From: an uncultured Sphingomonas sp.
Lineage (GTDB): Bacteria > Pseudomonadota > Alphaproteobacteria > Sphingomonadales > Sphingomonadaceae
NCBI RefSeq assembly: GCF_937871615.1
Contig: NZ_CALMPA010000008.1
Location: 1 to 46,899, forward strand
Reading direction: 5' to 3'
Length of the DNA: 46,899 nucleotides
Shown: positions 1 through 46,899 of the stretch, piece by piece
Numbering within the stretch: the stretch's first letter is position 1
How the letters are laid out: every line of letters begins with the position of its first letter
The notes under the pieces: generated by a model
What the model was told of the DNA's origin: nothing
Databases searched by the model: none
What the model saw: the letters and a program-made list of their open reading frames with translations, nothing else
Program-made: the position numbers and the translations under genes

Positions 1-680
1 TGGTGGTCGATTATCGCGGCGGCGAACTGCGCGGCTATGTCGATTTCGATGCCGATCGGCTCGCCAGCGCGCCCGCCGAACCAACCCTGTTCGCGCTGTT
101 CGGGCAGGGCTATCTCGCGATCACCTTCGATCTGGCGACAAGCGGCGAGCGATATCAGGGGATCGTGCCGCTCGATGGCGATTCGCTGGCTGAGGCCGCG
201 GAGCAATATTTCATCCAGTCCGAACAGATCCCGAGCCTCGTGCGTGTCGGCATCCGCCGGCGTGGCGGGCATGTCTGCGCCGGGGGGCTGTTCCTCCAGC
301 ATCTGCCCGAAGGCGACGCGGGCGGTGAGCGGCTGCATGTGCGCCACGATCATCCCGAATGGGAGCATGTCGTGGCGCTTGGCGCGACGACGGGCGCCGA
401 TGAACTTTGCGATCCGGGGCTGCCGCTGGAAACGCTCATATGGCGCCTGTTCAACGAAGAACGCGAGGTGCGCGTCATCGGCGAAAACGCGATCGTGCGC
501 GGTTGCCGGTGCACCGCTGAGCATATCGCCTCGGTAATCGGGCGGTTCCCGTTGGAACAGCAAATCGAGATGGCGGATGAGGCGGGGACGATCTCGGTGG
601 ATTGTCGTTTTTGCTCCACCGTCTTTCCCGTGCCGATCGGCGCTGGCGACAAAATGGGCCTGGCAAGCGATGAATCATGA
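1..680 (+). CDS. hslO: Hsp33 redox-regulated chaperone, 5' end cut off
   Basis: This is the C-terminal part (about 226 residues) of the cytosolic holdase Hsp33. The family is inactive with zinc bound and is switched on when its cysteines are oxidised. The core contains QGIVPLDGDSLAEAAEQYF followed by SEQIPS, typical of Hsp33. The zinc site is visible as a Cys-x-Cys (GCRCT) and, about 44 residues later, a Cys-x-x-Cys (DCRFC). The frame is open to the left edge, so the true start lies outside the window; the GTG at position 3 is unlikely to be the start because the family is about 290 residues long. It ends just before a small exported-protein gene on the same strand. Confidence 0.93.
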   Translation, partial: VVDYRGGELRGYVDFDADRLASAPAEPTLFALFGQGYLAITFDLATSGERYQGIVPLDGDSLAEAAEQYFIQSEQIPSLVRVGIRRRGGHVCAGGLFLQHLPEGDAGGERLHVRHDHPEWEHVVALGATTGADELCDPGLPLETLIWRLFNEEREVRVIGENAIVRGCRCTAEHIASVIGRFPLEQQIEMADEAGTISVDCRFCSTVFPVPIGAGDKMGLASDES

Positions 681-681
681 T

Positions 682-1092
682 ATGATTTCGCGCGTGAAAC
701 GATTCGGTCCAGTTCGTTCGGCGGCATTGTTGCTCGTCGCGGTCGCCGCTGGCGTCGGCGCGCAGGAGGTGCGGATGGCCGCGCTCGGCGAGATCGAGCG
801 CGGGGCCTGGTCGTTGCATGAGATCGGCAACGCCGCATCCGCCCGCGCGATCTGCGTGCGCGATCCCAGGCTGCTGCTGCAATTGATCCACGGATCGGCG
901 CAATGCACCCAATATGTGATCGAGGATCGGCCCAACAGCCTGACGGTGCAATATAGCTGCCCCGGACAGGGTTATGGCCGCACGACGATCAAGGTGGAGG
1001 ATCGCAATCTGATCCGCCTTCAGACCCAGGGATTGATGAAGGGTGCGCCGTTCGATTTCGATTTCGAAGGCCGCCGCACCGGAAAATGTTGA
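682..1092 (+). CDS. DUF3617-like exported protein
   Basis: A protein of about 136 residues with an N-terminal signal segment (basic start, then SAALLLVAVAAGVGAQ). The mature part has paired cysteines (ICVRD, AQCTQ, SCPG, and a final GKC) and a layout like DUF3617, a family of small periplasmic proteins of unknown function. Two in-frame ATGs exist: 670, overlapping the hslO stop, and 682, two bases after it. Neither has a clear Shine-Dalgarno. I prefer 682 because it gives the better signal peptide. It is probably co-transcribed with hslO. A strong intrinsic terminator follows about 106 bases after the stop. Confidence 0.7.
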   Translation: MISRVKRFGPVRSAALLLVAVAAGVGAQEVRMAALGEIERGAWSLHEIGNAASARAICVRDPRLLLQLIHGSAQCTQYVIEDRPNSLTVQYSCPGQGYGRTTIKVEDRNLIRLQTQGLMKGAPFDFDFEGRRTGKC

Positions 1093-1197
1093 GCGCCGCG
1101 TTAGCGCTCCGTTAACGCTGACGGGCTTAGGAAGGGGGGTGCTTTTCTTGGAGCACGCTTTCTCCCTGATCCGGCTGGCAACGGCCGTATTCCCTTC

Positions 1198-1224
1198 GGG
1201 CCGCTTTCGGGCGGCCCTTTTTCT
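1198..1224 (+). terminator. Intrinsic terminator upstream of queC
   Basis: A perfect 7-bp GC stem (GGGCCGC/GCGGCCC, positions 1198-1217) with a short TTTCGG loop is followed by a T-run (1218-1222, then CTT). It lies between the DUF3617-like gene and queC, ending about 40 bases before the queC ATG. It may end the hslO transcript, or a short RNA starting in 1093-1197, or act as an attenuator for queC. Confidence 0.8.
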
Positions 1225-1262
1225 TGCGCGCGAGCCGGCAAGCGCCTAGCCGGTATCAGCTT

Positions 1263-1961
1263 ATGACAAGCCAAACTCCGCTGGCGGTCGTCCTGGTTTC
1301 GGGCGGCCTTGATTCGATGGTTTCCGCGGCACTCGCGCGGGAAGCCGGTTTCCGCATCCTTGCGCTTTCGGTCGATTATAACCAGCGCCATCAGGTGGAA
1401 CTGGCCGCGGCGCATCGTGTGGCCAAAATGCTGGGCGCCGAACGCCATGTCGTCCTTCCGCTCGATCTGCGCGCATTCGGCGGCTCCGCGCTCACCGACG
1501 ACATCGCCGTGCCGAAGGACGGCGTGGGGGAGGGGATACCGATCACCTATGTTCCCGCGCGCAATACGATCTTTCTCAGCCTGGCGCTGGGCTGGGCCGA
1601 GGCGAGCGGCGCGCGCGACATCTATGTCGGCGTCAACGCGCTCGATTATTCGGGCTATCCCGATTGCCGCCCGGAATTCATCGCCGGCTTCGAAACGCTG
1701 GCCGAACTCGCGACCAAGGCCGGGGTGGAGGGCGCGCCATTCCGTATTCGCGCGCCGCTGCAGATGATGAGCAAGGCCGATGTGGTGCGTGAAGGCGCCC
1801 GGCTGGGGCTCGACATGGGCGTGAGTTGGTCCTGCTATGATCCGACGCCGGACGGGCTGCATTGCGGGCTGTGCGACAGTTGCCGCCTGCGCCACAAGGG
1901 GTTCGTCGAGGCGGGGGTTCCCGATCCCACCGCTTATGCGGTGACGCCGCCGGTGGCGTGA
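1263..1961 (+). CDS. queC: 7-cyano-7-deazaguanine (preQ0) synthase QueC
   Basis: QueC uses ATP and ammonia to convert 7-carboxy-7-deazaguanine to preQ0, the precursor of queuosine in tRNA. The 232-residue protein opens with the PP-loop ATP-binding motif VSGGLDSM. It ends with the zinc-binding cysteine cluster: a Cys in SWSCYDP, then CGLCDSC. YVPARNTIF is also typical. The ATG at 1263 is chosen over an upstream in-frame GTG because the family starts just before the PP-loop; no strong RBS is visible. The stop overlaps the queE start (ATGA), which indicates translational coupling. Confidence 0.96.
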   Translation: MTSQTPLAVVLVSGGLDSMVSAALAREAGFRILALSVDYNQRHQVELAAAHRVAKMLGAERHVVLPLDLRAFGGSALTDDIAVPKDGVGEGIPITYVPARNTIFLSLALGWAEASGARDIYVGVNALDYSGYPDCRPEFIAGFETLAELATKAGVEGAPFRIRAPLQMMSKADVVREGARLGLDMGVSWSCYDPTPDGLHCGLCDSCRLRHKGFVEAGVPDPTAYAVTPPVA

Positions 1962-2593
1962 TGAGCTACGCGGTCAAGGAAATGTTCCTGACGCTCCAGG
2001 GCGAGGGCGTGCAGGCGGGGCGCCGCGCGGTGTTCGTGCGATTCGCGGGGTGCAATCTGTGGACGGGGCGCGAGGAGGACCGCGCGAGCGCGATCTGCCG
2101 CTTTTGCGACACCGATTTCGTCGGGATGGACGGGCTGGGCGGCGGGCGTTTCGCGGACGCCGCCGCGCTGGTGGAGGCGGTTACGCGGATGTGGGACGGC
2201 GGCGATGCGGAGCGCTTCGTCGTGCTGACCGGCGGCGAGCCGATGCTTCAGGTGGACGATGCGCTGGTCGATGCGCTCCACGCCGCCAATTTCTTCATCG
2301 CGATCGAGAGCAACGGCACACTTGCGGTGCACCCGCGCATCGACTGGGTGTGCATCAGCCCCAAGGCGGGCAGCGAAACGGTGCAGCGTTCGGGCGATGA
2401 GCTGAAGCTGGTCTGGCCGCAGGCGGGGAGCGACGTGGATGCGATGGAGGAATGGGATTTCCCGCACCTCCTGATCCAGCCGCTGGACGATCCTGATGCG
2501 GAGGCGAACCGCGACGCTGCCGTAGCACTCGTCATGCAGCGCCCGCGCTGGCGGCTGACGCTGCAAACGCACAAGATGCTTGGCCTCCGCTAG
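1961..2593 (+). CDS. queE: 7-carboxy-7-deazaguanine synthase QueE (radical SAM)
   Basis: QueE performs the radical-SAM ring contraction that forms 7-carboxy-7-deazaguanine, the substrate of QueC, so the two genes form a coupled pathway pair. The 210-residue protein has MFLTLQGEGVQAGRRAVFVR near the start. The cluster-binding cysteines are spaced C-x14-C-x2-C (FAGC, then ICRFC) rather than the standard radical-SAM C-x3-C-x2-C; this spacing is known from one QueE subgroup, for example Burkholderia. GGEP, the SAM-binding motif, follows. The start overlaps the queC stop by four bases. The QueD and QueF steps are not encoded here. Confidence 0.94.
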   Translation: MSYAVKEMFLTLQGEGVQAGRRAVFVRFAGCNLWTGREEDRASAICRFCDTDFVGMDGLGGGRFADAAALVEAVTRMWDGGDAERFVVLTGGEPMLQVDDALVDALHAANFFIAIESNGTLAVHPRIDWVCISPKAGSETVQRSGDELKLVWPQAGSDVDAMEEWDFPHLLIQPLDDPDAEANRDAAVALVMQRPRWRLTLQTHKMLGLR

Positions 2594-2639
2594 GGACGAG
2601 GGCGGGCGCGGCTAGGTTCGCGCGTCCCCCAGCGGCGGA

Positions 2640-3329
2640 TCAGCGCTGGGCGATTCCAACGCCCGCTGGCGGGAAATTCTGCGCGCCGCACTTCTTCACC
2701 TGCCAGTCGCCATTCTTCCAGCAGATCGCGTCAAGGCGCGGCAGCGTCACTTGCGGATAGATGAAGCGCGGGAAGCGCTGTTCGCCCCATGGCGTCAGGC
2801 TGTTGCGGAGTTCGCGGATGCGCTGCAGCGCGACCTTGCCGAAATCGCCGCGCGGCGCGAACACCACTTCGCGACCGACATCGTTTGCGGCGAGGCAGAA
2901 ATTATATTGCGCGGCGACCGTGGTGAAGCTCGAATAGGTTTTGGTGCCGAATTGATCGAGCGCGTTTTGCGCGGCCTTCGGCGTCTTGTTGAGGCGCGCG
3001 AAATATTTGGTGAGCACATCCCACGAATGCTTCAACTCGGTCTTGTGATCGGTCAGCATCGCATTGTAATTGCTGACGGTCATCAGCGTCGGCTCGAACT
3101 GGCATTGCAGCGCGGCGACATTGAGCGCGGCGCGGACGTTCCAGGTTACCGCCGCCTTCTGTTCCTCCAGCGTGGCGCCCGGCAGCGCCGGGCCGAGGCC
3201 GGGTTCGTTGCCGACGACCGGCGCGCCCGACATATCCTTTGCCTGCATGAAGAATTGCGCGGCAGCCGGTGTCGCGCCCAATAGCGCCGCTGCGGCCACG
3301 CCTGCGCCGACAATCTGCCCCAACAACAT
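2640..3329 (-). CDS. Exported protein of unknown function
   Basis: A 229-residue protein with a clear signal peptide (MLLGQIVGAGVAAAALLG, then ATPAAAQ). The mature region is mostly helical, with a few cysteines (LQCQF, YNFCL, AICWKN, KKCGA). I recognise no enzymatic motif. The ATG at 3329 is preferred over one at 3347 because a good Shine-Dalgarno (GGGAGA) sits six bases before it. It converges on queE with only about 46 bases between. Confidence 0.65.
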   Translation of the reverse strand: MLLGQIVGAGVAAAALLGATPAAAQFFMQAKDMSGAPVVGNEPGLGPALPGATLEEQKAAVTWNVRAALNVAALQCQFEPTLMTVSNYNAMLTDHKTELKHSWDVLTKYFARLNKTPKAAQNALDQFGTKTYSSFTTVAAQYNFCLAANDVGREVVFAPRGDFGKVALQRIRELRNSLTPWGEQRFPRFIYPQVTLPRLDAICWKNGDWQVKKCGAQNFPPAGVGIAQR

Positions 3330-3464
3330 CGAAATTCTCCCACGCATCGCGCGGGATTCTAGGCCCGTTGGCGCATTAACCCAAGCCCGATTCGTCATGT
3401 CGCAGACTCGGCCCGCCGCATTGCGGGTGCGGGGCGGTGATGCGGGGAAATTCGCTCAGGCACG

Positions 3465-3502
3465 AAAAAAGGGGGCGCCCGGTTTCCCGGACACCCCCTT
3501 TT
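3465..3502 (-). terminator. Intrinsic terminator after the small Asn/Thr-rich lipoprotein
   Basis: On the minus strand a GC-rich stem (GGGGG and CCGG against CCGG and CCCCC, loop GAAA) runs into six T residues (plus-strand A-run 3465-3470). It follows the lipoprotein stop at 3530. The opposite end carries TTTT on the plus strand, so it could work both ways. Confidence 0.8.
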
Positions 3503-3529
3503 CGCGATATGATTTGCCTTGCGGGCAGA

Positions 3530-3781
3530 TCAGTGTGCGTTGCCGGCCGGAGCCGCCGCATTCGCGTCGACCGCACCCGCATCGTTCGACATCGCGCCAG
3601 CGTTCATGGAGCTGTCCACCGCCGTCATGTTGTCGGTGGTGGTGTCCATGCCTTCGGTGGCATTCATATCGGTGATGGTGGTGTTCTCGGTCGCGGTCTC
3701 GGTCTTCGAGCCGCAGGCCGAAACGGCCAGAGCAGCTGCCACGATGGCCGAGCCGGTCAGGATCTTGGAAAGTGCACGCAT
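3530..3781 (-). CDS. Small Asn/Thr-rich lipoprotein
   Basis: An 83-residue predicted lipoprotein. The signal segment MRALSKILTGSAIVAAALAV ends in a lipobox (VSAC). The mature part is low complexity, rich in Thr, Asn, Asp, Met and Ala, with no recognisable domain. The ATG at 3781 has a Shine-Dalgarno (GGGA) seven bases upstream, which decides the start over the longer open frame to 3874. It is monocistronic, with its own terminator downstream. Similar short acidic lipoproteins are common in sphingomonads; the function is unknown. Confidence 0.7.
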   Translation of the reverse strand: MRALSKILTGSAIVAAALAVSACGSKTETATENTTITDMNATEGMDTTTDNMTAVDSSMNAGAMSNDAGAVDANAAAPAGNAH

Positions 3782-3870
3782 TGAGAGCTCCCTAGACAGT
3801 AGATTTAGGACGGCGTGTGCCCCGTTAATCCCCAAATCGAGGGGGATATTAGTCGCATCCGTCCGCGCCC

Positions 3871-4536
3871 TCAAGTCTCGTTTTCACGAGTGCCCGGAAG
3901 GCCGTGGAGAAAGTCGTCGCGGGTCAACGCCAGCGCGGCATCGAAAGTTGCAAGATCGTGCGGCGCACCGAGCGCTTTTGCGCTGGTGACGGGATATTCC
4001 GCGATGCCGCAAGGCACGATTCCGCCAAAGTGGCCGAGATCGGGCGAGAGATTCACCGAAAAGCCGTGCATCGTCACCCAGCGGCGCACGCGGACGCCGA
4101 TCGCGCCGATCTTCGCTTCATTTCCGTTGCGATCAATCGTCCAGATGCCGATGCGCCCTTCCGCGCGAAAACCTTCGATCCCGAGCCGCGCCAGCGCCGC
4201 GATCACCCAGCCTTCGAGCGAATGGACGAAATGGCGCACATCGCGCCCGCGCCGCGCGAGATCGAGCACCAGATAGCCCACGCGCTGGCCCGGCCCGTGA
4301 TAGGTGTAGCGCCCGCCGCGCCCGGCGTTGACCACCGGAAAGCGGGGATCAATCAGCTCCGCGGGGTCGGCGCTGGTCCCGGCGGTATAGACGGGGGGAT
4401 GTTCGAGCAGCCAGATCAGCTCATCGGCCTGATGCGCCGCGACGGCTGCCGCGCGGGCCTCCATCTCGGCAAGCGATACGGCATAATCGGTCAGACCCGG
4501 CGACACGCGCCACTCGATAACGGCTTCCTGTTTCAC
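3871..4536 (-). CDS. lipB: Octanoyltransferase LipB
   Basis: LipB moves octanoyl groups from octanoyl-ACP to lipoyl domains, the first step of protein lipoylation in the cytosol. The 221-residue protein has the family signatures [13 protein letters not shown] (His at about residue 80), a catalytic Lys in AKIGAIGVR (about 142) and the acyl-accepting Cys in GIVPCGI (about 176). The start is taken as the GTG at 4536, giving VKQEAVIEW; the longer open frame is not family-like. No good RBS is seen. It is divergent from the membrane protein gene at 4619. LipA is not in the window. Confidence 0.93.
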
Positions 4537-4618
4537 GCAATGCGAAATGCGGTCGATACGCTCGATTGGCAAGCATGTGGACGATGCGCTAGGTTTGGCA
4601 CGCAGACAGGAGACCTTG

Positions 4619-5437
4619 ATGATACGGATCGGCGCGGTTTGGGATCGGACGACCGAGGTGATCGCCGGCCGGGCCAGCTTGCTCGCCTGGCTCGCCGGGT
4701 TGTTCCTGTTCGCACCCAGCATGTTGCAGGCGATCATGCGCGCCGCGGCGGGCGAAAGCCCGATGGGCTCGCTGAAGCTGCTGGCGTTCGTGGTGGGGCT
4801 GGTGGTGGCCGTGCTGGCTATATGGGGCACGCTGGCGATGACGGCGATGACGAGCGATCCGGCGGTGGATCGGCATGACGCGATCGCGATCGGTCGCCGT
4901 CGTCTGCCAGCCGGCATCGCGGTGCTGCTGGTGGCGGTGGCGGCAACCTTCGTCGTCGTGGTGGTTCCGCTGATCTATCTGATCGCGGGCAGCGTCGATG
5001 TGGCGCGGCTGGAGCAAGGGGTGTCGGCGTCGTCGCTCAATGCCTCGGCCTCCGCCGCGGTGCCGCCGCTGTTGCTGGTGCTGTCTCTCGCCGCCTTGTG
5101 GCTGAGCGCGCGGCTGCTGCCATTGTTCGCGGTGGTGACCAACGAGCGGCGCGGGCTGGGCGCTTTCGCGCGCTCCTTCGCGCTGACGCGGGGCAGCACG
5201 CTCAAGCTGATCGGGCTGATGCTGCTCTATGCGATCGTCGCGATCATCGTGCTGACGGCGATCACCTGGGTGCTCGGCAGCGTGGCGCAGATCGTGTTCG
5301 GCGATGGCGGGCGCATGTGGACGATGCTGCTGCTCGCGCTGGCGACGGGCATCGCCACCGCCGGTTTCAGCGTGCTGCAAACGACGTTCAGCACGCAATT
5401 CTATCTCGCCGCGCGCGAACGCCTCGACAACGCATGA
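4619..5437 (+). CDS. Integral membrane protein, YciC-like
   Basis: A 272-residue protein with about six hydrophobic segments and few charged loops. The cytoplasmic stretch [20 protein letters not shown] before a hydrophobic helix is the pattern seen in YciC/DUF975-like and glycerophosphodiesterase-type membrane domains. No catalytic residues are evident. The ATG at 4619 has AGGAGA upstream. Its stop overlaps the start of the next gene, another membrane protein with the same general plan, so the two are probably translated together and may form one complex. Confidence 0.7.
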
Positions 5438-6183
5438 TGCTCACCCTTGGCCGTGTCCTTAGCGACGCGTGGAGTGTTTTGCGCCGTGAGGGCGATCTGG
5501 TGCTGCGTGTCGCGGCGCCCTTCGTCTTTCTGCCGGCATTCGCGGTGCAGTTGCTCGCCGCCCCGCCGCCAGCGCTGCCGCAGGGGCCGCGCGATCAGGC
5601 GGCGATGCAGACGTGGCTGGAGCAGCTATCCGCCTGGGGACAGGGCAATGCCGGCTGGTATCTGCTGGCGGATGCGATCGGCATCTATGGCCTCGCCGCG
5701 CTCGCGATTCTGCTGATCCACCCCGCGCGACCGGACGTGAAGACCGCGCTGGCAACGGCGGGACGACGTTTCGGGCGCTTCCTGCTCGCCGATCTGCTGA
5801 TCTCGATCCCGGTCGGCCTTGGGCTGTGGCTGTTCGTGTTGCCGGGGCTTTATATTCAGGCGCGGCTGATCGCGGCGATCCCGGCGCTTGTCGTCGAATC
5901 ACCGATCAGCGCGCGGCGCGCGGTGGGGCGGAGCTGGCGGCTGATGCGCCGTGACTGGTGGGGCGTGCTCGCGGCGATCGTCACGCTTTTCCTCGCGCAA
6001 TATCTGGTGCTTGCGCCGTTGATGGGCGCCGATGACGTGCTGCGTACCGCTGGTCGGGAGAATCCCTTCGTGCTGGCGCTGGTGGATGCGGGGATGGCGG
6101 CTACGGCGACCGCTTACCATCTCGGCATTCTGGCGATCGGGATTGCGGTTTACCGGCGGCTGGCGGGCAATAACGGGATGTGA
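5434..6183 (+). CDS. Second integral membrane protein, YciC-like
   Basis: A 249-residue protein with about six hydrophobic segments. Its PISARRAVGRSWRLMRRDWW matches, in position and style, the [16 protein letters not shown] stretch of the preceding protein, so the two look like distant paralogues. It starts at the ATG at 5434 inside the preceding stop (ATGA overlap); a second ATG directly follows. The 3' end overlaps the convergent GNAT gene by about 34 bases. Function unknown. Confidence 0.7.
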   Translation: MMLTLGRVLSDAWSVLRREGDLVLRVAAPFVFLPAFAVQLLAAPPPALPQGPRDQAAMQTWLEQLSAWGQGNAGWYLLADAIGIYGLAALAILLIHPARPDVKTALATAGRRFGRFLLADLLISIPVGLGLWLFVLPGLYIQARLIAAIPALVVESPISARRAVGRSWRLMRRDWWGVLAAIVTLFLAQYLVLAPLMGADDVLRTAGRENPFVLALVDAGMAATATAYHLGILAIGIAVYRRLAGNNGM

Positions 6184-6746
6184 GGCGCGGCGTCCGCCGG
6201 CAACAGGCCGAGCTGGCGCGGATCGGGAAAGGTTTCGATCGTCCGCTTCACCGCGACAAATCCCTGCGCGCGATAGAAATTGAGCGCGGAAGGGTGATCG
6301 AGCGTGCAGGTGTTAACTCGCATCCGCGTGACGCCTGCGCGCCACGCCCGCGCCAGCGCCTCGCCCATCAGCCAGCGGCCATGCCCCTTGCCGGCCAGTT
6401 CGGGCACCAGCCCGAAATAGGCCAATTCGCACGTTTCGGCATGGCGGTGATCCAGCTCGACCATCCCCACCTCGATGCCCGCGCGATCGACAACGGCGAA
6501 GATCGAGATGGCGGGATCGCGGATGATGCCGCCGAGCGCCGCATCATCCATCGCCAGCCGCGAATACCACAGCCACGGGCCGCCGACGCGCCGGAACAGC
6601 GCGCGATATTTGTCGGGATCGGGTGCGGGCCAATGGAGCAGCCGCAGCGGCGTCGGCGGGGTGGGGCGCAGGGGCGGCCGGCGCGTCATTTCCAGCGTCG
6701 TCACGATCGTGGCGAGCTGATCGTTCGGAACCGGCGTCAGGCCCAT
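6150..6746 (-). CDS. GNAT-family N-acetyltransferase
   Basis: A 198-residue acetyltransferase. The acetyl-CoA-binding segment is visible as LVPELAGKGHGRWLMGEAL (Q/RxxGxG/A variant), followed by the C-terminal NFYRAQGF pattern. The preceding GMVELDHR and CELAYF strands fit the GNAT core. The substrate cannot be predicted. It sits eight bases downstream of hemF on the same strand, so it is probably co-transcribed. An internal ATG at about 6689 is an alternative start. Confidence 0.85.
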   Translation of the reverse strand: MGLTPVPNDQLATIVTTLEMTRRPPLRPTPPTPLRLLHWPAPDPDKYRALFRRVGGPWLWYSRLAMDDAALGGIIRDPAISIFAVVDRAGIEVGMVELDHRHAETCELAYFGLVPELAGKGHGRWLMGEALARAWRAGVTRMRVNTCTLDHPSALNFYRAQGFVAVKRTIETFPDPRQLGLLPADAAPHIPLLPASRR

Positions 6747-6753
6747 CGCGCGC

Positions 6754-7596
6754 TCAGCTCCAGGTGGCGATCGGCGGCAGGCTCATCAGGATCGCGTCGA
6801 TATTGCCGCCGGTCTTCAGCCCGAACAACGTGCCGCGATCATGGACGAGGTTGAACTCGGCATAACGCCCGCGCCATTCGCGTTGCGTCGCCAGTTCCAT
6901 ATCGGTGAACGGCAGGTTCATCCGCCGCCGCACGATGCGCGGGAACACATCGAGAAAGGCGCGCCCGACATCCTGCGTGAAGGCGAAATTGGCGGCGAAA
7001 TCGCCCTCCAGGTGATCGTAGAAAATGCCCCCGACGCCGCGATGCACCTTGCGATGCGGGATATAGAAATAATCGTCGGCCCATTGCTTGAAGCGCGGAT
7101 AATGGCCCGCATCATGCGCATCGCACGCCGCTTTCAGCGTGGCATGGAAATCGGCGGTATCTTCCGCGATCGGCAAGGGGGGATTGAGATCGGCGCCGCC
7201 GCCGAACCAGCGCTTCGTCGTGGTGAGGAAGCGCGTGTTCATATGAACGGCGGGAACATGCGGGTTCGCCATATGCGCGACGAGGCTGATCCCCGTGGCG
7301 AAGAAGCTCGGATCGTCGCCCGCGCCGTGGATCGTCCGGGCGAAATCGCCCTCCAGCGCGCCGCCGACGGTCGAGACATTGACGCCGACCTTCTCGAACA
7401 CCCGCCCCTTCATCACGCCGCGCACCCCGCCGCCGCCCGGCGCCCCGCTCGGGTCGGCGCGGTCCCATGCGATATAGTCGAACCGCGCATCGGAACCCGC
7501 TTCGCGCTCGATCGACTCGAACTCTGCGCAGATCAGATCGCGCAGCTCCTCGAACCAGGCGCGCGCGGTGGATTGTTGTTGGTCAAGCGGCTGCAT
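6754..7596 (-). CDS. hemF: Oxygen-dependent coproporphyrinogen-III oxidase HemF
   Basis: HemF uses O2 to decarboxylate two propionates of coproporphyrinogen III, giving protoporphyrinogen IX for haem. The 280-residue protein shows the family signatures GVRGVMKGRVFEKVGVNVST, VHMNTRFLTT, WFGGGADLNPPLP and RGVGGIFYDHLEGDF. It is slightly shorter than the E. coli enzyme. Its haem demand fits the bc1 and bo3 complexes in this window. It is divergent from the permease gene with about 140 bases between. Confidence 0.96.
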   Translation of the reverse strand: MQPLDQQQSTARAWFEELRDLICAEFESIEREAGSDARFDYIAWDRADPSGAPGGGGVRGVMKGRVFEKVGVNVSTVGGALEGDFARTIHGAGDDPSFFATGISLVAHMANPHVPAVHMNTRFLTTTKRWFGGGADLNPPLPIAEDTADFHATLKAACDAHDAGHYPRFKQWADDYFYIPHRKVHRGVGGIFYDHLEGDFAANFAFTQDVGRAFLDVFPRIVRRRMNLPFTDMELATQREWRGRYAEFNLVHDRGTLFGLKTGGNIDAILMSLPPIATWS

Positions 7597-7739
7597 CCTG
7601 CGGCGGTAAGCAACGGTCGCGACGCTGGCAACCGCCTTGCGGAATTGCGGCGGAACGCGCGCATCGCTAGCGCCCGCGTTTGCGTCGATCGTTCCATCTG
7701 TTACGAGCCGGCATGGGGACGAATGGAGAAAGGGGACGG

Positions 7740-9176
7740 ATGGGCAGCCTGTTACGCCGCAAGACGATCATCGAGCAGCCGCCGGAGCGCGCGCTGGCGC
7801 GCACATTGTCGTGGCCGCATCTCGTCGCGCTTGGCGTGGGCGCGATCGTCGGCACCGGCATCCTGACGCTGATCGGCGTTGGCGCGGATCGTGCCGGGCC
7901 GGCGGTGTTGCTGAGCTTTGTCGTCGCGGGGGCGATCTGCGCGTGCGCGGCGTTATGCTATGCCGAGATGGCGACCGCGATTCCCGCGTCGGGCAGCGCC
8001 TATACCTATAGCTATGCGGTGCTGGGCGAGGTGTTCGCCTGGGTGGTCGGCTGGTCGCTGATCCTCGAATATTCGCTGGTCGTCGCGACCGTCGCGGTCG
8101 GCTGGTCGGGCTATGCGGTCGGGTTCCTCAAGGGGCTGGGGATCGTGCTGCCCGCGGCGTTGACGCACGGGCCGGCGGTTGCGGGGAGCCTGTTCGACGG
8201 ATCGCTGCGCCTGACGGAACTGGGCGTAAACCTGCCGGCGATCGCGATCATCGCGGTGGTCGCGGGGCTGCTCTCGCTCGGCACGCAGGAAAGCGCGCGG
8301 ATCAATAGCGCGCTGGTCGTGCTCAAGATCGTGACGCTCGCGCTGTTCGTCGCGGTCGCGCTGCCGCATTTCGACGCGGCGAACCTCCATCCGTTCGCAC
8401 CCTATGGCTACGGTAGCGTCGCGGGCGAGAACGGGGTGAAATATGGCGTGATGGGCGCGGCGGCGATCATCTTCTTCGCATTCTACGGATTCGATGCGAT
8501 TTCGACCGCGGCGGAGGAGGCCAAGCGGCCGGAGCGCGATCTGGCGATCGGGATCATCGGTTCGATGGCGGCGTGCACCGTCATCTACATCGTCGTGGCG
8601 GGTGCGGCTGTGGGGGCGCTTGGCTTCGCGCGCTTCTCCAACTCGCCCGAGCCGCTGGCGCTGATCCTGCGCGAGATCGGGCAGGATCGCATCGCCACCG
8701 TCATCGCGGCGGCGGCGGCGATTGCTTTGCCTACGGTTATTCTGGGCTTTCTTTATGGACAAAGCCGCATCTTCCTGGTGATGGCGCGCGACGGGTTCCT
8801 GCCGGGCAGCCTCGCCAGGGTTTCGAGCCGTGGCACGCCCGCGCGGATCACCGCGGTGACGGCGGCGTTCGTTTCGGTGATCGCGGCGCTCACCCCGCTC
8901 GACGTGATCGCGAGCCTCGCCAACGCCGGCACGCTCTGCGCGTTCACCGCAGTGGCGGCGTGCGTGCTGGTGATGCGGCGGCGCGGAACGCCGAGCAAGG
9001 GCTTCCGGACCCCGGCGGCGTGGATCGTGGCACCGGCGGCGATCCTCGGCTGCCTGTATCTGTTCAACAGTCTGCAGGAGGTGACGCAGCTTTCGTTCGT
9101 GGCGTGGAACGTGTTCGGCCTGATCGTCTATCTGGCCTGGGGGCGTCGCCGGGCCAGCGTGGACGACGCGGCGTAA
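7740..9176 (+). CDS. APC-superfamily amino-acid permease (CAT/YfnA-like)
   Basis: A 478-residue transporter with about 12 membrane segments. The N-terminal ALGVGAIVGTGILTLIG is the APC helix-1 substrate-binding signature. It is followed by EMATAIPASGSAYTYSY and FFAFYGFDAISTAAEEAK, both typical of the cationic amino acid transporter subgroup. The ATG at 7740 is preferred because AGGGG lies five to nine bases before it; an upstream ATG at 7713 is possible. It converges on acnA with a shared terminator. The exact substrate cannot be read from sequence. Confidence 0.9.
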   Translation: MGSLLRRKTIIEQPPERALARTLSWPHLVALGVGAIVGTGILTLIGVGADRAGPAVLLSFVVAGAICACAALCYAEMATAIPASGSAYTYSYAVLGEVFAWVVGWSLILEYSLVVATVAVGWSGYAVGFLKGLGIVLPAALTHGPAVAGSLFDGSLRLTELGVNLPAIAIIAVVAGLLSLGTQESARINSALVVLKIVTLALFVAVALPHFDAANLHPFAPYGYGSVAGENGVKYGVMGAAAIIFFAFYGFDAISTAAEEAKRPERDLAIGIIGSMAACTVIYIVVAGAAVGALGFARFSNSPEPLALILREIGQDRIATVIAAAAAIALPTVILGFLYGQSRIFLVMARDGFLPGSLARVSSRGTPARITAVTAAFVSVIAALTPLDVIASLANAGTLCAFTAVAACVLVMRRRGTPSKGFRTPAAWIVAPAAILGCLYLFNSLQEVTQLSFVAWNVFGLIVYLAWGRRRASVDDAA

Positions 9177-9218
9177 CACGCGCATTTATAAGAATAAATT
9201 ATCGCATTTCCGAAATAA

Positions 9219-9251
9219 GAAAGGCGCCGCCGCATTTGCGGGGCGCCTTTC
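9219..9251. terminator. Bidirectional terminator between permease and acnA
   Basis: GAAAGGCGCC pairs with GGCGCCTTTC, and inner CCGC pairs with GCGG around an ATTT loop. The A-run on one side and T-run on the other allow termination of both convergent genes. Confidence 0.8.
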
Positions 9252-9300
9252 TTCTGGACATTTCCGGCTCCGCTAAGGAGCCGGAAGCCGGCCTTGCGGA

Positions 9301-11988
9301 TCAGGCGGCGAGCTTGCGCAGCACATATTGCAGGATGCCGCCGTTGAGGAAATATTCCAGCTCGTTGACGGTGTCGATGCGGCAGCGCGTGAGGAAGGTC
9401 TGCGTGCTGCCGTCGGTGCGGGTGAGGGTGACTTCCACGTCCTGACGCGGGCGCAGCCCGGCGACATCGCGGATGGTGAACGTCTCCGAACCGTCCAGCT
9501 TCAGCGACTTGCGATCGACGCCTTCGGCGAACTGGAGCGGCAGCACGCCCATGCCGACGAGGTTCGAACGGTGGATACGCTCGAAGCTTTCGGTGATGAC
9601 CGCGCGCACACCAAGCAGATTGGTGCCCTTCGCCGCCCAATCGCGCGACGAGCCGGTGCCATATTCCTTGCCCGCGATGACAACCAGAGGCGTGCCATCG
9701 TTCTTGTGGCGCATCGCGGCATCATAGATCGGCATTACTTCGCCGTTATACTGCGACATGCCGCCTTCAACGCCCGGAACCATTTCGTTGCGGATACGGA
9801 TATTGGCGAAGGTGCCGCGCATCATCACATCGTGATTGCCGCGCCGCGCGCCATAGCTGTTGAAATCCGCGCGGGAAACCTGATGCTCCTGCAGATAGGT
9901 GCCCGCCGGGCTATCCGCCTTGATCGAGCCTGCCGGAGAGATGTGATCGGTGGTGATCGAATCGCCCAGAATGGCAAGCGGCTTCGCATCAATGATGTCG
10001 GTGACCGGCTTGGGGGTCATCTCCATCCCGTCAAAGTAAGGCGGGTTGGCGACATAAGTTGAGCCCGCGCGCCAGCCGTAAGTGTCGCTGCCCTCTACCT
10101 TGATTTCCTGCCACTTCGCATCGCCGGCATAGACGTTGCCATAGCGTGCACGGAACATCGCATCGTTGATATTGGCCGTCATCAACGCGTTTACTTCATC
10201 GTTGGTGGGCCAGATATCCTTGAGATAGACATCCGAACCATCCGAGCCCTGGCCGATCGGCGTTCCGACCATGTCCTCGGTTACGGTGCCCTTCAGCGCA
10301 TAGGCGACGACCAGCGGCGGCGAGGCGAGGAAATTCGCGCGCACGTCCGGGCTGACGCGGCCTTCGAAATTGCGGTTGCCCGACAGCACGCTCGCGGCGA
10401 CGAGATCATTGTTGTTGATCGCCGCCGAGATCGGCGCGGCCAGCGGCCCCGAATTGCCGATGCAGGTGGTGCAGCCATAGCCGACGAGGTTGAACCCGAT
10501 CGCATCGAGATCGGCGCTTAGCCCGGCCTTGTCGAGATAATCGGTGACGACCTGCGACCCCGGCGCGAGCGAGGTCTTCACCCACGGCTTCGGCTTCAGC
10601 CCCTTGGCGCGCGCCTTGCGCGCGACCAGCCCCGCGGCGACCAGCACCGACGGGTTCGACGTGTTGGTGCATGAAGTGATCGCGGCGATCACCACATCGC
10701 CATCGCCGATATCGTGGCCGAGCCCCTCGACCGGCACGCGCACCGGCGCGGCCTTGTTATAGACCTTGGCGAGATCGCCGTTGAACACATCATCGACCGA
10801 ATCGAGCGCCACCTTGTCCTGCGGGCGCTTCGGGCCGGCGAGCGACGGAACGACGCTCGACATATCCAGCTCAAGCGTGTCGGTGAACACCGGATCGGGC
10901 GAATTGGCATCGCGCCACATGCCCTGCGCCTTGGCATAAGCCTCGGTCAGCGCGACGGTTTCGTCGGGGCGCCCGGTGAGGCGCATATATTCGAGCGTGC
11001 GATCGTCGACCGGGAAGAAGCCGCAGGTCGCGCCATATTCCGGCGCCATATTGGCGATGGTCGCGCGATCGGCGAGCGTCATCGAGGCGAGGCCGGGGCC
11101 GTAGAACTCTACGAAGCGGCCAACCACGCCCTTCGCGCGCAGCATCTGCGTGACGGTGAGCACCAGATCGGTGGCGGTGATGCCTTCGCGCAGCGCGCCG
11201 GTGAGCTTGAAGCCGACGACTTCGGGGATCAGCATCGAGACCGGCTGGCCGAGCATCGCGGCTTCCGCCTCGATCCCGCCGACGCCCCAGCCGAGCACGC
11301 CAAGGCCGTTGACCATCGTGGTGTGGCTATCGGTGCCGACGAGCGTATCGGGATAGGCGATCGTCGCGCCGGCCTTGGCATGATCGCCGCTTTCCCGCGA
11401 TGACCACACGGCCTGGCCGATATATTCAAGGTTCACCTGGTGGCAGATGCCGGTGCCCGGCGGCACGACCTGGAAATTATCCAGTGCCTTGCTGCCCCAT
11501 TTCAGGAACTCGTAACGCTCGCTGTTGCGGGCATATTCGAGATCGACGTTATCGGCGAACGCCTTGGGCGTGCCGAATTCGTCAACCATCACCGAATGGT
11601 CGATAACGAGGTGGACGGGCACCTGCGGATTGATCTTGGCCGCATCGCCGCCAAGCTTCGTGATCGCATCGCGCATCGCGGCGAGATCGACCACGCAGGG
11701 CACGCCGGTGAAATCCTGCATCAGCACGCGCGCGGGGCGATACTGGATCTCGCGATCGGAGTGGCGCTCCTTCTGCCAGTCGACGATCGCCTGCACATCC
11801 TCGGGCGTGACGGTGGTGCCGTCTTCGAAGCGCAGCATGTTTTCCAGCAGCACCTTCATCGAGAAGGGCAGGCGCGAAATATCCCCGAACTTTTCCGCCG
11901 CCTTGGCGAGCGAGAAATAATCATAGGTCTTGCCGCCCACGTCGAGCGTGGTGCGAGCGCCGAGCGTATCGTGGCCGATGGCGGTCAT
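9301..11988 (-). CDS. acnA: Aconitate hydratase A
   Basis: Aconitase converts citrate to isocitrate in the TCA cycle using a [4Fe-4S] cluster. The 895-residue length matches AcnA/IRP-type enzymes (E. coli AcnA 891). Cluster cysteines are visible in [11 protein letters not shown] and, about 66 residues later, in [34 protein letters not shown] and the C-terminal swivel segment [14 protein letters not shown] are also clear. The ATG at 11988 has AAAGGA six bases upstream, which sets it over a longer open frame. Confidence 0.98.
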
Positions 11989-12258
11989 GCTGGTCCTTTC
12001 CAGGGTCTGGCCAACCTGTGCGCGGCGGGAAGGCGGTGGCCGCGGCAAGGCGCCGGGCCGCCGCGCGAGCGCGCCCAAGCGGGCGTGTGAGCGACGTATT
12101 GCGCAGGCCGATAGCAGCGGGTGCGGCAGGGGGGAAGGGGCTGGGGCGCGGTGCGCGCGATGCTTTTATCGCGCCTGCCCGTCGGGGATGGGCACGCGCT
12201 GTCCTACAAGTGGGGAAATGCGATAGATGGCGCGCCTTCTTGTTCATGGGGAGGCAGC

Positions 12259-13002
12259 ATGATCGTCAAGCCCTATTCACGCTGGAGTGCCGAGACGGAG
12301 ACGGCGTTTCTGCTCGCGCTGCGGCTTACCGGGAATGTGAGGAAGGCAGCGGCGGAGATCGGGCGCGATCCCGGCTCCGCCTATAAGCGCCGCCAGCGCG
12401 ATCCCGATTTCGCCGCGCGCTGGGCGGAGGCGGTGGCGGCGCAGCAGCGCGCCTTTCTCGCCGCGCAAGCCGCCCGGCTGGATGGCGATGGCGGGGCGGC
12501 TGAGGACCGGCTGTTCGACGGGCGCGAGCGTGGCGGATGGGATGCCAATGCGCGGGCGCGGTTCCTGCGCGCGCTTGCCCGAACCGGCTGCGTGATCGAG
12601 GCGTGCGCGGTGGCGGGCGTGTCCAAGCGCGCGGCCTATGCGCTGCGCCAGCGCAGCCCGCGCTTCGCGGCGGCGTGGAAACGCGCGCTTGAGGCGGAGC
12701 CGCCGCGCTCGATCGAGGCGGCGGCGTATGAACGCGCGGTGGAGGGGTGGCTGGAGCCGGTGTTCTTCCAGGGCGAGGTGGTGGGGCATCGCCGCCGCTA
12801 TTCGGATAGCGCGCTCCGGCTGCTGCTCGCAAAGGCGGGGAAGGAGGCCGCGAAGGAAGCGGCGGGGCCGGACAAGGGCTATGCCAGCGCGGAAGAAACC
12901 AATCGCGTGCTGCTGGCGCGGCTCGATGCGATCGCGCGGCGTCGGCAGCGGGAGGCGATCGCCTTTGCCGATCGGATGGTGGCGGAGGGGAAGGCGCCGT
13001 GA
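12259..13002 (+). CDS. Protein with two HTH-like repeats and a terminase-small-subunit-like tail
   Basis: A 247-residue, Arg/Ala-rich protein that I cannot name. Residues about 17-59 and 102-144 are related to each other: FLLALRLTGNVRKAAAEIG against FLRALARTGCVIEACAVAG, followed by xAYxxRQRxPxFAAxW in both. Each looks like a helix-turn-helix. The tail segment VEGWLEPVFFQGEVVGHRRR resembles a stretch found in phage terminase small-subunit-like proteins. The ATG at 12259 has GGGGAGG upstream. No other phage genes are near, so this may be a domesticated DNA-binding protein. It lies between acnA (divergent) and an MFS gene (convergent). Confidence 0.7.
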   Translation: MIVKPYSRWSAETETAFLLALRLTGNVRKAAAEIGRDPGSAYKRRQRDPDFAARWAEAVAAQQRAFLAAQAARLDGDGGAAEDRLFDGRERGGWDANARARFLRALARTGCVIEACAVAGVSKRAAYALRQRSPRFAAAWKRALEAEPPRSIEAAAYERAVEGWLEPVFFQGEVVGHRRRYSDSALRLLLAKAGKEAAKEAAGPDKGYASAEETNRVLLARLDAIARRRQREAIAFADRMVAEGKAP

Positions 13003-13026
13003 CGCTTTCCCCTCCGTGGTGGCAGA

Positions 13027-14349
13027 TCAGTCGAGGCGGCGGGCCAGTTCGGTGTTGAGCGCCAGCGCGACGAGCGTGCCGATCGCGCCAGACAGCAGAT
13101 AGCCGCCCGCCGCGATCAGCCCGAAATCCTTCGCCAGCACCAGCGCCGCGAACGGCGCGAAGCCCGCGCCGAACAGCCAGGCGAGATCGGAGGTGAGCGC
13201 GGCGCCGGTATAACGCGCGCGCTTCGGGAAGTTGCTCGTCACCGCGCCCGACGACTGGCCGAACGACAGGCCGAGCAGGATGAAGCCCAGCACCATGAAC
13301 GCCGCCTCGCCCGCGCCGCCGGCATCGAGCAACTGCGGCGCGAAGCCGGAGAATACCGCGATCGCGGCGGCGGTATAGCCGAGCAGCGAGCGCCGCCCGA
13401 TCCGATCCGCCAGCGCGCCCGAGGCGACGATCGCGGCGACGCCGAACGCGGCGCCGACCATCTCGATCACCAGGAAGCGCGTGATGCTCTCCCGCGTGAA
13501 CAGCGCGACCCATGACAGCGGAAACACCGTGACCATGTGGAACAGGGCGAAGCTCGCCAGCGGGGCGAAGGCGCCGATGATGATGTTGCGCCACTGCGCC
13601 TTCACCGTCGCGACGACGGGGGAGGGGGTCAGCTCGCGCGACTTGAACATCTCGGTGAATTCCGGCGTCACCACCATGCGCAGCCGCGCGAACAGCGCGA
13701 CGACGTTGATCGCGAAGGCGACGAAGAACGGATAGCGCCAGCCCCAGCTCATGAAATCGGCAAAGCCAAGCGTGCCGATGAAGAAGGCGAACAGCCCGCT
13801 CGCCACGATCAGCCCGAGCGGCGCGCCAAGCTGCGGCACCATCGCATACCAGCCGCGCCGGTTCGCCGGGGCGTTGAGCGCGAGCAGCGAGGCAAGGCCA
13901 TCCCACGCGCCGCCCAGCGCGATGCCCTGGCCGATCCGCAGCAACGCGAGGATCGCGACCGAGGCCATCCCGATCGTGGCATAGCCCGGCAGGAAGCCCA
14001 GCGTCACGGTCGACGTGCCGAGCAGGAACAAGGCGATGGTGAGCTTCGTTCCGCGCCCGTGGCGGCGGTCGATCGCCATGAAGATCTGTGTGCCGATCGG
14101 CCGCGCGAGGAAGGCCAGCGGAAACAAGGCGAACGAGTAGAGCGTACCCGTCACGCGATCGACGAAGGGGAAGATCAGCTCGGGGAAAACGAGCACCGAG
14201 GCGATCGCGTAAACGAAGAAATCGAAGAACTCGGAGGTTCGGCCGATGATTACCCCGATCGCGATCTCGCCGGGACGAACGGGATGGGCGCCATGGGGCG
14301 CGTGCGGGTCGCGCCCGAGGGGTCCGGAATTAGCAATCGCTTCGGCCAT
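13027..14349 (-). CDS. MFS transporter, MHS (metabolite:H+ symporter) type
   Basis: A 440-residue protein with about 12 hydrophobic segments. The N-terminal IGRTSEFFDFFVYAIASVLVF and FLARPIGTQIFMAIDRRHGR signatures match the MHS family (ProP/KgtP/ShiA type), which imports osmolytes or organic acids with protons. The substrate cannot be assigned. It is divergent from cyoA; a perfect 19-bp palindrome lies in the shared upstream region. It converges on the HTH-repeat gene. Confidence 0.85.
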   Translation of the reverse strand: MAEAIANSGPLGRDPHAPHGAHPVRPGEIAIGVIIGRTSEFFDFFVYAIASVLVFPELIFPFVDRVTGTLYSFALFPLAFLARPIGTQIFMAIDRRHGRGTKLTIALFLLGTSTVTLGFLPGYATIGMASVAILALLRIGQGIALGGAWDGLASLLALNAPANRRGWYAMVPQLGAPLGLIVASGLFAFFIGTLGFADFMSWGWRYPFFVAFAINVVALFARLRMVVTPEFTEMFKSRELTPSPVVATVKAQWRNIIIGAFAPLASFALFHMVTVFPLSWVALFTRESITRFLVIEMVGAAFGVAAIVASGALADRIGRRSLLGYTAAAIAVFSGFAPQLLDAGGAGEAAFMVLGFILLGLSFGQSSGAVTSNFPKRARYTGAALTSDLAWLFGAGFAPFAALVLAKDFGLIAAGGYLLSGAIGTLVALALNTELARRLD

Positions 14350-14408
14350 CTGGCATAAACTCTCGAATGAAAATCACGCTCCCTTAGGCTCGCTGTTCCG
14401 GGCCGGGG

Positions 14409-14427
14409 ATAGGACAAATTGTCCTAT
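14409..14427. promoter_or_regulatory. Perfect 19-bp palindrome between the MFS gene and cyoA
   Basis: ATAGGACAAATTGTCCTAT has two 9-base arms that pair perfectly around one central A. It sits 38 bases before the cyoA ATG and 60 bases before the MFS start, in the divergent intergenic region. The shape is that of an operator for a dimeric regulator, possibly Rrf2-like. There is no T-run, so it is not a terminator. The bound regulator is unknown. Confidence 0.6.
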
Positions 14428-14464
14428 TTCGCAGTTGCACAATTCGATCTAGCCGGTGACCATC

Positions 14465-15484
14465 ATGCACAAAATGGCTCGAAACTGGAAGTGGCCCCGC
14501 GCATTGCTCGCCATGCCGCTCCTCGCGGCGCTGGGCGGTTGCGACCTGGTGGTCATGAACCCATCCGGCGATGTCGCGCGCCAGCAGGCCGACCTGATCC
14601 TGTGGTCGACCGGGCTGATGCTGCTCATCATCATTCCGGTGATGATCCTGATCGTGGTCTTCGCCTGGCGCTATCGCGAGTCGAACCGCGAGGCCGAATA
14701 CCATCCCGACTGGGATCATTCGACCGCGCTGGAGCTTATCATCTGGTCCGCCCCGCTGCTCATCATCATCGCGCTGGGCGCGCTGACCTGGGTGGCGACG
14801 CACACGCTCGATCCGTATCGCCCGCTCGATCGGCTGGCGCCGGGGCAGAAGGTGCCCGCCGCGCAGAAGCCGCTTGAGGTGCAGATCGTCTCGCTCGACT
14901 GGAAATGGCTGTTCATCTATCCCGAACAGGGCATCGCCACGATCAACGAACTGGTCGTGCCGGTCGATCGCCAGGTGCGTTTCCGCATGACCTCATCGGG
15001 CGTGATGAACACATTCTACGTCCCGGCGATGGCGGGCATGGTCTATACCATGGCGGGCATGGAGACGAAGCTCCACGCCGTGCTCAACAAGCCGGGCAAT
15101 TATCTGGGCATGTCCGCCAATTACAGTGGCGCCGGCTTCTCCGGCATGGGCTTTCGCACCCATGCGGTGAACGATGCCGCCTTCACGCAATGGGTGGACA
15201 AGGCCAAGGCGAGCGGCGGCGCGCGGCTCGATACCGCGAGCTACCTGAAGCTCGAACAGCCGAGCGAGCGCGTGCCGGTGACCTATTTCAGCGGCGTCGA
15301 GCGCGGGCTGTTCGATCGCGCGGTGAACATGTGCGTGAAGCCGGGCACCACCTGCATGAGCGAATCGATGCACGGCCATATGCCGATGCCGCCGGCGCCC
15401 GCGACGGTTCCCGCCGCCGACGCGCCGCAATCGCACCAATCACATCAGTCGCACGGCGCCCATGCGCCGGCGACAGGGGCTTGA
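14465..15484 (+). CDS. cyoA: Cytochrome bo3-type ubiquinol oxidase subunit II
   Basis: CyoA is the periplasmic-facing lipoprotein subunit of the quinol oxidase. The 339-residue protein has a lipobox ending in ALGGC (Cys about 26), two membrane helices (about 42-66 and 86-110 region) and a cupredoxin domain. The Cu-A ligand cysteines of cytochrome c oxidases are missing: the equivalent loop reads [16 protein letters not shown]. This, with CyoB, marks quinol rather than cytochrome c as donor. The tail is His/Met-rich ([10 protein letters not shown]). The ATG at 14465 is preferred; a GTG at 14456 and an ATG at 14474 are possible. No clear RBS is seen. Confidence 0.95.
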
Positions 15485-15488
15485 GGCC

Positions 15489-17504
15489 ATGTCCGAATCC
15501 TTGACCAAAATGATCTTCGGCCGGCTGTCGCTGGAATCGTTTCCGTATCACGAACCGATTGTCGTCGCGACCTTCGCCGGCGTCGTGCTGGGCGGCATCG
15601 CGCTCTTTGGCGCGATCACCTATTTCAAGCTGTGGCGTTATCTGTGGACCGAATGGTTCACCACCGTCGATCACAAGCGCATCGGCATCATGTATGTGAT
15701 CCTGGGCATCGTGATGCTGCTGCGCGGCTTTGCCGATGCGATCATGATGCGCATCCAGCAGGCGATGGCGTTCGGCGGCAGCGAGGGATATCTCAACGCC
15801 CACCATTACGACCAGATCTTCACCGCGCATGGCGTGATTATGATCTTCTTCGTGGCGATGCCGCTGGTCACCGGGCTGATGAACTATATCATGCCGCTCC
15901 AGATCGGCGCGCGTGACGTTTCGTTCCCGTTCCTCAACAATTTCAGCTTCTGGATGACCGCCGCCGGCGCGATGCTGGTGATGGCGAGCCTGTTCATCGG
16001 CGAATTCGCGCGCACCGGCTGGCTGGCGATGGCGCCGCTGTCGGGCCTCGATTTCTCCCCCGACGTGGGCGTCGATTATTATATATGGGCGTTGCAGATA
16101 GCGGGCGTCGGCACCACGCTTTCGGCGATCAACCTGATTACGACGATCGTGAAGCTGCGCGCGCCGGGCATGACGATGATGAAGATGCCGGTCTTCACCT
16201 GGTCCGCGCTCGTCACCAACGTGCTGATCGTCGCCGCCTTCCCGGTGCTGACCGCGGTGCTCGCGCTGCTCAGCCTCGATCGCTACGTCGATACGCATTT
16301 CTTCACGAACGAATTGGGCGGCAACCCGATGATGTACGTGAACATGATCTGGATCTGGGGGCATCCGGAGGTTTACATCCTCGTGCTGCCGGCGTTCGGC
16401 GTGTTCAGCGAAGTCGTCTCGACCTTTTCGGGCAAGCGCCTGTTCGGCTATACCTCGATGGTCTATGCGCTGATCGTGATCTGCATCCTTTCCTATCTGG
16501 TGTGGCTGCATCACTTCTTCACGATGGGATCGGGCGCGACGGTCAACAGCTTCTTCGGCATCACCACGATGATTATCTCGATCCCCACGGGGGCGAAGAT
16601 CTTCAACTGGCTGTTCACGATGTACAAGGGCCGCATCCGTTTCGAGCTGCCGATGATGTGGGCGATCGCCTTCATGCTGACGTTCGTGATCGGCGGCATG
16701 ACCGGCGTGCTGCTCGCCGTGCCCCCGGCCGATTTCGTGCTGCACAACTCGCTGTTCCTCGTCGCGCATTTCCATAACGTGATTATCGGCGGCGTGGTGT
16801 TCGGGATGTTCGCGGGGATCAATTACTGGTGGCCCAAGGCGTTCGGCTTCAAGCTCGATCGCAAATGGGGGCTGGTGAGCTTCTGGAGCTGGGTGATCGG
16901 CTTCTGGGTGGCGTTCACCCCGCTCTATATCCTGGGCCTGATGGGGATCACCCGCCGGCTGCGCACGTTCGACGATCCGAGCCTGCAAATCTGGTTCATC
17001 ATCGCCGGGATCGGCGCCGCGATCATCGCGGTGGGCATCGCGGCCTTCATCATCCAGATCTATGTCAGCATCCGCAACCGCGAGGCGCTGGCGGACGTGA
17101 CGGGCGATCCGTGGAACGGCCGTTCGCTCGAATGGTCCACCTCCTCGCCGCCGCCGAACTATAACTTCGCGTTCACGCCCGTGATCCACGATCTCGACGC
17201 CTGGGCGGACATGAAGGCGCGCGGCGCATATGCGCCGGACAAGGGCTGGATCGACATCCATATGCCGCGCAACACCGGGGCGGGCGTGATCCTCGCCGGG
17301 CTTTCCGCGGCGGCAGGGTTCGGCATGATCTGGCACATGTGGTGGCTGGCGGCGCTGGGGATGCTGGGGGTGATCGGCTATGCGATCTTCCACACGTTCA
17401 ACTATGATCGCGATTATTTCATCACGGCCGCCGAAGTGGCCGAGACGGAGACCGCGCGCCTGAAGGCGCTGGCGGCGGCGCCAACCATGAACGCGGGGGC
17501 CTGA
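15489..17504 (+). CDS. cyoB: Cytochrome bo3-type ubiquinol oxidase subunit I
   Basis: The catalytic haem-copper subunit, 671 residues with about 15 helices. It reduces O2 to water and pumps protons. Low-spin haem ligand His114 is in IFTAHGVIM. The Cu-B site is in WIWGHPEVY (His and the cross-linked Tyr) and WLHHFF. The haem ligands of helix X are in VAHFHNV. The ubiquinol-site residues known from E. coli CyoB (R71, D75, H98, Q101) are present here as R79, D83, H106 and Q109. The gene starts four bases after cyoA. Confidence 0.98.
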
Positions 17505-17507
17505 ACC

Positions 17508-18137
17508 ATGGCGCAAAGCAATCTGATCGCCGCCGACGGCACCCCGGTTTATTGGGAGACCGAGCCGCATCATCATGAGAGCGGGGGCAGCACGCTGCTG
17601 GGCTTCTGGCTCTACATCATGAGCGACTGCCTGATCTTCGCGATGCTGTTCGCCTCCTGGGGCGTCTATGGCCGCAATTTCGCGGGCGGCCCCGCCTCGC
17701 ACGAACTGTTCGACCTGAAGCTGGTGGCGCTCAACACCGCGCTCTTGCTGTTCTCGTCGATCACTTACGGTTTCGCGATGATCGCGGCCCATGCCAAGCG
17801 CCAGAAGGCGACGCTCGGCTGGCTGGTGGTGACCCTGCTGTTCGGCCTGGGCTTCCTCGGGGTGGAATTGTACGAATTCTCCCACATGCTCCATGAAGGG
17901 GCGGGGCCGTCGCGCTCGGCGTTCCTCTCCAGCTTCTATGCGCTGGTCGGCACCCACGGGCTGCACGTTACCTTCGGCTCGATCTGGCTGATCGTGCTGA
18001 TGGTGCAGGTGTCGCGCAAGGGGCTGATGGCGGCCAATGTGCGGCGGCTGGAATGCCTGTCGCTGTTCTGGCACTTCCTCGACGTCGTGTGGATCGGCGT
18101 CTTCACCTTCGTCTATCTGCTGGGGTCGATGGCATGA
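17508..18137 (+). CDS. cyoC: Cytochrome bo3-type ubiquinol oxidase subunit III
   Basis: A 209-residue subunit III with five predicted membrane helices, as in bacterial CyoC. GFWLYIMSDCLIFAMLFASW near the start and the C-terminal FWHFLDVVWIGVFTFVYLLG are family signatures. It starts three bases after cyoB and its stop overlaps the cyoD start (ATGA). Confidence 0.96.
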   Translation: MAQSNLIAADGTPVYWETEPHHHESGGSTLLGFWLYIMSDCLIFAMLFASWGVYGRNFAGGPASHELFDLKLVALNTALLLFSSITYGFAMIAAHAKRQKATLGWLVVTLLFGLGFLGVELYEFSHMLHEGAGPSRSAFLSSFYALVGTHGLHVTFGSIWLIVLMVQVSRKGLMAANVRRLECLSLFWHFLDVVWIGVFTFVYLLGSMA

Positions 18138-18532
18138 GCGCGCATCAACACGAAACCGACGATCACGGCGCGGGCGGCGCGGCGCACGGCACGCGGCGCG
18201 ATTATGTCACCGGCTTCCTGCTGTCGCTGGTGCTCACCGCGATACCGTTCGCGCTGGTGATGAGCGGCGTGATCGCCGATACCCGCATCACCGCCGCGAT
18301 CATCATGGTGTTCGCGATGGTGCAGATCGTCGTCCATATGATCTACTTCCTTCACATGAACGCGCGCTCCGAAAACGGCTGGACGCTGATGGCGCTGATC
18401 TTCACGATCATCATCATCGTGATCGGGCTGGCGGGTTCGCTGTGGGTGATGGTCAACATGAATTACCACATGATGCCGGCGATGCCGGAGCCGCACCCCG
18501 CGGCGCATACGATGGACATGGGCGCGATGTGA
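18134..18532 (+). CDS. cyoD: Cytochrome bo3-type ubiquinol oxidase subunit IV
   Basis: A 132-residue small subunit with three membrane helices. FLLSLVLTAIPFALV and QIVVHMIYFLHMN match CyoD. The ends are His/Met-rich (HQHETDDHG and MPEPHPAAHTMDMGAM), possibly metal-binding. It is translationally coupled to cyoC. Confidence 0.94.
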   Translation: MSAHQHETDDHGAGGAAHGTRRDYVTGFLLSLVLTAIPFALVMSGVIADTRITAAIIMVFAMVQIVVHMIYFLHMNARSENGWTLMALIFTIIIIVIGLAGSLWVMVNMNYHMMPAMPEPHPAAHTMDMGAM

Positions 18533-18557
18533 GCACGGCCTCGCCCGTCGTCTTTCC

Positions 18558-18592
18558 CCGGCCCGCTTCGCCACATTGGCGGGGCGGGCCGG
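18558..18592 (+). other. GC-rich hairpin between cyoD and SURF1
   Basis: CCGGCCCGC (18558-18566) pairs perfectly with GCGGGCCGG (18584-18592), and inner CGCCA can pair with TGGCG. No T-run follows, so it is not a standard terminator. It may set relative levels of the oxidase and the downstream SURF1-regBA genes by RNA processing or partial termination. Confidence 0.45.
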
Positions 18593-18611
18593 TGTCGTTC
18601 AGGCGGCGGCG

Positions 18612-19280
18612 ATGAGATCGCTGATCGCGAAGCTGCTGGTGGCGGCGGGCGTGCTCGGCTTCCTGTCGCTCGGCGTGTGGCAGATCGAGCGATTGCAGTG
18701 GAAGCGCGCGCTGATCCGGCAGGTGGATGCAAAGCTCGCCGCCGCGCCGGTGCCCGCGCCGCCCGCCGCCTACCGCGCGACCGCGGCGGACAGCTACACC
18801 CGCGTCACGGCGCGCGGGCGATGGCTTTCCGGGCATGACGCTTATGTGCAGGCGGTGACGGCGCTTGGCGGCGGCTATTGGGTGATGACCCCGCTCGATA
18901 CGCCGGGTGGCCGCATCATCGTCAATCGCGGGTTCGTGCCGACCGACATGCGCGGGCGCGCGCCGGCCGCGAGCGGGGCGGCGAGCGTTACCGGGCTGTT
19001 GCGGCTGACCGAGCCGGGCGGGGGGTTCCTGCGCGCCAACGATCCCGCCGCGGGCCGCTGGTATTCGCGCGACGTGGCGGGAATCGCGGCGGCGCGCGGG
19101 CTGGGGCCGGTGGCGCCATGGTTCATCGACGCGGGTGCGAACGGCGATGGCTGGCCGCGCGGCGGGCTGACCATCGTTTCCTTCCGCAACAGCCATCTGA
19201 GCTATGCGCTCACCTGGTTCGCGATGGCCGCGCTGCTCGCCTGGCTGGGGTGGCGCGCGTGGCGCAAGGGCGCGCAGTGA
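18612..19280 (+). CDS. SURF1-family oxidase assembly protein
   Basis: SURF1 proteins assist haem insertion into haem-copper oxidases at the membrane. The 222-residue protein has an N-terminal membrane helix (LLVAAGVLGFLSLGVWQIER), the GGxWVMTPLDTPGG and IIVNRGFVP stretches typical of SURF1, and a C-terminal helix before HLSYALTWFAMAALLAW. The ATG at 18612 is chosen because no other ATG fits the frame; a TTG at 18576 is possible. Its position after cyoABCD suggests it serves the quinol oxidase. The stop overlaps the start of regB. Confidence 0.9.
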   Translation: MRSLIAKLLVAAGVLGFLSLGVWQIERLQWKRALIRQVDAKLAAAPVPAPPAAYRATAADSYTRVTARGRWLSGHDAYVQAVTALGGGYWVMTPLDTPGGRIIVNRGFVPTDMRGRAPAASGAASVTGLLRLTEPGGGFLRANDPAAGRWYSRDVAGIAAARGLGPVAPWFIDAGANGDGWPRGGLTIVSFRNSHLSYALTWFAMAALLAWLGWRAWRKGAQ

Positions 19281-20620
19281 TCGCCGCGCAGCGCCCGGAC
19301 GACGCCGCGCGGCGCAACCTGCTGCTGCTGATCCTGCTGCGCTGGCTGGCGGTGGGCGGGCAGCTCGTGACGATCCTGGCGGTGGAATTCGGCATGGGCA
19401 TCCGCCTGCCGCTCGCCCCGATGCTGACGACGATCGGCGGGCTGGTGGTGCTGAACCTCGTCCAGCTCGCCACCGCGCGCTTCCCCGTCACCAATGCCGA
19501 GCTGCTCGGCGCGCTGCTGATCGACGTGACGGCGCTGAGCGTCCAGCTCGCGCTGTCGGGCGGGGCGACCAATCCGTTCATCACGCTGTTCCTGTTGCAG
19601 GTCGTGCTTGGCGCGGTGCTGCTCGAAACATGGTCTAGCTGGCTGCTCGTCGCGGTGACGAGCGGGGCGTTCGCGCTACTCGCGGTGGTCCACCGCCCGC
19701 TGCCGCTGCCCGCCGGGTTCGCCAGCCGGTTGTCATTGCCCTATATGGTGGGAAGCTGGCTCACCTTCACGATGGCGGCGGTGCTGCTGGTGACGTTCGT
19801 GACCCGCAGCGCGCGCAACCTGCGCCAGCGCGACGCACACCTTGCCGCGATGCGCCAGCGCGCGGCGGAGCAGGAACAGATCGTGCGGATGGGATTGCTG
19901 GCAAGCGGCGCGGCGCACGAACTCGGCACGCCTCTGTCCACCCTGTCGGTAACGCTGGGGGACTGGCGGCGCGAGGCGGATACGCGCTCCTTCCCACGCC
20001 TCGCCGCCGAGATCGCCGATCTTGAGACGGAGGTGGCGCGCTGCAAGGAAATCCTCGCCGGCATCCTGTTCGCCGCCGGGGAAGTGACCGGGGAGGCGCC
20101 GGCGCGCACCACGCTGCGCCGCTTCGTCGGGCGGATCATCGAGCGGTGGGGCGGGGCGGGGCAGGTGACGCTCGACGATTGCCTGTGGCGCGATCCGCCG
20201 ATCGTGGCCGATCGCGCGCTGGCGCAAACGCTGGTCAACCTGCTCGACAATGCGATCGAGGCGGGGGCGAGCGCGATCACCCTGACGCTCGCGCTCGACG
20301 ACGATGCCGACGGCGACGAGGAGATCGTGATCGCCGTGCGCGATAACGGGCGCGGTTTCCCCCCCGATTTCCTCGACAGCATCGGGCGCCCGTATCAGAG
20401 CACCAAGGATCGGCGCGGCGCGGGGCTGGGGCTGTTCCTCGCCACCAATGTGCTGCGCACGCTGGGCGGAACGCTGGAGGCGCGCAACGATGCGCATCGC
20501 GGCGCGATCGTGACGCTGCGGCTGCCGCTCGCCGCGCTCGCGCTTGAGGACGCGGCGGCGGATAATGCCGGGCGCGGCGAATGGGGCACGGACGAATGGG
20601 CCGAGGAGAATTGGAGATGA
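19277..20620 (+). CDS. regB: RegB/PrrB/ActS-type redox sensor histidine kinase
   Basis: A 447-residue membrane histidine kinase with about six N-terminal helices. The ubiquinone-site motif of RegB, GGATNPF, lies at residues 95-101. The H-box GLLASGAAHELGTPLSTL has the phospho-acceptor His214. Cys256 in VARCKEIL matches the redox-active cysteine of RegB. NLLDNAIEAG and DNGRGFP are the ATP-binding N and G boxes. In the family, oxidised quinone or an oxidised cysteine inhibits the kinase. The start is a GTG overlapping the SURF1 stop. Co-expression with a quinol oxidase would let it sense the effect of the oxidase on the quinone pool. Confidence 0.93.
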   Translation: MIAAQRPDDAARRNLLLLILLRWLAVGGQLVTILAVEFGMGIRLPLAPMLTTIGGLVVLNLVQLATARFPVTNAELLGALLIDVTALSVQLALSGGATNPFITLFLLQVVLGAVLLETWSSWLLVAVTSGAFALLAVVHRPLPLPAGFASRLSLPYMVGSWLTFTMAAVLLVTFVTRSARNLRQRDAHLAAMRQRAAEQEQIVRMGLLASGAAHELGTPLSTLSVTLGDWRREADTRSFPRLAAEIADLETEVARCKEILAGILFAAGEVTGEAPARTTLRRFVGRIIERWGGAGQVTLDDCLWRDPPIVADRALAQTLVNLLDNAIEAGASAITLTLALDDDADGDEEIVIAVRDNGRGFPPDFLDSIGRPYQSTKDRRGAGLGLFLATNVLRTLGGTLEARNDAHRGAIVTLRLPLAALALEDAAADNAGRGEWGTDEWAEENWR

Positions 20621-21147
20621 GCGCGGGCCGGCTGCTGATCGTCGAGGATGACGCGGTGTTCGCCCGCACGCTCGGGCGATCGTTCGAGCGGCGCGGCTAT
20701 CAGGTGGAGGTGCTGAACGGGCCGGAAGGCGTGGAGGAAGCCGCGCGGCGCTTCGCCCCCGATCATGCGGTGATCGACCTGCGGCTGGGCGGCGGGGCAT
20801 CCGGGCTGACCTGCGTGCAGATGCTCCACGCGATTGATCCGGCGATGCGGATCGTGGTGCTGACCGGCTTCGCCAGCATCGCCACGGCGGTGGAGGCGAT
20901 CAAGCTGGGCGCGACCAATTACCTGACCAAGCCCGCCAATACCGACGATATCGAAGCCGCGTTCGCGCGGGTGGCGGGCGATCCCGGCGCCGATATCGCC
21001 ACCCGCGCGACGAGCATCAAGACGCTGGAATGGGAGCATATCCATCAGACTTTGGTGGATACCGATTTCAACATTTCGGAGGCCGCGCGGCGGCTGGGGC
21101 TGCACCGGCGGACGCTGGCGCGCAAGCTGGAGAAGCGGCACATCTGA
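20617..21147 (+). CDS. regA: RegA/PrrA/ActR-type response regulator
   Basis: A 176-residue response regulator partnered with RegB. The receiver domain has the acidic pair in LLIVEDDAVF, the phospho-acceptor Asp54 in HAVIDLRLGG and the Lys in LTKPAN. The C-terminal Fis-type HTH reads NISEAARRLGLHRRTLARKL, the conserved DNA-contacting helix of RegA. The start overlaps the regB stop (ATGA). Members of this family control respiratory oxidases, photosynthesis and nitrogen or carbon fixation in response to redox state. Confidence 0.94.
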   Translation: MSAGRLLIVEDDAVFARTLGRSFERRGYQVEVLNGPEGVEEAARRFAPDHAVIDLRLGGGASGLTCVQMLHAIDPAMRIVVLTGFASIATAVEAIKLGATNYLTKPANTDDIEAAFARVAGDPGADIATRATSIKTLEWEHIHQTLVDTDFNISEAARRLGLHRRTLARKLEKRHI

Positions 21148-21176
21148 GCGGCGACGGCCTGCGCGGGCGCGCGCCT

Positions 21177-21641
21177 TCAGATCATGTGGCGATAGACGAT
21201 GAACCCCGATTTTTCCGCGATCCGATCATAGAGCCGCATCGCGGTTTCGTTCGTTTCATGGGTTTGCCAATAGACGCGCGACGCCCCGGCGGTGCGCGCA
21301 TAATCGTAAACCGCCTCGATCAGCGCCCGGCCAACGCCTTTGCCGCGCGCGTCGCTCGCTGCAAAGAGATCCTGAAGATAGACGCTGGGCGCGATCGCGG
21401 TGGTGCTGCGGTGAAGCAGATAATGCGTGAAGCCGAGCAGCCGGCCCCCCTGTTCGGCGACCAGCGCGTGGACCGGCTCATAGGGATCGAAGAAGCGCGT
21501 CCAGGTGGTGCGCGTTATCTCCGGCGCGAGCGCGGTATCGCCCGCGCGCCCGTAAAAGGCGTTATACCCATCCCATAGCGGCAACCAGCGCGCATGGTCG
21601 CCGGGCTGGATCGGGCGAACGATCATGGCTTCGCTGGTCAT
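21177..21641 (-). CDS. GNAT-family N-acetyltransferase
   Basis: A 154-residue GNAT. The acetyl-CoA motif is ASDARGKGVGRALIEAVYDY, preceded by the strand VYLQDLFA and followed by RVYWQTHETNETAMRLYDRI. This resembles small GNATs of the polyamine or aminoglycoside acetyltransferase type. It starts nine bases after the acyl-CoA dehydrogenase stop and is probably co-transcribed with it. An internal ATG (giving MIVRPIQ) is an alternative start. Substrate unknown. Confidence 0.87.
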   Translation of the reverse strand: MTSEAMIVRPIQPGDHARWLPLWDGYNAFYGRAGDTALAPEITRTTWTRFFDPYEPVHALVAEQGGRLLGFTHYLLHRSTTAIAPSVYLQDLFAASDARGKGVGRALIEAVYDYARTAGASRVYWQTHETNETAMRLYDRIAEKSGFIVYRHMI

Positions 21642-21649
21642 GCTGCCGC

Positions 21650-22834
21650 TCAGAACGCCGCGATGCCGGTGATCGCGCGGCCGAGGATCAGCGCATGGAC
21701 ATCGTGCGCGCCCTCATAGGTGTTGACCGTCTCGAGGTTCATCAGGTGGCGCATCACCTGATATTCGCCCGAAATGCCGTTGCCGCCGTGCATGTCGCGC
21801 GCCATCCGCGCGATATCGAGCGCCTTGCCGACATTGTTGCGCTTGACGATCGAGATCATCTCCGGCGCGAAACGGCCCTCGTCCATCAGCCGCCCGACAC
21901 GCAGCGAGGCTTGCAGGCCGAGCGCGATCTCGGTCTGCATGTCGGCGAGCTTCTTCTGATAGAGCTGGTTGGCGGCGAGCGGCTTGCCGAACTGGTGGCG
22001 ATCGAGGCCATATTGCCGTGCCGCGTGCATACAGAATTCCGCCGCGCCGAGCGAACCCCATGAAATGCCGTAGCGCGCGCGATTGAGGCAGCCGAACGGG
22101 CCTTTCAGCCCCTGCACCTCGGGAAGCAGCGCATCCTCGCCGACCTCCACCTCATCCATCATCACCATCCCGGTGATCGAGGCGCGCAGCGAAAGCTTGC
22201 CCTCGATCTTGGGCGCGGAGAGGCCCTTCATGCCCTTTTCGAGCACGAAGCCACGGATGCCGCCGCCATGCGCATCCGACTTGGCCCAGATCACGAACAC
22301 ATCGGCGATCGGCGCGTTACTGATCCACGTCTTGCTGCCGGAAATGCGATAGCCGCCGTCGGTCTTCACCGCGCGGGTCTTCATGCCGCCGGGGTCCGAT
22401 CCCGCATCGGGCTCGGTCAGCCCGAAGCAGCCGATCCATTCGCCGCTGGCGAGTTTGGGGAGATATTTGCGCTTCTGCGCTTCCGAGCCATAGGCATAGA
22501 TCGGATACATCACGAGGCTCGACTGCACCGACATCATTGAGCGATACCCTGAGTCGATGCGCTCCACCTCGCGCGCGACGAGGCCATAAGCGACGTAAGA
22601 CGCGCCGACCCCGCCATATTCCGCCGGCACCGTCGGCCCGAGCAGGCCGAGCGCGCCCATCTCGCGGAAGATTTCGGGATCGGTCGTCTCATGCGCGAAG
22701 GCATCAATGATGCGTGGCGCCAGCTTGTCCTCAGCATAGGCGCGCGCGGTATCGCGCACCATCCGCTCGTCATCGCTCAACTGATCGTCGAGCAAAAAGG
22801 GGTCAGCCCAGTCGAACGCGCCCATGCCGGCCAT
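21650..22834 (-). CDS. gcdH: Glutaryl-CoA dehydrogenase-like acyl-CoA dehydrogenase
   Basis: An FAD enzyme of the acyl-CoA dehydrogenase family. It is most like glutaryl-CoA dehydrogenase, which oxidises and decarboxylates glutaryl-CoA to crotonyl-CoA in lysine and tryptophan breakdown. The 394-residue length fits. Signatures are [34 protein letters not shown], and [20 protein letters not shown] with the catalytic Glu. Three ATGs occur in a row (22840, 22837, 22834); the third is preferred because GAGGAG lies six bases before it. A terminator-like hairpin upstream (22903-22940) separates it from the PEPxxWA gene. Confidence 0.88.
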
Positions 22835-22902
22835 CATCATCTCCTCACGCCTGCCTGTCGCTTTGCGGGATTGGCGGCGATTGTCCAGAGGGCGCGGACG
22901 GC

Positions 22903-22940
22903 AAAAGGGGCCGCCCGCCACCCGGCGAACGGCCCCTTTT
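22903..22940 (-). terminator. Intrinsic terminator after the PEPxxWA-CTERM gene
   Basis: AAAAGGGGCCG (22903-22913) pairs perfectly with CGGCCCCTTTT (22930-22940) around a 16-base loop. It lies 19 bases beyond the stop of the minus-strand gene at 22959, with TTTT on that strand. Confidence 0.85.
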
Positions 22941-22958
22941 ATCAGACGATCCCGCGGT

Positions 22959-23483
22959 TCAGGCGAAACGAACGGTGGTCGTCGTGCGGCGGCGGTGGCG
23001 CATCGCGCCCGCGATGCCGCCCATGCCGAGGATCATCAGCGCCCAGGTCGCCGGTTCAGGCACCGCGCCGACCGCGCCCGCGGTGAAGGAGACGAACCCG
23101 CCGTAGCTCGAAAACCGCTGCGCGTTCTTGTAGCTGACCGACAGCGTCTGCACGCCCGCGAGGACGGGCAGCGTGATCGTGCGATCCTCGATCCAGCCGC
23201 TGCTGTTGATGTCGAAGTTCACGCCGTTCAGCGTCACCGAGGTGAAATCGAGATCGTTGAACGTGAAGCGCAGGCCGATCGAGCCGACATAGCCGAACAC
23301 GCTGCCATCCGACGGCACGGTGAAATTATAGACATCGGTGCCCGAGCCATGCGGATGGGCGTTGCCGAAGGCGCCGCTCAGCGTGCCCAGCACCGGAACC
23401 AGATTGATCGTCGTCGCGGCCGAAGCCGGCGCGGCGACGAACGCCGCAGCCGCTGCCGTCGCCAGGAAAGCCATCTTGTTCAT
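22959..23483 (-). CDS. PEPxxWA-CTERM sorting-signal protein
   Basis: A 174-residue exported protein. It has a signal peptide ([20 protein letters not shown]), a beta-rich middle ([20 protein letters not shown]) and a C-terminal tail [16 protein letters not shown] followed by a basic cluster (RHRRR). The tail is the PEPxxWA-CTERM signal: motif, membrane helix, Arg anchor. Such proteins are thought to be processed by an exosortase-like enzyme, which is not in this window. The ATG at 23483 has GGGGA upstream. Its own terminator follows. Confidence 0.85.
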
Positions 23484-23587
23484 CACATCATCCCCAGAAA
23501 AGTTGGGGGCCGGATGCCAAGGCTCCTTGATTAATAAAAGATTAAATATTCGAGACATTGTGCCAAACTGGCACGCCAGCGGGTGGC

Positions 23588-23938
23588 TCAGCCCAGTTCA
23601 TGGGCGTAGCGCGGCTGATCTATCGCCAGCGTATCGAGCGCGCACGCCTTCATATGCGCGATCAGGCGCGGATCGTCAGGCGCGATCGCGCCGTCGCGGA
23701 TCGCCGCCACCAGCAGCGCGTCGAGCGCGTCACGATCGCCGGTGTCGTCGCGACCGAGCAAAGCGGCGATCCGGGCGGCGGCGCGCGCATCGGCGGCGGG
23801 GCCGAGCGCCATGTCGCGCGCGGCGATCTCCAGCGCGTTGCGCGCGACGCGCAGGGTGAAGCCGCTCGCGCTGCCGTCGACCGGGAGCCAGCCCGCGACG
23901 CCCGCTACCAATGCCTGTGCGGTGGGATGCGTAATCAT
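23588..23938 (-). CDS. DUF6285 protein, LvaB-like partner of the APH-type kinase
   Basis: A 116-residue helical protein matching DUF6285 in layout: PTAQALVAGVAGWL at the start, TLRVARNALEIAARDMALG, ARIAALLGRD, and the C-terminal PRLIAHMKACALDTLAIDQPRY. Its ATG overlaps the stop of the upstream kinase gene (ATGA), indicating coupled synthesis. A small protein of this type (LvaB) is paired with the kinase LvaA in the levulinate operon of Pseudomonas putida. The role here is inferred from that context. Confidence 0.75.
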   Translation of the reverse strand: MITHPTAQALVAGVAGWLPVDGSASGFTLRVARNALEIAARDMALGPAADARAAARIAALLGRDDTGDRDALDALLVAAIRDGAIAPDDPRLIAHMKACALDTLAIDQPRYAHELG

Positions 23939-24927
23939 GCTGCGTTCCGTTCGATGATGGCGACGATATCCGCCTCTGTTTCCGACAATCGCCGCCCGAT
24001 CACGGCGCGTTCCGGCCCGGCGGAGGGGGCCGCGGCCCAGCGCGCGTGCATCATCGTCGTCATCACGCCCCATTTCAGGCTGCCGAGCATCTGCCAGAAA
24101 TCGACGCGCTCCTTGGCGATCGGCGCGCCGCCCGCCGCGACATAGCCATCGAGCAGATCATCGAGATCGCCGAACCCGCCGACGCGATGCTCTGGCCGCC
24201 CGAAGCGCCAGCTATTGGTGCAGATCCAGCCGATATCCTCCGCCGGATCGCCGATATGCGCCAGTTCCCAATCGAGCACGGCGGCAAGCCCGGTGGCGGG
24301 ATCGACCATCAGATTGCCGTTGCGGAAATCGCCGTGGACCAAGGTGAGGTCGGTCGCCTCCGGCGCGCGGCGTTCGAGCCAGCGGAACGCGGCCTCGATC
24401 GTCGGGCGGACCAGCCCGGATGCGCGCCATGTTTCCTCGTAATTCGCAAGCGTGGCGCGGATATCGAGCGTGGCGAGTTCGGCGAGCGGCGGGGTGGCGT
24501 GAATCCGCGCGAGCGCCGCGCCGCATTGCCGCGCGAGGCAGGGGCGAACCGCGTCGAACGCGGGGTCTGTGGCGATGCGCTTGCCCAATGTCTCGCCCGA
24601 TACGCGGCGCATGACATACGCCTCGCCAAGCCCGTCCGCCTCGGTGCAGATATGCACCACCTCGGGCGCGGGGACGCCATGCGCGACCGCCGCCGCGATC
24701 AGCTCCGCCTCGATTCGGAGCGGCGGCTTGCTGCCGGGGTGGGTGGCGAGCGGGGAATCGCCCCTGCGCAGGATGAGTTGGGTCGATTCGCCGGCGGCGG
24801 GAACCAGCGTGAACGCCCATGTCTCCATGCTCGCGCCGCCGGTGAGCAGCCCGAGATCGGCGATGCGCGCATTGCCGCCCGCCATCACCGGCGCCAGCAC
24901 CGCAAGCCTTTCCGCAACGTCCGCCAT
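23935..24927 (-). CDS. APH-fold phosphotransferase, LvaA/ACAD10-11 kinase-like
   Basis: A 330-residue kinase of the aminoglycoside phosphotransferase fold. The catalytic loop LVHGDFRNGNLMVD and the metal-binding Asp in VLDWELAHIGDP are intact. LILRRGDSP near the start carries the probable ATP-site basic residue. In ACAD10/ACAD11 and in LvaA, kinases of this subgroup phosphorylate hydroxyacyl-CoA rather than antibiotics. The ATG at 24927 has AAGGA upstream. It is coupled to DUF6285 and divergent from an acyl-CoA dehydrogenase 87 bases away, which supports the hydroxyacyl-CoA role over aminoglycoside resistance. Confidence 0.85.
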   Translation of the reverse strand: MADVAERLAVLAPVMAGGNARIADLGLLTGGASMETWAFTLVPAAGESTQLILRRGDSPLATHPGSKPPLRIEAELIAAAVAHGVPAPEVVHICTEADGLGEAYVMRRVSGETLGKRIATDPAFDAVRPCLARQCGAALARIHATPPLAELATLDIRATLANYEETWRASGLVRPTIEAAFRWLERRAPEATDLTLVHGDFRNGNLMVDPATGLAAVLDWELAHIGDPAEDIGWICTNSWRFGRPEHRVGGFGDLDDLLDGYVAAGGAPIAKERVDFWQMLGSLKWGVMTTMMHARWAAAPSAGPERAVIGRRLSETEADIVAIIERNAA

Positions 24928-25014
24928 ATGCTTCCTTATCTTTTCAGGCTGGCCAATCATGCCGCGCTGCGCCAAATTGCATAGAACTCTAAGGATTGTT
25001 CAGAGAGGATCAAT

Positions 25015-26385
25015 ATGGATTTCGCACTGCCCCAGGATCTGATCGACTATCTGGCCGAACTGGATGCCTTCATCGAGGCGGAAATCAAGCCGCTTGAGGA
25101 GGCGGACGACAACGTCCGCTTTTTTGATCACCGCCGCGAATGGGCGCGGACCGATTTCGAGAATGGTGGTTTGCCGCGCCACGAATGGGAGGCATTGCTG
25201 CACGAGGCGAAGCGCCGCGCGGACAAGGCCGGGCATCTGCGATTCGCGCTGCTCCCCAAATTCGGCGGCAAGGGCGGATCGAATCTGTGGATGTGCGTGA
25301 TCCGCGAATATCTCGCCTCCAAGGGGCTGGGGCTGCACAACGATCTGCAGAATGAACATTCGATCGTCGCCAACAATCCCTTCGCCAAGATGTTCGACGA
25401 TTTCGGCACCGAGGAGCAGAAGGCCGAATTCATCCCCGGTATGCTCGACGGCAGCAAGCGCATCACCTTCGGCCTGACCGAGCCGGATCACGGATCGGAC
25501 GCGACCCATATGGAAACGCGCGGGCGTCGGCAGGAGCGCGACGGCGTTTCCGGCTGGCTGCTCAACGGCGAGAAGATGTGGACGACGGGGATGCACGTCG
25601 CGACGCATTGCGCCCTGTTCGCGCGGACCAGCGGCGAGGATGGCGCGGCACGCGGCATCAGTTGCTTCCTCGTGCCGTCGGACGCGCCGGGGGTGAAGAT
25701 CGAGGAATATCTCTGGACCTTCAACATGCCGACCGATCACCCGCGCGTCAGCTTCAATGACGTATGGGTGCCCGACAGCGCGATGTTCGGCCCCGCCGAC
25801 AACGGCCTGCCGCTGGCGCAGAGCTTCGTCCATGAAAACCGCATCCGCCAGGCCGCCTCCAGCCTTGGCGCGGCGGTTTACTGCATCGAGGAAGCGGTGC
25901 GCTATGCCCGCCAGCGCAAGCCGTTCGGCGAGGAACTGGCGCGCAACCAGGCGATCCAGTTCCCGCTGGTCGAACTCGCCACGCAGACCGAGATGCTGCG
26001 CCTGCTGATCCGCAAGACCGCATGGGAAATGGATCAGATGCCCCATCCGGAGGTGGAGAAGCGCATCTCCGACAAGGTGAGCATGTGCAATTACTGGGCG
26101 AACCGGCTGTGCTGCGAGGCGGCGGATCGCGCGATGCAGGTGCATGGCGGCATCGGCTATTCACGGCACAAGCCGTTCGAGCATATCTATCGCCACCACC
26201 GCCGCTATCGCATCACCGAGGGCGCGGAGGAAATCCAGATGCGCAAGGTGGGGGCGTTCCTGTTCGGCTATCTCGGGCCGAAGCGGAAGGAATTCGCCGA
26301 CCTCGGCTGGGACGATGTGGATTACCGGACCGAGAGCCAGATCCGCCCGCGCAGCGGCTGGCAGGCGATCGGGGCTGAGCGCTAA
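25015..26385 (+). CDS. Acyl-CoA dehydrogenase, LvaC/ACAD11-like
   Basis: A 456-residue FAD enzyme with FGLTEPDHGSDATHMET (FAD/substrate motif), NGEKMWTTGMHVATH, RKPFGEELARNQAIQF and QVHGGIGYSRHKPFEHIYRH. The C-terminal ITEGAEEIQMRKV keeps the usual ending. The N-terminus is longer than in short-chain enzymes. With the divergent APH-type kinase and DUF6285 gene it forms an LvaABC-like set, where the ACAD-type enzyme acts on a phosphorylated hydroxyacyl-CoA. The ATG at 25015 has AGAGAGG upstream. Confidence 0.88.
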   Translation: MDFALPQDLIDYLAELDAFIEAEIKPLEEADDNVRFFDHRREWARTDFENGGLPRHEWEALLHEAKRRADKAGHLRFALLPKFGGKGGSNLWMCVIREYLASKGLGLHNDLQNEHSIVANNPFAKMFDDFGTEEQKAEFIPGMLDGSKRITFGLTEPDHGSDATHMETRGRRQERDGVSGWLLNGEKMWTTGMHVATHCALFARTSGEDGAARGISCFLVPSDAPGVKIEEYLWTFNMPTDHPRVSFNDVWVPDSAMFGPADNGLPLAQSFVHENRIRQAASSLGAAVYCIEEAVRYARQRKPFGEELARNQAIQFPLVELATQTEMLRLLIRKTAWEMDQMPHPEVEKRISDKVSMCNYWANRLCCEAADRAMQVHGGIGYSRHKPFEHIYRHHRRYRITEGAEEIQMRKVGAFLFGYLGPKRKEFADLGWDDVDYRTESQIRPRSGWQAIGAER

Positions 26386-26422
26386 GCGCCGCCGCCCTGT
26401 CTCGCGGCGGGGAGCCACCTCG

Positions 26423-26504
26423 CCGTTCGTGCTGAGCTTGTCGAAGCACTGTCTTTCTTCCGGTGAAGAAATGGGCAGCCCTTCGACAGGCTCAGGGCGA
26501 ACGG
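26423..26504. repeat. Dispersed imperfect palindrome, GAGCTTGTCGAAG type
   Basis: Left arm CCGTTCGTGCTGAGCTTGTC and right arm GACAGGCTCAGGGCGAACGG form a long imperfect inverted repeat in the 271-base gap between the acyl-CoA dehydrogenase and the nitronate monooxygenase gene. The same family recurs at 38210-38288. Repeats of this type are widespread in sphingomonads and other proteobacteria. The rest of the gap holds only the promoter region of the downstream gene. Confidence 0.85.
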
Positions 26505-26641
26505 ATTTGAGGTGATCCCGACTCTTCCGGCCTCGCCGTCTGCCGCCTGCGTGGATCACGGCACGAGGCCGGGGTGGCGGGCTTTGGCCGGGGCGGGACT
26601 TGCGGCGGCGCAGCGAATCGGCGTAACATCTGTTATGGTAG

Positions 26642-27652
<1,011 letters not shown>

Positions 27653-27685
27653 GGCCGACGCGACGTTCGGCCCATGCCGGCCTGC

Positions 27686-27766
27686 AAATGGCGGTTTCCC
27701 CGCGCTGTCTGTTGCTCGCCTGGCTTTGCTACGCCGCGCTTGCGGATAACGGGGAAACCGCCATTT
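27686..27766. repeat. Perfect 17-bp inverted repeat with 47-base spacer
   Basis: AAATGGCGGTTTCCCCG (27686-27702) is matched exactly by its reverse complement at 27750-27766. It lies in the 471-base gap (27653-28123) between the nitronate monooxygenase gene and the PEPxxWA gene. No gene is evident in the gap; its downstream part presumably carries the PEPxxWA promoter. Confidence 0.8.
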
Positions 27767-28123
27767 CGGCGCGGCCCGGCCTGAATGTCGCGTGTCCCGG
27801 CATCGCGCCGGGTGGCGGGCGGGAAATGGTCTTTTTGTGATTGCGGGCGGCGCGCGCGATGCCCCGCCCGCGTGCGCCGATCGCCGGATGCGACGAACGG
27901 TTTGGCGCACCCCGCGGAAATCTCCTTCCCGTTCAGCGGGATGCCGAACGCGTCCCGAATCGGGACGATGAATGGTTGCCAACGCATTGATTGTATTTCC
28001 GATGCGGACCTATCCTCCCGCATCGACCGCACGAGTCGCGGTCAATAACAAAACGGCCAAGTTGGACTGATGCGCGCTTAGCGCTTCGGCGGTTCTGCGC
28101 GCGAGCGAGAAGGACATTGTGCC

Positions 28124-28774
28124 ATGCGTAAACTTGCATTCGGATTATTGGTGGCGACCGCCGGAATGGCGGCGAGCAGCGCGGCGTCGGCCGCCGTGTT
28201 GTTCGATTTCTCCAGCGCGCCAGGCAATATCGGGCCGACCCATACCTATACTTCCGGCGGCCTTTCGGTAACGGCCAGCGGCTTCAACCCTTCCGGTTCG
28301 CCGATCGACCTTTTCGGCAAGAATTTCGGCGGAGACGAGAATGGGATCGGCCTCGCCGGCGCGCTGGATAATGAAATCGCCACCGGATTCGGCTTCGTGC
28401 AACTCGATGTCGGCCAGCTTCTCGGCAAGGTTTCGCTCATACAATTCTTCACCGGCAGCACGACGAACGGCGAAACCTGGAACGTCTACGGCAGCCACAC
28501 CGCGGGATCATATTCCGGATCGCCGCTGATTAGCGGCACGACCGAGGAAATTTACAACGCGCTGCCCGGTCTCGGCACCTATAAATATTATGATTTCGTC
28601 TCGAGCGGATATTCAGGAGACACGCCCCACAACTTCCTGATCGGCGGCCTCTCCGTCGTGCCCTCGGTTCCCGAACCGGCGACCTGGGCGCTGATGATCC
28701 TGGGCTTCGGGATGATCGGCGGAACCTTGCGCCGCCGGCGCGCCACGACGAGCCTGCGCTACACCGCAGCCTGA
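28124..28774 (+). CDS. PEPxxWA-CTERM sorting-signal protein
   Basis: A 216-residue exported protein with a signal peptide (MRKLAFGLLVATAGMAASSA), a Gly/Ser/Thr-rich beta-type middle, and the tail [15 protein letters not shown] followed by a hydrophobic stretch and LRRRRA. The tail is nearly identical to that of the protein at 22959-23483, but the bodies differ. The ATG has AAGGA upstream. Surface or envelope location is inferred from the sorting signal. Confidence 0.87.
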   Translation: MRKLAFGLLVATAGMAASSAASAAVLFDFSSAPGNIGPTHTYTSGGLSVTASGFNPSGSPIDLFGKNFGGDENGIGLAGALDNEIATGFGFVQLDVGQLLGKVSLIQFFTGSTTNGETWNVYGSHTAGSYSGSPLISGTTEEIYNALPGLGTYKYYDFVSSGYSGDTPHNFLIGGLSVVPSVPEPATWALMILGFGMIGGTLRRRRATTSLRYTAA

Positions 28775-28799
28775 CGAACCCGCGCGATTTATCGCCCAA

Positions 28800-28832
28800 G
28801 GCAGCCCCCGGCATGGTTTTCCGGGGGCTGTC
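28800..28832 (+). terminator. Terminator-like hairpin after the PEPxxWA-CTERM gene
   Basis: GCAGCCCCCGG pairs with CCGGGGGCTG around a CATGGTTTT loop, 25 bases beyond the stop. The following bases have only a weak T content (TCTGCATC), so efficiency is uncertain. It may also serve the convergent trmL gene. Confidence 0.6.
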
Positions 28833-28852
28833 TGCATCGGCCCCCGCGCCGA

Positions 28853-29302
28853 TCAATCCGGCCAGCCGCCGGTCTGGCGCAACGCCTCGCCCAGCAGAAT
28901 CGCGGCGGACACCGCGATGTTGAGCGAGCGGAAGCCGGGACGCATCGGCACGCGTACCCGCAAATCGGCGCGATCGTGCACCGCCTGCGGCACGCCCGCG
29001 CCCTCCGATCCGAACAGCAGGATATCGTCGGCGCGGAAATGCGCCTCTGGTAGCGAAATCGCGCCGCTGGTGGTGGCGAGCACGATGCGCCCGCCAGCCT
29101 GAGCGACAAAGGCCGCCCAGTCCGCGTGGCGCGTCACTTCCACGGCGCCCGCATAATCCATCCCGGCGCGGGCCAGCGCGCGATCGCTCCACGGGAAGCC
29201 CATCGGCTCGATCAGATCGACTCCGGCGCCCATGCACGCCGCGAGCCTGAGGATCGTGCCGACATTGCCCGCGATATCGGGTTCGTGGAGGGCGATGCGC
29301 AT
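28853..29302 (-). CDS. trmL: tRNA (cytidine/uridine-34-2'-O)-methyltransferase TrmL
   Basis: A 149-residue SPOUT methyltransferase that in this family methylates the wobble ribose of certain Leu tRNAs. ALHEPDIAGNVGTILRLAA is the N-terminal signature. The knot region is LLFGSEGAGVPQ and RPGFRSLNIAVSAAI, where AdoMet binds. The ATG at 29302 is chosen because the family starts with M-R-I-A-L; an ATG seven codons upstream is also in frame. It is divergent from petA. Confidence 0.92.
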   Translation of the reverse strand: MRIALHEPDIAGNVGTILRLAACMGAGVDLIEPMGFPWSDRALARAGMDYAGAVEVTRHADWAAFVAQAGGRIVLATTSGAISLPEAHFRADDILLFGSEGAGVPQAVHDRADLRVRVPMRPGFRSLNIAVSAAILLGEALRQTGGWPD

Positions 29303-29356
29303 CACGGCGCGATTAGCGCGCACGGCTTTCCTGCGGAAGGGGCGATCCCTAGGATA

Positions 29357-29503
29357 ATGATTAAACGCAAAATGCTGTTGGCAGCGGCGGGGGTGGCGGC
29401 TATCAGGCCCGAGCCTCCGTGGGGACGGGTGGTCAAAAGGTGGGCGTGGGAGGATCTCGATCCGCTACGATGCGCCCGCCCGACAGGAAGGGACAAGGGT
29501 TAG
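29357..29503 (+). CDS. Possible 48-codon leader ORF before petA
   Basis: A small open frame starting MIKRKMLLAAAGVAAIRPEP and ending three bases before the petA ATG. The start is signal-like but the rest (Trp/Arg-rich) is not, and AGGA is too close to the ATG for a good RBS. It could be a leader peptide or chance. I keep it only as a low-confidence candidate. Confidence 0.15.
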   Translation: MIKRKMLLAAAGVAAIRPEPPWGRVVKRWAWEDLDPLRCARPTGRDKG

Positions 29504-29506
29504 CGA

Positions 29507-30091
29507 ATGGCGACGGTCGAAGACACGATTCCCCCGGGTGCGAACCCAGTCCGATATCTTGAGGAAGATCACGATCCCCGCCGTCGCGATTTCATCAATA
29601 TCGCCGCCGTAGCCTGGGCGGGCGTGGGCGCGGGCGTCGTCGTCCTGCCGCTCATCAACCAGATGAACCCTTCCGCCGATGTGCTCGCGCAGGCGACCAC
29701 CGATGTCGATCTGTCGAAGATCGCACCGGGGCAGGCGATCAAGACGATCTATCGCAAGCAGCCCCTGTTCGTGCGCAACCTGACGCCGAAGGAAATCGCG
29801 GAGGCCGATGCGGTGCCGCTCAGCACGCTGCGCGACCCGCAGACGCTGGAGCAGCGCACCAAGCCGGGCAAGAAGAACTGGCTCATCACGCTCGGCGTCT
29901 GCACCCACCTCGGCTGCGTGCCGCTGGGCGCGGGCGAGGGCGAGAATCGCGGGCCGTTCGGCGGCTATTTCTGCCCGTGCCATGGCTCGGCATACGATAC
30001 GGCGGCGCGGATCCGGCAGGGGCCGGCGCCGCTGAACCTGTTCGTACCGCCCTATACTTTCAAGTCTGACACGGCCGTCACGGTCGGTTGA
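29507..30091 (+). CDS. petA: Ubiquinol-cytochrome c reductase Rieske iron-sulfur subunit
   Basis: The 194-residue Rieske protein of the bc1 complex. A twin-arginine signal ([14 protein letters not shown]) leads into the membrane anchor helix. The [2Fe-2S] ligands are in CTHLGC and CPCHGS. It accepts electrons from ubiquinol at the Qo site and passes them to cytochrome c1. It is first in a petABC operon; petB follows 11 bases after the stop. Confidence 0.97.
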
Positions 30092-30102
30092 GGTAGCGCA
30101 CA

Positions 30103-31392
30103 ATGAGCTTTCCCTGGGCCAAACATTATGAGCCGAAGCAGCCGCTGATGCGGTGGCTGGACGAGAAGCTGCCGCTGCCGCGCCTCGTCTATAATTCGAT
30201 CGGCGCCGGTTATCCGGTGCCGCGCAACCTCAATTACTGGTGGAACTTCGGCGTGCTCGCCGGGGTGGCGCTGGTGTGCCAGATCATCACCGGCGTGGTG
30301 CTGGCGATGCATTATGCGCCCAACGCGCTGGTCGCCTTCGGCTCGACCGAACATATCATGCGCGATGTCAACGGCGGCTGGCTGCTGCGCTATGCGCACG
30401 CCAACGGCGCGTCGATGTTCCTGTTTGTGGTTTACGTCCATATCGCGCGCGGCCTCTATTACGGCTCGTACAAGGCGCCGCGCGAGATGGTGTGGCTGCT
30501 GGGCGTGGTGATCTTCCTGCTGATGATGGCAACCGCCTTCATGGGCTATGTGCTGCCATGGGGCCAGATGAGCTTCTGGGGCGCGCAGGTCATCACCGGC
30601 TTCTTCTCGGCGATACCGGGGGTGGGCGAAACGATCCGCATCTGGCTGCTCGGCGGATTCGCGCCCGACAATGCCGCGCTGAACCGTTTCTTCTCGCTGC
30701 ACTATCTGCTGCCGTTCGTTATCTTCGGCGTCATCATCCTGCACATCTGGGCGCTGCACATTCCAGGCTCCAGCAACCCGACCGGCGTGGACGTGAAGGG
30801 TGAGCAGGATACCGTGCCCTTCCATCCATATTACACCGCCAAGGACGGCGTTGGCGTCGGCGTGTTCTTCGTGGTGTTCGCGGTGCTGGTGTTCTTCGCG
30901 CCGAACCTCTTGGGCCATCCGGACAATTATATCGAGGCGAACCCGCTCTCGACCCCGGCGCACATCGTGCCCGAATGGTATTTCCTGCCGTTCTACGCGA
31001 TCCTGAAGTCGTTCACCTTCAACTTCCTGTGGATCCCGGCGAAGCTGTGGGGCGTGCTGGCGATGTTCGGCTCGATCCTGCTGCTGTTCTTCCTGCCGTG
31101 GCTGGATTCGTCGCCGGTGCGCTCGGCCAGCTATCGCCCGAAATATCGCTGGTTCCTGGGCGTGCTGCTCGTCGACGTGCTGGTGCTCGGCTATGTCGGC
31201 GGGGCGGAGCCGATCGCGCGCAACGTGATGATGGGGCAGATCGCCTCGGCTTATTACTTCGCGCACTTCCTGATTATCCTGCCGATGGTCGCGCGTTCGG
31301 AGCGGCCGCGCCCGCTGCCGAATTCGATCACCGAAGCCGTGCTGGCAAAGCATGGCGAAACACAGCCGGCTCAACCGGCGCTGGCACACTGA
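30103..31392 (+). CDS. petB: Cytochrome b of the bc1 complex
   Basis: A 429-residue membrane protein with eight helices. The haem ligands occur as two His-x13-His pairs, in [20 protein letters not shown] and [18 protein letters not shown]. The Qo-site PEWY motif is in [31 protein letters not shown] is a family signature. It is the second gene of petABC; petC follows 24 bases later. Haem supply may come from the HemF pathway encoded in this window. Confidence 0.98.
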
Positions 31393-31416
31393 GCCGAACG
31401 GGGGACTGACAAGACA

Positions 31417-32259
31417 ATGGTTCGTACCATCGCACTCCTGATCGGCGCGGCGTTCCTGACGGCGCTCAGCTTCGCGCTGTTCGGCACGGTGAAGACTTCT
31501 ATCACCGATCCGACGCCCGAATCCGCCGAGCACGTCTATCGCGTCGAGCCGGAAAATATCGGGCTGAAGTCCGCCGGGCTGTTCGGCACCTTCGATCGCC
31601 AGCAGGTCCAGCGCGGTTTCCAGGTTTTCAAGGAAGTCTGCGCCGCCTGCCACTCGCTGAAATACGTCCACTTCCGCGATCTCACCAAGCTCGGCTATTC
31701 CGAGGCGCAGGTGAAGGCGATCGCGCAAGCCTGGGTGATCGAGCAGCCGAGCATCAACCCGGATACGGGCGAGGCGGCGACGCGCAAGAACGTGCCCGCC
31801 GATCCATTCCCGTCGCCGTTCGCCAACGAGGTCGCCGCGCGCGCCGCGAACAACAACGCGCTGCCGCCCGATCTCTCGCTGATGGCGAAGGCGCGCGAGG
31901 ACGGCCCCAATTATATCCACGCGCTGCTGATGGGCTATCGCAACCAGCCGGCTGAACTGGTGAAGAAATTCCCCGGCTCCGTCACGCCGTCGGGCCTGCA
32001 CTATAACCCGGTGTTCGCGAACCTGAACATCGCGATGCCGCCGCCGCTGACCGCCGATGGCCAGGTCAGCTATACCGACGGCACCAAGGCGACCAAGGAT
32101 CAGATGGCGCGCGACGTTGCCGCCTTCCTGACCTGGACGGCGGAGCCGAACCTGGAATCGCGCCATGGCGCGGGGCTGGCGTCGGTGATCTTCCTCGCGA
32201 TCTTCTGCTTCCTCGCCTGGGGCGCCTATCAGAACGTGTGGCGCGACATTAAGCATTGA
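31417..32259 (+). CDS. petC: Cytochrome c1 of the bc1 complex
   Basis: A 280-residue c-type cytochrome. The N-terminal hydrophobic segment acts as signal. The haem is attached at CAACH (EVCAACHSLKYVHFRDL). The axial Met is probably in NIAMPPPL. The C-terminal membrane anchor is LASVIFLAIFCFLAWGAYQN. It completes petABC. A terminator follows about 45 bases after the stop. Confidence 0.97.
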   Translation: MVRTIALLIGAAFLTALSFALFGTVKTSITDPTPESAEHVYRVEPENIGLKSAGLFGTFDRQQVQRGFQVFKEVCAACHSLKYVHFRDLTKLGYSEAQVKAIAQAWVIEQPSINPDTGEAATRKNVPADPFPSPFANEVAARAANNNALPPDLSLMAKAREDGPNYIHALLMGYRNQPAELVKKFPGSVTPSGLHYNPVFANLNIAMPPPLTADGQVSYTDGTKATKDQMARDVAAFLTWTAEPNLESRHGAGLASVIFLAIFCFLAWGAYQNVWRDIKH

Positions 32260-32303
32260 GGGCGGGCCGCGCCTTCACCCATGTGAAGGATGCGGGACAA
32301 ATG

Positions 32304-32340
32304 AAACGGCGGTCGTGGTGCGAACCCCGGCCGCCGTTTT
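32304..32340 (+). terminator. Intrinsic terminator of petABC
   Basis: AAACGGCGG pairs with CCGCCGTTT, with GC-rich inner pairing, and ends in TTTT (32337-32340). It lies 45 bases after the petC stop. Confidence 0.75.
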
Positions 32341-32476
32341 GCGTTGGAGCGGTTTTGCGATCCGGCCGCATCGGATCGTCGCGCGACCTTCCTTGTGTTC
32401 GCCGCGATTTTACGCGCCGGCGGGTGATTCCACCGGCCTCGAAATCGCTCTAGGATCGCGCGGAAAGGAGATGCCG

Positions 32477-33007
32477 GTGAACGACGATCTGAAGGCGCTG
32501 ATCCGCACCATCCCGGATTTCCCCAAGCCCGGCATCGCGTTTCGCGATATCACCACGCTGCTGCTGTCGCCCGCCGGGCTCGCGGCGAGCGTCGAGCGGA
32601 TGGTCGCGGCGACCGACGGGCCGGTCGATCTCGTCGCGGGAATCGAGGCGCGCGGCTTCCTGTTCGCCGCCGCGCTGGCGGTGCCGCTCGGCGCGGGCGT
32701 GCTGCTGATCCGCAAGGACGGCAAGCTGCCGGGGGCGACGATCGCGGAGGATTATGCGCTCGAATATGGCAGTGACCGGATCGCGATGCACGCCGATGCG
32801 CTGGCGCCGGGCGCGCGCGTGCTGCTGGTCGACGATCTGATCGCCACCGGCGGCACCGCGCGCGCCGCGATCCGCCTGCTGCGCAAGGCGGGCGCGATCG
32901 TGACGCAGGCGCAGTTCCTGATCGACCTCCCGGATCTGGGCGGCGCGGCGGCACTGGCGGCGGACGGCATCAAGGTGGACGCGCTGGTGGCGTTTCCGGG
33001 GCATTAG
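32477..33007 (+). CDS. apt: Adenine phosphoribosyltransferase
   Basis: Apt makes AMP from adenine and PRPP in purine salvage. The 176-residue protein has IPDFPKPGIAFRDITTLL at the start, GIEARGFLF, RKDGKLPG and the PRPP-binding loop VLLVDDLIATGGTARA. Two starts are possible: an ATG at 32471 and a GTG at 32477. AAAGGAG ends right at 32470, directly against the ATG but six bases before the GTG, so the GTG is the better start. Confidence 0.95.
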   Translation: MNDDLKALIRTIPDFPKPGIAFRDITTLLLSPAGLAASVERMVAATDGPVDLVAGIEARGFLFAAALAVPLGAGVLLIRKDGKLPGATIAEDYALEYGSDRIAMHADALAPGARVLLVDDLIATGGTARAAIRLLRKAGAIVTQAQFLIDLPDLGGAAALAADGIKVDALVAFPGH

Positions 33008-33223
33008 CGCCGCGTCGCCATTCAGGGCGGATCGAACCGAGAATGGTGCTCGGCGCGGCAAGCCGCTTTTCGCGCGCCGGCATGAGTTGAAAGGCACGGG
33101 CCGCGCGTTCGTGGAAGGACGCGGCGGCCCGCGTGCCATGCGAGGAAAAGGAGTGAGCAACTCGCCGGCTTCGCTGTCATGTGGCGTGCGCACGGGGCGC
33201 ACGGGGCGCACTGGCGCGCGCGG

Positions 33224-33690
33224 GGTCTGGAAAACAGCGGAAGGCTATCGGCATTGGCGCGCCGAGGGCGGAACGTCGCGCCTGCGTCGCGGTTGATCCT
33301 GAACGGTGCGCTCATGCCGCCGGGCGCGCGGGGCGCACGGGGTCTGGAAAACAGCGGAAAGCCATCGGCATTGGCGCGCCGAGGGCGGAACGTCGCGCCT
33401 GCGTCGCGGTTGATCCTGAACGGTGTGCTCATGCCGCCGGGCGCGCGGGGCGCACGGGGTCTGGCAAACAGCGGAAGGCTATCGGCATCGGCGCGCCGAG
33501 GGCGGAACGTCGCGCTTGCGTCGCGGCTGATCCTGAACGCTGCTCTTATGCCGCCGGGCGCGTGAGAGCGGCACGCCCGCTTCGCCATCACGCCGCGAAC
33601 AGCGGCTGGAAAGCGGCGCGGACCTATCGACATCGCCGCGCAAGGCGGAACGTCGCGCCTGTGGCACGGCTGATCCTGAACGGGGGAGAA
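33224..33690. repeat. 117-bp tandem repeat array, three good copies plus a decayed fourth
   Basis: Units begin at 33224, 33341 and 33458 (exact 117-base spacing, each starting GGTCTGG), with a diverged fourth unit at about 33597-33690. Copies share long identical blocks such as GCGCGCCGAGGGCGGAACGT. 117 is a multiple of three, so long open frames exist on both strands with a 39-residue period, but none has gene-like features. The array sits in the 827-base gap (33008-33834) between apt and a lipoprotein gene. An imperfect hairpin (about 33096-33138) precedes it. Confidence 0.9.
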
Positions 33691-33834
33691 CAGGCCAGTT
33701 CAGCGCCGCTTCACGCGCCGCGCGCCATAATCGCCGCAGTTGGTTTCGCGGGCGACGGAACATTCGCCCGCGTTTCATCATTGGATTGGCCGCTTACTCC
33801 GCGCGTGGATCGCCCGGCTTGTGGGAGAATGGCA

Positions 33835-34230
33835 ATGGACCGCAAACGCATCCTGCTTCTGGCGCTGATCGGCGCGGCGGGGATCGCCGTTTCGGCCTGC
33901 GCCGACGATTACGGCTATGGCGGCATGTCTGTCGGCTATGGCGTGCCGGGCTATTATGACGGCTATGGCTATGGTGATGGCTATTGGGGCTGGTACGGCG
34001 ATTATTATTATCCCGGCACCGGCGTCTATGTGTACGATCGCTATCGGCGGCCCTATCGCTGGAACGATGACCAGCGGCGCTACTGGCAGGGCCGGGGCGA
34101 CAGTTACTGGCATGGACGACCCGGCTGGAACGGCCAGACGATGCGCCCGAATCCACGCCCGAACTGGCACGGCTTCGGCGGTGGGCGGGGCGGCGGCCAT
34201 TCCGGCGGCGGGCATCCGCCACGCGAGTAA
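33835..34230 (+). CDS. Gly/Tyr/Trp-rich lipoprotein
   Basis: A 131-residue predicted lipoprotein. The signal ILLLALIGAAGIAVSAC ends in a lipobox. The mature part is rich in Tyr, Gly, Trp and Asp (GYGYGDGYWGWYGDYYYPG), then Arg/Pro/Gly-rich. No domain is recognised. The ATG at 33835 is preferred over one at 33829 because GGGAG lies seven bases before it. The frame is open far upstream through the 117-bp repeats, but the signal peptide and RBS fix the start here. Confidence 0.7.
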   Translation: MDRKRILLLALIGAAGIAVSACADDYGYGGMSVGYGVPGYYDGYGYGDGYWGWYGDYYYPGTGVYVYDRYRRPYRWNDDQRRYWQGRGDSYWHGRPGWNGQTMRPNPRPNWHGFGGGRGGGHSGGGHPPRE

Positions 34231-34256
34231 CCGTTGAGCGGCGGACGGGAAGGATT

Positions 34257-34829
34257 TCAGCGGATGACGCGGAGCAGGGGGTAGCGCGCCAGCCATTCCT
34301 TGTCGGCGATCCGCTGATCGAAAATCGCGCGCTTGCGGGTTGTGAAGTTTTCCGTCGGGACGAGGCGAAGACGGTAGAGATCGCCCAGCCTGTAAGGCGC
34401 CATCACCTCGATCGCGCCGTTGCCCGCCAGCCGCAGCGCCACGGCGGTGGCGGTTTCGGGCCAGAAGCGCATCGCATCGCCGACCGATCGGTACGGCGGA
34501 TCGCCATTGCGCAGGTGCATCCTCGCCTGATTCCTGACCGACCAGTCCGGCTCAGGCGCAGCCGCGCGCAACCGGCGCTCCAGCGCGGCGTCGTCGCCGG
34601 GCGAGAGATGGCGTGAATCGAAGTACAGCACGTCGACATCGCCATGCGGCATCGCGGGCGGGCGCCCGTGGAGGCGATCCCACACCGCATCGCGCACGAA
34701 GCCCGCGCCGATCCAGCAATCCGGCAGCCTGAGCGACGCGACGGCGGCCAGCGCCGCCATCCGCCGATCGTCCGCCGCGATCAGCGCGACGAGATCGGTT
34801 TCAAGGCGGGTGGGATCACCCGCCGGCAT
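34257..34829 (-). CDS. Nucleotidyltransferase-like protein (DUF925 type)
   Basis: A protein of about 190 residues. CWIGAGFVRDAVWDRLHG and HGDVDVLYFD give the GxG/R and DxD pattern of a nucleotidyltransferase fold, matching the DUF925 group. RSVGDAMRFWPETATAVALR and the C-terminal FDQRIADKEWLARYPLLRVI are typical. The substrate is unknown. I take the ATG at 34829; the frame is open to 34874, which enters an insertion-sequence remnant, so the native upstream region may have been replaced. Confidence 0.75.
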   Translation of the reverse strand: MPAGDPTRLETDLVALIAADDRRMAALAAVASLRLPDCWIGAGFVRDAVWDRLHGRPPAMPHGDVDVLYFDSRHLSPGDDAALERRLRAAAPEPDWSVRNQARMHLRNGDPPYRSVGDAMRFWPETATAVALRLAGNGAIEVMAPYRLGDLYRLRLVPTENFTTRKRAIFDQRIADKEWLARYPLLRVIR

Positions 34830-34839
34830 GATACCGGCG

Positions 34840-35030
34840 GCTGAAATGTCGACGCACCGTCTTCCATCGCCCATAATGTTCCGGCAGGTCGCACCAATGC
34901 GCCCCCGGCCGCAGAAGCCACAAACATCCGTTCACGAATAATCGGTTATCCGATCCCGTCCGACCCAGATCGCCTGCTTTACCCGGCAGCAACGGCGCGA
35001 CCTTCGCCCATTGCACATCGTTCCGTATCG
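34840..35030 (-). pseudogene. IS5-type transposase remnant (N-terminal part)
   Basis: The minus strand encodes QWAKVAPLLPGKAGDLGRTG, then DNRLFVNGCLWLLRPGAHW and DLPEHYGRWKTVRRHF. This is the N-terminal DUF4096-like domain of IS5-family transposases. It stops at about residue 60; the catalytic DDE part is missing and the frame runs into the adjacent gene start. It is a decayed insertion sequence. Terminal repeats were not identified. Confidence 0.8.
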
Positions 35031-35156
35031 CTTGACCGCCATCGCCCGCTCCGAGCCTCAGCACGGAGCCCTGTGAATCAGCCCTCACATCATTTGGGAA
35101 TCCTGAATGTCGATCCCGCTCCAGATCGGCTTGGCGCGACGTGCCGGCGCGCTTCA

Positions 35157-35618
35157 TCACGCCGTCGCGGCGGCCCCCGATCGCGTGCGGATCAGCCCGT
35201 TCGAGATCATCGTCATCACCGGCGCGTCTTCCTGATTGAACACGGTCATGCGGCTTTTGAAGATGCCCATTTCGGGGCGGCTGGCGGACTGGCGCTTTTC
35301 GATCACCTCGGTTTCGCAGCGCAGGGTGTCGCCGGGGAAAACCGGCTTCAGCCAGCGCAATTCGTCGATGCCGGGGGAGCCGAGCCCGGCCTGCCGGTGC
35401 TGCTTCAGATTCTCGACGATCATCGACATCACCATCGCGCAGGTATGCCAGCCGCTTGCCGAAAGGCGCCCGAAATGCGTCTGCGCGGCGGCTTCGTCGG
35501 AAAGGTGGAACGGCTGGGGATCATATTTGCCCGCAAAGTCGATCACTTCCTCGCGCGTTACCTGATACGCGCCGAAGCTGGCCTTCGCGCCGACCGCGAT
35601 ATCCTCGAAATATTGCAT
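35157..35618 (-). CDS. MaoC-like (R)-specific enoyl-CoA hydratase domain protein
   Basis: A 153-residue hot-dog fold protein. The hydratase motif is FAGKYDPQPFHLSDEAA (catalytic Asp and His), followed by FGRLSASGWHTCAMVMSMIV. ELRWLKPVFPGDTL is also typical. It probably hydrates an enoyl-CoA, but many members have other acyl-thioester substrates. The ATG at 35618 starts two bases after the stop of the upstream phosphodiesterase gene, with AAGGG upstream; a GTG at 35624 is possible. Confidence 0.87.
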   Translation of the reverse strand: MQYFEDIAVGAKASFGAYQVTREEVIDFAGKYDPQPFHLSDEAAAQTHFGRLSASGWHTCAMVMSMIVENLKQHRQAGLGSPGIDELRWLKPVFPGDTLRCETEVIEKRQSASRPEMGIFKSRMTVFNQEDAPVMTMISNGLIRTRSGAAATA

Positions 35619-35620
35619 CC

Positions 35621-36928
35621 TCACCCTTTCGCCTGTTTCTTGTTGAGCACCGCGCGGAACGGCGCGTCGGTGCCGTCCAGCCCGGTCCCCGCCGGCAGCC
35701 CGAGCAGATCGCGCAAGAGCGGCGCGATATCGACGTTATCGAATACAGGCAGTTTGCGCCCGGCGGCGAAGGCGGGGCCGTTGGCGATGAACAAAGCGCG
35801 CATATCCGCCAGGTCGTTGTCATAGCCATGTTCGCCGCGCGTAAACGGCGTGGCGGGCGCGGTCTTCATCGTCGTCCAGCCATCGTCGGCGAGGCAGAGA
35901 TAGGGGGGCACGCGGACGTTGCTGCCATAATGGAAGCGCGCCGGAATCTCGGCTTTCCGCCAGCAGGTGAGATGCGGATGCGGCTTGAGCAGCGCCGCCG
36001 CCACCGCGGCATCGCGGCCGGGCGCGGGGACGAAACTGGCATAGGGACCGGCTTCGACGATCCGGGCATCATCGGGGCTGATGAGCTTGTCGAGCGCGAT
36101 CACGCGATCGCTGGAGGTGGGCGCCATGCCGTGATCCGCGACGATCACCAGATTGGCCGGCTGGCCGAGCGCGGCGAGCCCCGCCGTCAGATCGCCGATC
36201 CAGCGATCGACCTCGCCCACCGCCGCGGTCACCTCCGGGCTGGCGGGGCCGAACTGGTGCCCGGCGGTGTCCACCGTATCGAAATAGAGCGTGATGAAGC
36301 CGGGGCGGGTGGCAGGCGGGCGGCGCAGCCAGTCGATCACCGCGTTGACGCGATTCTCGCCGGGCATCACCTGCGTGAATTGCTGCCAGTCATCCGGGCG
36401 GACGCCGCCCGTCACCGTGTTCGGCCATTCCGCAGCCCGCACCCCGCCCCATGCGACGCTGGAGCCGGGCCAGAACATCGAAGCGGCGCGAATGCCCGCC
36501 TTTTGCGCGGTCACCCAGATCGGCTCGGCGGTGTTCCACCAGAAGGGATCGTCGGTCGCCATGGTGAATTTCTCGCCGGGCCGGGCGGGATCTTCCATAT
36601 TGTTCGCCGTGATGCCGTGGCGATCGGGGCGCAGCCCGGTAACGAGCGTCCAGTGATTGGGGAAGGTTTTTGACGGAAAGGACGGGCGCATCGGCGCGGA
36701 CACCCCCGTCGCCGCGAGCCGCGCGAGATTCGGGCTGACGCCGCGATCGAGATAATCCGGGCGAAAGCCGTCGATCGAGATCAGGATGGTGACGGGCGCG
36801 CGGCTCTCCGCCACGGTGGCCGCGACCGGCGCCGCCTGGTTCGCCGGCGGCAGGCCATGCGGGGTATAGGGATAAGCGCAGCCGCCAAGAGCGGCGAGCG
36901 CGGCGAGCACGAGGGTGCGACCGATCAT
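35621..36928 (-). CDS. ENPP-type nucleotide pyrophosphatase/phosphodiesterase lipoprotein
   Basis: A 435-residue alkaline-phosphatase-superfamily enzyme. A lipobox (LAALGGC) places it in the envelope. ILISIDGFRPDYLDRG holds the first metal-binding Asp, and FPSKTFPNHWTLVTGL the catalytic Thr. The remaining metal ligands are in YFDTVDTAGHQFGP (Asp and His), VIVADHGM (Asp-His) and GEHGYDN. In the family it hydrolyses phosphodiester or pyrophosphate bonds. It is followed closely by the MaoC gene. Confidence 0.88.
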   Translation of the reverse strand: MIGRTLVLAALAALGGCAYPYTPHGLPPANQAAPVAATVAESRAPVTILISIDGFRPDYLDRGVSPNLARLAATGVSAPMRPSFPSKTFPNHWTLVTGLRPDRHGITANNMEDPARPGEKFTMATDDPFWWNTAEPIWVTAQKAGIRAASMFWPGSSVAWGGVRAAEWPNTVTGGVRPDDWQQFTQVMPGENRVNAVIDWLRRPPATRPGFITLYFDTVDTAGHQFGPASPEVTAAVGEVDRWIGDLTAGLAALGQPANLVIVADHGMAPTSSDRVIALDKLISPDDARIVEAGPYASFVPAPGRDAAVAAALLKPHPHLTCWRKAEIPARFHYGSNVRVPPYLCLADDGWTTMKTAPATPFTRGEHGYDNDLADMRALFIANGPAFAAGRKLPVFDNVDIAPLLRDLLGLPAGTGLDGTDAPFRAVLNKKQAKG

Positions 36929-36992
36929 CCCCAAACGCTTACGCGCGGCGGATGACAGGTGGAAGGCACAATCAGCGCGCCGCGCTTATCGC

Positions 36993-37742
36993 TCAGTGCA
37001 TCCCCGCCAGCATCCACACCGCCATTGCCACCATCATCACATTCTCCGTGAGCGAGACGAAACCAAGCGGCACGTTCGACGATCCGCCGACACAGGCGCA
37101 TTTCAGCTCGCGCCGATCGAGATAGACCGCCTTGAACACCGAAACCCCGCCGATTCCGCCGATCACCAGCGCAAGCGGCGCTGCGAACCATGTCAGCGCG
37201 CCCGCCACCATCAGCACGCCCGCCAGCCCCTCCAGAAACGGATAGAGATAGGCATAGGGCACCCAGCGCGCCGCGAGCAGATCGTAATTCAGGAACATCG
37301 AGGAGAATTTCTCGACATCCTGCAACTTGAGCAGGGCTAGGATACACATGCTGAACGCGATGAACCATTCGCCCGCGCGAATCGTGAAGGCCGAGCCCGT
37401 CACCGCGAAGCTGGCGGCGAGCGCCATCAGCGCCGTCATCGCGAACAGCGCGATCACCGGGCGATAACTGGTCGCGCCGGGGGCGGCGACCGGCTTGCCG
37501 AAGAAGCGGCGGAGATCGTCGTAACCGCCGACGCGCTCGCCGTTGATGAAGGTCTGCGGCGTGGTCTGCACATCGTGCAGCACCTTGAACGCATCGGTTT
37601 CGGCGCGGGTGGTGAGCCAGCGATCATCGACCCGGTAGCCGTGGCGTTCGAGCAGCCATTTCGCCTTCACCCCATAAGGGCAGGTGTGGCCGGGCATGAC
37701 CATGCGATAGAGCGTCGCGCTCCTGCTTGCGGATGTATCCAT
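36993..37742 (-). CDS. Glutaredoxin-MauE fusion membrane protein
   Basis: A 249-residue fusion. Residues about 9-80 are glutaredoxin-like: the active site is CPYG (one cysteine, Cys21), and TTPQTFINGERVGGYDDL carries the cis-Pro and glutathione-binding pattern. Residues about 90-249 have four hydrophobic segments of the MauE/DoxX type, with a Cys-x-Cys (LKCACVGGSSNVPLG) before the last. Such modules handle thiols at the membrane. It is divergent from a MerR regulator. The ATG is only eight bases from the -10 box, so the message appears leaderless. Confidence 0.85.
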   Translation of the reverse strand: MDTSASRSATLYRMVMPGHTCPYGVKAKWLLERHGYRVDDRWLTTRAETDAFKVLHDVQTTPQTFINGERVGGYDDLRRFFGKPVAAPGATSYRPVIALFAMTALMALAASFAVTGSAFTIRAGEWFIAFSMCILALLKLQDVEKFSSMFLNYDLLAARWVPYAYLYPFLEGLAGVLMVAGALTWFAAPLALVIGGIGGVSVFKAVYLDRRELKCACVGGSSNVPLGFVSLTENVMMVAMAVWMLAGMH

Positions 37743-37750
37743 GCGCGCCG

Positions 37751-37781
37751 ATATAGGGGCCGTACCATGGTACGGAGTCAA
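37751..37781 (-). promoter_or_regulatory. MerR-type promoter with 19-bp spacer for the glutaredoxin-MauE gene
   Basis: On the minus strand the -35 box TTGACT (37776-37781) and -10 box CTATAT (37751-37756) are 19 bases apart, the over-long spacing that MerR-family activators correct by DNA distortion. A perfect 16-bp palindrome, CCGTACCATGGTACGG (37760-37775), directly follows the -35 box, as the CCGTAC-N4-GTACGG operator does in mer promoters. The merR gene at 37794 reads away on the other strand. Confidence 0.8.
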
Positions 37782-37793
37782 GTGGTGGTGGCA

Positions 37794-38186
37794 ATGACGA
37801 TCGGCGCGCTGGCGAAAGCGGGCGGCGTGGGCGTGGAAACGGTGCGCTATTACCAGCGGCGCGGGCTGATCGGCACGCCGCCGCGCGGCGGCCACGGGAT
37901 TGACGGCGGCGTGCGGCGCTATGATGCGGAGGCGCTGCGGCGGCTGCGCTTCATCCGCTCGGCGCAAGGGGCGGGCTTCACGCTCGACGAGATCGCCGGG
38001 TTGCTCGCGCTCGACGCGGGCGAGGATCGCGCGGCGGCGCGCGCGCTGGCCGAACGCCGCATCGTCGCGCTGGACGCGAAGATCGCCGAGCTTGCCGCCG
38101 CGCGCGAATCGCTCGCGCGGCTGGCGCGATCCTGCGCGGCGGGCGAGGGCGGGGGCTGCCCGATCATCACCGCGTTTGAAGAGTAA
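37794..38186 (+). CDS. MerR-family metal- or thiol-responsive regulator
   Basis: A 130-residue MerR regulator. The winged HTH is MTIGALAKAGGVGVETVRYY and GGVRRYDAEALRRLRFIRSA, close to mercury MerR. The ligand loop holds two cysteines, Cys114 and Cys122, spaced Cys-x7-Cys (SCAAGEGGGCPII). The cysteine equivalent to Cys82 of Tn501 MerR is Arg79 here. Loss of that ligand argues against classical Hg(II) sensing; the loop spacing resembles CueR. The ATG at 37794 is used because an upstream ATG at 37767 lies inside the operator. Confidence 0.88.
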   Translation: MTIGALAKAGGVGVETVRYYQRRGLIGTPPRGGHGIDGGVRRYDAEALRRLRFIRSAQGAGFTLDEIAGLLALDAGEDRAAARALAERRIVALDAKIAELAAARESLARLARSCAAGEGGGCPIITAFEE

Positions 38187-38209
38187 GCGATAACCCGGCC
38201 ATATTCCCG

Positions 38210-38288
38210 CTCGCCCTGAGCTTGTCGAAGGGCCGCCTTCTTCCCCGAAAAGTGCAGGGCTTCGACAAGCTCAGCCCGAACGGCGAGG
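38210..38288. repeat. Dispersed palindrome, GAGCTTGTCGAAG type, second copy
   Basis: CTGAGCTTGTCGAAG on the left is matched by CTTCGACAAGCTCAG on the right, with imperfect outer arms (CTCGCC and GGCGAG). It is the same family as 26423-26504 and sits just after the merR stop. Confidence 0.85.
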
Positions 38289-38317
38289 GGGGGAAGGGCG
38301 GCTCGCCCGCCGCGTTC

Positions 38318-38411
38318 GTCATTCCCGCGCAGGTGGGAATCCATTTTCGGCTGGTGGCGCGATTCTATTCCCTGATCCGCGTGAATGGATTCCCGCCTGC
38401 GCGGGAATGAC
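38318..38411. repeat. Dispersed palindrome, TCATTCCCGC type
   Basis: Two 28-base arms (38318-38345 and 38384-38411) starting GTCATTCCCGCGCAGG match as inverted repeats at 27 of 28 positions, around a 38-base spacer. It ends ten bases before the ychF stop and may act as the 3' end structure of that gene. Confidence 0.88.
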
Positions 38412-38420
38412 GGCGGAACC

Positions 38421-39521
38421 TCACACGTTGAAGCGGAACAGCATCACATCGCCATCGTGGACGAGATATTCCTTGCCCTCCTGCCTGAGCTTGCCCGCCT
38501 CGCGCGCGCCGGATTCGCCGCCCAGCGCGACATAATCGTCGAACGCGATCGTCTCCGCGCGGATGAAGCCGCGTTCGAAATCGGTGTGGATCGCGCCGGC
38601 GGCCTGCGGCGCCTTTGATCCGGCCGGAACCGTCCAGGCGCGCGCTTCCTTCGGCCCGACGGTGAAGAAGGTGAGCAGATGAAGCAGGGTGTAGCCGGCG
38701 CGGATCACGCGGGCGAGGCCGGTTTCGGCGAGGCCCAGTTCGGCGAGGAACTCGCCGCGATCCTCCACCGGCATGGTGGCGATTTCCGCCTCGATCGCGG
38801 CGGAGACGACGACGGCCTCCGCACCCTCGGACGCCGCGCGTTCGAACACGCGGGCGGATAGCGCGTTGCCGTTCGCCGCGCTCGCCTCCTCGACGTTGCA
38901 GACATAGAGCACGGGCTTTGCGGTGAGCAATTGCGCCTGCGCGAACAGCCGCTGCTCCTCGACATCCTTCGGCTGGGTCAGTCGCGCGGGCTTGCCTTCG
39001 CGCAGCAGATCGAGCGCCTGGCCGAGCACGCTGGCGGCGATCTTCGCCTCCTTGTCGCCCGACTGGCCCTTCTTGATAAGATTGGGCACGCGCTTTTCGA
39101 GGCTTTCGAGATCGGCGAGCATCAGCTCGGTCTCAACCGTTTCGGCGTCGGCGATCGGATCGACCTTGCCCTCCACGTGCGTCACGTCGCCATGCTCGAA
39201 GCAGCGCAGCACGTGGACGATCGCGTCCACCTCGCGGATATTGCCGAGGAACTGGTTGCCCAGCCCCTCGCCCTTGGAGGCGCCGCGCACCAGCCCGGCG
39301 ATATCGACGAAGGCGAGTTGCGTTTCGATGATCTTCGCCGACCCCGCGACCGCGGCGAGCTTTTCCAGGCGCGGATCGGGGACGCCGACATTGCCGACGT
39401 TCGGCTCGATCGTGCAGAAAGGATAGTTCGCGGCCTGCGCCGCCGCCGTCTCGGTCAGCGCGTTGAAAAGGGTGGACTTGCCCACATTGGGCAGGCCCAC
39501 GATGCCGCAACGGAAACCCAT
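38421..39521 (-). CDS. ychF: Redox-regulated ATPase YchF
   Basis: A 366-residue Obg-family P-loop protein (OLA1/YchF) that binds ATP and associates with ribosomes. GIVGLPNVGKSTLFNAL is the P-loop. DIAGLVRGASKGEGLGNQFL is the G3 region. The G4 position reads YVCNVEE instead of NKxD, which is the basis for ATP preference. The C-terminal TGS-like domain includes FFTVGPKEARAWTV and ALGGESGAREAGKLRQEGK. Often found next to pth; here two genes lie between. Confidence 0.97.
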   Translation of the reverse strand: MGFRCGIVGLPNVGKSTLFNALTETAAAQAANYPFCTIEPNVGNVGVPDPRLEKLAAVAGSAKIIETQLAFVDIAGLVRGASKGEGLGNQFLGNIREVDAIVHVLRCFEHGDVTHVEGKVDPIADAETVETELMLADLESLEKRVPNLIKKGQSGDKEAKIAASVLGQALDLLREGKPARLTQPKDVEEQRLFAQAQLLTAKPVLYVCNVEEASAANGNALSARVFERAASEGAEAVVVSAAIEAEIATMPVEDRGEFLAELGLAETGLARVIRAGYTLLHLLTFFTVGPKEARAWTVPAGSKAPQAAGAIHTDFERGFIRAETIAFDDYVALGGESGAREAGKLRQEGKEYLVHDGDVMLFRFNV

Positions 39522-39595
39522 GTTCGTTCCTCAAGAAGGGGGATGCGGGCGGCCCTACAGCCTTCGCCCGCATCGCGCCACCCCGAGGCACAGGC

Positions 39596-41284
39596 TCAGC
39601 GCTGCTCGTGCGGGCGTTCCGGATGCTCGTGCGGCGGCGCGGCGGGGCGGGGCGCCGGTTGTTCCTGCACGCGCGGCGCCTGCATCTGCGCGCGCTGGAA
39701 GGATTCGGAGGCGCGCGCCTGCTGCTGCTGCGCCCGCGCCTGCATTTCCTGCGCGCGGGCGGCGCCGGCCTGTTCGCGGCGGGCCATGTCCGCCATGCGT
39801 GCCTGCTGCTGCTCCATCCGCGCGGCCTGCTGGCGCTCCATCTGGGCGGCCTGCTGCTGGCGATACTGCATCACGTCCGCTGCACGGGCCTGCTGCTCAC
39901 GGCGCTGCGTCATTTCGGCGGCGCGGGTTTGTTGTTGCTCGAAGCGCACGGCTTGCTGCTGGCGGCGTTGCATCGTTTCGGCGGCGTGGGCCTGTTGTTG
40001 CTCGAAGCGCACGGCCTGCTGCTGGCGGCGTTGCGTCATTTCGGCGGTGCGGGTTTGTTGTTGCTCGAAGCGCACGGCCTGCTGCTGGCGGCGTTGCATC
40101 GTTTCGGCGGCGTGGGCCTGTTGTTGCTCGAAGCGCACGGCTTGCTGCTGGCGGCGCTGCATCGTGTCGGCGACGCGGGCCTGTTGCAGATGCGCGGTCT
40201 GCATCTGCATCGCCTGCTGACGCTGCGCGAGCATCCGGGCTTGCTCCTGCTGGACGCGGGCGGCATCCGCGAGCCGGGCCTGCTGTTCCTCCTGCTGGCG
40301 TTGCGCCGCGATCGCGGCGTTATGCGCCATCACCGCCCCGCTCGCGACCGCGCCGCCGGTGATCGCCGCCGCCGCCGGCGCGAAATGATCCGGATTGCGC
40401 GCCCAGGATGCCTGTTGCCATTGCACGGGAATCGCGCGTGGCGGCGGGGCGGAGCGGAAGCCCTGCGATTGCCAGGTGGCGAAGCGGCGGGCATCCGCGC
40501 CGCGCCGCACCTGCTCGGTCCGCCAGTGGCTTTCAGCGGCGGCGTTGGTTTGCGCATAGCTTTCCCACAAGGGCTGGCGCGCCCGCGCGGCGCCCCATTG
40601 CAGGCGCGCCTCGAACCAGCCGGTGCGGCGATCCGCCCAGTTCGCGGCGTTGATCGGGAGGCGCTCGTCACGCGAGGCGCGCCACATGTCGCGGCCACGC
40701 ACCAGATAGCGCGAGGCATAGATCACCTGCGGCCCGTAATCCGCCCATGGGATGATCGCGCCATCCACGGCATAGACCACCGCGAGCTGGCCGTTGGCAT
40801 AACCGTAGGAGTAATCGGGGCATCTGATGAAATAGGGTTCGTCGGCGCCGGGGCGATAATAATAGGAACGATAACCGCCGGCGACCGGCTCCACGAACAC
40901 GATCGAATCGTCATAGGCCTGCCACGCCCATGGCTCCACGCCCTGATAATCGAAGCCGTAATCGGGCGGCGCCTCGCCAAGCGCGTCGGCGAAACCATAA
41001 GCCGCGTTGGCATAGGCATAGCCCGCGCCGCTCGCCGCATCGCGCACCCGCACGGTGCGGATCGGGCGCGTTTCGGGAAGCGAGGTGACGCGCGGCGCGA
41101 AGGTTGCCGGGGTTGCCGGCCCGTCGACCATCGGCAGCGTCGCGGGCAGATCGGGCAATGGGGCGATCGCGCTCTGGTTGTTCAGCAGCGCCTGATCGAC
41201 GGCGGGGGTGCGATTGCATCCGGCCAGCGCCAATGCCGCCAGCGCCACCGACGCACCGAGATGGGAAATGCGAAATCCGGCCAT
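39596..41284 (-). CDS. Large Gln-rich lipoprotein with 21-residue coiled-coil repeats
   Basis: A 562-residue predicted lipoprotein (LALAGC lipobox). The N-terminal half is Tyr/Trp-rich (RSYYYRPGADEPYFIRCPDY) with no domain I recognise. The C-terminal half is Gln/Arg/Ala/Met-rich and heptad-like. Residues about 368-451 contain four exact-length 21-residue units of the type MQRRQQQAVRFEQQ plus seven residues, with decayed units on both sides. The last 50 residues are Pro/His-rich. It may be a long rod in the periplasm. Function unknown. Confidence 0.75.
   Translation of the reverse strand: MAGFRISHLGASVALAALALAGCNRTPAVDQALLNNQSAIAPLPDLPATLPMVDGPATPATFAPRVTSLPETRPIRTVRVRDAASGAGYAYANAAYGFADALGEAPPDYGFDYQGVEPWAWQAYDDSIVFVEPVAGGYRSYYYRPGADEPYFIRCPDYSYGYANGQLAVVYAVDGAIIPWADYGPQVIYASRYLVRGRDMWRASRDERLPINAANWADRRTGWFEARLQWGAARARQPLWESYAQTNAAAESHWRTEQVRRGADARRFATWQSQGFRSAPPPRAIPVQWQQASWARNPDHFAPAAAAITGGAVASGAVMAHNAAIAAQRQQEEQQARLADAARVQQEQARMLAQRQQAMQMQTAHLQQARVADTMQRRQQQAVRFEQQQAHAAETMQRRQQQAVRFEQQQTRTAEMTQRRQQQAVRFEQQQAHAAETMQRRQQQAVRFEQQQTRAAEMTQRREQQARAADVMQYRQQQAAQMERQQAARMEQQQARMADMARREQAGAARAQEMQARAQQQQARASESFQRAQMQAPRVQEQPAPRPAAPPHEHPERPHEQR
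39931..40182 (-). repeat. 63-bp tandem repeat within the Gln-rich lipoprotein gene
   Basis: The block GTTGTTGCTCGAAGCGCACG recurs at 39931, 39994, 40057 and 40120, exactly 63 bases apart. Two unit types alternate (the AHAAETM and TRTAEMT/TRAAEMT forms), so a 126-base unit seems to have duplicated. The period keeps the reading frame and equals three heptads. Confidence 0.92.
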
Positions 41285-41394
41285 GACGACATGACTCCAT
41301 CCATCCTCCCGGTAACAACCCCGCTATAAATCGCGGCAGATGAACGGAGTCTGGGCGGCGGGTTCATCCGTCAGCAGGATTTGCGTGGAGCCGA

Positions 41395-41976
41395 TCAGCT
41401 ATAGTTGAAGCTGATGCTGATCCGTTCGTCCTTCGCGTCGCTCGGCATCACTTCGTGGCGCAGCCAGCTTTCCCACAGGAACACGCTGCCGGGCGCGGGC
41501 TCGGCATAGACGAAGGTGTCGGGGCGCAGCGGCGCCGCCATCAGCATTGGCAGGCGGGGATCTTCGAGCTTGAGCGCGCCCGATCCCGGCGGGACGGCGA
41601 CATAGAAAGTGCCGGAGATCACGCTGTGCGGGTGGATATGCCCGGAATGGGTGGCGTGGCGCTTCATCACATTGACCCACAGGCTGTCGAGCTTCAGCCG
41701 TCGCCCGCCGAGATCGAGTTGCAACTCCTCCGCGAAGGCCGCGACATGCTTGTCGAGCCGGCGCTTCAGCGCGGCGAAGGCGGGATCGCGCGCGGGCAGA
41801 TCGTTGAGCGAGGCATAACTGGTATAGCCGCGATAGCCGTGCGCGCGGGACCATGCGCGGCCCGCGCCATCCTCCTGCGCCAGCATATGCGCCGATTGTT
41901 CGAGATCGGCGATCAGCGCCGCGTCGGCAATGCGGTCTTCATAGAACAGGGTGGGGAACAATGTGCGGATCGGCAT
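41395..41976 (-). CDS. Putative 2OG-Fe(II) oxygenase (TIGR02466 type)
   Basis: A 193-residue protein. It starts MPIRTLFPTLFYEDRI, then has WVNVMKRHATHSGHIHPHS with the candidate metal-binding His residues, GTFYVAVPPGSGAL, and the second His in WLRHEV before RISISFNY, where the Arg would bind 2-oxoglutarate. This matches the TIGR02466 group of predicted 2OG-Fe(II) oxygenases. The substrate is unknown. It follows pth by 49 bases on the same strand, so it is probably in the rplY-pth operon. The ATG at 41976 is chosen from family alignment. Confidence 0.8.
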   Translation of the reverse strand: MPIRTLFPTLFYEDRIADAALIADLEQSAHMLAQEDGAGRAWSRAHGYRGYTSYASLNDLPARDPAFAALKRRLDKHVAAFAEELQLDLGGRRLKLDSLWVNVMKRHATHSGHIHPHSVISGTFYVAVPPGSGALKLEDPRLPMLMAAPLRPDTFVYAEPAPGSVFLWESWLRHEVMPSDAKDERISISFNYS

Positions 41977-42025
41977 GGGGCGGGGCCTTGTTGCGGGCGG
42001 GGCTGGTGGAGAGGAGGGCGGCGGC

Positions 42026-42601
42026 TCAATCCCCGAGCCGGAGCGCCACATCGTTCATGAAACGCGCGTCGTCGCCATCGGCGAGCCGCGCCGCTTCCGC
42101 CGCGACCGCGCCGAGCAGATCGGAAAGCGGATCAATCTCGTTCTTCGCGTAATTGCCGAGCACGTAACCCGTGACGCGATCCTTGTGGCCGGGATGGCCG
42201 ATGCCGATCCGCACGCGCCGGAAATCGGGGCCGAGATGCTGGTCGATCGAGCGCAGGCCGTTATGCCCGGCGGTGCCACCGCCGCGCTTCACCTTCACCT
42301 TGAACGGCGCGAGATCGAGTTCGTCGTGGAACACGGTGAGCGCGTCCACATCGAGCTTGTAGAAGCGCAGCGCCTCGCCGACGCTGCGGCCGCTTTCGTT
42401 CATGAAGGTCGCGGGCTTCAAAAGCAGGATCTTCTCCGATCCCAGCCGCCCTTCCTGCACCCAGCCCTGAAATTTCTTCGCGACCGGGCCGAAATCATGC
42501 ACCGCGGCGATCGCATCGAGCGCCATGAAGCCGACATTGTGTCGGTGCATCGCATATTGCGGCCCCGGATTGCCCAGACCGACCCACAATTGCACGCGCA
42601 T
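42026..42601 (-). CDS. pth: Peptidyl-tRNA hydrolase
   Basis: Pth releases peptides from tRNAs that fall off the ribosome. The 191-residue protein has WVGLGNPGPQYAMHRHNVGF (catalytic His), LKPATFMNESGRSV, FHDELDLAPFKVKVKRGGG (catalytic Asp) and GHNGLRSIDQHLG (substrate-binding Asn). It follows rplY on the same strand, the usual bacterial arrangement. Confidence 0.97.
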   Translation of the reverse strand: MRVQLWVGLGNPGPQYAMHRHNVGFMALDAIAAVHDFGPVAKKFQGWVQEGRLGSEKILLLKPATFMNESGRSVGEALRFYKLDVDALTVFHDELDLAPFKVKVKRGGGTAGHNGLRSIDQHLGPDFRRVRIGIGHPGHKDRVTGYVLGNYAKNEIDPLSDLLGAVAAEAARLADGDDARFMNDVALRLGD

Positions 42602-42685
42602 TCCCTTCCGATATGAAACGGGCGGAGGGACGTTGCCGTCACCCCGCCCGAATGGTTTGGTGGAACAGGCGTTCGCGTGCTCCGG

Positions 42686-42724
42686 CGGTGCCGGCGCGAT
42701 CCTCAGGGGAGCGGGCCGGCACCG
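42686..42724 (-). other. Hairpin between rplY and pth
   Basis: CGGTGCCGGC (42686-42695) pairs perfectly with GCCGGCACCG (42715-42724) around a 19-base loop. There is no T-run, so it is not a full terminator; it may reduce read-through from rplY into pth. Confidence 0.45.
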
Positions 42725-42746
42725 TGATAACAGACAAAAAAGCGAA

Positions 42747-43361
42747 TTACTCCGCCTTGTCGCCTTCTTCCCCGGTCGCCGCGGCGGCGCCCTCGGCGGA
42801 CTTCAGGCCCGACGGGGCAACGATCGTCGCGATGGTGAAATCGCGGTCTTCGATCGCCGAAGCGGTGCCCTTGGGCAGCTTCACGTCCGAGATATGGACG
42901 GATGCGCCAACGTCGAAGCCCTTGAGCGAGATTTCGACCTCGCCGGGGATTTCCGCCGCGTCGCACACCAGCTCCAGCTCGTGGCGAACGATGTTGAGCA
43001 CGCCGCCCTTCTTCAGGCCGGGGGCTTCGTCCTCGTTCGTGAACACCACCGGCACCGCGACGGTGACCTTGGCGTGCGCGCTGATGCGCAGGAAATCGAC
43101 GTGGACCGGACGATCGGTGACCGGGTGGAAATGCACGTCCTTCGGCAGCGTGCGCTCACCGTTGACCATGATGACCGAGTTCATGAAGTGCCCGGTGCCG
43201 AGCGCCTTCACGAGCGCCTTTTCCTCGAGGTGGATCGAGGCGGGCTCTTTGTTCTGGCCGTAGATCACGGCGGGGACGCGGCCTTGACGACGCAGATCAC
43301 GGGAGGCTCCCTTGCCGACCCGATCACGCGTCTCGGCTGCGAGCGTCAGCGTATCGCTCAT
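42747..43361 (-). CDS. rplY: 50S ribosomal protein L25/general stress protein Ctc
   Basis: A 204-residue L25 of the long Ctc type, which binds 5S rRNA. The N-terminal L25 domain includes [20 protein letters not shown] and [14 protein letters not shown]. The C-terminal Ctc domain has [17 protein letters not shown] and [15 protein letters not shown]. The tail is Ala/Glu-rich. The ATG at 43361 has GGAG seven bases upstream. It heads the rplY-pth group. Confidence 0.95.
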
Positions 43362-43479
43362 ACAGTATCTCCGAAACGAAAGTGGTTCATCTCCCGCCAC
43401 GCCTCCAGGGATGACCATGACGGGAAGCCGGCGCCCTTAGCCGGGCGGCGCCAAAAAGGCAATGCGGGGGCGAGTCGCC

Positions 43480-43583
43480 AAGCCCCTCCCCTTCAGGAGA
43501 GGGGGTGGGGTGGGGGATGACCCGCAGAGACCGTCGCTCTTGACTGCCCCACCCCCAACCCCTCCCCTGAAGGGGCAGGGCTT
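43480..43583. repeat. Palindromic repeat, CCCCTCCCCTTCAGGGG type, intergenic copy
   Basis: Left arm starts AAGCCCCTCCCCTTCAGG and right arm ends CCTGAAGGGGCAGGGCTT, with GGGGTGGGG/CCCCACCCC inside and a 30-base centre. It lies between rplY and the TraB/GumN gene. The element in glyS (46724-46831) is the same family in opposite orientation: even the centres (GAGACCG, GACTGCCCC) align after reverse complementing. Confidence 0.9.
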
Positions 43584-43588
43584 TGTTT

Positions 43589-44488
43589 TCAGTATTTTAT
43601 CCGCACCGCCTTCAGCTTGTAGCGCAGCAATTGATCCTGCACGCTGCCCTTGCCCGCGAGGTGCCCCGCGCCGACCGCGATGAACACCGTGCCCGGCGTC
43701 TTCATCCGCTCCGCGATCCACCCGGCCCATTGCTTGTTGCGGTTGAGCAGCAGGGTTTCCGCCACCTCGGGCGTATCCTTGAGCGAGGCGTTCATCTCCG
43801 CCGCCAGCGCCTCGGGGCGGCCGCTTGCCCAATCGGCGACCATCTTGTCCATATTCTCCCGCGCCTTGGGCAATTCGTCGATGGTGGAGGAGAGCAGCTC
43901 GATCTGGCCCTTTTGCGAGAGCTTGTCGAAGATCGACATCTGGCCCTCGAACGTCTCCAGCCCCATCACCTGCTTCTTCTGCGCTTTCGCCGCGCGGGTG
44001 AGGATGCCCTCCGGGCCGTTGGCGGGATCATAGCCGATCTTCTCCAGCGGCAGGATCGACAGGCTGATCGCCGCGAACCACGGGCGCATCCGATCATATT
44101 GCGACAGCGACAGGCCGTTTTCGGTAAGCGCGGTGGCGAAGGCGGCGCGCTTGGCCGGCGGCAATTGCTCGGAAAGCGTGGGGCCATCGGGCGCGAACGC
44201 CTTGGACAGGACCACCTTCTGCTGGGTCGCCTGATCCGGCTCGACCATTTCGAGCACCAAAGTGCCCGATTTATCGAACGCCTTCCTCACCGCATCGTCG
44301 AACCACGACAGGCCGGGTTTCAGCACATGGATCGTGCCGAACAGATAGATCGTGGTGTCCTTGTCCTTGACCACCCACAAGGCGGGATCGGCGGGCGTCG
44401 CGGCGACCGGCGGCGCGGGCTGCGCACAGGCGGGCAGGGCGAAGGCGAGGCCAAGGGCGGCGAACGAAGCGGCGATGGAGCGGAACAA
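43589..44488 (-). CDS. TraB/GumN-family protein
   Basis: A 299-residue exported protein with a signal ending ALPAC (possible lipobox). The TraB/GumN signatures are IYLFGTIHVLKPG at the start, LVLEMVEPDQ, KQVMGLETFEGQM in the middle and VFIAVGAGHLAGKGSV at the end; GTIHV and GAGHL with the conserved His and Glu suggest a metal-dependent hydrolase fold. No ATG fits; I use the TTG at 44488, with AGG about nine bases before it. The open frame further upstream passes through a palindromic repeat and is not family-like. Confidence 0.8.
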   Translation of the reverse strand: MFRSIAASFAALGLAFALPACAQPAPPVAATPADPALWVVKDKDTTIYLFGTIHVLKPGLSWFDDAVRKAFDKSGTLVLEMVEPDQATQQKVVLSKAFAPDGPTLSEQLPPAKRAAFATALTENGLSLSQYDRMRPWFAAISLSILPLEKIGYDPANGPEGILTRAAKAQKKQVMGLETFEGQMSIFDKLSQKGQIELLSSTIDELPKARENMDKMVADWASGRPEALAAEMNASLKDTPEVAETLLLNRNKQWAGWIAERMKTPGTVFIAVGAGHLAGKGSVQDQLLRYKLKAVRIKY

Positions 44489-44543
44489 AGCGGGCGACCT
44501 CGTGTCAAAAGTGGCAGGGTGAGGCTTAATTGATTTTCGATGC

Positions 44544-44620
44544 GGCGCCAGCCCGCTCCCCCACCCCGCCTCCCATCGGCAACATGACTGGGAGGCGGGG
44601 TGGGGGAGCGGGCTGGCGCC
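44544..44620. repeat. Perfect 32-bp inverted repeat upstream of glyQ
   Basis: The 32 bases 44544-44575 (starting GGCGCCAGCCCGCTCCC) are matched exactly by the reverse complement at 44589-44620, around a 13-base loop. It lies 76 bases before the glyQ ATG and behind the divergent TraB/GumN gene. There is no T-run. It is probably a mobile palindromic repeat and could fold in the glyQ leader RNA. Confidence 0.92.
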
Positions 44621-44696
44621 GTCCGACGGCTGAAAGCCGCGCAAAAGACTCCGTACCCTTGCCTGTTGGCGAGCCATCCGTCATTGCGCGCGCGCG

Positions 44697-45608
44697 ATGA
44701 ACATGAGGTCAACAGACACGCCGCTGAGCTTCCAGGACATGATCCTGCGCCTCCATCAATATTGGAGCGAGCGCGGGTGCGTGATCCTTCAGCCGTATGA
44801 CATGCGGATGGGCGCCGGCACCTTTCACCCCGCGACGACGCTGCGCTCGCTCGGCCCGGAGCCGTGGAACGCCGCCTTCGTCCAGCCCAGCCGCCGCCCG
44901 ACCGACGGGCGCTATGGCGAAAACCCCAACCGGCTCCAGCATTATTACCAATATCAGGTGATCCTGAAGCCCAGCCCGCCGGACCTGCAGCAGCTCTATC
45001 TCGGCAGCCTCGCCGCGATCGGGGTGGATATGAGCGTCCACGATATCCGCTTCGTCGAGGATGATTGGGAAAGCCCGACGCTCGGCGCCTGGGGGCTGGG
45101 CTGGGAAGTGTGGTGCGACGGGATGGAGGTGACGCAGTTCACCTATTTCCAGCAGATGGGCGGTTATGATTGCAAGCCGGTGGCGGGCGAGCTGACCTAC
45201 GGCCTCGAACGGCTGGCGATGTATATCCAGAATGTCGACAATGTGTACGACCTGCGCTTCAACGACGAGGGCGTCAGCTACGGCGACGTGTTCCTTGAGA
45301 ATGAGCGCGAGATGTCGACGTGGAATTTCGAGGTCGCCGATACCGACGCCTTGTTCGATCTGTTCCGGAAAGCGGCGGCGGAATGCGAGAATGCGCTCGC
45401 CGCGAAGCTGCCGATCGCGGCTTATGAACAGGCGATCGAGGCGAGCCACATCTTCAACCTGCTCAACGCGCGCGGCGTGATCTCCGTGGCGGAGCGGCAA
45501 GCCTATATCGGCCGCGTGCGCGATCTGGCCAAGGCGAGCTGCGCGGCGTGGATCGAGAAGAATACGCCCGCATGGCAGGCGAAATATCCCGAATGGAGCG
45601 CGGCGTGA
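44697..45608 (+). CDS. glyQ: Glycyl-tRNA synthetase alpha subunit
   Basis: The 303-residue catalytic subunit of the bacterial alpha2-beta2 glycyl-tRNA synthetase. [52 protein letters not shown] and [20 protein letters not shown] are class II core signatures of GlyQ. The ATG at 44697 is used; a second ATG two codons later is possible. The stop overlaps the glyS start (GTGA). Confidence 0.97.
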
Positions 45609-46899
45609 CCGATTTCCTGCTCGAACTCCGCTCGGAGGAAATCCCCGCCCGGATGCAGGCCAAGGCGCGCGACGATCTCGCGCGGCTGTTCGCCGCCGAA
45701 CTGGCGCAATCGGGCATCACGGCGGCGGAGACGATCAGCTACGCCACCCCGCGCCGCCTCGCGCTGATCCTGCGCGGCTTGCCGCAAGCCACGCAAGCCG
45801 TGCGCGAGGAATTGAAAGGCCCGCGTAGCTCCGCGCCGCCACAGGCGCTGGAGGGGTTCCTGCGCAAGACGGGCCTTGCGCGCGAGCAGCTTGAGGAGCG
45901 CGACGGCGTGTTCTTCGCGGTGATCGAGCGCCCTGGCCGCGCGACGGCGGAGGTGCTCGCCAGCGCGATTCCCGCGGTGATCCGCGCTTTCGCCTGGCCC
46001 AAGTCGATGCGCTGGGGCGCGGCCTCGCGCTCCACCGAGAGCCAGCGCTGGGTGCGCCCGCTGCACGGCATCGTCGCGCTGTTCGGCGGCGATATCGTGC
46101 CCGTCACGGTTTCCGGCGTGGAGAGCGGGGCGGCGACGCTCGGCCACCGCTTCCACCATCCCGGCGCGATCACGATCGGCTCGGCGGGCGATTACGTCGA
46201 GAAGTTGCGCGCGGCGCATGTCATCGTCGATCAGGACGAGCGGATGGCGATCATCCGCACCCGCGCGTCGGCGCTGGCGCGTGAGGCGGGGCTGGAACTG
46301 ATCGAGGACGAGGGGCTGGTCGCGGAGAATGCCGGCCTCACCGAATGGCCGGTGCCGCTGCTTGGCCGCTTCGACGCGGCGTTCCTTGAGGTGCCGCCCG
46401 AGGCGATCCAGCTCACCGCGCGGGTGAACCAGAAATATTTCGTCTGCCGCGACGGCGCGGGCAAGCTCGCCAACGCCTTCGTCTGCACCGCCAATATCGC
46501 CGCGACCGATGGCGGCGCGAAGATCGTCGAGGGCAACCGCAAGGTGCTCGCCGCGCGGCTGGCGGATGCGCGCTTCTTCTACGAGACGGACTTGAAGGTG
46601 CCGCTCGCGGAGCAGGCGAAGAAGCTCGAAAAGATCGTCTTCCACGAAAAGCTCGGCACCGTGGCGGACAAGGTGGAGCGGGTGGCGAAGCTCGCGCGCT
46701 GGCTGGTGGAAGAAGGGATCGTAAAGCCCCTCCCCTTCAGGGGAGGGGTTGGGGTGGGGCAGTCCCACGCAGCCGCCGGTCTCGGTGAGACGTCCCCCAC
46801 CCCCAACCCCTCCCCTGAAGGGGAGGGGCTTGAGAAGGCGAAGCTCGCCGACATGGCCGAACGCGCCGCGCGGCTGGCCAAGGCCGATCTCGTCACCGG
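45605..46899 (+). CDS. glyS: Glycyl-tRNA synthetase beta subunit, 3' end cut off, with in-frame repeat insertion
   Basis: The tRNA-binding beta subunit, starting at a GTG that overlaps the glyQ stop. [49 protein letters not shown] and [16 protein letters not shown] are GlyS signatures. Between [10 protein letters not shown] and [20 protein letters not shown], the conserved protein is interrupted by 36 residues ([14 protein letters not shown] to SPEGEGL) encoded by a 108-base palindromic repeat. The reading frame stays open across it. About 431 codons are in the window; the rest lies beyond the right edge. Confidence 0.95.
46724..46831. repeat. Palindromic repeat, CCCCTCCCCTTCAGGGG type, inserted in glyS
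   Basis: A 108-base palindrome: left arm AAGCCCCTCCCCTTCAGGGG and on to GGGGTTGGGGTGGGG, right arm CCCCAACCCC and on to GGGGAGGGGCTT, with a centre of about 33 bases. The arms match almost perfectly over about 36 bases. 108 is 36 codons, and no stop occurs in the glyS frame. The intergenic sister copy is at 43480-43583. Confidence 0.93.

Follow-up and report, generated by a model that had tools for sequence, protein, structure and literature searches.

Palindromic repeats usually sit between genes, and coding regions of Methanocaldococcus contain palindromes, a subject on which our literature search found no paper. In Rickettsia, palindromic repeats lie in frame in unrelated genes and add peptide to their products, according to the accessible part of one account (PMC10969869). 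For alphaproteobacteria, the accessible text of a 2013 study describes CGTC REPs as dispersed hairpins, some of them intragenic, reports such intragenic copies from E. lithoralis and S. alaskensis in tRNA synthetase genes that it does not name, and gives different REPs at about one site in recB of two Xanthomonas (PMC3733652). Hence, REPs in a synthetase gene of Sphingomonadales are not new. Inserts in glyS of Sphingomonas were the subject of no paper that we found, that study being the nearest (PMC3733652), and we found no account in print of the pattern described here, namely recurrent inserts of many classes in one loop of GlyS, a second site in the same protein and tRNA ends.

The window (the whole 46,899-nt stretch analysed) is the complete contig C8 of a 3.99-Mb, 71-contig genome. 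In it, glyS (GlyRS beta subunit) runs on the + strand from 45605 to 46899, from a GTG start, read by eye, that overlaps the glyQ stop, to the contig end, which cuts off its 3' part; the product matches Pfam tRNA_synt_2f with 409.9 bits over profile positions 1-388 of 536. We found a palindromic double hairpin of 108 nt (36 codons) in frame inside glyS at 46724-46831 (+), filling codons 374-409; with GTG 45605 as the start, its first base is the first base of codon 374. The element opens with AAGCCCC / AAGCCCCTCCCCTTCAGGGGAGGGG... and closes with ...GGGGCTT. Its left arm (46724-46759) holds the hairpin CCCCTCCCC-TTCA-GGGGAGGGG at 46727-46748, a 36-nt spacer follows (46760-46795), and the right arm (46796-46831), an inverted copy, has its hairpin at 46807-46828; the 36-nt arms are 94% complementary, and each contains the CCCCTCCCC/GGGGAGGGG hairpin. 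The glyS frame passes through without a stop, and recognisable GlyS residues resume downstream in the same frame, so the 108-base in-frame repeat claimed by the first-pass annotation stands at the same coordinates. Hence, an in-frame 108-nt palindrome that adds 36 codons to glyS is confirmed as real.

Beyond the element, 68 nt of contig remain. A search with the last 341 residues of GlyS from a relative, run without a known-positive control, found no remainder of glyS in the assembly; hence, the 3' part seems absent from it. The upstream frame at 44697-45608 (+), which we take by eye to be glyQ, the GlyRS alpha subunit, served as a control gene and has no insert; its stop overlaps the glyS start. 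Upstream of it, at 44543-44621, lies a perfect 33-bp inverted repeat with arms 13 nt apart. No Rfam match at gathering score was found in the window.

The glyS element is one copy of a dispersed repeat. Its intergenic sister, previously reported at 43480-43583, is present there with 104 nt, a length that is not a multiple of three, and is bordered by frames that we take by eye to be L25-like and TraB/GumN-like. BLAST with the glyS segment placed the repeat at at least 17 other places (40 of 198 candidates scored), and the exact hairpin pattern, which matches the 3.99-Mb genome 13 times forward and 14 times in reverse while its reversed control has no match, added one, giving at least 18. Hence, the copies throughout the genome rule out a chance palindrome. 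Reading frames were checked at 17 of the 18 places, the window sister being left out: 20 frames over 14 places (19 spanning a copy, one touching its edge) had no Pfam match, no frame reached 80 aa at two places, and the Pfam scan passed over some shorter frames that span a copy. Among the places examined, the glyS copy was the only one that we saw with a recognisable gene.

A dispersed palindromic repeat in frame inside glyS agrees with the likeness to Rickettsia palindromic elements drawn by the first-pass annotation; by description, both add a palindromic repeat to a gene frame and extra peptide to the product. Unlike in Rickettsia, here several palindrome kinds occupy a single loop of the same enzyme throughout a bacterial family, and the tested other copies of the window's repeat lack Pfam matches. 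Two inverted hairpins with a spacer recall REPINs and GTAG REPs, but no GTAG tag was seen by eye in the flanks inspected, and no RAYT gene was found in the window's genome (G000), where Y1_Tnp (PF01797) had 0 matches at E <= 0.001 with the control positive in 5 of 14 genomes. The element also resembles a MITE in being short, non-autonomous and dispersed with inverted arms, yet no target duplication is visible by eye at the glyS copy. It differs from CGTC REPs by the absence, by eye, of a CGTC (or TGTC/CCTC) tag and of a CCA-like tail, reading ATCGT followed by AAAGCCCC..., and the CGTC tag is missing by eye from the flanks of five other copies as well.

The window holds further repeats. An inverted pair, CGTCATTCCCGCG...GGAATCCATT / AATGGATTCCC...GGGAATGACG, at 38317-38412 resembles a CGTC REP dimer; copies of a CTTCGACAAGCTCAG palindrome lie at 26415-26451, by eye just past an acyl-CoA-dehydrogenase-like frame, and at 38207-38291; and direct repeats occur at 39887-40201 and 33213-33563, with spacing of 63 nt and 117 nt. 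Peptides resembling the CTTCGACAAGCTCAG repeat occur in frame in GlyS of locus L188 and in PheT of L315 and L316.

We surveyed glyS in relatives, using a GlyS query with matches in 146 of 150 related genomes, a few being only weak (e.g. G007, G020, G025), together with 80 named loci from the GTDB collection, mostly titled Sphingomonas. From 170 glyS loci, 160 were parsed and 134 were distinct, comprising 133 from Sphingomonas and near kin and L198, of another family, which was kept outside the tree and the counts; the ten unparsed loci were L192, which belongs to the genus, and nine from other families. Records titled otherwise are among the 133 (three Hephaestia, an Arthrobacter, a Microvirga and a Proteobacteria bacterium). 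At the codon position of the window's element, 33 of the 133 glyS are empty and 100 hold an insert, typically between W-L-V-E-E-G-I-V and L-A-D-L-A-E-R-A-A-R-L; an empty example reads IVPGADPDHAERA. Alignment with relatives, which had been proposed as the check for a clean insertion, thus gives a positive answer, since the empty sites mark the insertion point.

The occupants fall into ten palindrome motif classes and tRNA 3' ends; the classes are hand-made motifs whose labels were assigned manually at this site and at a second one. Class D (LPGTGRG type) has 19 rows, B (CCCTCTCCCC type) 14, E (LPLAGG type) 12, A (CCCCTCCCC type, the window's own) 10, C (LVGEGRGP type) 9, G (HPGEGRGP type) and H (TPAQAGV type) 4 each, F (PLPGREG type) 3 and I (HPRESGDP type) 1; the others are 10 short inserts, mostly single hairpins by eye, 7 unassigned inserts, 6 rows with tRNA pieces, with or without a palindrome, and one composite of H and K. 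By BLAST single linkage (>= 75% over 35 nt), A to F plus most short inserts form one cluster. In pairwise comparison, matches occur in 49 of 96 A-B pairs, 24 of 84 B-C pairs and 3 of 228 B-D pairs; at >= 60 nt and E 1e-10, two between-class palindrome pairs are left, A-E and B-E. C-rich arms are common to A, B, C, E and F. Judged by their sequences, the ten classes are distinct elements despite this likeness of arms, and at least four kinds are clearly unlike: the A/B/C/E/F group, D, the CGTC-REP-like G/H/I (a resemblance seen by eye) and K, with the tRNA ends besides. Since A, B, C, E and F match over short stretches, some swaps among them may be divergence. In L140, L123 and L073, a further palindrome seems, by eye, to be nested within the first.

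We found that most inserts fold as palindromes would: fold z is at or below -3 in 72 of 90 (DNA folding parameters against dinucleotide shuffles), and those above are mainly short, tRNA-only or unassigned. The first-pass annotation had regarded unrelated sequence at this point in relatives as speaking against its claim; relatives do in part carry unrelated inserts, and the claim survives because most of these are palindromes. Perfect stems of >= 9 bp occur at 5.31 per kb in the first site (23 loci with one; 68 of 71 loci used) and at 2.25 per kb in the second (12 loci); the density is 0.05 per kb over the remainder of glyS, 0.19 over the upstream stretch with glyQ and any spacer, and 0.14 elsewhere in the loci.

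The glyS frame is kept across these inserts. Ninety of the 100 occupied rows, the window's own included, stay in frame to the right flank without a stop; in the other ten, seven contigs end within the insert, two rows contain N, and one (L184) is out of frame, making 90 of 91 readable inserts in frame. In L184 (G083), the frame is lost after a class-E insert, either through a sequencing error or because the gene is truly split. With the frame held in 90 of 91, we found no support for splicing or protein processing and rejected both; a working product does not require such a step. All 78 inserts of >= 100 nt leave the glyS frame open, partly through selection of rows because a counted row must reach the right flank; the other forward frames are open in 51 and 23, and the reverse frames in 49, 44 and 40.

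Eight related species carry a class-D insert of the same length; its variable columns number 7/4/7 at codon positions 1/2/3, compared with 15/11/82 in the 600 nt upstream. Hence, the class-D peptide is not conserved, as its variable columns show no third-position excess. Paired columns of this clade are variable in 7 of 118 cases and unpaired ones in 11 of 41. The element is variable at 9 of 128 positions versus 82 of 200 upstream third positions, which argues that some DNA-level factor slows its change.

Insert classes were compared with a FastTree tree built on 1098 columns upstream of the insert, the insert itself being excluded; leaving out seven rows labelled 'other' gave 126 labelled rows. 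We counted 67 class changes, with a mean of 84.8 (79-91) in 200 label shuffles. For occupied rows only, there were 48 changes versus 56.8 shuffled (least 51); for empty/occupied switches, 22 versus 29.2 (least 25); once A, B, C, E and F count as a single class, 54 versus 67.6 (60-75); and with merged classes and full elements only, 28 versus 31.9 (26-35). Since the observed changes lie below every full-class shuffle, part of the inserts are inherited rather than fresh. There is some inheritance and much turnover of inserts, with changes somewhat below those of shuffled labels.

At the top of a ranked list of swapped pairs, L143 (class B) and L150 (D) have flanks that are 95.7% and 91.0% identical over 300 nt on each side; over the same lengths, identity is 92.7% and 93.0% for L077 (G) and L045 (D), and 92.0% and 90.3% for L086 (empty) and L048 (B). 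L089 retains one hairpin of an element that is complete in L045. Within the clade of the window, class G occurs in L070 and L071, and there is no insert in L039, L068, L069 and L042, whose flanking residues differ. Because the empty sites of this clade differ in their flanks, exchange of glyS segments between species may contribute to the turnover. A single ancestral insertion that merely diverged was rejected because near relatives differ in kind, although part of the variety within A/B/C/E/F could be divergence.

Six rows of the genus carry a tRNA 3' piece that starts at the T-arm and extends to CCA in five (L079, L096, L104, L121, L144) but not in L078. Over 33 of 33 nt, the L144 piece matches the tRNA-Met gene of the genome that carries it, and that of L121 matches its own tRNA-Met gene at 30 of 31 nt, GTC included. 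The 25-nt end in L104 is identical to the end of a tRNA-Met (CAT) gene, presumably of the initiator type, of another genome, and the L104 pattern has glyS as its sole match in its own genome; the L079 piece is similar to its own tRNA-Arg(CCT). The sources are therefore at least three (Met, a second Met (CAT) and Arg (CCT)), and none was found for the L096 piece. A pattern of T-arm plus CACCCCGGCG was too narrow, matching only the glyS copy of one genome.

The T-arm directly follows the Ile-Val codons in five of the six rows and begins 3 nt further on in L078; L246, in another genus, has a seventh T-arm-like piece. Scanning 210 glyS loci on both strands, a set that has some genomes twice, we found eight of nine T-arm-like matches at this site, in six distinct genomes of which one belongs to another genus, and the ninth (L276) elsewhere. 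GTC also stands directly before the T-arm in tRNA-Met; hence, the exact start of the tRNA pieces could be microhomology. No palindrome directly follows the tRNA at two tRNA-Met genes inspected with their flanks (L218, L234).

GlyS has a second site, after NILKK in the anticodon-binding domain. There, 48 of 100 readable GlyS (from 123 complete ones) hold a palindrome by motif, 5 have another long segment and 47 are short. Compared with the insert-free L098, 77 of 120 GlyS of the genus have additions of >= 10 residues at about 371-378, 61 have them at 571-583, 91 at 495-503, 4 at 280-284 and 1 at 181-185. The family's other genera were sampled with 40 of 119 genomes, taken partly for long or interrupted frames, and the 38 GlyS read have 21, 27, 33, 8 and 8 additions at about 371-378, 571-583, 495-503, 280-284 and 181-185, rates that are not a fair sample. 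The third hypervariable stretch, before (D)FFADRLKVQQREAG at L098 residues ~495-503, is unlike between species and mostly non-palindromic by eye. In other genera, L268, L270 and L277 have a common insert, KSDPKSRNFG.P...KDKNPTV or close, at GlyS ~182, which is not palindromic-looking.

Other synthetase genes were compared by length in 41 genomes of the genus. AlaRS gave one full-length match of 2559-2580 nt in 40 of 41, the remaining one being split over two contigs; from this constant match length (lengths only, 40 genomes), AlaRS has no room for such an insert. PheT was detected in 40 of 41 genomes, 36 times as a single match of 2346-2511 nt. When six PheT with long or broken spans were set against a seventh, two, L315 (G001) and L316 (G040), had an in-frame palindrome-type peptide (VRPELVEGR...ASTxSART) at about residue 193, and four had other short additions. 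Hence, GlyS is strongly enriched yet not unique, and the two PheT rule it out as the sole protein affected. The GlyQ tails of relatives have 255-265 residues and no insert (49 of 78 loci read). Some glyQ-glyS spacers hold palindromes, e.g. those of L110, L119 and L121.

The structure of a GlyS with a class A insert (L041) was modelled with AlphaFold2 from a 46-row alignment, giving a mean pLDDT of 81.7 and a pTM of 0.67; the best PDB matches of the model are GlyRS beta chains. We found pLDDT < 50 at 378-401, inside the insert, which starts at 374, with helices 351-367 and 405-423 on either side. Values < 50 also occur at 131-147, where there is no insert site, and at 614-656, within the second-site insert that begins at 611. 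The first-pass annotation's suggestion of a surface loop is upheld by this model of a same-class relative. According to the accessible parts of two structural reports, the HD domain of E. coli GlyRS beta spans 341-540 and has a conserved cavity with Lys364/Arg367 and Lys394 (PMC8464048), which contacts U73 and C74 in the tRNA complex (PMC9908026). The sequence alignment ends at E. coli GlyRS residue 378, and the insert follows a few residues later. By our alignment, the insert would sit in the HD domain, between the segments of Lys364/Arg367 and Lys394.

We judge it about 75% probable that the insert occupies an HD-domain loop which is translated, disordered and unconstrained and has been repeatedly invaded and swapped, with selection preserving the frame. 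A palindromic double hairpin, mobile but non-autonomous, would have entered the short loop between two HD-domain helices of GlyRS beta, moving by transposition or ectopic copying. The loop would be permissive, the insert being translated as an unstructured Gly/Pro-rich peptide that is neutral and leaves the fold intact. Several kinds of palindrome would keep arriving there across Sphingomonas and related genera, newcomers replacing older palindromes or nesting in them and some shrinking to single hairpins, and selection on the essential enzyme would purge inserts with a frame shift or a stop. Position, frame, repeat family, several kinds per site, fast turnover and frame keeping are directly supported by the data above. 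Several observations count against this account: some inserts are inherited, some swaps among A, B, C, E and F may be divergence, tolerance alone leaves the far heavier decoration of GlyS than of AlaRS unexplained, a merely permissive loop does not predict that tRNA ends start at one nucleotide in five of six rows, the class-D element is slowed at the DNA level, and no Y1_Tnp gene was found in the window's genome.

It is possible, as a tentative alternative, that palindrome arrivals are rare and that homologous recombination between species shuffles glyS segments with different inserts, producing the scatter. The classes are indeed scattered on the glyS tree, and the empty relatives of the window's clade read EWLASEKIV...ARRAAELCKADL (or close) where the window reads RWLVEEGIV..., which suggests an exchanged segment; yet the best swapped pairs, at the top of the ranked list, hold 90-96% flank identity on both sides, and unlike palindromes and tRNA ends would still have had to arrive several times independently. 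The tRNA ends mean that a DNA-level preference for the loop may exist. It is unlikely, in our judgement, that the loop is a hotspot where the sequence around GG(G/C)ATCGTC is targeted by an activity inserting hairpin DNA (REPs, tRNA T-arm/3' ends) and the protein loop just permits this. Such targeting would fit 3' pieces from at least three tRNAs starting right after the Ile-Val codons in five of six genus rows, the clustering of eight of nine T-arm-like matches at the glyS loop and the CGTC foot and CCA tail of CGTC REPs, as given in the accessible text of PMC3733652. However, one palindrome class starts at several offsets (A at +3, +9 and +12), the Ile-Val codons end in CGTC in 18 of 34 rows without an insert and in 33 of 100 with one, which codon choice could produce, and the exact tRNA start could be microhomology via GTC. 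Quite unlikely is the further proposal that the glyS loop is a true DNA landing site for an activity that takes any right-ended stem-loop, REPs and tRNA T-arm/3'-CCA ends alike. Because both end in CCA, a single enzyme may act on CGTC REPs and on tRNA 3' ends, and if this proposal is true, the mover of CGTC REPs becomes findable.

We consider it improbable that the insert is retained for a function, as a protein arm near the tRNA or as an mRNA hairpin pacing translation, even with its place between the Lys364/Arg367 and Lys394 segments of the cavity that contacts U73 and C74 (accessible parts of PMC8464048 and PMC9908026), the occupancy of 100 of 133 glyS and the lower variability of paired columns (7 of 118) than of unpaired ones (11 of 41) in one clade; the inserts have neither sequence nor length in common, 33 of 133 sites are empty, and codon-position bias is absent in the one clade examined. 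An assembly artefact or a frameshift in the window's genome is highly improbable. The contig ends 68 nt past the element, the contigs of seven relatives end within the insert, and L184 is out of frame, all points in favour of such an error; against this, the frame runs on into conserved GlyS residues, and in-frame inserts lie at the same place in 90 rows, the window's own counted, including L131, which is titled complete genome.

For Sphingomonas and its family, the repeatedly invaded, frame-keeping HD-domain loop would make one loop of an essential enzyme a natural insertion record, in which a hundred sequences show what landed, the readable ones in frame bar one. Through it, an essential protein would have acquired long, disordered arms in a domain that contacts tRNA, the arm sequence being under no evident selection. 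The loop appears to accept inserted DNA repeatedly without breaking the enzyme.
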